Source of the DNA: Pseudomonas wenzhouensis
GTDB lineage: Bacteria; Pseudomonadota; Gammaproteobacteria; Pseudomonadales; Pseudomonadaceae
Direction of reading: 5' to 3'
DNA: 64,000 bases
Assembly (NCBI RefSeq): GCF_021029445.1
Contig: NZ_CP072610.1
Coordinates: forward strand, 1,674,001 to 1,738,000
Numbering within the stretch: the stretch's first letter is position 1; each line of letters begins with the position of its first letter. The notes beneath the pieces are model-generated. The model saw only the letters and a list, made by a program, of their open reading frames with translations, had not been told where the DNA came from and made no database searches. This document shows positions 1 through 64,000 of the stretch, piece by piece. The translations under genes and the position numbers were made by a program.

Positions 1-65
1 GTTCTGGCCTCGTTATTTATCCTCGCCAGCGCTCTGGTACGGCGTATCTAGGCTGTTTGCCGCTC

Positions 66-103
66 GTTCAGTGCAGGTTCAAGGAGGGTTCAGGAGGGAT
101 TCA
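66..103 (+). promoter_or_regulatory. PhoP-box array upstream of oprH
   Basis: Four pentamers GTTCA, GTTCA, GTTCA and ATTCA start at 66, 77, 88 and 99, exactly 11 bp apart, so all lie on one face of the helix. PhoP of Pseudomonas and enterics binds direct repeats of this kind with 11-bp phasing, and the oprH-phoP-phoQ operon is PhoP-autoregulated in P. aeruginosa. Four repeats could hold two dimers. I cannot place a convincing -10 box. Confidence 0.75.
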
Positions 104-163
104 GTAGTCTTCCCGCAGACTTGTTGCCGAGTTGATCAAAACTGCAACGAGAGGAACGATTCA

Positions 164-769
164 ATGAAAATCACCCTGAACCGTATCGCATTCGCTACCT
201 GCCTGGCCCTGGGCGCAACCGCTGCCCAGGCCAACGACAATTTCGTCGGCCTGACCTGGGGTCAGACTGACAACAACATCCAGAAATCCAACGCGCTGAA
301 TGCCAACCTCGGCAACCCCAAGTTGGACAAAGTGATCGATGGCGAAGGCACCTGGGGTATTCGTGCCGGCCAGACGACCGCTGACGGCCGCTACTACGCG
401 ACCTACGAGAATGTCTCCGACAGTCACAATGGCTACAAGCTGCGTCAGCAGAATCTGCTCGGCAGCTACGACATGTTCGTACCGCTGGGCAGCAACAACA
501 CCAAGCTGTTCGGTGGTGTGACGGCCGGCCTGGTCAAGCTCGAACAGGAGAGCCGTGGCTTCTCCCGTGACAGTGACATCGGTTTTGCCGCAGGCCTGCA
601 GACCGGTATTCTGCAGGAACTGAACAGCAACACCTCGATAGAAGCCGGCTATCGTTACCTGCGTACCAATGCCAGCACGGAAATGGCGCCGCATGGTGCA
701 GGCAAGGCCGGATCGCTGGATCTGCATAGCAGTTCGCAGCTCTACCTGGGTGCCAACTTCGCCTTCTAA
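164..769 (+). CDS. oprH: Outer membrane protein OprH
   Basis: OprH is a small outer-membrane beta-barrel that binds divalent-cation sites of lipopolysaccharide and is induced under low magnesium. The 201-residue product starts with a signal peptide (MKITLNRIAFATCLALG, probable cleavage after AQA near residue 22) and mature NDNFVGLTWG. It keeps the family stretches NTKLFGG, GILQEL, GYRYLRTNASTEM and SSSQLYLGANF, ending in Phe as barrel proteins do. The ATG at 164 follows the purine-rich stretch GAGAGGAACG; an in-frame upstream extension lacks a ribosome site and would hide the signal peptide. It is the first gene of the oprH-phoP-phoQ operon behind PhoP boxes. Confidence 0.95.
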   Translation: MKITLNRIAFATCLALGATAAQANDNFVGLTWGQTDNNIQKSNALNANLGNPKLDKVIDGEGTWGIRAGQTTADGRYYATYENVSDSHNGYKLRQQNLLGSYDMFVPLGSNNTKLFGGVTAGLVKLEQESRGFSRDSDIGFAAGLQTGILQELNSNTSIEAGYRYLRTNASTEMAPHGAGKAGSLDLHSSSQLYLGANFAF

Positions 770-787
770 AGGTGGCTAGCGTGACCG

Positions 788-812
788 GGCCGGGCATCTG
801 CCCGGCCTTTGT
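788..812 (+). terminator. Hairpin between oprH and phoP
   Basis: A GCCGGGC/GCCCGGC stem with loop ATCT followed by CTTTG lies between oprH and phoP. The U-run is short, so it probably attenuates rather than stops transcription, giving more OprH than PhoPQ. This is inference from position and structure. Confidence 0.5.
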
Positions 813-835
813 ATGACTGAAAAAGGGGAAGTCTG

Positions 836-1513
836 ATGAAATTGCTGGTGGTGGAGGATGAGGCGCTGCTACGTCACCATCTGTTCACTCGCCTCAGTGA
901 AAACGGGCATGTGGTGGATGCCGTGCGCACCGCCGAAGAAGCCCTGTACCGCGCTGAGTCCTTCAATCATGACCTGGCCCTGGTCGACCTCGGCCTGCCC
1001 GGCATGAGCGGTATCGACCTGATCCGCGAGCTGCGCAGCCAGGACAAGAACTTTCCGATCCTGATCCTCACCGCGCGCGGCAACTGGCAGGACAAGGTCG
1101 AAGGGCTGTCCTGCGGCGCTGACGACTACGTGGTCAAACCCTTCCAGTTCGAAGAGCTGGAGGCGCGCCTCAACGCGCTGCTGCGCCGCTCATCCGGCTT
1201 CACCAAATCGACCATCGAGGCCGGCTCCCTGGTGCTGGACCTCAACCGCAAGCAGGCCACGGTGGATGAGCAATCGCTGCAACTGACCGCCTACGAGTAC
1301 CGCATCCTTGAATACCTGATGCTGCATCACCAGCAGGTGGTGGCCAAGGAGCGCCTGATGGAGCAGCTCTATCCGGGCGATGACGAGCGCGATCCCAACG
1401 TCATCGAGGTACTGGTCGGGCGTCTGCGGCGCAAGCTGGAGTCCGTGCTCGACGGCAAACCGATAGAAACCGTGCGTGGCCAGGGCTACATGTTCAACGA
1501 GCGCTGCAAGTGA
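836..1513 (+). CDS. phoP: Two-component response regulator PhoP
   Basis: PhoP is an OmpR-family DNA-binding regulator phosphorylated by PhoQ; it controls magnesium homeostasis, lipid A modification and polymyxin resistance. In the 225-residue product the receiver domain (about 1-115) has acidic residues at VVEDEA, phospho-acceptor Asp51 in LVDLGLPGMSG and the conserved Lys in YVVKPF. The winged-helix output domain (about 125-223) ends in IETVRGQGYMF. The sequence closely matches P. aeruginosa PhoP as I recall it. It lies 66 bp after oprH, and its TGA overlaps the GTG start of phoQ. SD AAAAGGGGAAG precedes the ATG. Confidence 0.96.
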   Translation: MKLLVVEDEALLRHHLFTRLSENGHVVDAVRTAEEALYRAESFNHDLALVDLGLPGMSGIDLIRELRSQDKNFPILILTARGNWQDKVEGLSCGADDYVVKPFQFEELEARLNALLRRSSGFTKSTIEAGSLVLDLNRKQATVDEQSLQLTAYEYRILEYLMLHHQQVVAKERLMEQLYPGDDERDPNVIEVLVGRLRRKLESVLDGKPIETVRGQGYMFNERCK

Positions 1514-2892
1514 GGCGCGCGCGCGTTGTGTGGCGCAAACTGCGCACGCGCTTCGCATCCCTGCGGCTGCGCCTGATGCTCGCCAGCGCGGCGCTGGCGA
1601 TGCTGTTCATGCTGCTGTTGATGCCAGTGCTGCAGGGCGTGTTTCTTATGGCCCTGGAGCAGACCATCGAAAAGCGTCTGGCCTCCGACGCGGCTGCGCT
1701 GATATCCGCCGCGCGCATCGATGGCGGCCGCTTGAGCATGCCGGAGAAGATGCCGGACGAAGAATTCGACAACCTCGATTCCCACCTGCTGGGCTTCATC
1801 TTCGACCGGGACGGCCAGATGCTCTGGCGCTCACGCTCCTCCACCGACGAACAGGTGCGTTACCTGCCGCGCTACGACGGGCGCGGTCACGAATTCATGC
1901 GCATCCATGACGAAAATGGTGAGGAATATTTTGTCTATGACGTTGAAGTGGACCTGCTGCGTGGCGACAGCACCGCCCTGAGCATCGTTACCATGCAACC
2001 GACCCGCGAATACCAGGGGCTGTTCAATGGTTTCGCCTGGCAGTTGCGCCTGTGGCTGGGCATCGCCCTGCTGGTGCTGCTGGGGCTGCTCTGGTTCGGC
2101 CTGACCTGGGGCTTTCGCAGCCTGCGTGGCCTCAGCGACGAGCTCGACGGCGTAGAGGCCGGCACCCGCCAGCGCCTGAGTGACGAACACCCGCGCGAAC
2201 TGCTGCGCCTGACCAACTCCCTCAACCGCCTGCTCGACAGCGAACGGCGTCAGCGCGAGCGCTACCGCGACTCCCTGGAAGACCTCGCCCACAGCCTGAA
2301 AACCCCGCTCAGCGTGCTGCAGGGCATTGGCGAAAGCCTGGCTGTGCAGCCCGACAATCGCGAGCAGGCGCAACTGATGCAGGCGCAGATCGAACGCATG
2401 AGCCAGCAGATCGGCTATCAACTGCAACGCGCCAGCCTGCGCCGCAGCGGCCTGGTGCGCCATCGCGAACAGGTCTGGCCGCTGCTCGATGGCTTGTGCC
2501 GCTCGCTGGACAAGGTCTACCGCGACAAGCGCGTCGAAGCGACCCTGGACGTGCCCGCGCACAGCCAGATCACCATGGAACGTGGTGCGCTGATGGAACT
2601 GCTTGGCAACCTGCTGGAAAACGCCTACCGCCTGTGCCTGCAACAGGTGCGTGTGAGGCTGCAACCCCTGACCGACGGCTGCCTGCTGACCATCGAAGAC
2701 GATGGCCCCGGCGTGCCCCCGCACCAGCGTGAGCGGGTACTGCAGCGCGGTGAACGACTGGATGCACAGAACCCGGGGCAGGGCATCGGCCTGGCGGTGG
2801 TGGAAGATATCGTCGACAGCTACGACGGCGAGCTGAGCCTGGAAGATTCGGAACTGGGCGGCGCCTGTTTCAGGGTGCGGTTGTACGACTGA
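1510..2892 (+). CDS. phoQ: Sensor histidine kinase PhoQ
   Basis: Inner-membrane sensor of low divalent cations that phosphorylates PhoP. The 460-residue product has a first membrane helix around residues 18-40, a periplasmic sensor domain with acidic stretches (MPDEEFDN, ENGEEYF), a second helix around 175-198, HAMP-like linker, phospho-acceptor His in DLAHSLKTPLSVLQG (about 263), N-box LLGNLLENAYRLC and G-boxes EDDGPGVP and GQGIGLAVV. The GTG start at 1510 overlaps the phoP stop (GTGA), implying translational coupling. The N-terminus is about 12 residues longer than P. aeruginosa PhoQ as I recall it, so a start slightly downstream is possible. Confidence 0.94.
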   Translation: MRRARVVWRKLRTRFASLRLRLMLASAALAMLFMLLLMPVLQGVFLMALEQTIEKRLASDAAALISAARIDGGRLSMPEKMPDEEFDNLDSHLLGFIFDRDGQMLWRSRSSTDEQVRYLPRYDGRGHEFMRIHDENGEEYFVYDVEVDLLRGDSTALSIVTMQPTREYQGLFNGFAWQLRLWLGIALLVLLGLLWFGLTWGFRSLRGLSDELDGVEAGTRQRLSDEHPRELLRLTNSLNRLLDSERRQRERYRDSLEDLAHSLKTPLSVLQGIGESLAVQPDNREQAQLMQAQIERMSQQIGYQLQRASLRRSGLVRHREQVWPLLDGLCRSLDKVYRDKRVEATLDVPAHSQITMERGALMELLGNLLENAYRLCLQQVRVRLQPLTDGCLLTIEDDGPGVPPHQRERVLQRGERLDAQNPGQGIGLAVVEDIVDSYDGELSLEDSELGGACFRVRLYD

Positions 2893-2949
2893 GCCTTGCT
2901 GTCAGGCACGTTCTTCCGATTCTTGTATGGAACCGATCCGCTGCCGGAC

Positions 2950-3156
2950 CAGGCGAGTCCTGCAGCGGAACAAGGTCGATACCAAATGTGAGCCCTGATC
3001 GATTGAACACTTCGCCCTCGCGGCGCGAACTACGGAATGGCCAGGGCGCAAAGGCCCAGAACAGGCCGGATATACGCATGCCATCGCGCTGGTGATAGGT
3101 GCCAAAGCGAAGCTTTGCTCACTACTTGTGGGGAGAGTCCATGTCAGCTGTTAGGT
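2950..3156 (-). repeat. ~208-bp repeat, copy A (candidate integron attC-like site)
   Basis: This stretch is roughly four-fifths identical by eye to 3947-4156. Shared blocks include CAGGCGAGTCCTGCAGCGGA, TGATCGATTGAAC, ACAGGCCGGATATACG, AGCTTTGCTCACT and TTGTGGGGAGAGTCCAT. Read on the minus strand it begins with ACCTAAC, an exact match to the RYYYAAC core of integron attC sites, and the stop codon of the upstream toxin gene lies inside that core, as is usual for cassettes. The far end has GGTATC where copy B has GTTATC. Its length is large for an attC, so the assignment is tentative; it could be another dispersed element that travels with cassettes. Confidence 0.55.
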
Positions 3157-3441
3157 GCTTGGTGTACGGTCTTCGTTGTGGTGCCATATACGAAGGATGA
3201 CGATAGTTTCTGTGTAGGCTGAATAGCGAACTATATATTTTCCGAAAACTGCGTCTCGAATGGCTTTTGGGCTTGGAGCAAGCTCAACAGCGCGGCCCAT
3301 TTCTGGGTATAGGCAAAGATTCTCGATGCGGGAAAGGAGCTCTGCTGCAATGCGTGCAGCAGCAAGAGGATCGTTCTCTGCTATGAATTCGCGCAGGCGA
3401 ACGAGGTCTGCCACCGCGTTTTCTGAGTAGGCCAGTCTCAC
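3151..3441 (-). CDS. RelE/ParE-family toxin
   Basis: Toxin of a type II toxin-antitoxin pair. The 96-residue product has the RelE/ParE-fold pattern: N-terminal YSENAVADLVRLREFI, helix ARIAAELLSRIENL, YPEMGR, and C-terminal strands KYIVRYSAYTETIVILRIWHH. RelE members cleave mRNA and ParE members poison gyrase; the sequence alone does not say which. The start ATG overlaps the antitoxin stop by four bases (ATGA), so the two are co-translated with the antitoxin first. The stop codon falls inside the ACCTAAC core of repeat copy A. Toxin-antitoxin pairs with their own promoter are common in cassette arrays, where they stabilise the array. Confidence 0.85.
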   Translation of the reverse strand: MRLAYSENAVADLVRLREFIAENDPLAAARIAAELLSRIENLCLYPEMGRAVELAPSPKAIRDAVFGKYIVRYSAYTETIVILRIWHHNEDRTPST

Positions 3442-3710
3442 TGACCAGCCTTTGGTGGGGATAGCTCATTGTCGGTGCCCCAGCTTTGCAGCCAGGCAGT
3501 CACAGCTTCGCCGGATACAACTCGGCCCTGCGCCACTGACTCCATCGCTTGCAGTGTTTCTTGCCAGCGGTTCTGCTCTAGCTCCTGGCGCTCAAAGAAC
3601 TCTCTAAGTGCTTGATTAATAAGCCAACTTTTACTTCTCTGAAGCTTCTCGGCCATAGCGCCAAGATTTTCTTCGAGTTCCGGTTGAAGCCGGACGGTTG
3701 TGACGCTCAT
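3438..3710 (-). CDS. Ribbon-helix-helix antitoxin
   Basis: Antitoxin partner of the adjacent RelE/ParE toxin and probable autorepressor. The 90-residue product opens with a ribbon-helix-helix motif: strand MSVTTVRLQPELEE, helices LGAMAEKLQRSK and SWLINQALREFFERQ. The C-terminal half (WQETLQAMESV) would wrap the toxin. I chose the ATG at 3710 because GGAGGG sits 8 bases upstream; a second in-frame ATG at 3725 overlaps that ribosome site. The gene is first in the two-gene unit and has a palindrome directly upstream. Confidence 0.85.
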   Translation of the reverse strand: MSVTTVRLQPELEENLGAMAEKLQRSKSWLINQALREFFERQELEQNRWQETLQAMESVAQGRVVSGEAVTAWLQSWGTDNELSPPKAGQ

Positions 3711-3723
3711 GGATATGCCCTCC

Positions 3724-3754
3724 ATACTGTTGAATGCAATGTATTACACAGTAT
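3724..3754 (-). promoter_or_regulatory. Candidate toxin-antitoxin operator
   Basis: An inverted repeat ATACTGT ... ACAGTAT with a 17-bp spacer lies directly upstream of the antitoxin ribosome site; the minus strand between the arms carries GTAATAC, a possible -10. Ribbon-helix-helix antitoxins usually repress their own promoter through such palindromes. Position and symmetry are seen; function is inferred. Confidence 0.5.
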
Positions 3755-3946
3755 TCGTGCGGGCAAGCAGGCTCGGCGCGAGAGTGCACAAACGCTTTGG
3801 CCCTGGCCAACAAACTTGGGCGGAGTGGTGCCACGAGCGGCGACTCAATGGCAATTGGCAGAGCGTAGAGCACGTCTGACGGCGGGTGTAATCAGCACGG
3901 TGTGATGGTTTTCTGGTGGTTGTGGTGAATAGCAGCACTGTCGGAG

Positions 3947-4156
3947 CAGGCGAGTCCTGCAGCGGAGCAAGGCCGATAACAATGATGATCCCCGTGATCG
4001 ATTGAACGCTTGGCCCCCGCTGTGCGAACTACAGAATGGCCAGGGTGTGAACGTCCACAACAGGCCGGATATACGAATGCAACCGCGCTGACGACAGGTG
4101 CAAAAGCAAAGCTTTGCTCACTGCTTGTGGGGAGAGTCCATATACATTTGTTAGCG
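3947..4156 (-). repeat. ~208-bp repeat, copy B (candidate attC-like site)
   Basis: Second copy of the repeat at 2950-3156. On the minus strand it begins CGCTAACAAATG, eight bases past the pseudogene stop at 4164, and an inverted partner CATTGTTATCG lies about 185 bp on (plus strand 3972-3983), so the ends could pair like the R boxes of an attC. The rest of 3755-3946, between this copy and the antitoxin operator, holds no gene that I can support. Confidence 0.55.
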
Positions 4157-4163
4157 AGTTGAC

Positions 4164-4616
4164 TTACTGATGACGCCTTTTTTGCAGTCATGCTCCAACT
4201 AACAATATACTGATCGCTAAGAGCCAGATGTAAAAGCCTATGCCTAATTCTGTTATTTGATAACTTGGAGGCTCTTTGTCATTCCATAGCTTTCTTGCTC
4301 AGGCAGATGTGGTTGCTAAGAAAATACTTAAGGCCGCTACTGGAAGGGCGATTGCGTTTTTACGGTAGTATAGTACTGCTGCGAACAAAAAAGCTGGGTT
4401 GGCGAACTAGGCTAAGGTCATACTTTTTGTTGAGAAAAAGGCACCGAACCAACCTATAGCTAATACCTCAGCCCCATACCAGGTTGGCCCTTGTTCTGCA
4501 TGGCGTATGTCCAATTCTTGCCAGTGGAAATATTCAGTATTGAATGCTGGTAGTACCAGTGAAATGGCATATACGGCAATAGATACTGTGAGGAGATATT
4601 TTTGTGCGATGTGCAT
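4164..4616 (-). pseudogene. Cassette membrane protein with three in-frame stops
   Basis: Read on the minus strand from ATG 4616 one frame stays coherent for 150 codons to TAA 4164, but is broken by TAG (4407-4409), TGA (4299-4301) and TGA (4188-4190). The translation begins MHIAQKYLLTVSIAVYAISL and has a WYGAEVLAIGWFGAFF segment, then FANPAFLFAAVLYYRKNAI, LPVAALSIFLATTSA and GFYIWLLAISILLVGA: about four hydrophobic segments of a small inner-membrane protein. There is no frameshift. Each stop is one G-to-A change from TGG, and Trp is plausible at each (for example before FANP). I do not know the function. The gene starts 10 bp from the attC-like site at 4626, typical cassette spacing. Confidence 0.7.
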
Positions 4617-4625
4617 GAGTATTTC

Positions 4626-4683
4626 GCTAACGCTTCAAACACCGGCGCATCTTTGCTGCGTCCGCGTGCTTTGAATTGTTAGC
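4626..4683 (-). other. Integron attC-like recombination site
   Basis: On the minus strand this imperfect palindrome runs from GCTAACAATTCAAAGC through GGACGCA...TGCGCC to TTTGAAGCGTTAGC. Outer arms GCTAAC/GTTAGC and TTCAAA/TTTGAA pair, and the inner arms GGCGCA/TGCGTCC form a second stem. The ends CTAACAATTC and AAGCGTTAG match, as I recall them, the ends of the aadA-type attC of class 1 integrons, in the same orientation. It separates the 252-residue gene from the pseudogene, both minus strand, as in a cassette array. Confidence 0.72.
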
Positions 4684-5393
4684 AGTTGCGATATTCGCTC
4701 ACCGAACTTCTGTATTGAAACATTTTTAACCAAGCCATTTCGATTAACCATAAATGGAATTACCGCAACGACTGATCCCTGATCATTGATGCACCAGAAT
4801 AGATCACGGCCATCGATAATTTCGTGAGAAAAACTGCTGTTCTCGTTATGGAAAGCAGCCCTAAAGTCTTGGATGTATGTCTTTCCGAGGCACAATATCA
4901 ATTCCGGAGCCGCCGACTTTGCCCATTTTCGAATTTCAGGGAACCGACACGCCGAACACCAACGAAGATAATCAGCCTTACTCTGGAAACCAGTGATACT
5001 TGAAAAGTTATCGTGCCACCGAGCATAGCTAGTGTCTTTAAAGCCTATAGGGTAGAGGTTCATTTTGAAGTAGCCGGAGCTGCCTTCTACAAATGGCTTA
5101 ACTGTCTCTGCGAATTTTTTATAGTCTGAAACGGAGCCGCCATTGATGACTGAAAGTAACTTCATTACTTGCCAATTAAAGATGTAGGCAAGATTTTCTG
5201 CCCAATCCGTATAACCTCTTGGCGGGTGGCTCACATCCTCTTCTATGTGAGCCAATAACGCCTCTGGCGTGTGACCGCCACCCCACTCTATACCACATAC
5301 CCAAGTGCTGGGATTTGATGGATTTCCGAGTTCGCCGCCATCACACCCAGAATAACCCAGCGCCCAATTTTCAAATCTCTTTGCAATACTCAT
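4635..5393 (-). CDS. Hypothetical cassette protein, 252 aa
   Basis: I do not recognise this gene with certainty. The product is soluble-looking, with WVCGIEWGGG (about 31-40), a Trp/Tyr-rich middle (YTDWAENLAYIFNWQVMKLL), FKMNLYPIGFKDTS, ELILCLGKTYI and SVVAVIPFMVNRNG. The NLYPIGF and LCLGKTY stretches faintly recall uracil-DNA-glycosylase-like folds, which I offer only as a lead. SD GGAG lies 8 bases before ATG 5393. The last ~15 codons (LTIQSTRTQQRCAGV) are encoded by the attC-like site, so the original stop may have been lost or the ORF always ended inside the site. Local AT content is higher than in the flanking chromosome. Confidence 0.65.
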   Translation of the reverse strand: MSIAKRFENWALGYSGCDGGELGNPSNPSTWVCGIEWGGGHTPEALLAHIEEDVSHPPRGYTDWAENLAYIFNWQVMKLLSVINGGSVSDYKKFAETVKPFVEGSSGYFKMNLYPIGFKDTSYARWHDNFSSITGFQSKADYLRWCSACRFPEIRKWAKSAAPELILCLGKTYIQDFRAAFHNENSSFSHEIIDGRDLFWCINDQGSVVAVIPFMVNRNGLVKNVSIQKFGERISQLLTIQSTRTQQRCAGV

Positions 5394-5433
5394 CTATCAA
5401 TCTCCGGCATTCATCTGCCCACTTTAGGGGGTA

Positions 5434-5754
5434 TTACCAGAGGCGAAGAACTAGCTGAGCTGCAATGACCAATATTGGTTGTCCGTTGGTGTCATAGGTA
5501 TTAGATGAACTCGCGCTGACTTTAGGTTTTGCTTTATTTCCTTCAATCACCCATGTGTTTGACGAGCTGGCACTGACCTTCGGTTTCAGCTCTTTGCCAT
5601 CCCAAACCCAGGTATTTGACGACGAAGCACTAACCTTCGGCTTAATTTCTTTTCCAGAAAATACCCACGTATTAGATGAAGATGCCCCAGTTTTTGGCTT
5701 CAATTCTGCACCATTACAGACCCAGTTGTTCGGCAGGCTTATTTTATTTTACAT
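5434..5754 (-). pseudogene. 19-residue tandem-repeat protein with a stop at codon 2
   Basis: The minus strand encodes repeats of 19 residues of the form KPKVSASSSNTWVWDGKEL: about four and a half copies, followed by a cap ending PILVIAAQLVLRLW. The DNA repeat unit is 57 nt. The best start has SD GAGGAAA and ATG at 5754-5752, but the next codon is TAA (5751-5749), after which the frame AAT AAA ATA AGC runs open through a further partial repeat (NNWVCNGAELKPK). Either the gene is silenced by a point mutation (for instance TCA to TAA) or translation begins at a non-ATG codon such as TTG 5703. Function unknown; the repeat pattern suggests a beta-rich structural protein. Confidence 0.55.
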
Positions 5755-5778
5755 GCTATTTCCTCATGGTTGATTTCT

Positions 5779-5918
5779 GCTAACTATTAATTAGACGACA
5801 TACATGTCGCGTTTCCACACGACACCTGTCGCATAACCTTCCTTGTCGTCTTGCAAGTCCTTCTCTGGCCTGAAAATGCTCGCTGAAAACGCGACAGCAC
5901 TCGGGAGAAAAAGCGACA
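5779..5918. promoter_or_regulatory. Cassette boundary and CGACA/TGTCG cluster
   Basis: The minus strand has GTTAGC at 5784-5779, the same boundary hexamer seen at the other cassette junctions, and I see no gene between it and the AraC gene. To its right the pentamer CGACA/TGTCG occurs seven times in 123 bp (5796, 5805, 5820, 5827, 5844, 5892, 5914), forming palindromes CGACATACATGTCG and CGACACCTGTCG. It could be an integrase or repressor binding region; no known consensus fits. Nothing else is visible in 5919-6036. Confidence 0.4.
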
Positions 5919-6036
5919 GGGAAAACGGCAAGCCTATCGCCTGTGGCGCATTGCCAGCAGGCTTGGGTCAGAAGCTAGTGCATATCCGCCTGACCTGTCC
6001 ATCCACGAAGCCCGATGCACAGGCAGCCATGCTGCC

Positions 6037-7035
6037 TTACCCCTCCTGCGCCCGATACGCCCCCGGTGTCAGCCCGGTCCATTTCTTGAACGCGCGGTGA
6101 AAGGCCGAGGGTTCGGAGAAGCCGAGCTGTTCGGCGATGTCCTGAATCGCCAGTTCGTCGCGGCCCAGGTGGTAGATGGCGAGGTCGCGGCGCAGGTGGT
6201 CCTTGAGTTCCTGGAAGCTGGTGCCTTCTTCGCGTAGGTGGCGGCGCAGGGTTTGTGGGCTGGTGTGCAGGTGCTGGGCGACCTGTTCCAGGTCCGGCCA
6301 GGTGCGGCAGTCGCGGCCGAGCAGGCGGCGGATCTGGCTGATCAGGCTGTCGCCGCCGTCTGGCCGGGCCAGCAGGTCGGCGGGGGAGTGCTGGAGGAAT
6401 TGCTTGAGCGTGCGTTCGTCCTGCAGCAGCGGCATGGCCAGGTAGCGGGCGTGGAACAGCAGGCTGGTTTGTCCGGCGGCAAAGCGCCGGCTGCAGGGGA
6501 ACAGCAGTTCGTACTCGGCGGCATGTGCGGGCTCGGGGTAGGCGAAGGTGGCTTCTTCCAGGCGGATGCGTTGGCCGATCAGCCAGCTACCCAGGCGATG
6601 CCAGATCACCAGCAGGCTTTCGACCAGAAAATGATCCGGATCCCACAGCGTGCTGTCGTCGACGCTCAGCCGCGCCCAGTCACCTTCGCGTTGCAGGCTG
6701 ATGCCTGGCGCGTCGGGAAACAGGCCGTAGAACATCGCGCCACGGCTCAGGGCTTTTTCCAGGCTGCGGCAGTGGATGATGGCGTGGCCCATCATGGCGA
6801 AGGTGCCGCGTTTGCTCGGCTGGCGGCCGAACCCGAGGTACTCGTCGTCCAGCGCTTCCCACAGCAGTTGCATCAGCCGGGAGAATTGTTCCGGGGCGAT
6901 GCGTGCGCGCGGCTCGACCAGCACGGCGCTCTGGATGCCGGCCTGACGCAGTATCAGCTCGCAGGCCAGGCCGTGGCGATCCGCACCGCGCAGGGCGGCG
7001 CGGACGAAGTGGCTGGCAATGGTGCGTTCGCGCAT
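6037..7035 (-). CDS. AraC-family transcriptional regulator
   Basis: DNA-binding activator or repressor. The 332-residue product has an N-terminal ligand-binding domain of the OruR/ArgR-like type (about 1-210) with no catalytic motif, and a C-terminal double helix-turn-helix (about 235-330) with VAQHLHTSPQTLRRHL and IAEQLGFSEPSAFHRAFKKWTG, diagnostic of the family. The ATG at 7035 has GGAAA 8 bases upstream; a longer frame to 7131 has no ribosome site. It is transcribed divergently from the acyl-CoA dehydrogenase gene, with two direct repeats in the gap, so it most likely controls that catabolic unit. Confidence 0.88.
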   Translation of the reverse strand: MRERTIASHFVRAALRGADRHGLACELILRQAGIQSAVLVEPRARIAPEQFSRLMQLLWEALDDEYLGFGRQPSKRGTFAMMGHAIIHCRSLEKALSRGAMFYGLFPDAPGISLQREGDWARLSVDDSTLWDPDHFLVESLLVIWHRLGSWLIGQRIRLEEATFAYPEPAHAAEYELLFPCSRRFAAGQTSLLFHARYLAMPLLQDERTLKQFLQHSPADLLARPDGGDSLISQIRRLLGRDCRTWPDLEQVAQHLHTSPQTLRRHLREEGTSFQELKDHLRRDLAIYHLGRDELAIQDIAEQLGFSEPSAFHRAFKKWTGLTPGAYRAQEG

Positions 7036-7100
7036 GCTGGGTTTCCGAAATCGAGGGTGGTCGATGGTAGGCAGTTGCTCCCAGCCAGGGCAAGCCAACC

Positions 7101-7137
7101 GAGCGAATGGGTCAACCGAGGCTGAGCGCATGGGTCA
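7101..7137. promoter_or_regulatory. Direct repeats in divergent AraC/acyl-CoA dehydrogenase promoter
   Basis: GAGCGAATGGGTCA (7101-7114) and GAGCGCATGGGTCA (7124-7137) match at 13 of 14 positions and start 23 bp apart, about two helical turns. AraC-family regulators bind such paired direct repeats. Their place between the divergent genes makes them a good operator candidate; the binding protein is inferred. Confidence 0.5.
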
Positions 7138-7198
7138 TTGAGGGGGGGCGGGGCGGCCCTTAACCTCAAGGGCATAACAACAGCGGAGGACCCGCCCC

Positions 7199-8338
7199 AT
7201 GCAACGCAACCATTTCGACACTGAGCACAACCTGTTCCGCGACGCCTTCGCGGCATTTCTGGACAAGGAGGTGCTGCCGCATCAGGAGGCCTGGGAAGAG
7301 GCGGGCGTGGTGGATCGCAGTGTGTGGCGCAAAGCCGGCGCGATGGGCTTTCTGCTGCCCTGGGCGGACGAGGAGTACGGCGGTGCCGGGCTCAAGGATT
7401 TTCGCTACGAGCAGATCATGTGCGAGGAGTTGGCGCGCATCAACGAGCCCGGTTTCATGATCCCGCTGCACTCGGCGTTGTGCGGCCCTTACATCGCCGA
7501 GTACGGCAGTGCCGAGCAGAAGGCGCGGTTGATGCCGGGGATCATCAGCGGTGAAACCATCCTCGCGGTGGCGATGACCGAGCCGTCTGCCGGCTCGGAT
7601 CTGGCCGGCATGCGTACCACGGCGGTGGACAAGGGCGACTACTGGCTGCTCAACGGCTCCAAGGTGTTCATCTCCAACGGTTACCTGGCCGATGTGGTGA
7701 TCGTCGCGGCCAAGACCGACCCGGCCAACAAGCACGCCATGGGCCTGTTTCTGGTGGAGCGCGGCATGCCCGGCTTCGAGCGTGGCAAGAAGCTGAAAAA
7801 ACTCGGCATGCACAGCCAGGACACCGCCGAGCTGTTCTTCAATGACGTCAAGGTACCCAAGGAGAATCTGCTGGGCGATGCCAAGGGCGGCTTCTTCTAC
7901 CTGATGAACATGCTCGCTCAGGAGCGCCTGACCAACGCCTGTGGCGCGGTGGCCGGCGCCGAGGCGGCGTTGCAGACCACCATCGACTACGTCAAGGAGC
8001 GCCAGGCCTTTGGCCGCCCGGTGGCGCACTTTCAGAACACCCGCTTCAAGCTGGCGGAAATGCGCACGCAGATCGATGTGGCGCAGGTGTTCACCGACCG
8101 CTGCGTGATGGACCACAACCAGAAGAAACTCACCCCGGAAGTGGCCGCCGAGGCCAAGCTGTTCACCACCGAACTGCTCGGCAAGGTGGTGGACGAGGGC
8201 GTGCAACTTCACGGCGGCTGGGGCTACATGTGGGAGTATCCGATCTGCAAGATGTACGCGAATGCGCGCATCCAGCGCATCTTCGCCGGTACGTCGGAGA
8301 TCATGAAGGAGATCATCAGTCGCGGTATGAAGCTGTAG
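7199..8338 (+). CDS. Acyl-CoA dehydrogenase
   Basis: FAD-dependent enzyme that introduces the 2,3-double bond into an acyl-CoA, passing electrons to electron-transfer flavoprotein. The 379-residue product has the family's usual length and signatures: AVAMTEPSAGSDLAGMRTTA (FAD/substrate site, about 122-141), RQAFGRPVAHFQNTRFKLA, and C-terminal LHGGWGYMWEYPI with QRIFAGTSEIMKEII. The start is fixed by GGAGG 8 bases before ATG 7199. It is followed by an acyl-CoA ligase and a CoA-transferase, so the three likely activate and oxidise a carboxylic acid or carnitine-like substrate; the substrate cannot be read from sequence. Confidence 0.92.
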   Translation: MQRNHFDTEHNLFRDAFAAFLDKEVLPHQEAWEEAGVVDRSVWRKAGAMGFLLPWADEEYGGAGLKDFRYEQIMCEELARINEPGFMIPLHSALCGPYIAEYGSAEQKARLMPGIISGETILAVAMTEPSAGSDLAGMRTTAVDKGDYWLLNGSKVFISNGYLADVVIVAAKTDPANKHAMGLFLVERGMPGFERGKKLKKLGMHSQDTAELFFNDVKVPKENLLGDAKGGFFYLMNMLAQERLTNACGAVAGAEAALQTTIDYVKERQAFGRPVAHFQNTRFKLAEMRTQIDVAQVFTDRCVMDHNQKKLTPEVAAEAKLFTTELLGKVVDEGVQLHGGWGYMWEYPICKMYANARIQRIFAGTSEIMKEIISRGMKL

Positions 8339-8342
8339 CGCT

Positions 8343-8366
8343 GTAGGGCGGGACAACCCGCCACGA
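8343..8366. repeat. Short GGCGGG/CCCGCC palindrome
   Basis: GTAGGGCGGGACAACCCGCCAC lies 5 bp after the dehydrogenase stop. It resembles one arm of the intergenic palindromes found elsewhere in the window and could act as a weak terminator or mRNA-stabilising hairpin. Confidence 0.4.
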
Positions 8367-8476
8367 GTGGCCTGTGATGGATCGTACCTGCCGTGCCAGG
8401 GGTGGTGGTCTATCGTCAGTAGCGCTCGCCGTGCGATGAGCAGGTGAACCCCAGGATAAGAAGAAGGTAACCGCCC

Positions 8477-10117
8477 ATGACCCTGCAACTGCCACTGCAA
8501 CGCTTCAATCACTGGCTGGATCGCCAGCCCGATGCCGTCTGGTTGCGTCAGCCCGTCGAGGGTGTGTGGCATGACTTCACCTGGCGTCAGGTCGATGAAC
8601 AGGCGCGGCGCCTGGCCAGTGCGCTGCTGGCGCTGGGCTGCGTACCGGGTGAGCGCGTCGCCCTGCTGGCGAAGAACTGCGCCGAGTGGTTCATCAGCGA
8701 TCTGGCCATTCAGCAGGCCGGGCTGGTCAGCGTGCCACTGTATCCGCTGCAGGCGCCGGAGCAGATCGCCTATGTGCTCGAACATGCCGGCTGCAAGGTC
8801 ATCCTGGTTGGCAAACTGGACGAACCGGAGAAACTGGCCACGGGGATCGCCGCGCATATCACCCGCATCGCCATGCCTTACCCGACCATGCCGGCCGACT
8901 ACCAGTGGCAGGCCTTGCTGGCCGCGCACGAGCCCCTGCCCGGGGGGCACCTGCAGCGTGGTGATGATCTGCTGTCGATTCTCTACACCTCCGGCACCAC
9001 CGGGCAGCCCAAGGGGGTGATGCTGTCGGCGCACGCCATGGCATTTTCCGCCGCCAATGCCACGGCCGAGCTGAACATGACGCCGCAGGATCAATTCTTC
9101 TCCTACCTGCCGTTGTCGCATGCCGCCGAGCGTTTTCTGGTGGAGTTCAACAGCCTGTATTGCGGCGCGCCGGTGGCCTTCGTCGAGTCGCTGGAGACCT
9201 TCGCCAGCGACCTGCGCCAGGTGCGTCCGACCGTGTTCTTTTCGGTGCCACGGCTGTGGACACGCTTTCAGCAGGGTGTGTTGGAGAAGCTGCCAGCGCA
9301 GCGCCTCGAGCGCCTGCTGCGCATCCCGCTGCTGGGGCGGCTGTTGGCACGCAAGGTGCGCGCCGGGCTTGGGCTCGATCGTGCGCGTGTGCTGGTGTCG
9401 GGGGCAGCGGCGATTTCCACCGGCCTGCTGGAGTGGTACCAGCGCCTGGGCATGACCATTTGCGAGGGCTACGGCATGACCGAGCACTTCGCCTATGGCT
9501 GCTTCAATCGACCGGGGCAGGTGCGCTTCGGCACCGTGGGCAGGCCGATGCCGCATCTTGAGGTGCGTATCGATGCCAGCGGCGAGATTCTGCTGCGCAG
9601 CGAAACGCTGATGCAGGGGTATTACCGTGAGCCGGAAAAAACGGCGCAAACCCTCAAGGACGGCTGGCTGCACACCGGTGATCGCGGCCAGTTGGACGAT
9701 GCGGGCTACCTGCGCATTACCGGGCGGGTGAAGGACATCTTCAAGACCAGCAAGGGTAAATATGTGGCGCCGGCTCCCATCGAGGGCGAGATCGCCAAGA
9801 GTCACTGGGTCGAACAGGTGTGCCTGATGGGCAGCAACCTCGATCAGCCGCTGGCACTGATCGAACTCTCGCCAGTCGCCCGCCAGCAGCCGCGTGAGCT
9901 GCTGACCCAGTCACTTGCCGAGCACTTGTGCGCGCTCAACCAACGGCTGGCAGCGCATGAGCGCGTCAGTCATTTCTATCTGGTCAGCGCGGCCTGGACA
10001 GTGGATAACGGCAGCATGACGCCGACCATGAAGATTCGCCGCAACGTGCTGGAAATGCGCTATGCCGAGGTCATTGCCGGCCTGCCAGGCGAGCAGGTCA
10101 TTGTCTGGGAAGATTGA
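8477..10117 (+). CDS. AMP-binding acyl-CoA synthetase
   Basis: Adenylate-forming ligase that activates a carboxylic acid to its CoA thioester. The 546-residue product has the P-loop-like motif LYTSGTTGQPKGVML (about 168-182), the motif CEGYGMTEH near 330, and TGDRGQLDDAGYLRITGRVKD with a downstream catalytic Lys region (KTSKGKYVAPAPIE). The sequence resembles long-chain acyl-CoA ligases of the FadD15 type rather than acetyl-CoA synthetase. It lies 138 bp after the dehydrogenase and 79 bp before the CoA-transferase gene, in the same orientation. SD GAAGGTAA precedes the ATG. Confidence 0.9.
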   Translation: MTLQLPLQRFNHWLDRQPDAVWLRQPVEGVWHDFTWRQVDEQARRLASALLALGCVPGERVALLAKNCAEWFISDLAIQQAGLVSVPLYPLQAPEQIAYVLEHAGCKVILVGKLDEPEKLATGIAAHITRIAMPYPTMPADYQWQALLAAHEPLPGGHLQRGDDLLSILYTSGTTGQPKGVMLSAHAMAFSAANATAELNMTPQDQFFSYLPLSHAAERFLVEFNSLYCGAPVAFVESLETFASDLRQVRPTVFFSVPRLWTRFQQGVLEKLPAQRLERLLRIPLLGRLLARKVRAGLGLDRARVLVSGAAAISTGLLEWYQRLGMTICEGYGMTEHFAYGCFNRPGQVRFGTVGRPMPHLEVRIDASGEILLRSETLMQGYYREPEKTAQTLKDGWLHTGDRGQLDDAGYLRITGRVKDIFKTSKGKYVAPAPIEGEIAKSHWVEQVCLMGSNLDQPLALIELSPVARQQPRELLTQSLAEHLCALNQRLAAHERVSHFYLVSAAWTVDNGSMTPTMKIRRNVLEMRYAEVIAGLPGEQVIVWED

Positions 10118-10196
10118 TTCATCGTCCGGGTGCAAGCCGGCAGCGTCATGCCCACTTGCACCCTGGCCAACTCGAACACGCCATCTGGGAGTCACC

Positions 10197-11378
10197 ATGT
10201 CTGGCCCGTTGTCATCGCTGAAGATTCTCGATTTCTCCACCCTGCTGCCGGGGCCGTTCGCCTCGCTGCTGCTGGCCGATATGGGCGCCGAGGTGTTGCG
10301 GGTGGAATCGCCCACGCGCATGGATCTGGTGCGCGTGCTGCCGCCGCACGATGGCGGCGCTTCCACCAGCCACGCCTACCTCAACCGCAACAAGCGCAGC
10401 ATCGCCCTCGATCTCAAACGCCCTGAGGCGGTCGAGGTGGTCAAGCGCCTGGTCAGTGAGTACGACATCGTGCTCGAACAGTTTCGCCCCGGTGTGATGG
10501 ACAAGCTGGGCGTCGGCTATGCCGCGCTCAAGGCGATCAACCCACGGCTGATCTATGTGTCGATCACGGGTTACGGACAGAGCGGGCCATACCGTGACCG
10601 CGCCGGGCATGACATCAACTACCTGGCGCTGGCCGGGATCGCCAGCTACACCGGGCGGCGCGACAGCGGGCCATTGCCGCTTGGCGTGCAACTGGCCGAC
10701 CTGGCCGGCGGCTCGCTGCATGGCGTGATCGGCCTGCTCGCGGCCGTGGTGCAGCGCCAGGTCACAGGCCAGGGGCAGCAGGTCGACGTGAGCATGACCG
10801 ACTGCGCGTTCAGCCTGCACGGCATGGCGGGGGCCGGTTACCTCGGCGCCGGCGTCGAGCCGGGCATGGAAAACCAGGCGCTCAACGGCGGCAGTTTTTA
10901 TGATTACTACCGCACCCGTGATGGGCGCTGGTTCTCCGTCGGCAGTCTGGAGCCGCAGTTCATGCAGCAGTTCTGCGCCGCCATTGGCCGGCCTGAACTG
11001 GCGGCGCGCGGCCTGTCGCTCAAGCCTGAAGATCAGCAAGCGCTCAAGCGCGAGATCGAAATCGAGTTCGAGAAGCGTGATTTCGCCCAGTGGTGCGAAG
11101 TGTTCGCCGGCATCGACGCCTGCGTCGAGCCCATGCTGCCACTGTCCGAGGCGGCCGAGCATCCGCAGATCAAGGCGCGTGGGCTGGTTGTCGAGGTGCC
11201 GCGCGAAGGCTTGCCCGCGCAGCCGCAACTGGCCTGCCCGCTGAAGTTCTCCGAGGGCTTGCCGCCACCCCGGCATGTCGGAGCGGCGGTTGGCGCGCAT
11301 ACCGCCGAAGTGTTGACGGAGCTGGGTTATGACGCCGAACAGATCACGGCGTTGAGGAGGGCTGGGGCGCTGGGTTGA
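10197..11378 (+). CDS. CaiB/BaiF family CoA-transferase
   Basis: Class III CoA-transferase, or alpha-methylacyl-CoA racemase-like enzyme. The 393-residue product has the N-terminal motif LKILDFSTLLPGPFASLLLADMGAEV, with RNKRSIALDLK and PGVMDKLGVGY, the catalytic Asp in VQLADLAGGSLHGVIGLLAA (about 167-186), and ALNGGSFYDYYRTRDGRWFSVG. ATG 10197 has GGGAG 5 bases upstream; the longer open frame lies inside the preceding gene. Grouping with dehydrogenase and ligase suggests transfer of CoA between acids, or epimerisation of a 2-methyl-branched acyl-CoA, in a branched-chain or carnitine-like degradation route. Confidence 0.88.
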   Translation: MSGPLSSLKILDFSTLLPGPFASLLLADMGAEVLRVESPTRMDLVRVLPPHDGGASTSHAYLNRNKRSIALDLKRPEAVEVVKRLVSEYDIVLEQFRPGVMDKLGVGYAALKAINPRLIYVSITGYGQSGPYRDRAGHDINYLALAGIASYTGRRDSGPLPLGVQLADLAGGSLHGVIGLLAAVVQRQVTGQGQQVDVSMTDCAFSLHGMAGAGYLGAGVEPGMENQALNGGSFYDYYRTRDGRWFSVGSLEPQFMQQFCAAIGRPELAARGLSLKPEDQQALKREIEIEFEKRDFAQWCEVFAGIDACVEPMLPLSEAAEHPQIKARGLVVEVPREGLPAQPQLACPLKFSEGLPPPRHVGAAVGAHTAEVLTELGYDAEQITALRRAGALG

Positions 11379-11444
11379 GTCGCAAGGCTCACTGTCTGGC
11401 AACGTCGCTGCGCACAGGCCATCCTAGGAGGCTTCGATACGGGC

Positions 11445-11465
11445 GTAGGGTGCGCCGCGCGCACC
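11445..11465. repeat. Partial copy of GTAGGGTGCGCC palindrome
   Basis: GTAGGGTGCGCCGCGCGCACC is one arm of the palindromic family whose fuller copy is at 52640-52771. Confidence 0.45.
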
Positions 11466-11487
11466 GAGGCGTTATGGCGTTGCCCCG

Positions 11488-11982
11488 TCACTCCCGGCGC
11501 TGTTCGCCACTGAAGGTCAGCGTCGCTTTACAGCGTCGGCAGTAGTAGCGCCGCCCCTTGGCCACTAGCGCATGACGCTGGGCGGAGAAGGGGAACTCGC
11601 CATCCACGCAACTGCAGCGGTAGATGAAGCGGTTGACCTTGCGGCGTTCGACTTCATAGCTGTGGCAGCGATGCGGCTGCAGCTCGTAGACGCCGCGCAT
11701 GATCAATTGCCATTCCTCGCCATGCGGCTGAATGCGTGGGCCGAATAACTGATGGGCGACCATGTGGGCGACTTCGTGCGGCACTGTCTGGCGCAGGAAG
11801 TCTTCCTGGTTGGCCCGGTACAACTGCAGATTAAAGCGCAGCTTGTTTTCCGTCAGATGCGCGACCCCCGCCTTCTGTCCGCGCAGCTTGAAGCTGATCT
11901 CGGGGCGGGCAAAGCGTTGCTTGAAGAAGGCTTCGGCCTGCTGGTAGCAGGCTTCGACGCGGGCGTGAATCTGTTCGGGCAT
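11488..11982 (-). CDS. sprT: SprT family zinc metalloprotein
   Basis: The 164-residue product has the zinc-peptidase motif HEVAHMVAH (His, Glu, His) in the middle, and a C-terminal zinc ribbon with CSC and CRRC pairs (YRCSCVDGE ... YYCRRCKATL). That is the architecture of bacterial SprT, related to eukaryotic SPRTN DNA-protein crosslink proteases; its bacterial role is not settled. I chose ATG 11982, which gives the usual length of about 165 residues; the frame extends upstream without a ribosome site. Confidence 0.9.
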   Translation of the reverse strand: MPEQIHARVEACYQQAEAFFKQRFARPEISFKLRGQKAGVAHLTENKLRFNLQLYRANQEDFLRQTVPHEVAHMVAHQLFGPRIQPHGEEWQLIMRGVYELQPHRCHSYEVERRKVNRFIYRCSCVDGEFPFSAQRHALVAKGRRYYCRRCKATLTFSGEQRRE

Positions 11983-12052
11983 AAGCGGGGGAGAGCAGGG
12001 GCTGGCTGAGCGCTGATTATGCCGTAAGCCGGCAGCCCGTGCCGCTGCCAAT

Positions 12053-12075
12053 GAAAAGGCCGCCCGAGGGCGGCC
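12053..12075 (-). terminator. Terminator of the Yip1-family gene
   Basis: On the minus strand GGCCGCCC TC GGGCGGCC is followed by TTTTC, 20 bp after the stop of the Yip1-like gene. It is a compact rho-independent terminator. Confidence 0.75.
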
Positions 12076-12094
12076 ATGTCGATGCCTCAAGCAC

Positions 12095-12694
12095 TTAGCT
12101 GGTGTAGACCGGGCCGATGCCCATGCCCCAGAGAATCACCGAGCTGGCAATCATTGCCACCAGCACCACCAGGCCTACCGCCAGCACTGAACTGGAGAAC
12201 ATGAAGCCTTCGTCCTCGGGAATGTTCATGAAGGTCGGTATGCCGACGTAGAGCAGGTAAACCGTGTAGCAGATGGCGATCGTGCCGACGATCATGCCCA
12301 GCCACAGGTGGGGGTACAGCGCTGCAAGACCTCCGATGAACAGCGGGGTGGCGGTGTAGGCGGCGAACACGACGCACTGGGTCAGACTCGGGTTGGCATC
12401 GTAGGTGCGTGCCATCCAGTGGATGAAAGCGCCCATCACGGCTACCCCTGCGAGCATCGCCAGGTAGGACATGATGGTCATCACCATCGCACTGCCTTCG
12501 GTCAGCATCACCGGCGCTCGGTCGCCGATGGCCCAGCCGACCTGGGTGGTGCCGATGTAAGCCGAGACAGCAGGAATCGCCGCGAGAATCAGTACGTGGG
12601 TCAGGTACATGTGGCTGATGGTTTCTTCCTCGCCACGAATTTCTTGCCATTCTTGGTCGGGATGGGTGAAGAGCCCCCAAACGTGGTGGATCAT
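12095..12694 (-). CDS. Yip1-family inner-membrane protein
   Basis: Integral membrane protein of about 199 residues with five hydrophobic segments (for example THVLILAAIPAVSAYIGTTQ, VMTIMSYLAMLAGVAVMGAF, LWLGMIVGTIAICYTVYLLY, SVLAVGLVVLVAMIASSVIL). The N-terminal HVWGLFTHPDQEWQEI and central CVVFAAYTATPLFIGGL are typical of bacterial Yip1/DUF1282 proteins; their function is unknown. GGAGG sits 8 bases before ATG 12694; the GTG at 12703 overlaps that ribosome site. Single-gene unit with its own terminator. Confidence 0.85.
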   Translation of the reverse strand: MIHHVWGLFTHPDQEWQEIRGEEETISHMYLTHVLILAAIPAVSAYIGTTQVGWAIGDRAPVMLTEGSAMVMTIMSYLAMLAGVAVMGAFIHWMARTYDANPSLTQCVVFAAYTATPLFIGGLAALYPHLWLGMIVGTIAICYTVYLLYVGIPTFMNIPEDEGFMFSSSVLAVGLVVLVAMIASSVILWGMGIGPVYTS

Positions 12695-12860
12695 GCCAGA
12701 CACCTCCTTTTCTTATGACAGTCGCCCCCCGGCGGAGGCCCGGCGCGCATGGACAGCGTTACCGGGTATCAGGCCAAATCGTTGCGACCTTATGTCGCAG
12801 TATAGGCAGAGCCTGGAGCCGGCGTGATGCCTGGCTTTAGAGCAAATTGCTCTGTGCCGG

Positions 12861-13454
12861 TCAGCGGTAATAGCGCTCTAGAATTTCCATGGCCAGGTTG
12901 ATCGACTGCAGTCGCTCTGTGCTGCCGCCTCTGTCCGGGTGATGCAGGCTGACCATTTGTCGGTAGCGCTGCTTGATGCGTGGTAAGTCGAGGGTTTGTT
13001 CGTGGTTCAGCTCGAACAGCTCCAGCGCGGCCTGTTTTTCGTCACCGCCCTGCATGCGTGTCCAGAAACTGGTGAGCAGGCGCTCGACGTCGCGTTCGTC
13101 GGTGTCGCGCAGTTGGCTCATATCCAGGTAGTAATCACGCAGCTCGTCACGTTCGCTCAGTGCTACGCTGCCGGGCTGATAGGGCAGCAGGCGAATGCAC
13201 AGCGGGCTGATCTCGAGCAGGTGCGTCTGCGCTTGTCGGAGCTGATCGCGCAGGCGGTAAAGGGCGTTGAACAGCAGAAAGTGGGTGCGAAACAGCACCA
13301 GTTTGTCGGTCAGCGGCAGGTTGGGCAGGTGGCCGCTATGGCGGGCCTTGAGCTGCTGGATCAGGGCGTATTCGGCCAGCCCGTCCGGAGCTGCCTGCAG
13401 CAGTTGCAGTACCTGGTCGGCGAGATCCTGGCTGGGGTCGAGGTCGTCATTCAT
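12861..13454 (-). CDS. DnaJ-related protein
   Basis: The 197-residue product has an N-terminal DnaJ-associated helical domain (about 1-135, with LADQVLQLLQAAPDGLAEYALIQ and DELRDYYLDMSQL) and a C-terminal J domain (about 140-197) with the essential HPD in SLHHPDRGGSTERLQSINLA. The J domain would stimulate the ATPase of a DnaK-type chaperone. The N-to-C order, J domain last, is the reverse of classical DnaJ. It is transcribed away from ttcA, 100 bp apart. Confidence 0.87.
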   Translation of the reverse strand: MNDDLDPSQDLADQVLQLLQAAPDGLAEYALIQQLKARHSGHLPNLPLTDKLVLFRTHFLLFNALYRLRDQLRQAQTHLLEISPLCIRLLPYQPGSVALSERDELRDYYLDMSQLRDTDERDVERLLTSFWTRMQGGDEKQAALELFELNHEQTLDLPRIKQRYRQMVSLHHPDRGGSTERLQSINLAMEILERYYR

Positions 13455-13554
13455 CGGCCGAGCCTAGCATTTAACCGCCGATGGGGTAGGGGCGCGGCGC
13501 CTTTGTGCGTAAAATGTCGCGCTTTCGTTCTCACCCCTCGGATTTCGACGCACC

Positions 13555-14379
13555 ATGGGCACCCTTTCGGTCAACCAGAACAAACTGCAGAAGCGCATTC
13601 GCCGCCTGGCCGGCGAAGCCATCACCGACTTCAACATGATCGAGGATGGCGACAAGGTGATGGTCTGCCTGTCCGGTGGCAAGGACAGCTACACCATGCT
13701 CGACGTGCTGCTGTACCTGCAGAAGGTGGCGCCGATCAAGTTCGAGATCGTCGCGGTGAACATGGATCAGAAGCAGCCCGGCTTCCCCGAGCATGTGCTG
13801 CCGGCCTATCTGGAATCCATCGGTGTGCAGTACCACATCATCGAGAAGGACACCTACTCGGTGGTGAAAGAGAAGATCCCCGAGGGCAAGACCACCTGCT
13901 CGCTATGCTCGCGCCTGCGTCGCGGCACCCTGTACACCTACGCCGACGAGATTGGCGCGACCAAGATGGCGCTGGGGCACCACCGCGACGACATTCTGGA
14001 AACCTTCTTCCTCAACATGTTCTACGGCGGCACGCTCAAGGCCATGCCGCCCAAGCTGCTCTCCGACGATGGCCGCAACGTAGTGATCCGCCCGCTGGCC
14101 TATTGCGCCGAGGCCGATATCGAGGCCTACAGCCAGCTCAAGGAATTTCCCATCATCCCGTGCAACCTCTGCGGCTCGCAGGAGAACCTGCAGCGCCAGG
14201 TGGTCAAGGAGATGCTGCAGGAGTGGGAGCGCAAGAGCCCGGGCCGCGTCGAGATCATGTTCCGCGCGCTGCAGAACGTGCATCCCTCGCAACTGGCCGA
14301 CCGCAACCTGTTCGACTTCAAGAGCCTGAAGATCGACGACAGCGCCACGCCGCGCTTTCTTGATGTGATGAGCCTGTAA
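13555..14379 (+). CDS. ttcA: tRNA 2-thiocytidine(32) synthetase TtcA
   Basis: Iron-sulfur ATP-dependent enzyme that thiolates cytidine 32 of certain tRNAs. The 274-residue product carries the PP-loop [12 protein letters not shown] (about 40-51), two Cys pairs that bind the cluster, CSLC (about 121-124) and CNLC (about 204), and [19 protein letters not shown]. These are diagnostic for TtcA as opposed to TilS. Length fits the family. It is followed by a symmetrical hairpin repeat at 14386. Confidence 0.95.
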
Positions 14380-14385
14380 GCCATC

Positions 14386-14440
14386 GCGGCTGAAGCCCCT
14401 CCCACATGTGACTCGAATCCGTGGGAGGGGCTTTAGCCGC
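14386..14440. repeat. Intergenic palindrome, GGCTGAAGCCCCTCCCAC type
   Basis: GCGGCTGAAGCCCCTCCCAC and GTGGGAGGGGCTTTAGCCGC form a long near-perfect inverted repeat around an 18-bp loop. This is a common Pseudomonas intergenic repeat type and probably doubles as the ttcA terminator. Confidence 0.7.
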
Positions 14441-14445
14441 GCCGC

Positions 14446-14475
14446 TTGCCAGGCCGCAAAGACCTGGAGTATGGT
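14446..14475 (+). promoter_or_regulatory. Candidate sigma-70 promoter for the DAHP synthase leader
   Basis: TTGCCA (14446-14451) and TATGGT (14470-14475) are separated by 18 bp. Transcription would start near 14482, about 18 bases before the first leader ORF and about 410 bases before the DAHP synthase start. Confidence 0.5.
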
Positions 14476-14499
14476 TCGGCCATCGCTTTGGAGAATCTC

Positions 14500-14631
14500 A
14501 TGTCTGCCAGCCTCAACCTTCTGTCCATGCTGCAAGCCGGTGCCTCGCGCGCCGCGTTGGCGCGTGCGCAGTTGGTCGTGGCGGCGGTGTATTACTTCTT
14601 TGGGTATTGGTTTAGCCACAGGCGCGCCTGA
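14500..14631 (+). CDS. Aromatic-rich leader peptide 1 (43 aa)
   Basis: A 43-codon ORF with GGAG 8 bases before its ATG. Near its end it reads VVAAVYYFFGYWFSHRRA: within eight codons there are three Tyr, three Phe and one Trp. It stops 52 bases before a strong intrinsic terminator and lies upstream of DAHP synthase, the first step of aromatic amino acid synthesis. That arrangement is the classical one for ribosome-stalling attenuation, where shortage of Phe, Tyr or Trp would stall the ribosome on these codons. Alternatively it is a real small membrane protein. Its N-terminal part (ASLNLLSMLQAG) is not obviously regulatory. Confidence 0.65.
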   Translation: MSASLNLLSMLQAGASRAALARAQLVVAAVYYFFGYWFSHRRA

Positions 14632-14683
14632 TACCCCACAGGCGGCCTGAGACACCAGGGTCGCCACCAGAGACGTTTTCCAG

Positions 14684-14724
14684 AAAACCCCCGGTCGGCA
14701 ACCCGACCGGGGGTTTTGTTTTTT
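14684..14724 (+). terminator. Attenuator-type terminator before DAHP synthase
   Basis: AAAACCCCCGGTCGG and CCGACCGGGGGTTTT pair perfectly over 15 bp around a 4-base loop, followed by GTTTTTT. It is a strong intrinsic terminator inside the leader. GGGTCGCC at 14658-14665 can pair with GGCAACCC at 14697-14704 (7 of 8), overlapping the terminator arm and loop, so it is a possible antiterminator. GTTTT/AAAAC at 14675-14688 also competes for the first bases of the stem. Confidence 0.8.
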
Positions 14725-14760
14725 CCGGCCGAAAAACGGCCACAGATCGAGGACTCACAG

Positions 14761-14850
14761 ATGAACCGTTATTACCGCAACTACCGCTACGACTGGCGAT
14801 TTAGCAGCGTCACCACCGCCCTGACACCTTTGCCACGAACACTCAGTTAG
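14761..14850 (+). CDS. Tyr-rich leader peptide 2 (29 aa)
   Basis: A 29-codon ORF with GAGG 8 bases before ATG 14761. It begins MNRYYRNYRYDWRF: four Tyr, one Trp and one Phe in the first 14 codons. It ends 44 bases before DAHP synthase; in between, CGCGGT ATCG ACCGCG can form a hairpin just upstream of the AAGGA ribosome site of the synthase. Translation of this peptide could therefore control access to that site. Composition and position are seen; regulation is inferred. Confidence 0.6.
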   Translation: MNRYYRNYRYDWRFSSVTTALTPLPRTLS

Positions 14851-14894
14851 CGCCGCCGCGGTATCGACCGCGCCGGCCAAGGAACCGCCAGATC

Positions 14895-15953
14895 ATGAAC
14901 AGCTCCACTCAACTCGCTTCTACCGTTACCGCTATCGCCCGCCGCAGCGCCCAGCCGCTGCCCAGCCCCGCCGTATTGCGCCAGCGCCTGCCGTTGCCCA
15001 ACGCCCTTGCCGAACGTATTGCCGCCGACCGCGACGCCATCCGCGCCGTGCTCGATGGCCGTGATTCGCGCCTGCTGGTGGTGGTTGGCCCCTGCTCCCT
15101 GCATGACCGCGCCTCGGCGCTCGAATACGCCGAGCGCCTGGCTGAGCTGGCGCCACAGGTCGATGACCAACTGCTGCTGGTGATGCGCGCCTACGTGGAA
15201 AAACCGCGCACCACGGTGGGCTGGAAAGGGCTGCTGTACGATCCGCACCTCGATGGCAGTGGCGACATGGCTGAAGGCCTGCGCCTGTCGCGACAGCTAA
15301 TGCTGGATATCCTTGAGCGTGGTCTGCCGCTGGCCACCGAATTGCTGCAACCGATGGCCGCCGGTTACTTCGACGACCTGCTCGGTTGGGCCGCCATCGG
15401 TGCGCGTACCAGCGAATCGCAGGTGCACCGCGAGATGGTCAGTGGCCTTGATCTGCCGGTGGGGTTCAAGAATGGCACCGATGGCAGCGTCGGCATCGCC
15501 TGTGATGCCATGCGCTCGGCAGCGCATCCGCACCAGCACTTCGGCATCGACGACCTCGGCCATCCGGCGTTGCTGCACACCGCCGGCAACCCGGACACCC
15601 ATCTGGTGCTGCGTGGTGGCCACGGCGCACCGAATCATGATGCTGCCAGCGTCGCCACCGCGCGGCAGGCGCTCGAACGTCAGGGCATCGCCCCGCGCAT
15701 CATGGTCGACTGCAGCCACGCCAACAGCGGCAAGGATCCGCTGCGCCAGCCAGCGGTGCTGGATAATGTGATTGAGCAGCGTCTGGCCGGGGATACCAGC
15801 TTGCGCGGGGTGATGCTGGAGAGTCACCTGTTCGACGGTTGCCAGGCGCTGTCCGGCGAGTTGCGCTACGGCGTATCAGTCACCGATGGCTGCCTTGGCT
15901 GGAGTGGCACCGAGGCAGCTTTGCGCCAGGCTGCCGAGCGGTTGCGTGGATGA
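14895..15953 (+). CDS. 3-deoxy-7-phosphoheptulonate (DAHP) synthase, class I
   Basis: Condenses phosphoenolpyruvate and erythrose 4-phosphate, the first step of the shikimate pathway. The 352-residue product has the class I signatures VVGPCSLHDRASALEYAERL (about 63-82), RAYVEKPRTTVGWKGL, GARTSESQVHREM, VGFKNGTDGS, LVLRGG and VDCSHANSGKD with metal and phosphate ligands. Length matches AroF/AroG/AroH enzymes. The Tyr-heavy second leader hints at the tyrosine-responsive isozyme (AroF type), but feedback specificity cannot be read safely, so I give no symbol. Confidence 0.94.
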   Translation: MNSSTQLASTVTAIARRSAQPLPSPAVLRQRLPLPNALAERIAADRDAIRAVLDGRDSRLLVVVGPCSLHDRASALEYAERLAELAPQVDDQLLLVMRAYVEKPRTTVGWKGLLYDPHLDGSGDMAEGLRLSRQLMLDILERGLPLATELLQPMAAGYFDDLLGWAAIGARTSESQVHREMVSGLDLPVGFKNGTDGSVGIACDAMRSAAHPHQHFGIDDLGHPALLHTAGNPDTHLVLRGGHGAPNHDAASVATARQALERQGIAPRIMVDCSHANSGKDPLRQPAVLDNVIEQRLAGDTSLRGVMLESHLFDGCQALSGELRYGVSVTDGCLGWSGTEAALRQAAERLRG

Positions 15954-15977
15954 GAGTAAGCGGGCGGCGCTTTACTG

Positions 15978-16058
15978 TAGGCGCCGCACCTCGCGGCGAA
16001 CGTGCTCAGGCCCCAGGCGCAGAGGCAAAACGCTTCGCCCCGGGGCGGGGCTCCCACA
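15978..16058. repeat. Intergenic palindrome, GTAGG..GCCGCG / CGCCCCGGGGCGGGGCTCC type
   Basis: GTAGGCGCCGCACCTCGCGGCGAA and TTCGCCCCGGGGCGGGGCTCCCAC are degenerate inverted arms of the same family as 25485-25557 and 43250-43322. Confidence 0.6.
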
Positions 16059-16122
16059 GGACTTGAACTGTGACGCTCACTCCGTGCAGGCTTCGTCGTC
16101 CGTTTCATGAAGGATTCGATTC

Positions 16123-16794
16123 ATGCGTGATTACAAGTGGCTGCACGCGTTCTGCCTCAACCGTTTCGGCTCGGCCAGGGCGCTGGAGGCCAGGCTGCCG
16201 CAACCGCGCAGCGATGCCGAACTGCGCGCGCTGAGCGATGACCGCTACCTGTCGTTGATCAGCCTGCGCATCTTCCGCGCCGGGCTCAAGCACAGCCTGG
16301 TGGATGCCAAGTGGCCGGCATTCGAGCAGGCCTTCTTCGGCTTCGACCCGGAGAAAGTAGTGCTGATGGGCGCCGAGCGCCTGGAAAACCTGATGCAGGA
16401 CACGCGGCTGATCCGCCACCTGGGCAAGCTCAAGAGCGTGCCGCGTAACGCTCAGTTCATACTCGATGTGCGCCATGAGAAGGGCAGTTTTGGCACCCTG
16501 ATCGCCGACTGGCCGGTGACCGACATCGTCGGTCTATGGAAATACCTGGCCAAGCACGGCAACCAGCTTGGCGGTCTGTCGGCGCCACGTTTTCTGCGCA
16601 TGGTGGGCAAGGACACCTTCGTCCCCACCGATGACGTGGTGGCTGCGCTCAAGGCGCAGGGCGTGATCGACAAGGCGCCGACCAGCCTGAAAGACCTGGC
16701 TGCCGTGCAGGCTGTGTTCAACCAATGGCAGGCCGAAAGTGGCCGGCCGCTGTGTCAGCTATCGGTGATGCTGGCCCATACGGTCAATCACTGA
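16123..16794 (+). CDS. DNA-3-methyladenine glycosylase I (Tag family)
   Basis: Base-excision repair glycosylase related to Tag, which removes 3-methyladenine. The 223-residue product shows the helix-hairpin-helix glycosylase layout: RIFRAGLKHSLVDAKWPAFEQAFFGFDPEKV (about 48-78), MQDTRLIRHLGKLKSV, and GKDTFVPTDDVVAALKAQGVI. It lacks the N-terminal zinc-site residues of E. coli Tag, so it is a divergent subgroup and substrate range is uncertain. ATG 16123 follows AAGGA. Its last 11 bases overlap the convergent YheU-family gene. Confidence 0.82.
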   Translation: MRDYKWLHAFCLNRFGSARALEARLPQPRSDAELRALSDDRYLSLISLRIFRAGLKHSLVDAKWPAFEQAFFGFDPEKVVLMGAERLENLMQDTRLIRHLGKLKSVPRNAQFILDVRHEKGSFGTLIADWPVTDIVGLWKYLAKHGNQLGGLSAPRFLRMVGKDTFVPTDDVVAALKAQGVIDKAPTSLKDLAAVQAVFNQWQAESGRPLCQLSVMLAHTVNH

Positions 16795-17035
16795 GGCTGT
16801 CGTTCAGGGCATCCAGCCACTCCCTGGGCACATCGCGCTTCATCGCCAGTTGGCACTGCTGGCTGTCCGGGTCGAACACGATCACCGCCTCGCCCTTGTC
16901 CAGGGCGCGGCGTACGCGTTGCACGCGGGTCTCCAGCGGGGTTTCGTCACCGTTATCGGTGCCGTCGCGGGTGACGAAGTCTTCGATCAGGGCGGTCAGG
17001 GTGTCGGCTTGCAGCAGGTGAGCAGGGATCAGCAC
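16784..17035 (-). CDS. YheU/UPF0270 family protein
   Basis: Small 83-residue acidic protein of unknown function. It matches the YheU pattern: MLIPAHLLQADTLTALIEDF, VTRDGTDNGDETPLE, and KGEAVIVFDPDSQQCQLA. The family is widespread in gammaproteobacteria and has no catalytic motif. Convergent with the glycosylase gene. Confidence 0.85.
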   Translation of the reverse strand: MLIPAHLLQADTLTALIEDFVTRDGTDNGDETPLETRVQRVRRALDKGEAVIVFDPDSQQCQLAMKRDVPREWLDALNDSLSD

Positions 17036-17096
17036 GGCTAAGACTCCGGTAACAGGCGCTCATGATAGAGCCGGAGCCGTCGCACGGCGAGCTTGC

Positions 17097-19841
17097 TCAG
17101 GGTTCGGCAGGCTTCAGGTAGCGTTCCAGGGTCCGATACAGCAGCCCGCTGTCGAGCGGCTTGCCAAGGAAATCGTCCATGCCAGCGTCCAGGCCATGCT
17201 GGCGGTGCTCTTCGAGGATATGCGCGGTCAATGCGATCACCGGTACGGCGGCCAGTTGCCGGTTACGCTCCAGGCGCCGGATCTGTCGTGTGGCTTCGAA
17301 ACCGTCCATCACCGGCATTTCACAATCCATCAGGATCAGGTGCACGGCTGTCGGGTCGCGCTCGTATTCAGCCACAGCGGCCTGGCCATCGGTGACCAGG
17401 CGCACGCGATAGCCGCGTTTTTTCAGAAAGCCCTGCACCACCAACTGGTTCACCGGGTTGTCTTCTGCCACCAGAATGCAGGGCGCCTCGAGGGTGTCGC
17501 CGGGTCGTTCTCGGATCAACGGATGTACCTGTGCCTGAGGGTCCTCGTAGAGCCCGGTGAGCGCCTGGCGCAGCGCGTTGATCGCCACCGGCTGTGACAG
17601 GTGTTGCAGACGCAGGCCATGGCTGATGGGCAGTTGCTGGCACGCTTCGGGCGGGCAGATCAGCAGTATGCGTTGTTGCGGTTGCAGCTTGGGGCTGAGC
17701 GAGTCGAGCCAGTGCCTGACACTTCCTGGCCAGGGCGCCATCAACAGCAGCAACGGCGGCGTGGTGAAGTCTTCCAGATAATCCTGCAGGCGCTCTGGTG
17801 TCTGGCAGCGTTCGGTGCGCATGCCCCAGCGGCCAAGCAGGCGACTCATGGCATCCAGGCCAAGCCCGTCGAGCGAGGCGAGCAGGGCGGTGCGGCCGGC
17901 CAGCAGGCGGCTGAGGTCGTCGGGGATATCCGTTTCATCCTGCAGCGGTATGTCGAAGGCGAAGCGCGTGCCCTGGCCCGGCGTGCTCTGCACCTCGATA
18001 CGCCCGCCCATCATCTCAACCAGTTCCTTGCTGATGGCCAGCCCCAGGCCGCTGCCGCCATAACGGCGGGTGGTGCTGGAGTCGCCCTGGGCGAAGGATT
18101 CGAACAATTGCGCCAGCGCCTGCTCGGTGATGCCGATACCGCTGTCGCTGACGGCAAATATCAGGTGCGCGCGGCCCTGGCTGTCACTGCGACGGCTGAT
18201 GCTGAGGGCCACATGGCCCTCGGCGGTGAACTTCAGGGCGTTGCTGAGCAGGTTCATCAGTACCTGCTTGAGGCGTGTCGGATCACCCTGAACGCGCCGG
18301 GGCACGCCATTTTCCAGGCTGACATAGAGGCGCAGGCGTTTTTCCAGGGCCTGGCCGGTGAACAGACTGAGGGTGTCGGAAAGCATATCTTCGAGATCGA
18401 ACTCGATCTGCTCCAGGCTGAGCTTGCCCGATTCGATGCGGGCGTAATCGAGGATGTCGTTGATCACCGCCATCAGCGAGCTGCCGGAACTGGAAATGGT
18501 GTCGACATAGAAGCGCTGGCTGCGGTCCAGTGGCGTCTCGCGCAGCAGTTGCAGCATACCCAGTACGCCATTGAGGGGCGTGCGGATCTCGTGGCTCATC
18601 TTGGCCAGGAAGCGGCTCTTGGCCTGATTCTCGAACTCCGCCTGCTCGGCGGCACGGCGCGACTGGAAGCCTTCTTCCTTGAGCAGGTTGATGCGGTCGG
18701 CCAGGCCGATGGACAGGGTGATCAGCTCGATGGTCACGCCGATCTTCACGGCCGTGCCGCCGAATACGCCGAACAGCTCCAGCCCCAGCGAACCGGTCGT
18801 GGCCTGGATGAAGGCGAACAGCAGCACGGCCCAGGCCAGGGTGTAGTAGGAGCCATAACGTACGCCTTGGCGCCAGACGTAAAGACCGGTCAGCAGGAGG
18901 ATCAGCGACACCAGCGAAACGGTCAGGCTGGCGAGGATGTTCCAGGCGGCGAAGCCGATCAGTGGCATCGACAACAGACAGCCGGCACAGGCCAGCATGA
19001 GCAGGCGCAGGGCAGTGTCCAGGCCCGGGAAATACTGCGGTGCATGCAGGAAATGGCGGCTGAACTGGATGGCCGTGAGGCAGTGCAGGTACATCAGCAC
19101 GTAGATCGCCACCGACTGCAGGGCTACGTGTTCGGGCAGCAGCTTGAACAGCATGCCATCGAAGCAGGCGGCCAGCAGGCCGACGTTGAGGTTGTAGGCC
19201 AGGTACCAGAGATAAGCTGATTCACGCAGCGACAGGTAGAGGAACAGGTTGTAGCAGAACATGGCGAACAGCACGCCGTAGAACGCGCCGTTGAAGCCCA
19301 TGAGGTTTTCCTGCGCCGCCGCACTGGCGCCGTAGGTGGCGAAGAACATCGGCACGAATACCGTGCTGGTGGTTTCCACCCTGACCAGCAACGTGCTGTT
19401 GCCGGGTTCCAGCTGCAGCGGAAACCAGAAATTGCGCACCTGCAACGGGCGTTGGGCGAAGGCGAAGCGGTCGCCGCTTTCCTGTTGCAGGTGCTGGCCT
19501 TGCGGGTCGAACAGATGCACCTGCACATGGTCGAGTAGCGGGTAGTTGACTTCCAGATAACCGCCCTGTGGCTGCTCGAGAAGATTGTCCAGGTCGATTC
19601 TGAACCACCAGACCGAGGCATTCTTGCCCAGGTTGGGGTGTGCGGCCTGGATCGGCCGGAAGGCCGCAGCATCCAGCGCGCGCACCTGGTCAGGGTTCAT
19701 CTGCCCGCTCTGGTCTTCGTAGTAGCCCAGGTAGGGTGTCAGCGACAGGCGCCGCTCCTGACTGTCCAGCGCCACGGGCTGTAACGCCCAGCTTGGGCCG
19801 ATCAGGCAGAAAAGCAGAAAAGCCAGACAGAAACGAGGCAT
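17097..19841 (-). CDS. Hybrid sensor histidine kinase with 7TMR-DISM sensor
   Basis: Membrane sensor kinase, 914 residues. Order: signal peptide (1-19), periplasmic 7TMR-DISMED2 carbohydrate-binding-like domain (about 25-165), seven membrane helices (about 183-380), HisKA with phospho-acceptor His417 in [15 protein letters not shown], ATPase with [20 protein letters not shown] and [18 protein letters not shown], a degenerate receiver-like region lacking the phospho-Asp motif ([18 protein letters not shown] onward, about 645-765), and a true C-terminal receiver with [19 protein letters not shown] and FLGKPL. The architecture resembles LadS/RetS but the extra degenerate receiver and length differ, so I give no symbol. 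No response regulator gene is adjacent. Confidence 0.9.
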
Positions 19842-19981
19842 CCGTGAACCTCTGGTGACCCTGCGCGTGGGCGGGTGCTTTTAGCGTGCCGGGTGGCTGC
19901 CGCAAGGGGCAGAACACGTCAGGGGGGAACCTGTGTTCCCCCCTGTCCTGTGTGTCACTTTGCCTTTATGGCCGATGGCCT

Positions 19982-21181
19982 TCAAGCGTCCTGTTCGCGT
20001 TGCCCGAGCAGGCTATCCACTGGTGGTACACGGGTGTCGCTTTCCATTTGCGCATCGTGCTCCAGTTGATGGCTGAAGCGCTCCAGAGAACCCTGCGCCG
20101 GTTGTGCATCGCTGGCGAATACCGGCGGGCTCATCATGTAGGCGGTGAGCAGGCGGCTTAAGGCCTTGAGGCTGTCGATATGGGTACGCTCGTAGCCATG
20201 GGTGGCGTCGCAGCCGAAGGCCAGCAGCGCGGTGCGGATGTCATGGCCGGCGGTGACCGCCGATTGCGCATCGCTGTGGTAGTAACGGAACAGGTCGCGG
20301 CGAACCGGTACCTCATGTTCGGCTGCCAGGCGCAGCAACTGGCGCGACAGGTGATAGTCGTAGGGACCGCCGGAATCCTGCATGGCCACGCTGACCGCAT
20401 GCTCGCTGGACTGTTGGCCCGGCGCGACTGGGGCGATGTCGATACCGACAAACTCGCTGACGTCCCAGGGCAGGGCGGCGGCGGCGCCGGAACCCACCTC
20501 CTCGGTGATGGTGAACAGCGGATGGCAGTCGATCATCGGTTGCAGACCTTGATCGCGAATGGCCTTGAGCGAGGCCAGCAGCGCCGCTGCGCCGGCCTTG
20601 TCATCGAGGTGACGGGCGCTGATATGGCCGCTTTCGGAGAACTCCGGCAACGGGTCGAAGGCGACGAAGTCACCCACCGCAATGCCCAGCATGTCGCAGT
20701 CGGCGCGCGTGGCGCAGTAGGCGTCCAGGCGCAGTTCGACGTGATCCCAGCTCACCGGCATGCTGTCGACGGCGGTGTTGAAGGCGTGCCCCGATGCCAG
20801 CAGTGGCAGCACGCTGCCGCGAATCACGCCGTTGTCGGTGAACAGGCTGACGCGGCTGCCCTCGGCGAAGCGGCTCGACCAGCAACCCACCGGCGCCAGG
20901 CCCAGGCGGCCGTTGTCCTTGATTTCGCGGACGATGGCGCCAATGGTGTCCAGATGCACGGATACGGCGCGATCGAAACGTTCGTACTCGCTCTGACGCC
21001 CGCGTAGGGTGGCGCGGATGGTGCCACGGCGGGTCAGCTCGAAGGGGATTTCCAGCTCTTCGAGACGCTCGGCGACGTAGCGCACGATGGTGTCGGTAAA
21101 ACCGGTGGGGCTGGGGATGGCAAGCATCTCCAGCAGCACTTTCTGCATATAGTCGAGGTCGGGTTCGGGGAGTGTCTGCAT
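19982..21181 (-). CDS. NAGGN-system M42-type peptidase
   Basis: Metallopeptidase of the M42 glutamyl aminopeptidase-like group found with the N-acetylglutaminylglutamine amide genes. The 399-residue product has IPSPTGFTDTIVRYV (about 22-36), HLDTIGAIVREIKDNG (metal His), ARHLDDKAGAAALLA (bridging Asp), TITEEVGSG (catalytic Glu-Glu) and a late ATHGYERTH metal His. It may turn over the dipeptide osmolyte; that is inferred from gene association. It lies 40 bp after ngg. Confidence 0.88.
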   Translation of the reverse strand: MQTLPEPDLDYMQKVLLEMLAIPSPTGFTDTIVRYVAERLEELEIPFELTRRGTIRATLRGRQSEYERFDRAVSVHLDTIGAIVREIKDNGRLGLAPVGCWSSRFAEGSRVSLFTDNGVIRGSVLPLLASGHAFNTAVDSMPVSWDHVELRLDAYCATRADCDMLGIAVGDFVAFDPLPEFSESGHISARHLDDKAGAAALLASLKAIRDQGLQPMIDCHPLFTITEEVGSGAAAALPWDVSEFVGIDIAPVAPGQQSSEHAVSVAMQDSGGPYDYHLSRQLLRLAAEHEVPVRRDLFRYYHSDAQSAVTAGHDIRTALLAFGCDATHGYERTHIDSLKALSRLLTAYMMSPPVFASDAQPAQGSLERFSHQLEHDAQMESDTRVPPVDSLLGQREQDA

Positions 21182-21220
21182 GGAGTCTCCTGGGGCTGTC
21201 TGGTTCGTCGCCCGCAGCGA

Positions 21221-22960
21221 TCAGATAGTCGCCTGGCTTAGCGGAAAGAGCAGGTCGACGAAGCGTTCGGCGGTTGGCTGCGGTTCGTGGTTGGCCAGGC
21301 CGGCGCGTTCGTTGGCTTCGATGAATACGTACTCGGCTTGATCGGCGGCAGGCACCAGCAGGTCGAGGCCGACCAACGGGATTTCCAACGCGCGTGCGGC
21401 CTTGATCGCGGCGTCGCGCAGGGTCGGGTGGAGGATCGCGGTGACGTCCTCCAGGGTGCCGCCGGTGTGCAGGTTGGCGGTCTTGCGCACGGCCAGACGC
21501 TGCCCGGCAGGCAGTACGCTGTCGTAGTCGAGGCCGGCGCCGTGCAGGGTGCGCAGGGTTTCGGCGTCCTTGGGGATGCGGCTTTCACCACCGGTGGCGG
21601 CCTGGCGACGGCGGCTCTGTGCGTCGATCAGCTCACCGATGCTGTGGCGGCCGTCGCCGATGATCTCGGCTGGGCGGCGGATGGCTGCAGCCACCACTTC
21701 ATAGCCAATCACCAGCACGCGCAGGTCATGGCCGGCGTGATAGCTCTCCAGCAGCACGCGCTGGTCGAAAACACGGGCGCGTTCGATGGCCTCCTGCACC
21801 TCGCCCGGTGTGCGCAAATCCACCGCCACGCCCTGGCCCTGTTCGCCATCCACCGGTTTGACCACCACCGAACCGTGTTCGGCCAGGAAGGCGGCGTTGT
21901 CCTCGGCGCTGCCGGCCAGGCATTGTGCCGGCACGCCGAGACCGGCCCGCGACAGGGTGCGATGGGTCAGGCGCTTGTCCTGGCACAGGGTCATGCTCAC
22001 CGCGCTGGTCAGGTCGCACAGCGACTCGCGACAGCGGATGCGCCGGCCGCCGTGGCTGAGGGTGAACAGCCCGGCTTCGGCATCGTCCACCGTCACTTCG
22101 ATACCCCGGCGCAGCGCCTCGTCGACGATGATGCGGGCGTAGGGGTTGAGTTCGGCCTGTGGCCCGGGGCCGAGGAACAGCGGTTGGTTGATGCCGTTCT
22201 TGCGCTTGAGGCTGAAGGTCTGCAGCTCGCGAAAACCGAGCTTGGCGTAGAGCTTCTTGGCCTGCTGGTTGTCGTGCAGCACCGACAGGTCGAGGTAGCT
22301 CAACCCTCGGCTCATGCCGTGTTCGATCAGATGGCGCACCAGCACTTCGCCGACACCCGGGCGGCTGCACTGCGGGTCGACCGCCAGGCACCAGAGGCTG
22401 CTGCCGTTTTCCGGATCGCGGAAGGCGCGCTGGTGGTTGAGGCCCATGACGCTGCCGATCACCGCGCCGCTGTCTTCGTCCTCGGCCAGCCAGTAGGTCG
22501 GCCCACCGTCGTGGTAGGGCGTGAGCCTGGCCGGATCGATGGGCAGCATGTTGCGGGTCTGGTACAGGCAGTTGATGGCCTGCCAGTCCGCCTCGTTCTG
22601 CGCCCTGCGAATGCGAAAGCCGCGAAAGCTGCGGCGCGCCGGACGGTAGTCGGTGAACCACAGGCGCAGGGTGTCGGAGGGGTCGAGGAACAGTTGCTGC
22701 GGCGCATGCGCCAGCACCTGATGCGGCGCGGCGACATACAGGGCGATATCGCGCTCGCCGGGTTGTTCATCGAGCAGGGATTCGGCCAGCGTTGAGGCGT
22801 CCGGGTAGGTATGGCCGATCAGCAGGCGCCCCCAGCCGCAGTGGATGGCCTGCGGCTGGCTGGGTTGGCTGCTGTGATCTTCGGCCAGGCGCGCCTGCAG
22901 GCGTTCGTAGGAGGGCGTTTGGCCACGGATCAGGCGTTGTTTGAAGGCAGGGGAGCGCAT
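21221..22960 (-). CDS. ngg: N-acetylglutaminylglutamine synthetase
   Basis: Makes the osmoprotectant dipeptide N-acetylglutaminylglutamine. The 579-residue product fuses a GNAT acetyltransferase domain (about 110-275; WCLAVDPQCSRPGVGEVLV, LYAKLGF) to a RimK-like ATP-grasp ligase (about 300-575; VVVKPVDGEQGQGVAVDL, DLRVLVIGYEVVAAAIRRPA, FIEANERAG). ATG 22960 has AAGGA upstream; a longer frame has no ribosome site. It is the middle gene of the asnO-type/ngg/peptidase unit read leftward. Confidence 0.92.
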   Translation of the reverse strand: MRSPAFKQRLIRGQTPSYERLQARLAEDHSSQPSQPQAIHCGWGRLLIGHTYPDASTLAESLLDEQPGERDIALYVAAPHQVLAHAPQQLFLDPSDTLRLWFTDYRPARRSFRGFRIRRAQNEADWQAINCLYQTRNMLPIDPARLTPYHDGGPTYWLAEDEDSGAVIGSVMGLNHQRAFRDPENGSSLWCLAVDPQCSRPGVGEVLVRHLIEHGMSRGLSYLDLSVLHDNQQAKKLYAKLGFRELQTFSLKRKNGINQPLFLGPGPQAELNPYARIIVDEALRRGIEVTVDDAEAGLFTLSHGGRRIRCRESLCDLTSAVSMTLCQDKRLTHRTLSRAGLGVPAQCLAGSAEDNAAFLAEHGSVVVKPVDGEQGQGVAVDLRTPGEVQEAIERARVFDQRVLLESYHAGHDLRVLVIGYEVVAAAIRRPAEIIGDGRHSIGELIDAQSRRRQAATGGESRIPKDAETLRTLHGAGLDYDSVLPAGQRLAVRKTANLHTGGTLEDVTAILHPTLRDAAIKAARALEIPLVGLDLLVPAADQAEYVFIEANERAGLANHEPQPTAERFVDLLFPLSQATI

Positions 22961-23052
22961 GAGTTGTCCTTCGCCGGTCTGAGCCGGATCGAATGTTGAG
23001 TCGTGTCGATCCCGAATGGCATCCGGGCTACGACCGTTCCTTGGCAGCTCAC

Positions 23053-23089
23053 AGGAGCGGCTGGGCGACATGGCGCTGCAGCCGCTCCT
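23053..23089. terminator. Hairpin between amidotransferase and ngg genes
   Basis: AGGAGCGGCTG and CAGCCGCTCCT form an 11-bp stem 7 bp after the amidotransferase stop. There is no T-run, so it may stabilise or process the mRNA. A half REP palindrome (GGCATCCGGGCTACG) lies beside it at 23020-23034. Confidence 0.55.
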
Positions 23090-23095
23090 GCGTCG

Positions 23096-24865
23096 TTACA
23101 GACCCTGTTCGCTCAGCCACAGGTTGAGCGCTGCCAACTGCCACAGCTTGGAGCCGCGCAGCGGCGTGAGCTGGCCCTGCGGGTTAGTCAGCAACTGATC
23201 GAGCATGCTCGGGTTGAACAGGCCGCGATCCTGGCTGGGGTCGAGCAGCAGATCGCGCACCCAACCCAGGGTGGCGCCTTCCAGATGCTTGAGGCCTGGC
23301 ACCGGGAAGTAGCCCTTGGGTCGGTCGATCACCTCGCTGGGGATGACCTTGCGCGCCGCTTCCTTGAGCACGTACTTGCCGCCCTCAGGCAGCTTGAACT
23401 GCGCCGGAATGCGCGCCGACAGTTCGGCCACGCGGTAGTCGAGGAACGGCGTGCGCGCCTCCAGGCCCCAGGCCATGGTCATGTTGTCCACGCGCTTGAC
23501 CGGGTCGTCGACCAGCATCACCGTGCTGTCCAGGCGCAGCGCCTTGTCCACGGCGGCGTCTGCGCCAGGCATGGCGAAATGCTCGCGAACGAACTCGCCG
23601 GCCATGTCGCCGGTCAGCCAGGCGGGCTGCACGCAGGCCGCGTATTCGTCGTGCTCGCGGTCGAAGAAAGCCGCGCGGTAGGCGGCGAAAGCATCCTTGG
23701 CGCCATCGACCTGCGGGTACCAGTGGTAGCCGGCGAACAGTTCATCGGCGCCCTGGCCGCTCTGCACCACCTTGCAGTGCTTGGCCACTTCCCGCGAGAG
23801 CAGGTAGAAGGCGATGCAGTCGTGGCTGACCATCGGCTCGCTCATGGCGCGGAAGGCCTGCGGCAGTTGCTCTAGAATCTCGTGCTCGCCGATGCGCAAC
23901 TGGTGGTGCTGGGTGGCAAAGCGCTGGGCGATCAGATCCGAATACTGGAATTCGTCACCGCGCTCGCCACCGGCGTCCTGAAAGCCGATGGAGAAGGTCA
24001 GCAGGTTGTCCACCCCGGCTTCGCGCAGCAGGCCGACCAGCATGCTCGAATCGACGCCACCGGAGAGCAGCACGCCAACATCCACGGCAGCGCGCTGACG
24101 AATCTCCACCGCCTCGCGCATGGCGTGCAGCGTGCGGTCGCGCCATTCTTCAAAGCCGTAATTCACTTCCTCGCCCTGCGGGCCGAACTGCAGCGTCCAC
24201 CAGGTTTTCTGTTCGACCTTGCCGTCGGCGTCGACGCGCATCCAGGTGGCAGGCGGCAGCTTCTCCACGCCCGCCAGGAGGGTGCGCGGCGCCGGCACCA
24301 CGGCATGGAAATTCAGATAGTGGTTGAGGGCGACGGCATCCAGCGTCTTGGCGATATCGCCGCCCTGCAGCAGGGCCGGCAGCGACGAGGCGAAGCGCAG
24401 GCGCTCGCCAGTGCGCGACAGGTAAAGGGGTTTGACGCCGAGACGGTCGCGGGCGATGAACAGGTTTTGCGTGTCACGCTCCCAGACGGCGAAGGCGAAC
24501 ATGCCGTTGAGCTTGGGCAGCAGCTTTTCGCCCCAGGCGTGGTAGCCCTTGAGCAGCACCTCGGTGTCGCCGCCGGAGAAGAAGCGATAACCCAGCGTTT
24601 CCAGCTCGGCGCGCAATTCGGGGTAGTTGTAGATGGCGCCGTTGAACACCATCGACAGGCCGAGATCACTGTCGATCATCGGCTGGCCCGAGGCTTCGGC
24701 CAGATCCATGATCTTCAGGCGGCGATGGCCGAGGGCGATGGGGCCCTGGCTGTGGAAGCCGTGGGCATCGGGGCCGCGAGGGGCGAGGTGGTGGGTGATG
24801 CGTTCGACTGCCGCCAGGTCCGCGGGGCGTCGATCAAAACGAAGTTCTCCAGCTATTCCGCACAT
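23096..24865 (-). CDS. N-acetylglutaminylglutamine amidotransferase (asparagine synthetase-like)
   Basis: Class II glutamine amidotransferase that amidates the dipeptide to give NAGGN, accumulated under osmotic stress. The 589-residue product begins MCGIAGELRF with the catalytic Cys2, has glutaminase residues in YNYPELRAELETLGY and FAFAVWERDTQNLFIARDRLG, and a C-terminal synthetase ATP motif VGVLLSGGVDSSMLVGLL (about 265-282). It looks like asparagine synthetase B, but gene context with ngg and the M42 peptidase identifies the NAGGN branch. First gene of the unit; divergent MarR gene 108 bp away. Confidence 0.92.
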   Translation of the reverse strand: MCGIAGELRFDRRPADLAAVERITHHLAPRGPDAHGFHSQGPIALGHRRLKIMDLAEASGQPMIDSDLGLSMVFNGAIYNYPELRAELETLGYRFFSGGDTEVLLKGYHAWGEKLLPKLNGMFAFAVWERDTQNLFIARDRLGVKPLYLSRTGERLRFASSLPALLQGGDIAKTLDAVALNHYLNFHAVVPAPRTLLAGVEKLPPATWMRVDADGKVEQKTWWTLQFGPQGEEVNYGFEEWRDRTLHAMREAVEIRQRAAVDVGVLLSGGVDSSMLVGLLREAGVDNLLTFSIGFQDAGGERGDEFQYSDLIAQRFATQHHQLRIGEHEILEQLPQAFRAMSEPMVSHDCIAFYLLSREVAKHCKVVQSGQGADELFAGYHWYPQVDGAKDAFAAYRAAFFDREHDEYAACVQPAWLTGDMAGEFVREHFAMPGADAAVDKALRLDSTVMLVDDPVKRVDNMTMAWGLEARTPFLDYRVAELSARIPAQFKLPEGGKYVLKEAARKVIPSEVIDRPKGYFPVPGLKHLEGATLGWVRDLLLDPSQDRGLFNPSMLDQLLTNPQGQLTPLRGSKLWQLAALNLWLSEQGL

Positions 24866-24973
24866 AGTTCCTTACCGGTGTTGCCGTTGGGGAGTGGCTC
24901 GTGGTCGAGCCTTTTACACCAAAACAAAATAATGCTTTCATGTCAAAGTTTTGGTTGTCATTGATTGGTGCTT

Positions 24974-25447
24974 ATGAGCGATAAAAAAGTTCCTGTTGAA
25001 ATAGATTTGTCATCTGTCATGGCCTTCGAGATGCCCCTGTTTCAGGCGCTGCGGCGCTTGCAGCAGGCGGGGGAGGTGCACGCCAAGCGCCTGGCCCGCT
25101 TCGGTGGGCTGACCCCCATGCAGTTGATGATCCTGCAGGTGCTGGCCAGTGAAGCGCGCCTGACCGCCAGCGTGCTCAGCAGCCGCGTCAGCCTGACGGC
25201 GGCGACGCTGTCCGGCATGCTCGATCGCCTGGAAGAGCGTGGCCTGTTGCAGCGCCAGCGCGATGATCAGGATCGCCGGCGCCAGTGGCTGTTGATCAGC
25301 GCTGCCGGCCGTGAGCTGATCCAGCAGGCACCTTCGTTGATGCCTCCGGAATTCAACCAGCGTTTCGCTGCGCTGGCCGACTGGGAGCGCCACAGCCTGA
25401 CGGCGGCGCTATTGAGAGCGGCCGAGCTGTGCGGCGAGATGGAATGA
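24974..25447 (+). CDS. MarR-family regulator of the NAGGN cluster
   Basis: Winged-helix regulator, 157 residues. The DNA-binding core is LTASVLSSRVSLTAATLSGMLDRLEERGLLQRQRDDQDRRRQWLLIS (about 60-106), with the basic wing RDDQDRRR typical of MarR. ATG 24974 is chosen; TTG/GTG codons three to six bases upstream are less likely. It is divergent from the amidotransferase gene across 108 AT-rich bases, so it probably senses osmotic state or a metabolite and controls both sides. Confidence 0.87.
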   Translation: MSDKKVPVEIDLSSVMAFEMPLFQALRRLQQAGEVHAKRLARFGGLTPMQLMILQVLASEARLTASVLSSRVSLTAATLSGMLDRLEERGLLQRQRDDQDRRRQWLLISAAGRELIQQAPSLMPPEFNQRFAALADWERHSLTAALLRAAELCGEME

Positions 25448-25484
25448 GCTGGGCGATGACCCTAGGTTGCCAAACCGGCCTTTC

Positions 25485-25557
25485 GTAGGACTCCCGCCCC
25501 GGGGCGAAGCTTGTCAATGGCGCAGCGCCCCGGTTCGCGGCGGGGCGCCGCTCCTAC
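25485..25557. repeat. Intergenic palindrome, GTAGGA..CGCCCCGGGGCGAA type
   Basis: GTAGGACTCCCGCCCCGGGGCGAA and TTCGCGGCGGGGCGCCGCTCCTAC are inverted arms around about 25 bp. Same family as 43250-43322 and 15978-16058. Confidence 0.7.
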
Positions 25558-25684
25558 GCATTCGCAGCGGCGACGTGTAACTGCCAGGCATCAGGCGGTG
25601 ACCCCGCCTTTTCAGAAAAAATTCAAGCAGGGTGTTGACTTAGCATCGCCACCTGCATAAAGTGCGCGCCTCGCTAAGGCACAT

Positions 25685-25760
25685 GGGTGATTAGCTCAGC
25701 CGGGAGAGCATCTGCCTTACAAGCAGAGGGTCGGCGGTTCGATCCCGTCATCACCCACCA
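25685..25760 (+). tRNA. tRNA-Val (anticodon TAC)
   Basis: 76 bases with encoded CCA. Acceptor GGGTGAT pairs with ATCACCC; D-arm GCTC..GAGC; anticodon stem CTGCC/GGCAG... read as TCTGCCTTACAAGCAGA with anticodon TAC; T-arm GGCGGTTCGATCCCGTC. First of three tRNAs. Confidence 0.95.
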
Positions 25761-25795
25761 TAGCCCTAGTGAGAAGGACGAAAGTCCACCGACGC

Positions 25796-25872
25796 GCAGC
25801 GGTAGTTCAGTCGGTTAGAATACCGGCCTGTCACGCCGGGGGTCGCGGGTTCGAGTCCCGTCCGCTGCGCCA
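25796..25872 (+). tRNA. tRNA-Asp (anticodon GTC), copy 1
   Basis: 77 bases with CCA. Acceptor GCAGCGG/CCGCTGC, D-loop AGTTCAGTCGGTTAGAAT, anticodon loop CCTGTCACG (GTC), T-loop GGGTTCGAGTCCC. The usual first pair G-C with GGAGCGG is here GCAGCGG. Confidence 0.95.
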
Positions 25873-25980
25873 TTATTTCCCAGATCGACGATTAGTCGGT
25901 TTGAGATGGCAAAGCCCGCAAGGGCGCCATCCGATGCAAGACGTTTTAAAGAGTTCTCTGGACGAAAGTCCAACCGACAC

Positions 25981-26057
25981 GCAGCGGTAGTTCAGTCGGT
26001 TAGAATACCGGCCTGTCACGCCGGGGGTCGCGGGTTCGAGTCCCGTCCGCTGCGCCA
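25981..26057 (+). tRNA. tRNA-Asp (anticodon GTC), copy 2
   Basis: Identical to copy 1. The bases just before each copy (GGACGAAAGTCCA..CCGAC.CGCAGCGG) are also nearly identical, so the duplication included upstream spacer sequence. Confidence 0.95.
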
Positions 26058-26063
26058 TATAGG

Positions 26064-26097
26064 AAACCCGCTGATCGCAAGATCAGCGGGTTTTTTA
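26064..26097 (+). terminator. Terminator of the tRNA-Val/Asp/Asp unit
   Basis: AACCCGCTGATC GCAA GATCAGCGGGTT, a perfect 12-bp stem, followed by TTTTATT. The group II intron begins four bases after it. Confidence 0.9.
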
Positions 26098-26100
26098 TTG

Positions 26101-26782
26101 GTGCGCCAGGCATGGCGCGTAGCGCCGTGACTGGCGCTGTTCGGTTCACTGTGGTGGTGAGCTGGACGACTAGGAGGTGAAAGTCCTCTACACACCCGGC
26201 AAGGGGAAGTGTTAGCCAGAGGCAAGGGTGTCGTGGGTGACTGCGAATCTGAAGGAAGCCCGAGGCAAAATGCTGGCCTGACGAACAGGAAGCGGATTAG
26301 GCGGTGCAGCGGGGTAAGGTAGCCAAAATTGCCAAAGCCCAATACTTGCACGGAACGCTGTGACGTAGATCCGACAGGCATAAGCAGGAAAGTCGCGCGA
26401 ATTACCCTGGGAGATCTGTTTGACCTGCCATGTGCTACCGGAGCCGCGAGGTGACGGGATGGGCGAACAGAAGTCAGCAGAGGCCGTAGTAGTTGCTCGC
26501 AACCGGAGCAATGAAGGGCTGAACCTGTCATGAGTGGATAGTCAGGTGTGCTCTCTGTTGGAGCGTAAAGCAGAAGCGTCGTGAACAGCGGCGGTCGAGA
26601 CCATCAGGAGGTAGGAGTCGGAAACTCCGAGGGCCGGTCTGGGCGCTTAGTTACCACGGGCGACACATCAACGGAACCAAGCTCGCTGACGCTGTTGGTC
26701 AGTAGGCAGGAACCGCCGTATACGGAACCGTACGTACGGTGGTGTGGGAGGACGGCGGGGGTGACCCCGCCTCCTACCCGAT
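26101..26782 (+). mobile_element. ORF-less group II intron (class C type)
   Basis: The element starts GTGCGCC, matching the GUGYG intron 5' end, directly after an intrinsic terminator, the preferred target of class C introns. The 5' part contains GACTAGGAGGTGAAAGTCCTC as in domain I of these introns. The 3' part has a domain V-like hairpin GAACCGCCGTATACGGAACC...CGTACGGTGG (26709-26745) and a domain VI stem GGCGGGG GTGA CCCCGCC with CTACCCGAT (bulged A, 3' AT). Only 682 bases long, it has no room for the reverse-transcriptase/maturase ORF, so it must be inert or act in trans with another copy. No genuine ORF lies inside it. Confidence 0.8.
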
Positions 26783-26863
26783 TCCTGCGACTTTCAGTCA
26801 TCTTGTCTTCATGTTGCCAGCGTAGCTTGCTATCGATCAGTTGAAATGACGGGAGAGCAGCAG

Positions 26864-26947
26864 ATGGACGATTACCAGGAAGAATTGCTCGAGCGCGATG
26901 CCTTCGATCAGGACGTAACCGAGGCCGACGACGCCACCGAGCTCTGA
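26864..26947 (+). CDS. Small acidic ORF, 27 aa
   Basis: MDDYQEELLERDAFDQDVTE plus seven more residues. It has GGGAG 10 bases before ATG and strong acidic bias (12 Asp/Glu of 27). It overlaps the 3' end of the convergent AraC gene by 40 bases. Unknown function; it may be a real small protein or chance. Confidence 0.35.
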   Translation: MDDYQEELLERDAFDQDVTEADDATEL

Positions 26948-27990
26948 GATGCGCTGTCGGCCCGGCGTTGTGCGCGTCGATAGTCGCCGGGCGTCTGTCC
27001 GAGCCAGCGCTTGAAAGCGCGCTGAAAAGCCTCGGCCGAGGCGAAGCCGAGCAGGTAGGCGATCTCACCGAAGGCCAGCTCGGTATCGCGGATATAGGCC
27101 GTGGCCAGGTCACGGCGGGTATCGTTGAGAATGGCGCGGAACTGCGTGCCTTCTTCGGCCAGTTTGCGCCGCAGTGTCCAGCTCGGCAGGTGCAGGCGCC
27201 TGGCTACTTCCTCCAGATCCGGTTCGTGGCCGTGCAGCAGCGGCCCGAGTAGCTGGATCACCCGTTCACGCAGGCTGCGCGTGCGGGTCAGCTGCTCCAG
27301 CTCGCGCTCGCACAACTCCACGAGATGGCGCCAGGTGCCGGGGCAGTGCTGCGGGTTGCGCAGGGCCAGGCTGTCGTTGCTCAGGCGCAAGCGGTTGGCG
27401 TTGGCGGAAAACTCCAGCGGGCAGCCGAACAGCGCTGCATAGCGCTCGGCGTACTCCGGTTCGGGAAATTCGATCTCGACTCTTTCCGGGCTGATGTCAT
27501 GGCCGACCACCTGGGCCAGGTTGGCCTGCCAGCCGGCCAGCACCGAATCCACCACGAAGCGGTTGTAGGCGTTGTAGGGGCTGATGGAATAGAACTGCAG
27601 CCAGGCGCCGCGCGGGTCTTCATCGAAGCTCGAGCGGCCGCGATAGTTGGCGGCATACAGTGGCTCGAAGCGCGTCAGGGTGCGCGCTGCCTCGCGCAGG
27701 TTCGGTGCCTGCGCGGCGCAGATGCCGGCCAGGCCAACCTGGCTTGGGTGGCTGTGCCTGCCCATCTCCAGCCCGAGTGCAGGATCAGCGCAGAGGGCGA
27801 TGGCGCTGTGGCCCAGGCGCATGAAACGAGGGATCGACAGGCGCGCGCGTGGCTCGCTCAGGCGGGCGGTGTCGAGGCCGAATTGTTGCAGCAGGGGCTG
27901 TGGATCGTGCCCCTTGGCGCGCAGTGCGGCGGCCAGTGGTTGGGTGAAACCGACGGAGAGGTCGCCAAGGCGAACGCGAGAGCTCTTCAT
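26908..27990 (-). CDS. AraC-family transcriptional regulator
   Basis: The 360-residue product has an N-terminal ligand-binding domain of the same class as the 6037-7035 regulator (PLAAALRAKGHDPQPLLQQFGL, PALGLEMGR) and a C-terminal double helix-turn-helix with VARRLHLPSWTLRRKLAEEG and IAYLLGFASAEAFQRAFKRWLGQTPGDYR. Its ATG at 27990 overlaps the last bases of the nitrilase-fold gene, so the two are one unit. Paired direct repeats at 29082-29113 upstream of that unit are a likely autoregulatory target. Confidence 0.88.
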   Translation of the reverse strand: MKSSRVRLGDLSVGFTQPLAAALRAKGHDPQPLLQQFGLDTARLSEPRARLSIPRFMRLGHSAIALCADPALGLEMGRHSHPSQVGLAGICAAQAPNLREAARTLTRFEPLYAANYRGRSSFDEDPRGAWLQFYSISPYNAYNRFVVDSVLAGWQANLAQVVGHDISPERVEIEFPEPEYAERYAALFGCPLEFSANANRLRLSNDSLALRNPQHCPGTWRHLVELCERELEQLTRTRSLRERVIQLLGPLLHGHEPDLEEVARRLHLPSWTLRRKLAEEGTQFRAILNDTRRDLATAYIRDTELAFGEIAYLLGFASAEAFQRAFKRWLGQTPGDYRRAQRRADSASQSSVASSASVTS

Positions 27991-29012
27991 AGCCAGATAT
28001 TGACCAGTTGTGCGCCCCGGTCGCTGGCGCTGTGAGTGCTGCGGCCAGCGTCGAAGGCGAGCGCGGTGGGCTGGCCGCTGCGCTCCCACAATCTGCCGCG
28101 CAGATGGACTTTCAGCCCGGCGCGAATGCCGTGGGCCTGCAGGTGTGCGATGAGCGGCGTGTCGTCCGTATGGCCGTCGAGGTCGCTGGGTATGGCCAGC
28201 AGCTCGATGGCTTCATCGTGCGGCGTCTGAGCCCGGGCAAGGTGGCGGGTGTCGCTGCCGAGGAGCACGCCAAGTCGACCGGCCGGAGTCTCCAGCACCT
28301 GCAGGGTGTCGGCTGCTGCGGTGGTCAGTGTGCCGGCCTCGAAGGCATGGCGCTGCGGTTGTCCCAGTGGTTGGCCGGTGCGGTCGAATACCAGGCTGAC
28401 GTTGTACAGCGGCCCACGGCCGACATCGAGGCGACCCTGATGCAGGCGAGGCTCGGGCAGGACGATGGAGCCGGCCACCAGGGTGATCCGGTAATCGCGG
28501 GCCAGGTCGCCGAACAGTGGCTGATAGTCATGCGCCATGCGCTTGGCCTTGGTGCGCAGCAGAGCATCGTCCAGGCGTGCGTCGCCGTCAGCGTTGAGCC
28601 AGGCGCCGAGAAAATCCACCGGGTTGCGCGCCGCCAGCCAACGCAGCGCCTGGTGGCGCTCGTCGGCGCGGTACAGCGCATCCTTCTCATCAACAGCCAG
28701 CAGCCAGGTGCCGATATGTTCGGGCAGCACGACGACGGTGCGTTCGCTGAGCAGGCCTTGTTCGCGGGCGTGATCCAGATAGGCCGCCAGTTTCAGGCGC
28801 AGGCGCGCCAGGCTCTGGTAGTCGGCGGCGAACAGCTCCGGCTGGATGCCCAGCAGGTTGCCGCGCGTGCCGGGCTGACCAATATTCAGCGCCACCTGGC
28901 TACGCAGGTCGGACAGGTAATGGCTGCCGGGGCGTTGCTCGATCCAGTGGGCGTAGCTGCCGAGGGCGGTCAGCAGGACGAGCGATAGCACGAGGGTGAT
29001 CAGTAGGCGCAT
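27987..29012 (-). CDS. Membrane-anchored nitrilase-fold protein, probably non-catalytic
   Basis: The 341-residue product has an N-terminal membrane anchor (LLITLVLSLVLLTALGSYAHW, about 2-22) and a carbon-nitrogen hydrolase fold. The catalytic Glu is present in VVVLPEHIGTWL, but the region aligning with the catalytic Lys reads GQPQRHAFE and that with the catalytic Cys (usually IC.D) reads GVLLGSDTRH. Both Lys and Cys therefore seem to be missing. It may be a binding or sensor protein for the AraC gene downstream, with which it overlaps by four bases. If my alignment is off by a few residues the activity call could change. Confidence 0.72.
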   Translation of the reverse strand: MRLLITLVLSLVLLTALGSYAHWIEQRPGSHYLSDLRSQVALNIGQPGTRGNLLGIQPELFAADYQSLARLRLKLAAYLDHAREQGLLSERTVVVLPEHIGTWLLAVDEKDALYRADERHQALRWLAARNPVDFLGAWLNADGDARLDDALLRTKAKRMAHDYQPLFGDLARDYRITLVAGSIVLPEPRLHQGRLDVGRGPLYNVSLVFDRTGQPLGQPQRHAFEAGTLTTAAADTLQVLETPAGRLGVLLGSDTRHLARAQTPHDEAIELLAIPSDLDGHTDDTPLIAHLQAHGIRAGLKVHLRGRLWERSGQPTALAFDAGRSTHSASDRGAQLVNIWL

Positions 29013-29081
29013 GTCAGATTTTCGGCTTGATTGCGTTGCAGGGTAGGACGATGGAGTCGTGCTGCCAAGCGAGGTTGCAAT

Positions 29082-31247
<2,166 letters not shown>

Positions 31248-31308
31248 TCGAACCGACGCCCCGCCTTGAGCGGGGCGTTTGCTTTCAGGCCTGAAAAAGG
31301 AGAAACCG

Positions 31309-31740
31309 ATGTCGCTCGATGCCCAGTTGCATCCGCTCGTTGCAGCCAGCCTCGCGCGCTGGCACCAGTTCGTTGCCGCCAGGGATCTGAGCGCTCTGCC
31401 CGAGCTGCTGCACCCGCAGGCGGTGTTTCGCTCGCCCATGGCGCACAGCCCATATCCGGGGGCGCAGGCGGTCAATCTGATTCTCAATACCGTGATCAAG
31501 GTCTTCGAGGATTTCACCTATCACCGCGAGTTGGTCAGTGCCGACGGCCTCAGTGTGGTACTGGAGTTTTCCGCGAAGGTCGCTGGACGCGAGTTGAAGG
31601 GCATCGACCTGATTCGCTTTGACGAGTCGGGGCGCATCCTCGAGTTCGAGGTCATGGTGCGGCCAATGAGTGGCCTGCAGGCGCTGGGTGCCGAAATGGC
31701 GCAGCGCCTGGCCCCCTTGCTCGCCGCTGCCAGGGGCTGA
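31309..31740 (+). CDS. Nuclear transport factor 2-like (SnoaL-type) protein
   Basis: The 143-residue product has the cone-shaped NTF2/SnoaL fold pattern: LARWHQFVAARDLSALPELLHPQAVFRSPM at the start, VFEDFTYHRELVSADGLSVVLEFSAKV in the middle, and IRFDESGRILEFEVMVRP. Such proteins are small isomerases, hydrolases or binders; no function can be assigned. It follows fadH by 61 bp and may be co-transcribed with it. SD AAGGAG precedes the ATG. Confidence 0.82.
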   Translation: MSLDAQLHPLVAASLARWHQFVAARDLSALPELLHPQAVFRSPMAHSPYPGAQAVNLILNTVIKVFEDFTYHRELVSADGLSVVLEFSAKVAGRELKGIDLIRFDESGRILEFEVMVRPMSGLQALGAEMAQRLAPLLAAARG

Positions 31741-32060
31741 TTTGCCGGCTGCACAGGGTGTTTGACGGCCAGACCGCGCTGGCGAGGTGCGGCACCACTG
31801 TCCCGCCGGCAGACAAAACGTTTGCGGCGATTGTTGGCCGATCAACGCTTCGTTAGTTTCCGCTCTCGTCACATTTTCGCGCCAGCGCCTGTCTTTCCGC
31901 GTCGGTGCACAGGCCCAGTGCCAACCCAGTCACATTGCCGGGGGGCGGTTTTCCCCTAGACTTGGCTGACCTGTCAGGGAAGATTGTGTGCCGGAGCGGC
32001 CGCCGCTCTGGTTGCCGACGCCGTGCGCGTATATTCCCCGGTTGGTCCAGAGGGTCTTCA
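31741..32060. other. 320-bp intergenic region
   Basis: No gene is visible. GTCACATT occurs twice (about 31867 and 31929) without clear symmetry. It presumably carries the promoter of the coiled-coil gene at 32061. Confidence 0.5.
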
Positions 32061-33428
32061 ATGAGCATGCAGAACAAGCCGCAGATGGTGGAAGCCGTGC
32101 TGTTCTTCAGTGAACGCGGTATCTGCAAACAGATGATGTTCCCTGAGTTCGAAGCCTTGCTCGACGGTGTGGTGAACATGCCCGAATTCGCCGACGAGCA
32201 GATGCGCGCGGTGTTCGTGGTGATCAACCCGCGTCTGCTGGTCAGGGCGGCGGTGTTCTTCTTTCTGGATTTCGATGAGGATGGCCGCCCGGACAAGGGC
32301 TGGAACATCCCTCTGCAGCACCTGGCCGAGCGTGCCGGGCGTGGCCCGGATCTCGGCGCCGGGCCGATTCGTCTGGCCTGTCGCAGTCAGTGCCCGGTGT
32401 CATGGCACCAGATGCACCTGTGGGATCCCAGCTTGGCACCGGGACAAAACGATCTGGTCTTGCTGCGTGATGCGGTCAAGCGCAATCAGCTCGGCTTGCT
32501 GATCGAGGACGACAGCGCCCAGGTGGTGGTCGCCGAGCGCTTGCAGGTGGCCTCCGAAGACAAATGGTATGCACCGGATCCGGCCAAGGAAGTGGCCGAT
32601 CAGTTGGCGCAGAAAATGGATCAGGAACACCGCGCCAAGACCGCGCAACTGATTCAGCAGCAGCGTCTGCGCATCACCAGCCTGACCCAGCAGCACGAAG
32701 AGGAACTGGCCAAGCTCAAGCTGGCCAGCGAAGAGCAGAACAAGCATCTGCAGGCGCAGATTCATGGGCTGCATCAGGCGCTGCGTCAACAGGAAGAACT
32801 CAACGCCAGCCTCAAGGCGCAACTGGCGGCGCAGGCGGAAAGCTTCCAGAGCAGCCGTGAGGAGATGACGCAGCAGTTGCGCGCCCTCGAGCGTCATGGC
32901 CGTACCGAGGGCGATATCCTGCGCGAGCAGTTCGATCACGAAATGCGGGCGAAAGTCGCGGCAGCCGTGGCGCAGTACAAGGAGCAGATCGCCGTGCGTG
33001 ACGTCGAGCTGGCCTATCGCAATGAACTCGATGCCCAGTTGCAGGCCGACATTGAGCGCCTCAAGCGAGAGCGCGACGCCTTTGCCAGCCAGGGCAGCGA
33101 GCAGATACTCGAACGCCTGGCCAAGTTGGGCGTCGTATTCGTGGTGTACCATCCCGGTGCCGGGCACCTGACCATTGCCTTGCAGGATATCGCCCGTTAT
33201 CAGGACAATCCCATGGCCTACGCCGCTAGCAAATGCTTCGTATCCGAAGAGCAGTACCGCCATTGGCTGGCGCACTATCAGCAGCCCAGCTGTGACGCGA
33301 CCCTGCCCAGTGGCGAGCGCTGCGCCATTCCCATCGATCGCGTCGATACGCCCAGTCGCTTCAGTCTGGGTGAGTCCAACTGCTGCTCGCGGCACAAGGC
33401 CAGTAGCCGCCTGCGTACTGTCAGCTGA
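32061..33428 (+). CDS. Conserved coiled-coil protein, 455 aa
   Basis: Cytoplasmic protein of unknown function. Residues about 1-165 form a globular domain with FFLDFDEDGRPDKGWNIPL and VSWHQMHLWDPSL. Residues about 180-365 are a long coiled coil rich in Gln, Glu and Lys (RITSLTQQHEEELAKLKLA, MTQQLRALERHG, VAAAVAQYKEQIAVRDVEL). The C-terminal domain (about 370-455) has a Cys/His set in SCDATLPSGERCAIPI and SNCCSRHK, suggestive of zinc binding. It ends two bases before the next gene. Pseudomonas genomes carry similar genes at this locus, as I recall. Confidence 0.7.
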   Translation: MSMQNKPQMVEAVLFFSERGICKQMMFPEFEALLDGVVNMPEFADEQMRAVFVVINPRLLVRAAVFFFLDFDEDGRPDKGWNIPLQHLAERAGRGPDLGAGPIRLACRSQCPVSWHQMHLWDPSLAPGQNDLVLLRDAVKRNQLGLLIEDDSAQVVVAERLQVASEDKWYAPDPAKEVADQLAQKMDQEHRAKTAQLIQQQRLRITSLTQQHEEELAKLKLASEEQNKHLQAQIHGLHQALRQQEELNASLKAQLAAQAESFQSSREEMTQQLRALERHGRTEGDILREQFDHEMRAKVAAAVAQYKEQIAVRDVELAYRNELDAQLQADIERLKRERDAFASQGSEQILERLAKLGVVFVVYHPGAGHLTIALQDIARYQDNPMAYAASKCFVSEEQYRHWLAHYQQPSCDATLPSGERCAIPIDRVDTPSRFSLGESNCCSRHKASSRLRTVS

Positions 33429-33430
33429 CG

Positions 33431-34372
33431 TTGGCGTTACGTATTCCCCACTGGCGCCCGACGGCGCCGCTGCAGCGCGTGAGTCTGCCCTGGCTCGAGG
33501 CCGCGGGTGTCGAGCTCGCCTGCCTGCGGCTCGATCTTGTCGATCCGCTGCTGTCCGGCAACAAATGGTTCAAGCTCGAACCCCATCTTCAGCAGGCCAT
33601 GGCTGCTGGCGCACCGGGCGTGATCAGTCTGGGTGGTGCGCATTCCAATCACCTTCATGCCCTGGCGGCGGCGGGGCAGCGTTTCGGCTTCGCCTGCGTT
33701 GGGCTGTTGCGCGGTGAGCCACAGCAGACTCCGACTATCGATGATCTGCAGCGCATGGGCATGCACCTGCACTGGTTGGGTTATGGCGGTTATCGTGCGC
33801 GTCATCAGGCGGATTTCTGGATGCCCTGGCTGGCGCGTTACCCGAATTTCCAGGTGGTCGGCGAGGGTGGTCTGGGGCTTATGGGCGCTCAGGGCTGCAG
33901 TGCTCTGGTGGCGATGGCTGAAGCGCAATTGGCCGATATCGGCTGGCCGGATTTCGATGCCTGGTGGCTGGCGGCCGGTACGGGCACGACGTTGGCCGGC
34001 GTGGCCCTGGCCGAGCAACGGCGCATGCTGTTTGGCGCCATGGCCGTGCCGGGCAGCCACGGTGTCGCTACTCAGGTCGCCGCGCTGCTCGATGAGGCCG
34101 GGGTGGCAGGGCGGCGTTACCAGTTGATCGAAGCGGCGCGTGGCGGTTTTGCGCGTCTCGACGCATCTCTACACCAGTTCATTCGCGACACCGAGCAGGC
34201 CTGCGCTGTACCACTGGAGCCTGTGTATACCGGCAAGGCACTGATGGCGCTGTGTGATTTCTGCGAAAGTGCGCAACTGGCACGCGGCAGCCGGCTGATC
34301 TTCATTCATACTGGCGGCTTGCAAGGGCGGCGGGCGCTGATGGGCGCAGATGCCGACTACACTCAGGTTTGA
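33431..34372 (+). CDS. ACC deaminase/D-cysteine desulfhydrase-like PLP enzyme
   Basis: Fold-type II PLP enzyme, 313 residues. The PLP Lys lies in LSGNKWFKLEPHL (about 42-54), followed by GVISLGGAHSNHLHALAAAGQRFG, the substrate-binding SNH, and a phosphate-binding loop AAGTGTTLAGVAL. The C-terminus IFIHTGGLQGRRALMG is typical. It could act on D-cysteine or another amino acid; true ACC deaminase activity is not shown. The TTG start two bases after the upstream stop has a weak ribosome site, so a start slightly downstream is possible. Confidence 0.85.
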   Translation: MALRIPHWRPTAPLQRVSLPWLEAAGVELACLRLDLVDPLLSGNKWFKLEPHLQQAMAAGAPGVISLGGAHSNHLHALAAAGQRFGFACVGLLRGEPQQTPTIDDLQRMGMHLHWLGYGGYRARHQADFWMPWLARYPNFQVVGEGGLGLMGAQGCSALVAMAEAQLADIGWPDFDAWWLAAGTGTTLAGVALAEQRRMLFGAMAVPGSHGVATQVAALLDEAGVAGRRYQLIEAARGGFARLDASLHQFIRDTEQACAVPLEPVYTGKALMALCDFCESAQLARGSRLIFIHTGGLQGRRALMGADADYTQV

Positions 34373-34393
34373 CCAGCGGAGCCTGGAACCCTC

Positions 34394-35503
34394 ATGAGCG
34401 AACCCCTAACCCCGGAACAACTGCGCAGCCTGACGCCGCTCAATGCGCTTTCCGCGCAGCAGTGGCGCGAGTTGCGCAGCCAGTTGGTGCCACAACCGCT
34501 GTTGGCCGGGCAGTTGCTGTTTCGCCAGGGCGACCAGGCGCGACTGACCTGCTACCTGCTGGCCGGCGAGCTGCAATTGCAGGATGCCAGCGGGCGTACG
34601 CAGAGGGTGCAGGCCGGCAGCGAGATCAGTTGTCACCCGTTGTCGCCGGGTTTGCCGCGTTTGCATGATGCCCGTGCCCTGAGTGATGTCAGCGTGCTGA
34701 TGATCGACAGTGCCACGCTCGATCGCCTGCTGACCTGGCGCCTGGCGCATCAGGATCTGTTGCTGGCGCTGCAACAGGGCGGCGCCGATATCGAGTGGCT
34801 GGAGCGCCTGCTGGAGAATCCGCTGTTCGCCAAGGTGCCGCCGGCCAACGTGCAGAGCATGCTGGGCCGGCTGCACAAGGTCGAGCTGGCAGCCGGCAGC
34901 CAGATTATCGAAGAGGGTGCCACTGGCGATTGTTGTTATTTCCTGGAAAGTGGCCGCGCCGAGGTGATTCGCAGTGCCGGCAGCGACCGTCAGGTGCTGG
35001 CCGAGCTGGAAGTCGGCGCCTGCTTCGGTGAAGAAGCGCTGCTGGCCGACCGGCCGCGCAATGCCACGGTAACCATGGTCGAGGCTGGCAGCGTGCTGCG
35101 CCTGGATCGTCAGGATTTCTTCGCCCTGCTCAAGGCGCCGGTGGTGGCGGAAGTTTCCCTGGGTGAGGCGGCCAGACTGTTGACTCAGGGCGCGCAATGG
35201 CTGGATGTACGGCTGCAGGAAGAATACGAGCAGGCGCATGCGCTGCAGGCGCTGCATATGCCGTTGCAGCTATTACGCCTCAAGGCGCGCCTGCTGGATC
35301 GCTCGCGTACCTATCTGTGTTACTGCGACAGCGGCAAGCGCAGCAGCAGTGCGGTGTTTCTGCTCTCGCAACTGGGCTACAGCGTTTACGCCCTGCGTGG
35401 GGGGCTGGAGGCCTTGCCAGCGGTGCAGCGCGATGCGTTGCTGTGTGAAAACGGCGCCGGCTATCTGGCCCGTTCCGGTGGTCGTACCGAGCGCAGCCGC
35501 TGA
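34394..35503 (+). CDS. Double cyclic-nucleotide-binding domain protein fused to rhodanese
   Basis: The 369-residue product has a degenerate cNMP-binding domain (about 15-115), a second clearer one (about 135-250; FAKVPPANVQSML, GATGDCCYFLESGRAEV, VGACFGEEALLADRPRNATV) and a C-terminal rhodanese domain (about 262-355) with the active loop CDSGKRS containing the sulfur-carrying Cys. No DNA-binding domain is present. The second domain's phosphate-binding cassette suggests it may sense a cyclic nucleotide that controls sulfur transfer. It lies 22 bp after the PLP enzyme gene. Confidence 0.85.
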   Translation: MSEPLTPEQLRSLTPLNALSAQQWRELRSQLVPQPLLAGQLLFRQGDQARLTCYLLAGELQLQDASGRTQRVQAGSEISCHPLSPGLPRLHDARALSDVSVLMIDSATLDRLLTWRLAHQDLLLALQQGGADIEWLERLLENPLFAKVPPANVQSMLGRLHKVELAAGSQIIEEGATGDCCYFLESGRAEVIRSAGSDRQVLAELEVGACFGEEALLADRPRNATVTMVEAGSVLRLDRQDFFALLKAPVVAEVSLGEAARLLTQGAQWLDVRLQEEYEQAHALQALHMPLQLLRLKARLLDRSRTYLCYCDSGKRSSSAVFLLSQLGYSVYALRGGLEALPAVQRDALLCENGAGYLARSGGRTERSR

Positions 35504-35537
35504 GCGGCACCGACGCTGCCGCAGCTCATCGAAGGCC

Positions 35538-35597
35538 GTAGCCCGGATGAAATCCGGGGGTCGTTGACGCATGCGTCGCTGATTGCATCCGGGCTAC
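35538..35597. repeat. REP palindrome pair (GTAGCCCGGAT type)
   Basis: GTAGCCCGGATGAAATCCGGGGG and GATTGCATCCGGGCTAC are inverted arms around about 20 bp, a typical Pseudomonas REP/BIME. The stop codon of the DUF1853 gene lies within the right arm. Confidence 0.8.
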
Positions 35598-36526
35598 GAG
35601 TGCACCGGCCATTGGTCGTTGACCAGAAAGATCCGTTCCACTTCCCGCCAGTCCCCGGTGTGATCGTCCTCCAGACGTACCAGTAGCTGCGCCTGGGCAT
35701 CGGGGCGCAGGCTGTTCAGCCATTGCTGGAACATGTCGGCCGACCCGCATTCATCGGCACTTAGCCGCGCAGGCGCCAGCCAGGCCAGTCTCGGCAGTGG
35801 CTGCCAGTGCGCGCCAGGCGCCGTCGCGGCGAAGTCATGCCAGTGACGTCGATGCAGCCAGCGCCCCCGGCAGTGTTCGCGGTTGGCGCCTCGCGGCGGT
35901 GTGCAGTCGTCGGGCCAGGGATAGAACAGATAGCCGCCGAGCCAGAAGGCGGATCGGGGTTCGCCCAGTTGCAGGTCGTTCAGGGCTCCCCGTGCCTCGC
36001 GGCGCGCAGACAGGGGCAATTGGTGTTGCGTGAGGTGGCCCAGTTTCAGATCGAGCCGATCCTGGCTGCCCGGGCCCAGCCAGTCAGCGGCGTCGCCGCC
36101 ACCCGTACCCAGATAGAATTTCACCGCCAGCTCCAGGTGGTGCTCGCCTTCGTCATCGCGCAGCAACAGATCCAGTTCGCCCAGGGTCTGACCGTTCTGG
36201 CGAATCGGCAGATTGGCCGCGACTACGTCTATGTCCGGTGCGGCGTGCAAAGCGTATTGCCACAGGCGCTCGTAATAGAGGCCGAGACGGCGCAGCGGTT
36301 TTGCCGTCAGCCAGGCGTGCAGGGGGCCGGCATCCTGGTCATGCTGCGCAAGCCAGTCGGCCAGTTGTGGTGGTTGCTGCATCCAGCAACTGGCCTGCAG
36401 CGGATGACGCTGGGCTGGTGTGGTGTTGGCCAGCAAGGCGGGCGAGAGCAGTGCCCAGGCCAGATCGCGCACCGCCGGGGTGCGCAGCTCGAGCAGCAGG
36501 TCATGCAGCAGTTCGGGATTGCTCAT
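35594..36526 (-). CDS. DUF1853 family protein
   Basis: The 310-residue product has the family's nuclease-like pattern: LRRLGLYYERLWQYAL (about 76-91), then acidic LGELDLLLRDDEGEHHLELAVKFYLG with a D..E.K arrangement like PD-(D/E)XK nucleases, and FWLGGYLFYPW. Function is not established. ATG 36526 is chosen as the usual N-terminus MSNPELLHDLL; an upstream extension lacks a ribosome site. It is divergent from nadK. Confidence 0.82.
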   Translation of the reverse strand: MSNPELLHDLLLELRTPAVRDLAWALLSPALLANTTPAQRHPLQASCWMQQPPQLADWLAQHDQDAGPLHAWLTAKPLRRLGLYYERLWQYALHAAPDIDVVAANLPIRQNGQTLGELDLLLRDDEGEHHLELAVKFYLGTGGGDAADWLGPGSQDRLDLKLGHLTQHQLPLSARREARGALNDLQLGEPRSAFWLGGYLFYPWPDDCTPPRGANREHCRGRWLHRRHWHDFAATAPGAHWQPLPRLAWLAPARLSADECGSADMFQQWLNSLRPDAQAQLLVRLEDDHTGDWREVERIFLVNDQWPVHS

Positions 36527-36623
36527 GGCCCCGAGCATAGCGCAGTAACAGAGGCGGTTTGCTGCCGGCCAGAGCTTTGGCCGATAATCCCTCATCGTTT
36601 CTTATCTGTCTGGCGGGAGTCCC

Positions 36624-37511
36624 ATGGAGCAATTTCGCAATGTTGGCATCATCGGGCGCCTGGGCAGTACACGGGTGCTGGAGACCGTGCGTCGGCTCAA
36701 GCGCTTTCTGCTCGACCGCCACCTGCATGTGATTCTCGAAGACACCATCGCCGATGTGCTGCCTGGGCACGGTCTGCAGACCTCCTCGCGCAAGATGCTG
36801 GGTGAGGTCTGCGACCTGGTGATCGTGGTCGGCGGTGACGGCAGCATGCTCGGCGCGGCACGTGCCCTGGCGCGACACAAGGTTCCGGTGCTGGGGATCA
36901 ACCGTGGCAGCCTGGGCTTTCTCACCGATATCCGCCCCGATGAGCTGGAGCTGAAAGTGGCGCAGGTGCTCGAAGGGCAGTACCTGACCGAGAACCGCTT
37001 TCTGCTCGAGGCCGAAGTGCGCCGCCAGGGCGAGGCCATCGGCCAGGGCGATGCGCTCAATGACGTGGTGCTGCACCCCGGCAAGTCGACGCGGATGATC
37101 GAGTTCGAGCTGTACATCGATGGCCAGTTCGTCTGCAGCCAGAAGGCCGACGGCCTGATCGTCGCCACGCCCACGGGGTCTACCGCTTACGCGCTGTCAG
37201 CTGGCGGGCCGATCATGCATCCCAAACTCGATGCCATCGTGGTCGTGCCGATGTACCCGCATACCCTGTCCAGCCGGCCCATCGTGGTTGACGGGCACAG
37301 TGAGCTGAAGGTGGTGGTGTCGCCGGATATGACCATTTATCCGCAGGTCTCCTGTGACGGCCAGAATCATTTCACCTGCGCGCCGGGCGATACCCTGCAT
37401 GTGGCCAAGAAGGCGCAGAAGCTGCGCCTGATCCATCCGCTGGATCACAACTACTACGAGGTCTGCCGGACCAAACTGGGTTGGGGCAGCCGCCTGGGAG
37501 GGCAGGACTGA
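36624..37511 (+). CDS. nadK: NAD kinase
   Basis: Phosphorylates NAD to NADP. The 295-residue product has GGDGSMLGAARALA (about 71-84), NRGSLGFLTDIRPDEL, a catalytic loop region ENRFLLEAEV and ATPTGSTAYALSAGGPIMHP (about 178-197), all diagnostic. SD GCGGGAG precedes ATG 36624. First gene of a unit with the phosphoesterase and rhomboid genes, which follow with 0 and -4 bp spacing. Confidence 0.96.
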   Translation: MEQFRNVGIIGRLGSTRVLETVRRLKRFLLDRHLHVILEDTIADVLPGHGLQTSSRKMLGEVCDLVIVVGGDGSMLGAARALARHKVPVLGINRGSLGFLTDIRPDELELKVAQVLEGQYLTENRFLLEAEVRRQGEAIGQGDALNDVVLHPGKSTRMIEFELYIDGQFVCSQKADGLIVATPTGSTAYALSAGGPIMHPKLDAIVVVPMYPHTLSSRPIVVDGHSELKVVVSPDMTIYPQVSCDGQNHFTCAPGDTLHVAKKAQKLRLIHPLDHNYYEVCRTKLGWGSRLGGQD

Positions 37512-38486
37512 ATGTCCCTCGACCCCCATCGTGGCTATGACCTGATCGGTGATATCCACGGTTGTGCGCGTACCCTCGAACGTCTGCTCGAACGCCTGGG
37601 TTACAGCCAGCAGAGCGGCGTGTGGCGCCATCCGACGCGCATGGCGATCTTCCTCGGTGATCTGGTCGACCGTGGCCCGGGTATTCGTGAAACCCTGCAT
37701 CTGGTGCATGACATGGTGCGTGCCGGTCAGGCGCTGTGCATCATGGGCAATCACGAGTTCAACGCGCTGGGCTGGAGCACGCCGGCACCGCCAGGCAGTG
37801 GCCGACAGTACGTGCGTGATCACAGCCCACGGCATCAGCGCCTGATGCGCGAAACCCTGGCGCAGTTCGAGGATCATCCGCAGGAGTGGCGCGAATTTCT
37901 GCGCTGGTTCTACGAGATGCCACTGTTCATCGACGCCGGGCGCTTCCGCGTGGTGCATGCCTGCTGGGACGACGACCTGATCACTCCGCTCAAGGCACAG
38001 TTCCCCGATGGCTGCATCGACGAGCATTTCCTCCAGGCCGCAGCCGTACCGGGCAGTTTCGCCAACATGGCGCTCGACCGCCTGCTGCGTGGCACCGACA
38101 TGCGCCTGCCGCATGGCCTGACCCTGACCGGTGGTGACGGTTTTACCCGTTCCTATTTCCGTACCAAGTTCTGGGAAGAAAATCCGCAGACCTATGGCGA
38201 TATCGTCTTCCAGCCTGATGCTCTGCCGGAGCTGGCGGCGCAGACGCCACTGAGCGAGCTGCAGAAGGACGAACTGCTGCGCTATGGCGCGCACGAGCCG
38301 CTGCTGTTCGTTGGGCACTACTGGCGGCGTGGCAAGCCGGCGCCGATTCGGCCCAACCTGGCCTGCCTGGATTACAGCGCCGTGGTCGGTGGCCGCCTGG
38401 TGGCTTATCGTCTGGACCAGGAAATGCGCCTGGATGCCGATAAATTCGTCTGGGTCGATGTCGACCCGCAGGAGGCGCCGCGATGA
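37512..38486 (+). CDS. Metallophosphoesterase
   Basis: Calcineurin-like phosphoesterase, 324 residues. Metal-binding motifs are GYDLIGDIHGC (Asp and His), FLGDLVDRGPG (Asp) and IMGNHEFNALGW (Asn-His), with later His in FRVVHACW and FVGHYW. The family includes Ap4A hydrolases and protein phosphatases; the substrate is not evident. Its ATG directly follows the nadK stop. Confidence 0.88.
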   Translation: MSLDPHRGYDLIGDIHGCARTLERLLERLGYSQQSGVWRHPTRMAIFLGDLVDRGPGIRETLHLVHDMVRAGQALCIMGNHEFNALGWSTPAPPGSGRQYVRDHSPRHQRLMRETLAQFEDHPQEWREFLRWFYEMPLFIDAGRFRVVHACWDDDLITPLKAQFPDGCIDEHFLQAAAVPGSFANMALDRLLRGTDMRLPHGLTLTGGDGFTRSYFRTKFWEENPQTYGDIVFQPDALPELAAQTPLSELQKDELLRYGAHEPLLFVGHYWRRGKPAPIRPNLACLDYSAVVGGRLVAYRLDQEMRLDADKFVWVDVDPQEAPR

Positions 38487-39337
38487 CGGCAGTAGAAGTG
38501 CTGCGCTTGCCACTGGATACCGACCTGAGCGGTTTTGTGGGGTTGCTGCAGCGTTTGAACGTGCCGCACCGGGTAGCCGAAGAGGGCGGTGAGCAGGTGC
38601 TCTGGGTGCCCGGTGAGGCGCTTGCCGAGCAGGTGCGCGAGCTTTACGTGCGCCATCCGCAGGGCGACGCGGGTGCCGAATTGCCCACCAGGCCGGCGCC
38701 GGTGCGCGAGGGTTTTGTTGCCCAGCTGCGGCGCAGCCCGGTGACGGCCCTGATGCTGCTGGCGACCTTTATCGTCTTCGCCGTGACCTGGGCGGGCGAG
38801 AATTTCTCGGCAATCCGCTGGCTGAGCTTCGTTGATTTTCGAATCGACGGCGAGCGCATCTATCTGACTTATCTTGAGGCCACGCTCGATAGCGGCCAGT
38901 GGTGGCGCCTGATCACGCCCATGCTGATCCACTTCGGCTGGCTGCACCTGGCGATGAACAGCCTGTGGTACTGGGAGCTGGGGCGGCGCATCGAATTTCG
39001 CCAAGGGGCCATCGGCCTCCTGGGGCTGACGCTGCTGTTCGGCTTCGCTTCCAATTTCGCTCAATACTGGTGGGCTGGGCCGTCACTGTTTGGCGGCTTG
39101 TCCGGTGTGCTCTACGGCCTGCTCGGGCATTGCTGGATTTACCAGCGTCTGGTGCCGAACCCGGTTTATCGCCTGCCACCTGGCGTGCTGGTGATGATGT
39201 TGATCTGGCTGGTGGTCTGCATGACCGGCATCTTCGAAACGCTGGGTATTGGCGCCATTGCCAATGCGGCACATGTGGGTGGCCTGCTCATCGGCTGCCT
39301 GACCGGGCTGCTTGGCGGTATGCTGGCAAGGCGCTGA
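38483..39337 (+). CDS. Rhomboid intramembrane serine protease (GlpG type)
   Basis: The 284-residue product has a cytoplasmic N-terminal GlpG-like domain (about 1-75) and six membrane helices (about 88-282). The catalytic Ser is in LFGGLSGVLYGLLG and the catalytic His in IANAAHVGGLLIG; the third helix carries HFGWLHLAMNSLWYWELG. Such proteases cleave transmembrane substrates. Four-base overlap (ATGA) with the phosphoesterase gene. Confidence 0.92.
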   Translation: MTAVEVLRLPLDTDLSGFVGLLQRLNVPHRVAEEGGEQVLWVPGEALAEQVRELYVRHPQGDAGAELPTRPAPVREGFVAQLRRSPVTALMLLATFIVFAVTWAGENFSAIRWLSFVDFRIDGERIYLTYLEATLDSGQWWRLITPMLIHFGWLHLAMNSLWYWELGRRIEFRQGAIGLLGLTLLFGFASNFAQYWWAGPSLFGGLSGVLYGLLGHCWIYQRLVPNPVYRLPPGVLVMMLIWLVVCMTGIFETLGIGAIANAAHVGGLLIGCLTGLLGGMLARR

Positions 39338-39400
39338 TGTATTTGCCGGGCTGAAGCGGAACGCCGCCCGGCCGGCCCTACGATTTATTTGGAGACCTGT

Positions 39401-39664
39401 ATGTCGTCCTTTCTCGATGCGATTGAAAACATCACCCCGGAAATCTACGAGAGCCTCAAGCTGGCCGTGGAAATCGGCAAATGGCCGGACGGCCGCAAGC
39501 TGACTCAGGAGCAGAAAGAGCTGAGCCTGCAGGCAATGATCGCCTGGGAAATGCAGAACCTGCCGGAAGAGCAGCGCACCGGTTACATGGGCCCGCAGGA
39601 ATGCAGCAGCAAATCCGAGCCGGTCCCCAATCTGTTGTTCAAGTCCTCGGATACCCTGCACTGA
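39401..39664 (+). CDS. DUF1315 family protein (YeaC-like)
   Basis: Small 87-residue protein of unknown function with the family block YESLKLAVEIGKWPDGRKLT and MIAWEMQNLPEEQRTGYMG. SD GGAGA lies 6 bases before ATG 39401. The stop overlaps the next start (TGATG), so translation is coupled to the DUF2797 gene. Confidence 0.87.
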   Translation: MSSFLDAIENITPEIYESLKLAVEIGKWPDGRKLTQEQKELSLQAMIAWEMQNLPEEQRTGYMGPQECSSKSEPVPNLLFKSSDTLH

Positions 39665-40500
39665 TGAGCGAGTTGGGACGTGGCTCGCTGAGCAAGATGA
39701 AGGCGCATCTGGATGCGCCGGTGCAGTACGCCTTTCGCCTCGGTGACGAGGAGGTGCCGGTCAACCCGCTGGTGGGTAAGCACCTGCGCCTCGAATACCT
39801 CGGCGCCATCCATTGCAGCCACTGCGGGCGCAAGACCAAGACCAGCTTCAGCCAGGGTTATTGCTACCCCTGCATGCAGAAACTGGCGCAGTGCGACATC
39901 TGCATCATGAGCCCAGAGAAGTGTCACTACGACGCCGGCACCTGCCGCGAGCCGAGCTGGGGCGAGCAGTTCTGCATGACCGACCATATCGTCTACCTGG
40001 CCAACTCCAGCGGCGTGAAGGTCGGCATCACCCGCGCGACTCAGGTGCCGACGCGCTGGATCGACCAGGGCGCGACCCAGGCCTTGCCCATCCTGCGCGT
40101 GGCTACCCGGCAGCAGTCCGGCTTCGTCGAAGACTTGCTGCGTACCCAGGTGGCGGACAAGACCAACTGGCGCGCGCTGCTCAAGGGCGATGCGGCGCCG
40201 GTCGATCTGCTGGCTATTCGCGAGCAGTTGTTCGATAGCTGTGGCGCGGGCATCACCGAGCTGCAGCAGCGCTTCGGCCTGCAGGCCATTCAGCCGCTGT
40301 CCGCTGCCGAGGTGCTGGAAATTCGCTATCCCATCGAGGCTTATCCGGCCAAGATCACCAGCTTCAACCTGGACAAGCAGCCGCTGGCCGAAGGTACCCT
40401 GCTCGGTATCAAGGGCCAGTACCTGATGTTCGACACTGGCGTGATCAATATCCGCAAGTACACCGCCTATCAGCTGGCCATCCACGAGATCGCCGCCTGA
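39664..40500 (+). CDS. DUF2797 zinc-ribbon protein
   Basis: The 278-residue product has a Cys-rich N-terminal region with CSHC, CYPC, CDIC and C..H sites (about 52-95), probably two zinc sites, followed by HIVYLANSSGVKVGITRATQVPTRWIDQG, which resembles the core of GIY-YIG nucleases (Tyr-Leu-Ala ... Val-Gly-Ile-Thr ... Arg). Nuclease activity is only suggested. It starts within the preceding stop and lies 51 bp before pepN. Confidence 0.85.
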   Translation: MSELGRGSLSKMKAHLDAPVQYAFRLGDEEVPVNPLVGKHLRLEYLGAIHCSHCGRKTKTSFSQGYCYPCMQKLAQCDICIMSPEKCHYDAGTCREPSWGEQFCMTDHIVYLANSSGVKVGITRATQVPTRWIDQGATQALPILRVATRQQSGFVEDLLRTQVADKTNWRALLKGDAAPVDLLAIREQLFDSCGAGITELQQRFGLQAIQPLSAAEVLEIRYPIEAYPAKITSFNLDKQPLAEGTLLGIKGQYLMFDTGVINIRKYTAYQLAIHEIAA

Positions 40501-40551
40501 CACCCCATTGCCACCGGCGCCCGAGGCGCCGCAGACGAGAGGCCAAGAGCC

Positions 40552-43209
40552 ATGCGCACCGAACAATCCAAGACCATCTATCTGAAGGACTATCAGGTTC
40601 CCGATTACCTGATCGACGAGACCCACCTGACCTTCGAGCTGTTCGAGGATCACAGTCTGGTGCATGCGCAACTGGTCATGCGGCGCAACCCGGAGGCTGG
40701 TGCCGGCTTGCCGAAGCTGGTGCTCGACGGTCAGCAGCTTGAACTGCTGCACCTCAAGCTCGACGACCGTGAGCTGGGCGAGGGCGATTACAGCCTCACC
40801 GACAGCCACCTGACCCTGCAACCGACGCAGGAACGCTTCGTGGTCGACAGCAGCGTGCGCATCCATCCGGAGAGCAACACCGCGCTGGAAGGTCTGTACA
40901 AGTCCGGCAGCATGTTCTGCACCCAGTGCGAGGCCGAGGGTTTCCGTAAGATCACTTTCTACCTCGACCGCCCGGATGTGATGAGCAAATTCACCACCAC
41001 GGTCAGCGCCGAGCAGCATGCCTATCCGGTGCTGCTGTCCAACGGCAACCCGATTGCCAGCGGCAGCGAAGAGGGCGGTCGTCATTGGGCCACCTGGGAA
41101 GACCCGTTCAAGAAACCGGCCTACCTGTTCGCCCTGGTTGCCGGTGATCTCTGGTGCGTGGAAGACAGCTTCACCACCATGAGCAACCGCGAAGTGGCGC
41201 TGCGCATCTACGTCGAGCCGGAGAACATCGACAAGGTGCAGCACGCCATGGACAGCCTCAAGCGCTCGATGAAGTGGGACGAGGAGGTCTACGGCCGTGA
41301 GTACGACCTGGACATCTTCATGATCGTCGCGGTCAACGACTTCAACATGGGCGCCATGGAGAACAAGGGCCTCAACATCTTCAACTCCAGCTGCGTGCTG
41401 GCCAAGGCCGAGACCGCCACCGACGCAGCCCACCAGCGCGTTGAAGCCGTGGTGGCGCACGAGTACTTCCATAACTGGTCGGGCAACCGCGTGACCTGCC
41501 GCGACTGGTTCCAGCTGTCGCTCAAGGAAGGCTTCACCGTGTTCCGCGACAGCGAGTTCTCCGCCGATACCCACTCGCGCACCGTCAAGCGCATCGAAGA
41601 CGTGGCCTACCTGCGCACCCACCAGTTCGCCGAGGACGCTGGGCCCATGGCCCATCCGGTGCGCCCGGACGCGTATATGGAAATCTCCAACTTTTACACC
41701 CTGACCATCTACGAGAAGGGTGCCGAAGTGCTGCGCATGATCCACACCCTGCTCGGGCCGGAGCTATTCCGCAAGGGCTCGGACCTGTACTTCGAGCGTC
41801 ACGACGGCCAGGCCGTGACCTGCGACGATTTCGTCAAGGCCATGGAAGATGCCAGTGGCATCGACCTGACCCAGTTCAAGCGCTGGTACACCCAGGCCGG
41901 CACGCCGCGCCTGGAGGTCAGCGAGGCTTATGACGCCGCCTCCCAGACCTACAGCCTGACCTTCCGCCAGAGCTGCCCGGCCACACCGGGACAGAGCGAG
42001 AAGCTACCGTTCGTGATCCCCGTGGCGCTCGGCCTGCTCGATGCGCAAGGCAACGAGCTGCCGCTGCGCCTGCTGGACGAAAGCGCCGCACAGGCCACCA
42101 GTCGCGTACTGTCGGTGATCGAAGCCGAGCAGACCTTTACCTTTGAAGACGTCGCCGAGAAGCCGCTGCCCTCCTTGCTGCGCGGCTTCAGTGCGCCGGT
42201 CAAGCTGCACTTCCCCTACAGCCGTGACCAACTGATGTTCCTCATGCAGCACGACAGCGACGGCTTCAACCGCTGGGAGGCCGGCCAGCAGCTTTGTGTA
42301 CAAGTGCTGCAGGAACTGATTGGCCAGCACCAGCGTGGCGAAGCCCTGGTGCTGGATCAGCGCCTGGTCGCTGCGCTGCGCACATTGCTTGAAGACGAGT
42401 CGCTGGATCAGGCCATGGTCGCGGAAATGCTTTCGCTGCCGGGTGAGGCCTACCTCACCGAAATCAGTGAGGTGGCGGATGTCGAAGCCATCCACGTCGC
42501 GCGCGAGTTCGCCCGCAAGGCGCTGGCCGATGCGCTGTTCGCCCCACTGTGGGCGCGCTACCAGGCCAACCGCGAAGTCTCCAAGGCCACGCCTTACGTG
42601 GCCGAGGCAGCGCACTTCGCCCGTCGTAGCCTGCAGAACATCGCGCTGTCCTACCTGATGCTCAGCGAGAAACCTGAAGTGCTGGCGGCTTGCGTCGACC
42701 AGTTCGACAACGCCGACAACATGACCGAGCGTCTGGCGGCCCTGGCCGTACTGGTCAATTCGCCATTCCAGGAAGAGCAGGGCAAGGCATTGGCCATGTT
42801 CGCCGACTTTTTCAAGGACAACCCGCTGGTCATGGATCAGTGGTTCAGCGTGCAGGCTGGCTGCCCGCTGCCAGGGGGGCTGGAGCGCGTGCATGCGTTG
42901 ATGCAGCACGAAGCCTTCACCCTGAAGAATCCGAACAAGGTGCGCGCGCTGATCGGCGCCTTCGCTAATCAGAACCTGATCAACTTTCACCGCGCAGACG
43001 GGGCGGGCTACCGCTTTCTCGCCGACCAGGTGATCACCCTCAATGCGCTCAACCCGCAGATCGCTTCGCGCCTGCTGGCGCCGCTGACCCGCTGGCGCAA
43101 GTATGGCGAGGCTCGCCAGGCGCTGATGAAGGCCGAGCTGGAACGCATCCTCGCCTCCGGTGAGCTGTCCAGCGATGTCTATGAAGTGGTGAGCAAGAGC
43201 CTGGCCTAA
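40552..43209 (+). CDS. pepN: Aminopeptidase N
   Basis: Zinc M1-family aminopeptidase, 885 residues, cytoplasmic, finishing degradation of peptides. Signatures: MFCTQCEAEGFRKITFYLDRPD (substrate region split here), GAMENKG exopeptidase motif (about 264-270) and zinc site HEYFHNW with downstream Glu in SLKEGFTV. The C-terminal helical domain extends to the end. Length fits gammaproteobacterial PepN. SD AGAGG precedes the ATG. A bidirectional terminator follows at 43383. Confidence 0.96.
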   Translation: MRTEQSKTIYLKDYQVPDYLIDETHLTFELFEDHSLVHAQLVMRRNPEAGAGLPKLVLDGQQLELLHLKLDDRELGEGDYSLTDSHLTLQPTQERFVVDSSVRIHPESNTALEGLYKSGSMFCTQCEAEGFRKITFYLDRPDVMSKFTTTVSAEQHAYPVLLSNGNPIASGSEEGGRHWATWEDPFKKPAYLFALVAGDLWCVEDSFTTMSNREVALRIYVEPENIDKVQHAMDSLKRSMKWDEEVYGREYDLDIFMIVAVNDFNMGAMENKGLNIFNSSCVLAKAETATDAAHQRVEAVVAHEYFHNWSGNRVTCRDWFQLSLKEGFTVFRDSEFSADTHSRTVKRIEDVAYLRTHQFAEDAGPMAHPVRPDAYMEISNFYTLTIYEKGAEVLRMIHTLLGPELFRKGSDLYFERHDGQAVTCDDFVKAMEDASGIDLTQFKRWYTQAGTPRLEVSEAYDAASQTYSLTFRQSCPATPGQSEKLPFVIPVALGLLDAQGNELPLRLLDESAAQATSRVLSVIEAEQTFTFEDVAEKPLPSLLRGFSAPVKLHFPYSRDQLMFLMQHDSDGFNRWEAGQQLCVQVLQELIGQHQRGEALVLDQRLVAALRTLLEDESLDQAMVAEMLSLPGEAYLTEISEVADVEAIHVAREFARKALADALFAPLWARYQANREVSKATPYVAEAAHFARRSLQNIALSYLMLSEKPEVLAACVDQFDNADNMTERLAALAVLVNSPFQEEQGKALAMFADFFKDNPLVMDQWFSVQAGCPLPGGLERVHALMQHEAFTLKNPNKVRALIGAFANQNLINFHRADGAGYRFLADQVITLNALNPQIASRLLAPLTRWRKYGEARQALMKAELERILASGELSSDVYEVVSKSLA

Positions 43210-43249
43210 GGCTGATGCCGCCTAGGTAAGGCTGCGGAAGCTCTGTTTC

Positions 43250-43322
43250 GTAGGAGCCCCGCCCCGGGGCGAAGCTTTTTGAGTCCGTCTCGCCCAGATT
43301 CGCGGCGGGGCGCCGCTCCTAC
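43250..43322. repeat. Intergenic palindrome after pepN
   Basis: GTAGGAGCCCCGCCCCGGGGCGAA and TTCGCGGCGGGGCGCCGCTCCTAC are inverted arms around about 25 bp. Best-preserved copy of the family also at 25485 and 15978. Confidence 0.75.
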
Positions 43323-43382
43323 AGGCTCGGCGTGTCGACGCTTGACGGGTTGGCTTTGGGCCTGAAACAGGTTTTGCTCTAC

Positions 43383-43421
43383 AAAAAAGTGTTACCGATC
43401 TCTGGTTGGTAACACTTTTTT
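43383..43421. terminator. Bidirectional terminator after pepN
   Basis: AAAAAAGTGTTACC and GGTAACACTTTTTT form a perfect 14-bp stem around an 11-base loop, with A- and T-runs that work on either strand. Confidence 0.9.
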
Positions 43422-43597
43422 GTTACCCAATGAAATGTATGTGCGATCCCTTATGCTTTTTCATGCTTGATTTCCGGCTTCGCACTTGAAAGTGAGGTGG
43501 CCGTCATTGGCCTGCTACGCTGCAGGGCGCGTGGCTAGTGGCATAAAGCGTCGGATCGTAGGACAAGATGCGCCAGTTTTCCTGATGCATTGGTCAG

Positions 43598-43611
43598 TGG
43601 CTGATCAGTCA
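43598..43611. promoter_or_regulatory. Candidate enhancer palindrome
   Basis: TGGCTGATCAGTCA is a 14-bp near-perfect palindrome about 65 bp upstream of the sigma-54 -24 element, a suitable place for an enhancer-binding activator. The activator is unknown. Confidence 0.4.
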
Positions 43612-43670
43612 CGAAAAGAAATCCGCCAATCGCTCTGCAAGGCGCTTTTGCGCTGATACAAGTGTTTGAA

Positions 43671-43686
43671 TTGGCACTATGGTTGC
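43671..43686 (+). promoter_or_regulatory. Sigma-54 promoter of the DUF1302/RND operon
   Basis: TTGGCAC TATGG TTGC matches the sigma-54 consensus (TGGCAC-N5-TTGC) with GG and GC ten bases apart. Transcription would start near 43698, 138 bases before the DUF1302 gene. The remaining intergenic sequence 43422-43597 shows no gene. Confidence 0.75.
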
Positions 43687-43835
43687 AGCGTCGCACTGGA
43701 TTGGACCGCGTGCGAACGCTCGTGGTCGTTGGCACTTTTGCAGCAAATAAAAACATAAGCCGTCGTCAGTACGGCAATTCGCGGCCCGGCTACGGGATCG
43801 CCCAAAAGAATGATCTGTCCACGGAGTGAGTCTCG

Positions 43836-45803
43836 ATGGAAATTAAGTCCCGCAAGCCCGTTCTACGTTTTGCCCCGGCCAAGGCCGGCTTTGCGTTCGC
43901 TGGCGTTCTGCCGTTGCTGGTCGCCGCCCAGGCTCATGCGGTGGAGTTCAGCTTCGCCGATAACGAAATCACCGGCTCCATCGATACCACTGTTTCCTAC
44001 GGCCAATTGTGGCGCGTACAGGGTCAGGACAAGAGCAACAACGATATCAACACCAATGACGGTAATCGCAACTTCGATACCGGCCTGGTTTCCGAAGTGT
44101 TCAAGGTTACCTCTGATCTAGAGGTGTCCTATCAGAATTACGGCGCATTCGTGCGTGGTACTGCGTTCTATGACACCCAGATCATGGACAAGCGCAACGA
44201 CTATTACGATGCCAACTCGCCCGCTCAACCGAGCCAGAGCTTTCCTCGCGACAACAGCTTCACTCGCGAGACTCGCCACAAGGCAGGACGTGATGCACAG
44301 ATTCTCGATGCCTATGTTTATGGCAACTGGGATATCGCCAACATGCCGGTCACCGGCCGCTTCGGTAAGCAGGTATTCAACTGGGGCGAGGGTCTGTTCT
44401 ACCGTGGGGGTATCAACACCACCAACCCGGTGGACGCGGCCAAGTTCCGTCTCCCGGGTTCGGAGCTGAAAGAGGTGCTGGTGCCAGTCGAGGCTTTGAG
44501 TTTCAACGTGGGCCTTACAGACAATCTCTCTATGGAAGCTTTCTACCAGTTCAACTGGAAAGAAAGCGCTATCGACCCGGTTGGCACCTATTTCTCTGAA
44601 ACCGACCTCTTTGCCGATGGCGGCAGCACCGCTTACAACGAAAGTGGTGCTCTGGCCGGTATTCTCACGCCAAACCCCGGCTTTGGTAACAACTCGCTGT
44701 ATGGGCTGCTGTCCAGCAACCCGGCGACCGGTTTGCGTGGCAGCGAGTTCGCCAACGTTAATGCATTCAAGGTTGCTTCCATCGGGCCGGACATCAATGC
44801 CAAAAACGACGGCCAGTTCGGTGTCAACTTCAAGTACATCGCTGAAGGACTGAATTCCACCGAGTTTGGGGCGTACTTCATCAATTATCACTCCAAAGAG
44901 CCGTACATCTATGCCGATGTAAACAGTGCTTACACCGGGATTTCGGCCGCTCAGTACCTTGCGTTGCTGGGTAACGGTGCTGTGGCTGGTGCAGCAGCAG
45001 CTAGTGGTAGCAGCACCCAGCAAATAGTAGGTGGGTTGCTTGCGGTAGACCTGGGTAATCAGGTGCAAGCCCGTCGCGAGTATGTTGAAGATATTCGTGT
45101 GTACGGCTTTAGTTTCAACACCGTCATCAATGAAACGTCGGTGTTTGGGGAAGTTGCCTATCGTCCGAATATGCCGATTGGTATGGCGGCGACCAACGAT
45201 GCGTTGCAGCAATTGCTCGGTCAGGCCACTCAGTTTGCCCTGGGACAGGGCATCGATATCGCGGGCCAGGACTTGATGATGGGCGGCCAACTGCACAATT
45301 ACGAACGAGTTGAGGCATTCAATACTTCGTTGGGCGCTATCCAGAACTTCGGTCCGGTGCTTGGCTTCGATTCGCTATTCGGGGTCGCTGAGCTAGCGTC
45401 CGAGCACCTGCGCGGTAGCGACCTGAAGTACACCGACTACGAAGGAAATACTCGTTACTACGCAGGTAGAGGCAATGGCGCTTATGCAAGCGGCTACGAC
45501 CGTGACGACCAGGTCAACAAGAACGCCTACGGCTACACCCTGGTGCTCTCCGGCACCTGGAACGACGTTTACGCTGGCGTAAACCTGTCGCCGTTCGCCG
45601 TGTTCAAGCACGACTTCGAAGGCAACTCGCACCAGACCGGTAACTTTATCGAAGGTCGTAAGGCTTACACCGTCGGTATGCGTGCCAGCTACCTGAACAG
45701 CCTGGAAGCCGAGATCCAGTACACCGAGTTCTACGGCGCTGGCCAGAACAACGGTGCGCGTGATCGCGACAATATCGGCGTCAACGTCAAGTACTCCTTC
45801 TAA
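43836..45803 (+). CDS. DUF1302 outer-membrane protein
   Basis: The 655-residue product has a long signal peptide (cleavage after AQAHA near 36), then a beta-barrel-like sequence rich in alternating aromatic and polar residues: TVSYGQLWRVQGQD, GRFGKQVFNWGEGLFYRGG, YRPNMPIGMAATND and a C-terminal NIGVNVKYSF ending in Phe. DUF1302 proteins occur beside DUF1329 and RND exporters in operons linked to hydrophobic compounds such as sterols or alkylphenols; transport function is inferred. First gene behind a sigma-54 promoter. Confidence 0.87.
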   Translation: MEIKSRKPVLRFAPAKAGFAFAGVLPLLVAAQAHAVEFSFADNEITGSIDTTVSYGQLWRVQGQDKSNNDINTNDGNRNFDTGLVSEVFKVTSDLEVSYQNYGAFVRGTAFYDTQIMDKRNDYYDANSPAQPSQSFPRDNSFTRETRHKAGRDAQILDAYVYGNWDIANMPVTGRFGKQVFNWGEGLFYRGGINTTNPVDAAKFRLPGSELKEVLVPVEALSFNVGLTDNLSMEAFYQFNWKESAIDPVGTYFSETDLFADGGSTAYNESGALAGILTPNPGFGNNSLYGLLSSNPATGLRGSEFANVNAFKVASIGPDINAKNDGQFGVNFKYIAEGLNSTEFGAYFINYHSKEPYIYADVNSAYTGISAAQYLALLGNGAVAGAAAASGSSTQQIVGGLLAVDLGNQVQARREYVEDIRVYGFSFNTVINETSVFGEVAYRPNMPIGMAATNDALQQLLGQATQFALGQGIDIAGQDLMMGGQLHNYERVEAFNTSLGAIQNFGPVLGFDSLFGVAELASEHLRGSDLKYTDYEGNTRYYAGRGNGAYASGYDRDDQVNKNAYGYTLVLSGTWNDVYAGVNLSPFAVFKHDFEGNSHQTGNFIEGRKAYTVGMRASYLNSLEAEIQYTEFYGAGQNNGARDRDNIGVNVKYSF

Positions 45804-45871
45804 TAACCAAAATCGGAAAGAACGCCGGGCGCTTGCGGGCGCCCGTTACGACTCTTTATGGAGAATTACCC

Positions 45872-47242
45872 ATGCTGAACAAGCACAGGCTGATGGCCGT
45901 AGCCGTTGCGCTGGCATTTTCCGCCGGCTCCGCGCTGGCTGCCGTTTCCTCGCAGGAAGCCGCAAAACTTGGCGATACCCTGACCCCCTTCGGCGCCGAA
46001 AAAGCTGGCAACGCTGCCGGCACCATTCCGGCCTGGACCGGTGGCATCACCCAGGCGCCTGCTGGTTACACCCGTTCGGGCCAGCACCATGTCAATCCGT
46101 TCCCGGAAGACAAGCCGCTGTTCACCATCACCGCAGCCAACCTGAGCCAGTACGAGGCCAACCTGACCCCCGGTCAGATCGCCATGTTCAAGGCTTACCC
46201 GGAAACCTATCAGATGCCGGTTTACCAGACCCGTCGCTCCGGCTCCGCGCCGCAGTGGGTCTATGACAACAGCATCAAGAACGCCACCAGCGCCAAGCTG
46301 GTCGATGGTGGTAACGGCTTCACCGACGCTTACGGCGGTATTCCGTTCCCGATTCCGCAGAGCGGTGTCGAGGCGCTGTGGAACCACATCGCCCGTTACC
46401 GTGGCACCTACATCGTGCGCCGTGCCTCGGAAGTGGCCGTGCAGCGTAACGGCGCCTATTCGCTGGTGACCTCGCAGCAAGAAGCGCTGTTCAAGTACTA
46501 CCTGCAGAACGGCTCGTTCGCCGATCTGAACAACATCATGTTCTATTACCTGTCGTTCACCACCAGCCCGGCGCGTCTGGCCGGTGGCGCGACCCTGGTT
46601 CATGAAACCCTCGATCAGGTGAAAGAGCCGCGTCAGGCCTGGGGCTACAACGCCGGACAGCGCCGCGTGCGTCGTGCGCCGAACCTGGCCTACGACACGC
46701 CGATCGCCGCAGCCGATGGCCTGCGTACCGCCGACGATACCGACATGTTCAACGGTGCTCCGGATCGCTATGACTGGAAGCTGGTGGGCAAGAAGGAAAT
46801 CTACATCCCGTACAACAACTACCAGGTCACCAGCCCTGAGGTTAAGTACAAGGACCTGCTGCAGGTCGGCCACCTCAACCCGGCACTGACCCGTAACGAG
46901 CTGCACCGCGTCTGGGTGGTGGAAGGTACGCTGAAATCCGGCGCCCGCCATATCTACTCCAAGCGTACCCTGTTCCTCGATGAGGACAGCTGGCAGGCTG
47001 CGGTAGTGGATCAGTACGACGGTCGTGGTGAGCTGTGGCGCGTGTCCATCGCCTATCTGAAGAACTACTACGATCTGCCGACCACCTGGTCTGCACTCGA
47101 TGTGTTCCACGATCTGCAGGCTCGCCGTTACCACGTGCAGAACCTGGACAACGAAGAGAACAACACCATCGACTTCACCCAGGCGGTTCCGGACGACGGT
47201 TATTTCAAACCGGCCGCCCTGCGTCGTCGCGGCACTCGATAA
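45872..47242 (+). CDS. DUF1329 periplasmic/outer-membrane-associated protein
   Basis: The 456-residue product starts with a signal peptide (MLNKHRLMAVAVALAFSAG, cleavage near 23). It has AAKLGDTLTPFGAEKAGNAAGTIPAWTGG, PEDKPLFTITAANL, and RRVRRAPNLAYDTPIAAADG, all DUF1329 signatures. The fold relates to LolA/LolB-like lipid carriers, so it may ferry a hydrophobic ligand. ATG 45872 has GGAGA 9 bases upstream. It is followed by a terminator hairpin that may reduce expression of the two downstream genes. Confidence 0.87.
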   Translation: MLNKHRLMAVAVALAFSAGSALAAVSSQEAAKLGDTLTPFGAEKAGNAAGTIPAWTGGITQAPAGYTRSGQHHVNPFPEDKPLFTITAANLSQYEANLTPGQIAMFKAYPETYQMPVYQTRRSGSAPQWVYDNSIKNATSAKLVDGGNGFTDAYGGIPFPIPQSGVEALWNHIARYRGTYIVRRASEVAVQRNGAYSLVTSQQEALFKYYLQNGSFADLNNIMFYYLSFTTSPARLAGGATLVHETLDQVKEPRQAWGYNAGQRRVRRAPNLAYDTPIAAADGLRTADDTDMFNGAPDRYDWKLVGKKEIYIPYNNYQVTSPEVKYKDLLQVGHLNPALTRNELHRVWVVEGTLKSGARHIYSKRTLFLDEDSWQAAVVDQYDGRGELWRVSIAYLKNYYDLPTTWSALDVFHDLQARRYHVQNLDNEENNTIDFTQAVPDDGYFKPAALRRRGTR

Positions 47243-47262
47243 TAGTCGTGTAGTCTCGCGCC

Positions 47263-47292
47263 AAGGCCGCTACAGTAGTAGCGGCCTTTTTC
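47263..47292 (+). terminator. Hairpin after the DUF1329 gene
   Basis: AAGGCCGCTA and TAGCGGCCTT form a stem around CAGTAG, followed by TTTC. It would end or attenuate the first part of the operon. Confidence 0.75.
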
Positions 47293-47440
47293 TATCAGTG
47301 TGGCGAATGGGCTTCTATAACGCGGGTTCTGCCTTAACAAAACATAACGTCGCGCCAATTGTCAGGGCTTTCCTAAGCCCGATAGGATGAGTGGCCTGCT
47401 AATCGGCAGCACCGCCTATAACAAGAAAGGGGGAAGGTAT

Positions 47441-48535
47441 ATGAGTGAGCCCGTCATGCGGCGCACCCAGTCCGGTCCAGCGTCCAAGTTGTCGCGCAAA
47501 CCGGCGCTCCGTGTCCATTCGCCGCTGGCTAAAGCGCTCTCGCTATGCAGTGTGCTTTCCGTTCTGGCTATTGCCCATTTGCCTGCGCAGGCTGACAGTT
47601 CAGCTGCAGCAGAGGTCAGTTATTCAATTGAATCGCCTCGTGCGGTGCACAGTCTGATGCTCGATGTGGTCAACACCGGCGAGCGTCTGGTCGCCGTGGG
47701 CGACCGTGGTCACATTCTCTATTCCAACGATCAGGGACAAAGCTGGCAGCAGGCCAAGGTGCCTACGCGGCAGATGCTGACTTCGCTGTTCTTCGTCGAT
47801 GCCCAGCATGGCTGGGTGGTGGGGCACGATGCACAGATTCTTGCCACCACTGATGGTGGCCTGACATGGACCAAGCAGTACGAAGATCTAGAACTCGAAG
47901 CGCCGCTGCTGGATGTCTGGTTCAAGGATCTGCAGACCGGTTACGCGGTAGGTGCCTACGGTGCACTGCTGGAAACCACCGATGGTGGCGAGAACTGGGA
48001 AGATATCAGTGACCGGCTCGATAACGAGGATGCCTACCACCTCAACGGTATTGCGGCCGTCAAGGACAGCGGCCTGTTAATCGTTGGCGAAATGGGCGTG
48101 ATGTTCCGCTCGGCTGACTGGGGCCAGAGCTGGGAAACCATCGCCGAGCCTCCCTATGAGGGGTCGCTGTTCGGTGTGACCGGTACCGATCAGTCCGGCG
48201 TTGTGTTGGCCTATGGTTTGCGCGGTCACCTGTTCCGCTCCGACGATTTCGGTGATAGCTGGCAGCAAATCCAGCTCGATACGGCCAACAATGGCTCGCT
48301 CGAATTCGGTTTGTCCGGTGCAGTGATGCTGGCTGACGGCTCCATCGTGGTCGTGGGTCATGGTGGCACGGTTCTGAGAAGTGAGGACGCAGGGCGCAGT
48401 TTCAGCCTGTTCAATCGTCCGGATCGTCAGTCGCTGGCAGCGGTGGCTGCAAGTGACCAGGGCCAACTGGTACTGGTCGGGCAGGGTGGCGTTCGTCTGG
48501 CCACACCGACTGGCGCCACGCCGACCGCACAATAA
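47441..48535 (+). CDS. YCF48/BNR-repeat protein
   Basis: The 364-residue product has a signal-like segment (about 33-52, SLCSVLSVLAIAHLPAQA) and a beta-propeller of YCF48-type repeats: GDRGHILYSNDQGQSWQQ, GHDAQILATTDGGLTWTK, GAYGALLETTDGGENWED, GEMGVMFRSADWGQSWET, GHGGTVLRSEDAGRSFSL. Such exported propellers are partners of RND transporters in these operons. ATG 47441 has AAGGGGGAAGG upstream. It sits 16 bp before the RND gene. Confidence 0.86.
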   Translation: MSEPVMRRTQSGPASKLSRKPALRVHSPLAKALSLCSVLSVLAIAHLPAQADSSAAAEVSYSIESPRAVHSLMLDVVNTGERLVAVGDRGHILYSNDQGQSWQQAKVPTRQMLTSLFFVDAQHGWVVGHDAQILATTDGGLTWTKQYEDLELEAPLLDVWFKDLQTGYAVGAYGALLETTDGGENWEDISDRLDNEDAYHLNGIAAVKDSGLLIVGEMGVMFRSADWGQSWETIAEPPYEGSLFGVTGTDQSGVVLAYGLRGHLFRSDDFGDSWQQIQLDTANNGSLEFGLSGAVMLADGSIVVVGHGGTVLRSEDAGRSFSLFNRPDRQSLAAVAASDQGQLVLVGQGGVRLATPTGATPTAQ

Positions 48536-48551
48536 TAAGGGGTAGTCTTCG

Positions 48552-50930
48552 ATGACCGATCATCACCAGGACAAGGCGAGCTTTCTCGAGCGCCTGATCT
48601 TCAACAATCGGCCGGCGGTCATTCTGCTCTGCCTGCTGACCACCATCTTCCTGCTGTACCAGGCAACGCAGATTCGCCCCTCGACCAGCTTCGAGAAAAT
48701 GATTCCGTTGTCGCACCCCTTCATCGAAAAAATGATGGAGCACCGCAATGACCTGGCCAACCTGGGCAACACCGTGCGCATCTCGGTGGAGGCCAAGGAA
48801 GGTGACATCTTCTCCAAGGAGTACATGGAAACGCTGCGGCAGATCCATGACGAGGTCTTCTACATCAACGGTGTGGACCGCTCTAACCTGAAGTCACTGT
48901 GGAGCCCCAGCGTACGCTGGACCGAAGTGACCGAGGAAGGTTTCGCCGGCGGCGAAGTGATTCCGCAAAGCTATGACGGTAGCCCGCAGAGCCTCGAAGA
49001 GCTGCGTAACAACATACTCAAGTCCGGGCAGATCGGCCGCCTGGTGGCCAATAACTTCAAATCCAGCATCATCGACGTGCCGCTGCTGGAGTCCTATCCG
49101 GATCCGAACGACCAGGGCAGCCTGATCAAGCTCGATTACCAGAAGTTTTCCCACGAGCTGGAAGAGAAGATTCGCGACAAGTACCAGTTGCAGGATCCCA
49201 ATGTTCAGATCCACATCGTCGGTTTTGCCAAGAAGGTGGGTGACCTGATCGATGGCCTGATCATGGTGGTTGGCTTCTTCGCCATCGTCTTGCTGATCAC
49301 TTTCGTGCTGCTGTACTGGTTCAGCTGGTGTATCCGCAGCACCATCGGCGTGCTGGTCACCACCCTGATCGCGGTGGTCTGGCAGTTGGGCCTGATGAAC
49401 CTGGTCGGTTTCGGTCTCGATCCCTACTCGATGCTGGTGCCGTTCCTGATCTTCGCCATTGGTGTGTCCCACGGCGTGCAGAAGATCAACGGTATCGCTC
49501 TGCAATCCAGTGGCGCCGAGAACTCGCTGATGGCTGCGCGGCGCACCTTCCGCCAGTTGTTCCTGCCCGGCATGATCGCCATTCTGGCTGATGCCGTGGG
49601 CTTCATCGCGTTGTTGATCATCGATATCGGTGTGATTCATGAGCTGGCCATCGGTGCTTCGATCGGCGTATTGGTGATCGTGTTCACCAACCTGATTCTG
49701 TTGCCAGTGGCGATCTCCTATCTGGGCATCAGCAAGAAGGCGATCGAGCGCAGCAAGAAGGATGAAGTGACCGAGAAGCCGATGTGGCGAGTGCTGGCCA
49801 AGGTCGCTCACCCCAACATTGCACCGTTCATGGTGGTGCTGGGGCTGCTGGCCGGGGTTAGCTGCTTCTTCTATCAGAAGGCCAACCTGCAGATCGGTGA
49901 CCTCGATCAGGGCGCGCCGGAGCTGCGACCCGATTCGCGCTACAACCTGGACAATGACTTCATCATCCAGAACTACTCGACCAGCTCCGACGTGCTGGTG
50001 GTGATGGTCAAGAGTGCGCCGGAAGGCTGCTCGACCTACGAAGCGATGTCCGCCATGGACGAGCTGATGTGGAAGATGGAGAACACTGCAGGTGTGCAGT
50101 CCGCCATTTCCATGGTCACGGTGTCCAAGCAACTGATCAAGGGCATGAACGAGGGCAACCTGAAATGGGAAACCCTGTCGCGTAACCAGGACGTACTGAA
50201 CAACTCCATCGCCCGTGCCGATGGTCTGTACAACGCCGACTGCTCGCTGGCCCCGGTATTGCTGTTCCTCGAGGATCACAAGGCCGAGACGCTCAAGCGT
50301 ACCGTTGCCGCCGTGCAGGAGTTTGCCGACGAGCATAATCGCGAAGGCCTGGAGTTCCTCCTGGCTGCCGGTAACGCCGGTATCGAGGCGGCCACCAATG
50401 AAGTCATTTCCAGCTCCGAGCTGCTGATGCTGACGCTGGTCTACCTGTGGGTAGCGATCATGTGTCTGATCACCTTCCGCTCGATCCCGGCGATGATCTG
50501 TATCGTGCTGCCGCTGATCCTCACCTCGATCCTCGGTAATGCGCTGATGGCTTTCCTCGGCATCGGCATGAAGGTCGCAACCCTGCCGGTGATCGCACTG
50601 GGCGTGGGTATCGGTGTGGACTACGGCATCTATATCTACAGCCGCCTGGAAAGCTTCCTGCGTGCCGGTCTGCCGCTGCAGGAGGCCTATTATCAGACGC
50701 TGAAATCCACCGGTAAGGCGGTATTGTTCACCGGTCTGTGCCTGGCCATCGGCGTAGCGACCTGGATGTTCTCGGCGATCAAGTTCCAGGCCGATATGGG
50801 GCTGATGCTGACCTTCATGTTCATCGTCAACATGTTCGGTGCCATGCTGCTGCTGCCGGCGCTGGCGCGCTTCCTGATCAAGCCCGAGAAGCTGGTGGGC
50901 AAGAAGGGTGGTTCGCTGCTGGCTCACTAA
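48552..50930 (+). CDS. RND/MMPL-family transporter
   Basis: Inner-membrane transporter, 792 residues, of the predicted exporter RND branch related to MmpL and hopanoid transporter HpnN. It has a first helix at about 20-38 (PAVILLCLLTTIFLLYQ), a periplasmic loop, helices from DGLIMVVGFFAIVLLITFVL onward, the sterol-sensing-like block FLIFAIGVSHGVQKINGIA, and a second half with LPVIALGVGIGVDYGIYIYSRL. With DUF1302, DUF1329 and YCF48 it likely forms a system moving a lipid-like substrate across the envelope. SD AATAAGGGG precedes ATG. Confidence 0.88.
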   Translation: MTDHHQDKASFLERLIFNNRPAVILLCLLTTIFLLYQATQIRPSTSFEKMIPLSHPFIEKMMEHRNDLANLGNTVRISVEAKEGDIFSKEYMETLRQIHDEVFYINGVDRSNLKSLWSPSVRWTEVTEEGFAGGEVIPQSYDGSPQSLEELRNNILKSGQIGRLVANNFKSSIIDVPLLESYPDPNDQGSLIKLDYQKFSHELEEKIRDKYQLQDPNVQIHIVGFAKKVGDLIDGLIMVVGFFAIVLLITFVLLYWFSWCIRSTIGVLVTTLIAVVWQLGLMNLVGFGLDPYSMLVPFLIFAIGVSHGVQKINGIALQSSGAENSLMAARRTFRQLFLPGMIAILADAVGFIALLIIDIGVIHELAIGASIGVLVIVFTNLILLPVAISYLGISKKAIERSKKDEVTEKPMWRVLAKVAHPNIAPFMVVLGLLAGVSCFFYQKANLQIGDLDQGAPELRPDSRYNLDNDFIIQNYSTSSDVLVVMVKSAPEGCSTYEAMSAMDELMWKMENTAGVQSAISMVTVSKQLIKGMNEGNLKWETLSRNQDVLNNSIARADGLYNADCSLAPVLLFLEDHKAETLKRTVAAVQEFADEHNREGLEFLLAAGNAGIEAATNEVISSSELLMLTLVYLWVAIMCLITFRSIPAMICIVLPLILTSILGNALMAFLGIGMKVATLPVIALGVGIGVDYGIYIYSRLESFLRAGLPLQEAYYQTLKSTGKAVLFTGLCLAIGVATWMFSAIKFQADMGLMLTFMFIVNMFGAMLLLPALARFLIKPEKLVGKKGGSLLAH

Positions 50931-50969
50931 GACAGGTAGTGTTTAACGAAAAACCGCGGCCCTTGCAGG

Positions 50970-52568
50970 CTGTGTGAAAACGCTCTGAACTGAACCGGTT
51001 CAATACAAACGCCTCGATTGATTCGGGGCGTCTGTGTTTTTACTGATGCAATGATGCAAAGTGCAGCGTTCAGGTCAGTAGCTCGATCATGCGGCGCGCC
51101 CCGAGTACCGAAATAGCACGTTTGAGGTTGTAGGCTTGCACGGCCATCGCCATCTCAGCTCTCACCCCGCTGAAATGGCGCACTAGAAAACGACCGTTGC
51201 CCAGAATCCATTGTTTGAGATTGCCAAAAGGGTGCTCGACGATTGCTCGTCGCCGTCCCATCATCTCAGGGTGAGTTTCGAGTCGTTTCTCCATCCGCGC
51301 GAACGCCTCTTCGTTGGGATGGCGGCTGATATGACGCCGTTGGGCCTGTGTGCACTTGGCTTTTAATGGGCAGTTCCCGCAGTCCTCGGCACGGGCTGCG
51401 TAAAGGCGAGTGCCACGATTGAGCTGTTTGAGCGACAGGGTCTTACCCGCAGGACATTGGAAACTGTCGGTCGCAGGATCGTAAGTGAAGTCCTGACGCA
51501 CAAACAGCGTGCCGCCGCCCTGGTTGTTGGGCGCGCGATTCACGGGGACGAAAGCCGTAATGCCCGCTTCTTCGCAGGCCTGAAACTGCGCCCCGTTGGA
51601 ATAACCAGCATCAGCCGTGACCGTCAGCTCAGGCTGCTGCAGAACCGCCTGAGTCGCTTTGGCCATCGGCTCCAACTGCTGGTTGTCGGTGCAGTCACTG
51701 GTCACTTCGTGATGCACGATCAGGCCATGCTCGGCATCGACAGCGCTCTGCACGTTGTAGGCCACGCAAGGGCTCTTGCCTGAGCAGCGCATCTTCTTGG
51801 CATCCGCTTCGCCTTCGACGAACTGTTCCAGGCCCTGCGCCTCCATCAGCGCTTTTACGGTCAAGTTATCGGCATGGCGATCCTGTAGCTGGCGTAGCGC
51901 CTGTTTCACCGCTGCCCGGTCAATCGTCTCTTGCGCGTCTTGTGCATCACCCTCATCAAGCTGGGCCAGGTACTGGGCAATGTGTTTTTCCAGCTTCGCT
52001 TGTTGACGCTTGAGCTTCTCCACGCTCAGGTGCTTGCGCAGCGAAGCTACCGCTTGGAACTTGCTGCCATCGATGGCCACCAGCTCCCCACTGATCAAGC
52101 TCGCCTGGCGACAGAACTGGACGAAAGCCTTGCAAGTCGCCTGAAAGGCCATGCTGTTGTCTTTGCGAAAATCCGCGATGGTCTTGAAGTCCGGCGCCAG
52201 ACGACCCAGCAACCACATCACCTCGATATTGCGCTGGCACTCCGCCTCCAATCGACGAGAGGAGCGAATGCGCTGGAAGTAGCCATATAGGTATAGCTTG
52301 AGCAAATCAGCTGGATCGTAGCCAGGGCGCCCAGTCTTGAGCGGCTCAGCCTTGCTGAACCCCAGTACCTTCAGATCCAGACGAGCCACATAGGCCTCGA
52401 TGACTCGAACTAGATGATCCTCAGGAACCAGCTCTTCCAATGTCGGCGGAAACAGGCTGCTTTGTTGCCGATCTTCACCTTGGATATAGCCCATAAACGA
52501 CAATGCCCCTATCGACCGATAGAGGCATTGTCTTCACCTTGCACTCAGACTGCTAGGTTTTCACACAG
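50970..52568 (-). mobile_element. IS1182-family insertion sequence
   Basis: Terminal inverted repeats CTGTGTGAAAAC (50970-50981) and GTTTTCACACAG (52557-52568) enclose one transposase. Outside them lie AAAAACCGCGGCCC (50949-50962) and GGGCCGCGGTTTTT (52576-52589), a perfect inverted pair: either the arms of an intrinsic terminator split by the element, or a continuation of the element's own repeats. A GACAATGCC/GGCATTGTC hairpin lies at 52500-52533, just before the transposase start. Confidence 0.82.
51070..52494 (-). CDS. IS1182-family transposase
   Basis: DDE transposase, 474 residues. The N-terminal region (LVPEDHLVRVIEAYVARLDL, YDPADLLKLYLYGYFQRIRS) and the catalytic core (VAIDGSKFQAVAS, VTADAGYSNGAQF, and C-terminal RRAIVEHPFGNLKQWILGNG) match the family. 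A Cys-rich stretch CGNCPLKAKCTQAQRRHISRH is also typical. ATG 52494 is chosen; no clear ribosome site is seen because a strong hairpin lies 6 bases upstream. The frame is intact. Confidence 0.9.
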   Translation of the reverse strand: MGYIQGEDRQQSSLFPPTLEELVPEDHLVRVIEAYVARLDLKVLGFSKAEPLKTGRPGYDPADLLKLYLYGYFQRIRSSRRLEAECQRNIEVMWLLGRLAPDFKTIADFRKDNSMAFQATCKAFVQFCRQASLISGELVAIDGSKFQAVASLRKHLSVEKLKRQQAKLEKHIAQYLAQLDEGDAQDAQETIDRAAVKQALRQLQDRHADNLTVKALMEAQGLEQFVEGEADAKKMRCSGKSPCVAYNVQSAVDAEHGLIVHHEVTSDCTDNQQLEPMAKATQAVLQQPELTVTADAGYSNGAQFQACEEAGITAFVPVNRAPNNQGGGTLFVRQDFTYDPATDSFQCPAGKTLSLKQLNRGTRLYAARAEDCGNCPLKAKCTQAQRRHISRHPNEEAFARMEKRLETHPEMMGRRRAIVEHPFGNLKQWILGNGRFLVRHFSGVRAEMAMAVQAYNLKRAISVLGARRMIELLT

Positions 52569-52639
52569 TCTGCTTGGGCCGCGGTTTTTTTGTTATGGGC
52601 TCTTGGAAAGGACACTTAGCGAAGCGTGTCTACGTTCAC

Positions 52640-52771
52640 GTAGGGTGCGCCGTGCGCGTCGCGGATTGTCGAGATGCATGCCTCGATCATTATCAGGAGA
52701 AATCGCTCGTCAGCCGTCAGGGTAGGCCCGATGCACCGTTGCCGGGAGCCGGTGCGCGCGGCGCACCCTAC
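52640..52771. repeat. GTAGGGTGCGCC palindrome pair
   Basis: GTAGGGTGCGCCGTGCGC and GGTGCGCGCGGCGCACCCTAC face each other about 95 bp apart. The rest of 52504-52798 between the insertion sequence and batD shows no gene. Confidence 0.6.
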
Positions 52772-52798
52772 CACGTGTCCTGCAAGCCCATCGTGCGC

Positions 52799-54439
52799 CT
52801 AGCGAGGATACAGCGGCGGCAGCGCGCTGCTTTCCTGCGGCGCTGCGCTTGGCTCCTGTGCGGCGGGCAGGTTGCGAATCGCCTTCCACAGCTCCTCGCC
52901 TTGCCATTGCTGGCCAACTTCGCTGTACAGCGCGCCGTTGAGACCGTCCAGGGCGTCCGACAGCGGCACGTAGCGTGCGGCCATATCGGCGAGGGTTTCC
53001 GGTTGTTGGCGAGCCCAGGCGTCGAGTGCGTGACGAGTGGCCTGGGCATCGCCGGCCTGGCAGGCGCGCTTGATGTCGTCGAGCAGCGTGCGCGGGCTCG
53101 GGCCACTCTGCGCCGCGCGCTGGATCGCCGGTTGCCGGCGGGCATGCCACCACAAGCCGAAGCCGAGCAGCGTGGTCAGGCTCAGCACTGCGCAGGCCAA
53201 CTGCCAGGGCCACAATTCCGGCCCCTCGATCACCTGGGTCGTCACCATCGGCGTATTGGGTTGTTCATCGTTCTGCAGTTGCGGATTTTCCGCGACCTGC
53301 AGCGTACGGGCGGAGAGGGTGGTGCGTTCCAGCGTGTCGGTCTGGGTGTTCCACCACAACACTTCCAAGGGCGGCAGATCGAAACTGCCGCTGCGATTGG
53401 GTACCAGCGCTTCGCGCTCCTCGCGGGTGCCGACGATGCCGTTCTCGCTTTTCTGATCGTTCATCTGCGGCTGATCCGGGTAACGCCGCAGGCCGTCGAC
53501 CTGGGTCGCCGGCAGTGGCGGCAGTTGCGCGCTGGACAGACCGTCGACCTTGAGAATCAGACGGCGAGTCAGTGAGTCGCCGACCTGGCTGGTTTCCGGT
53601 TGCGGGCTCCAGGTTTCCGCCAGGCCCAGGGCGCGCGCCGGTAGCCAGGGCACGTCAGCCGGGTAGTCGGCCGGCTTGGGTTTGACCTGCAGCGGAATGT
53701 CCGGCGACTTGACCCGCGAGACCTTGCCGGCACGCGGCCCGAAAGGCAGGAAGTCGTTGCTGCGCGAGCGGTCGACCAGGGTGGCGCTGAAGGTCTGTCC
53801 GGGGATCACCAGTTGTCCGCTTCGTTGCGGATAGATGGCGTATTGCAGTTCGATCACGCCATGCAGCACGCCGCCGATGCTTTTTTCGTAGGTGCGCGGT
53901 TCGCCCAGTTGTTCGACCCGGGCATCGGCGATACGCAGCGGCGTCAGGCTGCTGTCGTCGTACATGGACACCGAGTGGTAGATGCGCAGGGTCAGCACGG
54001 CCTGGGCCTGGACGTAGACGTTCTCCTGATCGAGGCTGGCATCGATGAATACCGGTGCCAGCTGTTCGCCGTTGCCGGCGCTGACGGCTGCTTCGACGTT
54101 CAGCGTGATCGGCAGGGTTTCGGCGTTTTCCAGGCGGATCGCCGGGATGATCACTTCCCCGCTGCGCCGTGGCTGCAGGGTGAGGATCCAGCGCGTGCTG
54201 GCGCGTGGCGTATCACCGATGCTGCTCAGGCGATTGACCTGACGGCTGCCGAGAATCTCGAAATCCTGCTCCAGTGGGCTCAGGTCGGGGCGGCCGAAGC
54301 GGGTCGGATCGGTCGACTCCAGCGTCAATACCACCGTCTCACCTTCGCTCAGGCGGGTACGGTCGACGCTGGCAAAAAAAGCCTCGGCGCTGGCCTGTCC
54401 GGCGAGCAGTAGAAGAAACAGGAAGAGCAGAGGCTTCAT
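52799..54439 (-). CDS. BatD-like protein (oxygen-tolerance operon)
   Basis: The 546-residue product has a signal peptide (MKPLLFLFLLLLAGQASA), immunoglobulin-like beta domains (VDRTRLSEGETVVLTLES; LQPRRSGEVIIPAIRL; YAIYPQRSGQLVIPGQTFSA; LPPLPATQVDGLRRYPDQ), a membrane helix near 415-435 (WQLACAVLSLTTLLGFGLWWHA) and a cytoplasmic tail. BatD proteins occur with MoxR and VWA partners in envelope stress or aerotolerance operons; mechanism unknown. Last gene of the unit; ATG overlaps the preceding stop by four bases. Confidence 0.86.
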   Translation of the reverse strand: MKPLLFLFLLLLAGQASAEAFFASVDRTRLSEGETVVLTLESTDPTRFGRPDLSPLEQDFEILGSRQVNRLSSIGDTPRASTRWILTLQPRRSGEVIIPAIRLENAETLPITLNVEAAVSAGNGEQLAPVFIDASLDQENVYVQAQAVLTLRIYHSVSMYDDSSLTPLRIADARVEQLGEPRTYEKSIGGVLHGVIELQYAIYPQRSGQLVIPGQTFSATLVDRSRSNDFLPFGPRAGKVSRVKSPDIPLQVKPKPADYPADVPWLPARALGLAETWSPQPETSQVGDSLTRRLILKVDGLSSAQLPPLPATQVDGLRRYPDQPQMNDQKSENGIVGTREEREALVPNRSGSFDLPPLEVLWWNTQTDTLERTTLSARTLQVAENPQLQNDEQPNTPMVTTQVIEGPELWPWQLACAVLSLTTLLGFGLWWHARRQPAIQRAAQSGPSPRTLLDDIKRACQAGDAQATRHALDAWARQQPETLADMAARYVPLSDALDGLNGALYSEVGQQWQGEELWKAIRNLPAAQEPSAAPQESSALPPLYPR

Positions 54440-56196
54440 CGGTTGGAGTCCTGACGCTGTTGCTGTTCATACCAGAATTTGCGCCGCAGCAATTCGGCCG
54501 GGTCATCCGGTATTTGCCGCAGCCATTGTTCCAGCGCTTGCTGGCGTTCGGCCGCAGTGCCCAGATCGGCTGCCGTGCGGGGTGGCTCGACGGGCTCGGC
54601 AGCATCCGGTGTTTCACGGCCACTGCCAGACTGGACATCATCTTGGCCGGCGCCGCTGGCGTTGCCCGGTGCCTCGTTAGTGTCGCCGTTCTCGCCCAGG
54701 CTACCTGGCTTGGCAGGTTGTGCTGCAGGGTTTTCGGCAGGCTGGCCGGGTGATGACTCATCCGCCTGCTGTTGCTCGTCGGAAGCTTCCTGCGGCTCGT
54801 CAGCGGCGCCATTGTCGGGTTGCTGCTGATTTTCGCGCTGGCGCAGGGCATCTTCCACCAGTGCCTTGTTGTGCTGCGCGGCGGCCAGTTCCGGTTGACG
54901 CTCCAGCGCCTGGTCATAAGCGTCCAGCGCGGCTTCCAGTTCGCCCGCCTTGGCCAGGGCATTGCCGCGATTGTAGTGATCGGCGGCGCTGTCGCCGGTG
55001 GCGAAGCGCTCGGCGGCGGCGGAATAGTCCCCGGCCTCATAGAGTGCCTTGCCCTGCCACTGTGGATCGACGAAGCGCTGCGCGGCCTCGGCCGGGCGTT
55101 GTGCCTGCAGCAGGCGCTGGCCCTGTTGGTCGGGGCGCAGCCAGAGGTCGTCGAGTCCGAAGGCGTGGCTGCTTTGCGGTGGCAGCAGCAGCAGCAGGGG
55201 CAGGCAGAACAGCCAGCCGCGACGTCCGGCACAGGCGGCGAGCAACAGCAGGGGCAGCAACAGCCAGTAGCCCTGGTCGACATGGCTGTCGAGCTGCGTT
55301 GGCTCGCCGGCAGCGCGCATGGTCTGCGGGCTATCGAGCAGGCCCAGGCGACGCAGGTCTTCATCGTCCAGGCGCATGGAGGCGTAGCGGCCACCGTGGT
55401 TCTCTGCGGCCTCCTGCAGGCCGCGTGCATCGAGGCGGGGAATCAGAATGGCGCCGCGCGAATCCTTGAGGAAGCTGCCATCTTCCTGTGCCACCGGTGC
55501 GCCTTCGCGACTGCCCACGCCGAGAATCAGCAGCGGCAGCGAGCGTTTCTCCAGCGCGAGTTGGATGCCGCTGCGCTCCTCGGCATCGAGGGCGCTGCTG
55601 ATCAACAGCAGGCGACCCTGGCCCAGTTGTGCCTGATCGAGCAGTTGCAGTGCACGCGCCACGGCCAGGTCGGCACGGCGACCCGGCTCGGGCATCAGCG
55701 AGGGCTTCAGCGCTTCGAGCAAATTACGGCTGGTGGCCAGGTCATCGGACAGCGGCACCAGGCTGTGCGCGCTGCCTGCGTAAACGATGATCGCTGTCTG
55801 CGCATCGCGCCGCGCTTCGAGCAGATCGAGCAACTTGCGTAGCGCCTGCTCGAGACGGTTCGGGCGGCCGTCGGTGGCGAGCATCTGCGGTGTCAGTTCG
55901 AGCAGCACCACCAGCGGGTCGGCGGGCTTCTGGTTGCTCTGCTCGACGCGCTGCCAGCTGGGGCCGAGCAGCGCCAGCACAGCCAGTAGCCAGGCCAGAC
56001 CGAGCGCCAGCCAGGGCAGCTTGCTGGAGCGGCCGCTGCCGCCCTTGAGCAGCGCCTGATGAAACGCTGCCGGCAGCAACAGTTGCCAGCGCCCGCTTTG
56101 CCGCTCGCGATGCCACAGGCGCCAGAGCAACCAAGCCAATACAGGCAGTGCCAGCAGCCACAGTGGGCGCAGCCACTCCGTCCAGAGCAGGCTCAT
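54436..56196 (-). CDS. BatB/BatC-like VWA and TPR protein
   Basis: The 586-residue product fuses an inner-membrane VWA domain (helices at about 10-25 and 60-78; VVLLELTPQMLATDGRPNRL in place of the classic DxSxS MIDAS) with TPR repeats (about 355-435; AGDYSAAAERFATGDSAADH, NRGNALAKAGELEAALDAYDQAL) and a long acidic, Gln/Pro-rich disordered tail (about 445-545). The MIDAS first motif reads LELTPQM, so metal binding may be lost here. Four-base overlap with both neighbours. Confidence 0.86.
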   Translation of the reverse strand: MSLLWTEWLRPLWLLALPVLAWLLWRLWHRERQSGRWQLLLPAAFHQALLKGGSGRSSKLPWLALGLAWLLAVLALLGPSWQRVEQSNQKPADPLVVLLELTPQMLATDGRPNRLEQALRKLLDLLEARRDAQTAIIVYAGSAHSLVPLSDDLATSRNLLEALKPSLMPEPGRRADLAVARALQLLDQAQLGQGRLLLISSALDAEERSGIQLALEKRSLPLLILGVGSREGAPVAQEDGSFLKDSRGAILIPRLDARGLQEAAENHGGRYASMRLDDEDLRRLGLLDSPQTMRAAGEPTQLDSHVDQGYWLLLPLLLLAACAGRRGWLFCLPLLLLLPPQSSHAFGLDDLWLRPDQQGQRLLQAQRPAEAAQRFVDPQWQGKALYEAGDYSAAAERFATGDSAADHYNRGNALAKAGELEAALDAYDQALERQPELAAAQHNKALVEDALRQRENQQQPDNGAADEPQEASDEQQQADESSPGQPAENPAAQPAKPGSLGENGDTNEAPGNASGAGQDDVQSGSGRETPDAAEPVEPPRTAADLGTAAERQQALEQWLRQIPDDPAELLRRKFWYEQQQRQDSNR

Positions 56197-57197
56197 GCGC
56201 GCCTCCGCAGCCGCTGTAGCAAGTCGGGCCAGAGTACCTGGCCCACCAGCAGCAGTGAGCCGAGTAGCGCCAGCGCCAGCGGCCAGGCATAGAGCGCCTG
56301 GGCCGGGCGGGCCAGGGTGGGTTGCTGGGCGACCGGTTCGAGGCGATCGAGGGTTCGTTCGATCTGCTCCAGCTCGGCCTGATTGCGTGCACGGAAATAC
56401 TCGCCACCGGTGACGTCGGTAATCGCGCGCAGGCTGGTTTCGTCCAGATCCAGGGCGCTGAAGCCGAAGTTGCCGAGTGCAGCGCTTTGCTGCGGATCGG
56501 CACCGATGCCGATGGCATAGATGCGCACGCCTTCATCGGCGGCCAGTTGCGCGGCGACCATCGGATCGATCTCGCCGCCGTTGTTGGCGCCATCGGTGAT
56601 CAGCACAAGCACGCGGCTCTGCGCCGGGCGCTGGCGCAGGCGTTTGACCGCCAGGCCGATGGCATCGCCGATGGCGGTATTCTTGCCGGCGATGCCGATC
56701 ACGGCTTCGTCCAGCCAGGTGCGTACCGTGTGGCGGTCGAAGGTCAGTGGTGCCTGCAGATAGGCCTGGCTGCCGAACAGGATCAGGCCGACGCGATCAC
56801 CCCTGCGGCCTTCGATGAAGTCGCCGAGCAGGCGCTTGACCAGTTCCAGGCGGCTGATCGGTTCTTCGTCCCACTGCATGTCGGCGTAATCCATCGAGCC
56901 GGAGACGTCCACCGCCAGCAGCAGGTCGCGGCCACTGGCTGGCAATGGCAGCGGCTCACCGACCCATTGCGGCCGTGCGGCGGCACATAGCAGCAGCGCC
57001 CAGAGCAGTACCAGCGGTGCTTGCTGACGCCAGCTGGGCAGGGCGGCGCGGGCGCGGCGACCGCTCATGGCTTGCAGCTCGTCAAGAAAGCTGACGCGCA
57101 ACGCCGCATCGCCACTGTCGGCGGGCGGTAGCAGCAAACGCAGCAGCCAGGGCAGCGGCGCCAGCAGAAAGACCCAGGGCCAGGCGAACTCAAACAT
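56193..57197 (-). CDS. BatA-like VWA-domain protein
   Basis: The 334-residue product has an N-terminal helix pair (about 5-20, 55-75), a VWA domain with intact MIDAS DVSGSMDYADM (about 93-103), Thr in FDRHTVRTWL and Asp in VLITDGANNGGEID, and a C-terminal membrane helix (ALYAWPLALALLGSLLLVG). VWA proteins partner with MoxR ATPases to assemble or activate complexes. ATG 57197 is chosen by the MFEFAWPWVFLL family N-terminus. It overlaps the DUF4381 gene by eight bases. Confidence 0.9.
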   Translation of the reverse strand: MFEFAWPWVFLLAPLPWLLRLLLPPADSGDAALRVSFLDELQAMSGRRARAALPSWRQQAPLVLLWALLLCAAARPQWVGEPLPLPASGRDLLLAVDVSGSMDYADMQWDEEPISRLELVKRLLGDFIEGRRGDRVGLILFGSQAYLQAPLTFDRHTVRTWLDEAVIGIAGKNTAIGDAIGLAVKRLRQRPAQSRVLVLITDGANNGGEIDPMVAAQLAADEGVRIYAIGIGADPQQSAALGNFGFSALDLDETSLRAITDVTGGEYFRARNQAELEQIERTLDRLEPVAQQPTLARPAQALYAWPLALALLGSLLLVGQVLWPDLLQRLRRRA

Positions 57198-57684
57198 GTT
57201 TGCGAATCCAGATGGCGATGGCCTGATCAAGCTCCGCAATGGCCTTGTCGCTCAGGGGGCACTGCGGTTTGTAACTGCCGTCGACAAGGATCATCCAGCG
57301 GGTCAGGCCGGCTGCCGGGCAGCGGTTGTCGAGAAACGCCAACCAGGCGCGGTTGCTCAGGGTATGGCTGGCGCTGTCCGGGTAGCGTTCGCGGCACAGG
57401 CGTTTGAGCAGGGCGTTGAGCTGCTGCAGCCAGGGGCCCGCCGGAGCGCCATCGTAGGGTTTGCTCAGGCGCGACAGCTCATCGAGCGCTGCCTGGCGCA
57501 GTGGGTCGAGCGCCTGCTCCGTTGTCACCTTGCGCGGGCGTTGCTGCCAGTTACGCAGCAGGCGCCACAGGCCCCAAGCCAGCAGTGGCAGGAGCACGGC
57601 GAGCAACCACCAGCCCGGTGCCGGTGGCCACCAGGGCACCGGCGGCGGGTCGATCAGCGGCTGCAACTGGTCGAGGGGATTCAT
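57190..57684 (-). CDS. DUF4381 membrane protein
   Basis: The 164-residue product has one membrane helix (about 21-42, APGWWLLAVLLPLLAWGLWRLL) preceded by DQLQPLIDPPPVPWWPP, and a cytoplasmic helical domain. This is the usual small member between the DUF58 and VWA genes in MoxR operons. ATG 57684 overlaps the DUF58 stop by four bases. Confidence 0.87.
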   Translation of the reverse strand: MNPLDQLQPLIDPPPVPWWPPAPGWWLLAVLLPLLAWGLWRLLRNWQQRPRKVTTEQALDPLRQAALDELSRLSKPYDGAPAGPWLQQLNALLKRLCRERYPDSASHTLSNRAWLAFLDNRCPAAGLTRWMILVDGSYKPQCPLSDKAIAELDQAIAIWIRKHV

Positions 57685-58628
57685 AGGGATTTTCTCGCCT
57701 GCAGACCGCTGAGCTGCTCCTGCAACTGCTCGACCAGTTCGAGCTGCGTGCTCAAGGGTAGCAGCGGCACGCCAAGCTTCTGTGCCAGACGCTGCCAACG
57801 CGCCTCGCGCGCCTGGGCCAGGGCGCGATAAGTCTGGCGCAGGTCGCCGTTGTGGCTGTCCAGCTCCAGTTGCGCACCGCCCTGGGTAAAGCGCAGCAGC
57901 CCGGCCGCCGGCAGGGCGCGATCGAGTGGATCGGACAGCGGCAGCAACAACAGATCGGTGTGGCGTGCGAGCAAGGTGAGTTGCTGCTCGGCGTTGTCGC
58001 TCAGTGCTCGTTCGTCGCAGAGCACGATCACCAGGCTGCCCGGTCGCAGTACCTCACGGGCGCGGCGCAGGGCCAGGCCGAAATTGTCGCGGCCGGCACT
58101 GGTTTGGCTCTCCGGGCCAAGCGCCTGGTTGGCGCGGGCCAGCAGATTGAGCAGTTGCAGCAGGCTCTGTTTGCTGCGTCGGGGTTTGACTTCATGGTGC
58201 TCGTTGTCGGCGAACACCAGGCCGCCGATGCGGTCGTTATGGCCCAGCGCGGCCCAGCCGATCAACGCCGCAGCGCGTGCAGCCAGCACCGACTTGAAGC
58301 ACAGGCCGGAGCCGAAGAACAGCCGCTGGCTCTGTTCGGCGATGATGAAGATGGGCCGCTCGCGCTCTTCGTGAAACAGCTTGGTGTGCGGCTCCTGGGT
58401 ACGCGCGGTGACGCGCCAGTCGATGGTGCGCACATCGTCGCCGGCCTGATAGACGCGCACCTGATCGAAGTCCACCCCCCGCCCGCGCAGTTTGGAATGG
58501 TGCAGGCCGATCAGTGGGCTGCGTCGGGTCGGGGTGGAGAACAGCGGCACTTCATGCACTTTATGGCGCATGTCGATCAGTTCGCCGAGGGCGATATGGA
58601 TGCCGGGTTGGCTGGCCGGGATCTGCAT
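57681..58628 (-). CDS. DUF58 family protein
   Basis: The 315-residue product carries the DUF58 signature RGRGVDFDQVRVYQAGDDVRTIDWRVTART (about 48-77; split motif GDDVRTIDW) and a degenerate VWA-like fold thereafter (IFIIAEQSQRLFFGSG, LVIVLCDERALS). DUF58 proteins are encoded beside MoxR ATPases and may be their direct partner. ATG 58628 gives the usual N-terminus. Confidence 0.9.
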   Translation of the reverse strand: MQIPASQPGIHIALGELIDMRHKVHEVPLFSTPTRRSPLIGLHHSKLRGRGVDFDQVRVYQAGDDVRTIDWRVTARTQEPHTKLFHEERERPIFIIAEQSQRLFFGSGLCFKSVLAARAAALIGWAALGHNDRIGGLVFADNEHHEVKPRRSKQSLLQLLNLLARANQALGPESQTSAGRDNFGLALRRAREVLRPGSLVIVLCDERALSDNAEQQLTLLARHTDLLLLPLSDPLDRALPAAGLLRFTQGGAQLELDSHNGDLRQTYRALAQAREARWQRLAQKLGVPLLPLSTQLELVEQLQEQLSGLQARKSL

Positions 58629-58640
58629 GGGCTTCAGCCC

Positions 58641-58699
58641 GTAGCCCGGATGCAATCCGGGGAGGCTGCGTGATCAGCCCCGGATTGCATCCGGGCTAC
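58641..58699. repeat. REP palindrome pair (GTAGCCCGGAT type)
   Basis: GTAGCCCGGATGCAATCCGGGG and CCCCGGATTGCATCCGGGCTAC are near-perfect inverted arms around 14 bp. It lies between moxR and the DUF58 gene inside the operon and may lower downstream expression or stabilise upstream mRNA. Confidence 0.85.
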
Positions 58700-58728
58700 A
58701 TGGGACAGGCGCATGGGGCGCGGCTGCA

Positions 58729-59688
<960 letters not shown>

Positions 59689-60120
59689 CGTCGGGCTCTT
59701 CTGGCGGATGGGCGCGGCTGATTACAGTCACGCGTGCAGACCGCCGACTTTACTGCATTTGCCGCTTGAGCCGCTATCGGCGGCGCGGGTCGTGAACAGT
59801 CTGGCAACAGAAATCAGAGGTGCTTTTGCCGCCGTCGTGGCCCTTTGTTCGCCCCGGCGGCTAGCCAGTTTCTGGGGCTGACAGCTTGTCATGCACCGTA
59901 TCGGTGCGGCCTTGAAAGAAAATGTCGCAGCGCCGCAAGCGGTTGCAGGCCAACCCTCGTTAAGCTCAATGGCTATGCGTGACTCATTGGTCGCGCTTTT
60001 CACGCCGGTCCGCATGCGACTCGTCAGTGTCATCGTCGCTTCATGGACTAACGTTGAACTAACACCCAACGGCAGCGATCCAGACCTCCTGTCCAATAAT
60101 CAGCCCAATGGAGCACAACC
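59689..60120. other. Intergenic region between moxR and gdhB
   Basis: 432 bp between divergent genes with no coding signal I can support. It presumably holds both promoters; I see no confident -35/-10 pair or palindrome. Confidence 0.5.
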
Positions 60121-63100
60121 ATGGCGTTCTTTACGGCGGCCAGCAAAGCCGACTTCCAGCACCAACTGCAAGCGGCCCTGGCTCAGCACGTGAGTGAGCA
60201 GGTACTGCCACAAGTAGCCCTGTTCGCCGAACAGTTCTTCGGCATCATCGCCCTCGAAGAGTTGACTCAGCGACGTTTGTCCGATCTGGTCGGCTGCACC
60301 CTGTCGGCCTGGCGCATGCTGGAGCAGTTCGACCCCGCCAAGCCGCAAGTACGCACCTTCAACCCTGACTACGAGAAGCACGGCTGGCAGTCCACCCACA
60401 CGGCGGTGGAAATCCTCCATGGCGATATCCCGTTCCTGGTCGACTCGGTGCGCATGGAGCTGAACCGCCATGGTTACAGCATCCACACCCTGCAGAACAG
60501 CGTGTTCAGCGTGCGCCGTGACAAGAGCGGCCAGTTGCTGGAAATCCTGCCGCGTGGCACCCAGGGGGAGGGTGTGCAGCAGGAAGCGTTGATGTTCCTG
60601 GAAATCGATCGCTGCTCCAGTTCCGCCGAGCTGAAGACCCTGGAAAAAGCCATTCACGAAGTCTTCGGTGACGTGCGCATGAGCGTTGCCGACTTCCAGC
60701 CGATGAAGGCCAAGGCGCGTGAGCTGCTGGCCTGGCTGGATCGCGCCAAGCTCAAGGTGGACAAGACCGAGCTGGATGAAATCAAGGTCTACCTGAACTG
60801 GTTGCTGGACAACCATTTCACCTTCCTCGGCTACGAGGAGTTCACCGTTGCGCCGACTGCCGATGGCGGCAGCATGGTCTATGACGAGAAATCTCTGCTG
60901 GGTCTGTCCAAGCGCCTGCGCACCGGCTTATCCGCCGAGGAGCTGCATATCGAGCCGGAGGCGGTGGCCTATCTGCGCGAACCGCAGTTGCTGTCCTTCG
61001 CCAAGGCCGCAGTGCCGAGCCGTGTGCACCGTCCGGCCTACCCGGATTTTGTTTCCATCCGTGAGCTCGATGCCAAGGGCAACGTGGTCAAGGAATGCCG
61101 CTTCATGGGCCTGTACACTTCGGCGGTGTACGCCGAGAGCGTGTGGAACATCCCCTACATCCGCCGCAAGGTGGACGTGATCAAGCAGCGTTCGGGCTTC
61201 GACAGCAGCGCCCACCTGGGCAAGGAACTGGCCCAGGTGCTGGAAGTGCTGCCGCGTGACGATCTGTTCCAGACCCCGGTCGAGGACTTGTTCAACACCG
61301 CTCTGGCCATCGTGCAGATTCAGGAGCGCAACAAGATCCGTGTGTTCCTGCGCCGCGATCCCTACGGCCGTTTCTGCTACTGCCTAGCCTACGTGCCGCG
61401 CGACGTCTACTCCACCGAAACCCGCATGAAGATCCAGCAGGTGCTGATGGAGCGTCTGCAGGCCACCGATTGCGAGTTCTGGACCTTCTTCTCCGAATCG
61501 GTGCTGGCGCGCGTGCAGTTTATCCTGCGGGTCGATCCGAAGAACAAGACCCAGATCGACCCGTTGCGTCTGGAGAAAGAAGTCATCCAGGCCTGCCGTT
61601 CGTGGAAGGACGACTACATCGGGCTGATGGTCGAAAGCCTCGGCGAAGCCCAGGGTACCAACGTCCTGGCCGAGTTTCCCGATGGCTTCCCGGCTGGCTA
61701 TCGCGAGCGTTTCGCCCCGCATTCGGCGGTGGTGGACATGCAGCACCTGCTCAGCCTGAGCAATGACAAGCCGCTGGTAATGAGCTTCTACCAGCCGCTG
61801 GCGCAGGGCGACCAGCAACTGCACTGCAAGCTGTACCACGCCGATACGCCGCTGCCGCTGTCCGACGTGCTGCCGATTCTGGAGAACCTCGGCCTGCGCG
61901 TGCTCGGCGAGTTCCCCTACAAGCTGCGCCGCAATGACGGCCGCGAATTCTGGATTCACGACTTCGCCTTCACCTATGCCGAAGGTCTGGACGTCGACAT
62001 CCAGCAGCTCAACGACACCCTGCAGGACGCCTTCATACATATCGTCCGTGGCGAAGCCGAGAATGATGCCTTCAACCGCCTGGTGCTGACCGCTGCCATG
62101 CCCTGGCGCGACGTTGCTTTGCTGCGCGCCTATGCGCGTTATCTCAAGCAGATTCGCCTGGGCTTCGACCTCAGCTACATCGCCGCGACCCTGATCAACC
62201 ATGCCGATATCGCCAAGGAGCTGGTGCGCCTGTTCCGCACCCGTTTCTACCTCGCGCGCAAGCTCACTGCCGAAGACCTGGAAGACAAGCAGCAGAAACT
62301 CGAACAGGCCATCCTGGCTGCGCTGGACAACGTCGCCGTGCTCAACGAAGACCGCATCCTGCGTCGCTACCTGGACCTGATCAAGGCCACCCTGCGTACC
62401 AACTTCTTCCAGACCGACGCCAATGGCGCGGCCAAATCCTATTTCAGCTTCAAGCTCAGCCCGCGCCTGATTCCGGAAATTCCACGGCCGGTGCCGAAGT
62501 TCGAGATCTTCGTCTACAGCCCGCGCGTCGAGGGCGTGCATCTGCGCTTCGGCGACGTGGCCCGTGGTGGCCTGCGCTGGTCGGATCGCGAAGAGGACTT
62601 CCGCACCGAAGTGCTGGGCCTGGTCAAGGCGCAACAGGTGAAGAACGCGGTGATCGTGCCGATGGGCGCCAAGGGTGGTTTCGTGCCGCGCCGTATGCCG
62701 CTTGGCGGTTCGCGTGACGAGGTGATGGCCGAGGGCATCGCCTGCTACCGCATCTTCATCAGCGGCCTGCTGGACATCACCGACAACCTCAAGGAAGGCG
62801 AGGTGGTGCCGCCTGTGAACGTGGTGCGTCACGACGCCGATGACCCCTATCTGGTGGCGGCGGCGGACAAGGGCACCGCGACCTTCTCCGACATCGCCAA
62901 CGGCATTGCCGCCGAATATGGCTTCTGGCTGGGCGACGCCTTTGCCTCCGGCGGCTCGGCCGGTTACGACCACAAGGGCATGGGCATCACCGCCAAGGGC
63001 GCCTGGGTGTCGGTGCAGCGTCACTTCCGCGAGCGCGGCATCGATGTGCAGAAGGACAACGTCAGCGTGATCGGCATCGGCGACATGGCCGGCGACGTAT

Positions 63101-64000
63101 TTGGCAACGGCCTGCTGCTGTCGCAAAGCCTGCAGCTGGTGGCTGCCTTCAACCATATGCACATCTTCATCGACCCGAACCCGGACGCCGCCAAGAGCTT
63201 CGCTGAGCGCAAGCGCCTGTTCGAGCTGCCGCGTTCGAGCTGGGCCGACTACGACAGCAAGCTGATCTCCGAAGGTGGCGGCATCTTCCTGCGCAGCGCC
63301 AAGAGCATCACCATCAGCCCGCAGATGAAGGCGCGCTTCGACATCGCCGCCGACAAGCTGGCGCCTACCGAGCTGCTCAACGCGCTGCTCAAGGCACCGG
63401 TCGACCTGCTGTGGAACGGTGGCATCGGCACCTACGTCAAATCCAGCCAGGAAAGCCATGCCGACGTCGGTGACAAGGCCAACGATGCGCTGCGTGTGGA
63501 CGGCCGTGAACTGCGCGCCAAGGTGGTGGGCGAGGGCGGCAACCTGGGCATGACCCAGCTTGGCCGCGTCGAGTTCGGCCTGCACGGCGGCGCCAGCAAC
63601 ACCGACTTCATCGACAACGCCGGTGGCGTGGACTGCTCCGACCATGAGGTCAACATCAAGATCCTGCTCGGCGAAATCGTCGCAGCCGGCGATATGACCG
63701 GCAAACAGCGCAACAAGCTGCTGGCCGAGATGACTGACGATGTGTCCGAGCTGGTACTTGGCAACAACTACAAGCAGACCCAGGCGTTGTCGCTGGCCGA
63801 GCGTCGTGCCCGCGAGCGTATCAGCGAGTACAAGCGCCTGATGAATGCGCTGGAGGCTGCCGGCAAGCTGGATCGTGCGCTGGAGTTTCTGCCGTCTGAT
63901 GAAGAACTCAACGAGCGTGCGGCCAGTGGCCGTGGCCTGACTCGTCCGGAACTGTCGGTATTGATCTCCTACAGCAAGATCGACCTCAAGGAGTCGCTGC
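60121..64000 (+). CDS. gdhB: NAD-dependent glutamate dehydrogenase, large type (partial)
   Basis: Catabolic glutamate dehydrogenase converting glutamate to 2-oxoglutarate and ammonia with NAD. The frame is open from ATG 60121 (GGAG 7 bases upstream) to the window end, 1293 codons; the family has about 1600 residues, so the C-terminus is missing. The N-terminal regulatory part (ACT-like regions; [20 protein letters not shown]) is followed by the catalytic core with [21 protein letters not shown] (split: RGGLRWSDR), [15 protein letters not shown] with the catalytic Lys, and the dinucleotide-binding [15 protein letters not shown]. Divergent from the MoxR operon. Confidence 0.96.
   Translation, partial: [1293 protein letters not shown]

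Follow-up and report, generated by a model that had tools for sequence, protein, structure and literature searches.

Organization of the leader region

The window is the whole stretch of DNA that was analysed, 64,000 nucleotides of the forward strand of Pseudomonas wenzhouensis (NZ_CP072610.1, positions 1,674,001 to 1,738,000). Read directly, it carries in this order ttcA, a pair of promoter-like hexamers, a short leader ORF (ORF1), a strong terminator, a second short leader ORF (ORF2) and the gene of an AroF-like 3-deoxy-7-phosphoheptulonate (DAHP) synthase (Table 1). The promoter, ORF1 with its YYFFGYWF run, the 15-bp terminator and ORF2 (MNRYYRNYRYDWRF), all of them proposed in a first-pass annotation of this DNA, were confirmed at the same coordinates.

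Table 1. Features of the DAHP synthase leader region, in window coordinates
Feature	Position	Strand	Details
Promoter TTGCCA-18-TATGGT	14446..14475	+	direct reading; pattern kept in relatives
ORF1 Shine-Dalgarno (SD) GGAG	14490-14493	+	direct reading
Leader ORF1, 43 aa, C-terminal end YYFFGYWFSHRRA	14500..14631	+	ATG 14500, stop TGA
Rfam RF00627 (Pseudomonas sRNA P15) match, read as attenuator	14589..14713	+	101.8 bits; gathering score 70
ORF1 aromatic codon cluster TAT TAC TTC TTT GGG TAT TGG TTT	14590..14613	+	codons kept in relatives
Hairpin H1	14625..14644 (14625-14630 with 14639-14644)	+	fold, ribosome modelled at the TGG codon
Hairpin H2	14641..14665 (14641-14648 with 14658-14665)	+	fold, ribosome modelled at the ORF1 stop
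Intrinsic terminator, 15 pairs, with T run	14684..14724	+	stem 14684-14717, then GTTTTTT
ORF2 Shine-Dalgarno GAGGA	14749-14753	+	direct reading
Leader ORF2, 29 aa, MNRYYRNYRYDWRFSSVTTALTPLPRTLS	14761..14850	+	ATG 14761, stop TAG
W box TGG CGA TTT AGC, within ORF2	14794..14805	+	conserved in relatives
CGAACAC box (codons CGA ACA C) near ORF2 end	14836..14842	+	seen in relatives
GC hairpin, ORF2 stop to synthase SD	14852..14877	+	window z -1.4; 22/200 shuffles as good; SD region included
Synthase Shine-Dalgarno AAGGA	14879-14883	+	direct reading
DAHP synthase, AroF-like	14895..15953	+	ATG at 14895; NF009395, TIGR00034

The best solved relative of the synthase is the Tyr-sensitive DAHP synthase 6agm, and, judged by its sequence, the named loci closest to it are those of Pseudomonas sp. 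P818, Pseudomonas sp. 8Z, P. composti and P. khazarica (92-95% identity). We take its counterpart in P. aeruginosa to be PA1750. In the available part of one study, the PA1750 protein was found in some of the PrrF1 and PrrH sRNA bait samples, not significantly by the authors' test (PMC4263517). The 500 bases upstream of a paralogous DAHP synthase encoded in the same genome (L111) contain no ORF of at least 8 codons with three aromatic residues in nine.

The TTG...TA promoter pattern is present 5' of ORF1 in 68 of 78 relatives when searched in its looser version, compared with 1.8% of the shuffled segments that served as control, while a stricter version matched 8 of the 78; among the 30 rows listed, the end of the pattern lies 23-26 nt from the ORF1 start codon. 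The gap between ttcA and the promoter is occupied by a long inverted repeat (14382-14443; GCGGCTGAAGCCCCTCCCAC ... GTGGGAGGGGCTTTAGCCGCG), probably a REP-like element or the ttcA terminator, which gives a weak match to an Rfam miRNA family, under the cut-off of that family.

ORF1, the P15 family and the terminator

The predicted ORF1 has what is expected of the leader of an attenuator, namely a conserved short reading frame with a run of codons for the end products of the pathway. A pattern search detected it in 78 of 79 loci; in 75 of these a start preceded by an SD could be located, each time in frame, and the stop codon is TGA in 71 of 78. Over the 117 distinct loci gathered with the pattern TA[TC]TGGTT[TC], the core TAT TGG TTT AGC is strongly preserved at the codon level (TAT in 108, TTT in 114, AGC in 104). 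In the long ORFs of the window, chosen by length and by GC at third positions, TTT makes up 18% of the Phe codons and TAT 31% of the Tyr codons, and the leader therefore favours the less used synonymous codons, as attenuator leaders often do. Part of this preference may serve base pairing, since the Rfam consensus pairs GGGUAU with AUACCC. Both leader peptides and their codon clusters are kept across Pseudomonas and beyond, which is the outcome of the conservation check that the first-pass annotation had proposed.

The 3' half of this leader is already catalogued under another name. The window matches the Rfam family RF00627, P15, along the entire model (positions 1-119 of 119) and with a covariance model score above the gathering score, and the match begins at the aromatic codons of ORF1 and ends within the terminator. 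RF00627 is filed as a gene of the type sRNA; here, we read it as the 3' half of a DAHP synthase leader-peptide attenuator. Since the aromatic codons of ORF1 and the terminator together make up RF00627, P15 is better read as the transcription attenuator of the synthase. P15 was found in 34 of 57 genomes, that of the window included, which divide into 34 of the 36 of the same genus and none of the 21 from other families of the order; it is also present in all 25 genomes of a second, sister genus of the family. Across the class, five of 274 genomes gave matches, again with that of the window included, two of them above the cut-off. A P15-like leader ending MYFYGYWFSRYGV precedes a DAHP synthase in L171, a gammaproteobacterium of another family. 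In its passages on P15, PMC2527527 counts it among the previously confirmed loci and proposes it as a possible riboswitch on the grounds of the synteny that it shares with a TPP riboswitch; a leader-peptide reading was not found in those passages. The terms 'PA1750', 'P15' and 'leader peptide' are absent from the available main text of a P. aeruginosa 3'-end map, which uses PA14 gene numbers (PMC8297930).

An intrinsic terminator lies between the leader and the gene in the window and is present in the 41 aligned sequences. The attenuator region folds with a z of -6.4, a value equalled by none of 200 shuffles and to which the terminator contributes much. Two further hairpins, H1 and H2, precede it: the 5' arm of H1 overlaps the stop codon of ORF1, and in the window fold the two hairpins are mutually exclusive, H2 using the 3' strand of H1. 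When a ribosome was modelled as stalled at TGG, the H2 pairs of the stop state were mostly gone in 20 of the 56 folded sequences, the window and its close relatives included, and mostly retained in the other 36, so in the latter either H1 would need to form first or another mechanism would have to operate. The H1/H2 exchange may thus be taken, as modelled by these folds, as a fair model for the clade of the window.

Beyond these hairpins, the terminator loop of many Halomonadaceae contains GGCAACCC, with which a third strand, GGGTTGCC, can pair; Salinicola L068 shows a compensated pair (GGGCTGCC/GGCAGCCC) for the same two elements. The pairing reaches its full 8 bp in many Halomonadaceae and is interrupted in most Pseudomonas rows, and we infer from this that it could act as an antiterminator, one that would be weaker in Pseudomonas. 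The possible antiterminator of the first-pass annotation thus stands in part: competing hairpins are predicted by folding, while its exact pairing is a proposal drawn from the aligned strands. The transcription attenuation that the same annotation had attributed to ORF1 is backed by the conserved codons, the terminator and the identity with P15, although the switch with ribosome position is predicted in only the 20 of 56 sequences mentioned above; overall, we regard it as very likely.

ORF2, its W box and the adjoining pseudoknot

ORF2 follows the terminator in 75 of the 79 relatives with enough upstream DNA, which belong to the Pseudomonadaceae and Halomonadaceae, and carries in frame the box TGG CGA TTT A(G/C)C (search pattern TGGCG.TTTA). 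The four synthase loci without ORF2 are those of Salinicola (L068-L071), which keep ORF1 and the terminator and in which the synthase starts roughly 40-50 nt past the terminator stem; ORF2 is therefore dispensable for a first stage of control by ORF1. All 30 P15 loci, of which the window is one, have an ORF2 with the W box, and so do all 20 P15 loci of the second genus of the family. Outside these, the L171 leader has a W-box-like TGGCTGTTTATC, but in no SD-started frame, and L173 has no W box in an SD-started frame.

That this is a reading frame is best seen from its start. Taking as the ORF2 start the nearest SD-preceded ATG upstream, chosen regardless of frame, we found it in frame with the W box in all 103 distinct loci, against a chance expectation of one third, and the distance between the two takes 11 different values, all of them multiples of three. 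In the same 103 loci the Arg codon of the box is CGA in 102 and CGC in one, although CGA accounts for 5.4% of the Arg codons in the long ORFs of the window; the fourth codon is AGC in 71, ACC in 30 and AGT in 2, that is, S or T only, and AAC (N) was seen in L146 and L172. The box comes after a set of Tyr codons, between one and five in number and four in 62 of 103 loci, and the stop codon is TAG in 87. Residues 5' of the box vary, and the box is therefore constrained on its own. The residues W-R-F-(S/T) are conserved at a defined site, in 75 of the 79 synthase loci, as would be expected of a putative arrest peptide. ORF2 is real, and it is the less familiar part of the arrangement.

Other properties of ORF2 are less uniform. 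The CGAACAC box is common in Pseudomonadaceae and mostly missing from the Halomonadaceae rows. In the window (14836-14850) and in relatives, ORF2 ends with the less used codons CGA ACA, with AGA in some relatives, and then TAG; its C-terminus in Pseudomonadaceae often reads R-T-(P/L)-x-stop. An ORF2 of 50 aa gave 85 matches in protein collections, named, where names were listed, as hypothetical or uncharacterised, and none of the 85 carries a Pfam domain. Both leaders share TAT TGG (CGA) TTT AGC in some Halomonadaceae (L063, L079), and this likeness suggests a duplication or the same sensing task. The W box was also considered as the motif of a regulon, and rejected for the window's own genome, in which it has one exact copy only.

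In most loci, the box is followed after 5-6 nt by a covarying H-type pseudoknot (75 of 103). It is found in register in 75 of the 77 loci of group A, a group defined mainly by ORF2 length, and in none of the 26 of group B, to which the window belongs. Counted from the T of TGG, helix 1 pairs 18-25 with 41-48 and helix 2 pairs 34-39 with 58-63. In 57 distinct rows, hand-picked from 94, 95.2% of the cells are paired (98.0% in helix 2), and six pairs show changes in both partners. On each of five measures, all 500 shuffles stayed below the observed value, with a control that leaves relatedness in. An earlier set of 41 rows gave a weaker result, the five measures being reached by 21, 0, 35, 214 and 14 of 500 shuffles. 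There is some selection for helix 1 in the 57 rows, since 27 of them (L117-L149) were found with a model that holds seven helix 1 pairs. When the partners were slid by +3, 34 cells changed on both sides, against 23 in the actual structure, and when helix 1 was lengthened by two pairs the share paired fell to 88.4%. A change in helix 2 is compensated in L057 and L059. In L074 and L078 the second strand lies further downstream: L074 has both helices altered, fits neither in register and was left out of the 57 rows, and in L078 helix 2 fits only three columns on. The R1 model matched 8 of 244 genomes of the order and 71 of 121 genomes of a family taken for Halomonadaceae, once per matching genome in both cases.

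How ORF2 would act on the synthase is less evident. Of 78 distinct Pseudomonadaceae segments, 77 have a hairpin that fills the gap from the stop codon of ORF2 to the SD of the synthase; folded sequence by sequence, these hairpins have a mean z of -2.91 and a median energy of -18.35 kcal/mol, and end at most 4 nt from the SD. In several Halomonadaceae (L072, L073, L076, L077, L079, L080), the ORF2 stop adjoins or overlaps the synthase start, within a few bases. Across the modelled states, the accessibility of the synthase SD hardly shifts (0.44, 0.42, 0.41 and 0.36, over 103, 103, 103 and 97 loci), and duplexes with the synthase ribosome-binding site are little or no better than shuffled ones overall and no better in the group of the window. 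Sequestration of the SD by strands of the W box or the pseudoknot was rejected, neither accessibility nor duplex energies showing a consistent effect, and the alternation of a sequestered with a free SD that would mark ORF2 as an erm/cat-type translational attenuator was not seen across the 103 loci; SD pairing appears in single folds of some Halomonadaceae. A complement of the W box, [CT]GCCA, occurs between SD and ATG in 15 of 66 distinct synthase start regions (6/16, 6/41 and 3/9), whereas shuffling predicts about 2; among ORF2 starts, 2 of 82 have it. Most regions are without it. A frameshift from ORF2 into the synthase was likewise rejected, the frame offset being unconserved (40, 36 and 27 of 103); an open alternative ORF2 frame meets that of the synthase in only 18 (+1) and 9 (+2) of 103 loci. 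The suggestion of the first-pass annotation that ORF2 could add translational control is therefore plausible but unproven, the tests of SD accessibility and of duplexes at the ribosome-binding site having been negative.

Proposed serial control by two leaders, and its alternatives

From the sequence, its conservation, the reading frame and the covariation of the pseudoknot, we infer regulation by either leader, the direction of both switches and the route from ORF2 to the synthase. In the first stage, a ribosome would halt 5' of H1 when charged tRNA for Tyr, Trp or Phe runs low; H1 would then form and capture the strand needed by H2, and the third strand (GGGTCGCC), thereby freed, would disturb the terminator, so that RNA polymerase continues. 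A ribosome that gets as far as the ORF1 stop would cover the 5' arm of H1, H2 would form and the terminator would work; the short RNA terminated in this way would correspond to the catalogued sRNA P15. In the second stage, ORF2 would be translated on the read-through mRNA, where its Tyr codons and the TGG CGA TTT box would provide a second stall site, in many species with the pseudoknot at the front of the ribosome, and the progress of the ribosome on ORF2 would set either synthase translation or message survival. We consider it likely that ORF2 is translated and has a regulatory role. As to the whole, two-stage control by aromatic amino acids with ORF1/P15 and ORF2 acting in series, we lean towards it with some reserve. 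The idea that ORF2 is a second aromatic sensor past the terminator, with TGG-CGA-TTT-A(G/C/A)C as a new stall module that often abuts a pseudoknot, is put forward as a possibility, and stalling at the box as its mechanism is equally tentative.

Four alternatives have to be weighed against this. One holds that the W box is a ribosome-arrest sequence, in which the nascent W-R-F and the slow CGA and TTT codons would respond to an excess of aromatic amino acids, or act constitutively, rather than respond to starvation, and in which arrest within ORF2 would reduce synthase translation. The box is indeed kept both as peptide and as codons, in 75 of 79 synthase loci and with CGA in 102 of 103, it is constrained independently of the residues before it, and in group A the pseudoknot begins 5-6 nt past it; however, known arrest peptides usually preserve residues rather than codons, and since W and F belong to the regulated amino acids, simple codon sensing accounts for these two residues as well. 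We regard this alternative as rather unlikely. We give a low probability, in turn, to the reading in which ORF2 only keeps ribosomes on the mRNA, by coupling to the synthase or by protecting a C-rich stretch against Rho, its aromatic codons being secondary. It would leave unexplained the near-invariant 12-nt box and the Tyr codons before it, and the Pseudomonadaceae have a stable hairpin between the end of ORF2 and the SD, although the proximity of ORF2 stop and synthase start in several Halomonadaceae speaks for it. The stretch from the W box, or from the pseudoknot, to the stop is also C-rich and G-poor, in line with this reading, but only moderately so: its median is at the 92nd percentile of local windows over 88 distinct segments, 28 of which reach the 95th.

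A near-invariant 12-nt box with a covarying pseudoknot could belong to a structured RNA, a riboswitch or protein-binding element whose reading frame is incidental; such an element is very improbable in view of the 103 SD-preceded starts, all in frame over 11 distances that are multiples of three, and of the 26 of 103 loci that have the box and no pseudoknot. It is just as improbable that P15 works in trans, as a small RNA on targets of its own: Rfam does name it an sRNA, and it is counted among the confirmed loci cited above, but the match covers the aromatic codons of a conserved ORF and a terminator directly 5' of a DAHP synthase. P15 may nonetheless have an additional role in trans alongside attenuation.

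Control of DAHP synthase by serial leaders would have both familiar and unfamiliar features. The trp, his and pheA operons have ribosome-controlled transcription attenuators, and attenuation of trpE and trpGDC in P. putida was reportedly described by Olekhnovich and Gussin in 2001, a study listed in the references of PMC8297930. As in such amino acid operons, there are here a short ORF rich in end-product codons, predicted competing hairpins and an intrinsic terminator; unlike in them, (i) the ORF1 stop sits in the first hairpin, so that the order is H1 or H2 and then the terminator, and (ii) a further aromatic leader ORF comes after the terminator. The leader of Salmonella mgtCBR, which is not an amino acid synthesis gene and answers to other signals, likewise contains two short ORFs (mgtM and mgtP). 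Among the matches listed, the nearest parallel for a gene with two leader peptides is ermB, with ermBL and ermBL2, as given in the available part of PMC8274638; the plan of two short ORFs that share a leader and act on a single gene is the one proposed here, but control of ermB is by drug-induced translational attenuation of a resistance gene and not by sensing of an end product both before and after an intrinsic terminator. Leader peptides before this synthase in Pseudomonas or Halomonas are not described among the matches listed, in a search that lay mostly outside subscription journals.

With the reading of P15 as an attenuator, an element catalogued as a 'small RNA' gains a likely function. 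This function hints at how entry into the shikimate pathway is governed in pseudomonads and bears on the engineering of aromatic production in Pseudomonas putida. The locus offers a compact and conserved case of serial leader peptides with a strictly kept codon box, often beside a pseudoknot, and codon sensing versus nascent-chain arrest becomes directly testable at ORF2. If the two-stage control holds true, the same metabolites would check DAHP synthase twice in series, at transcription and then at translation or mRNA fate, and this serial double check would be common to the Pseudomonadaceae and Halomonadaceae.
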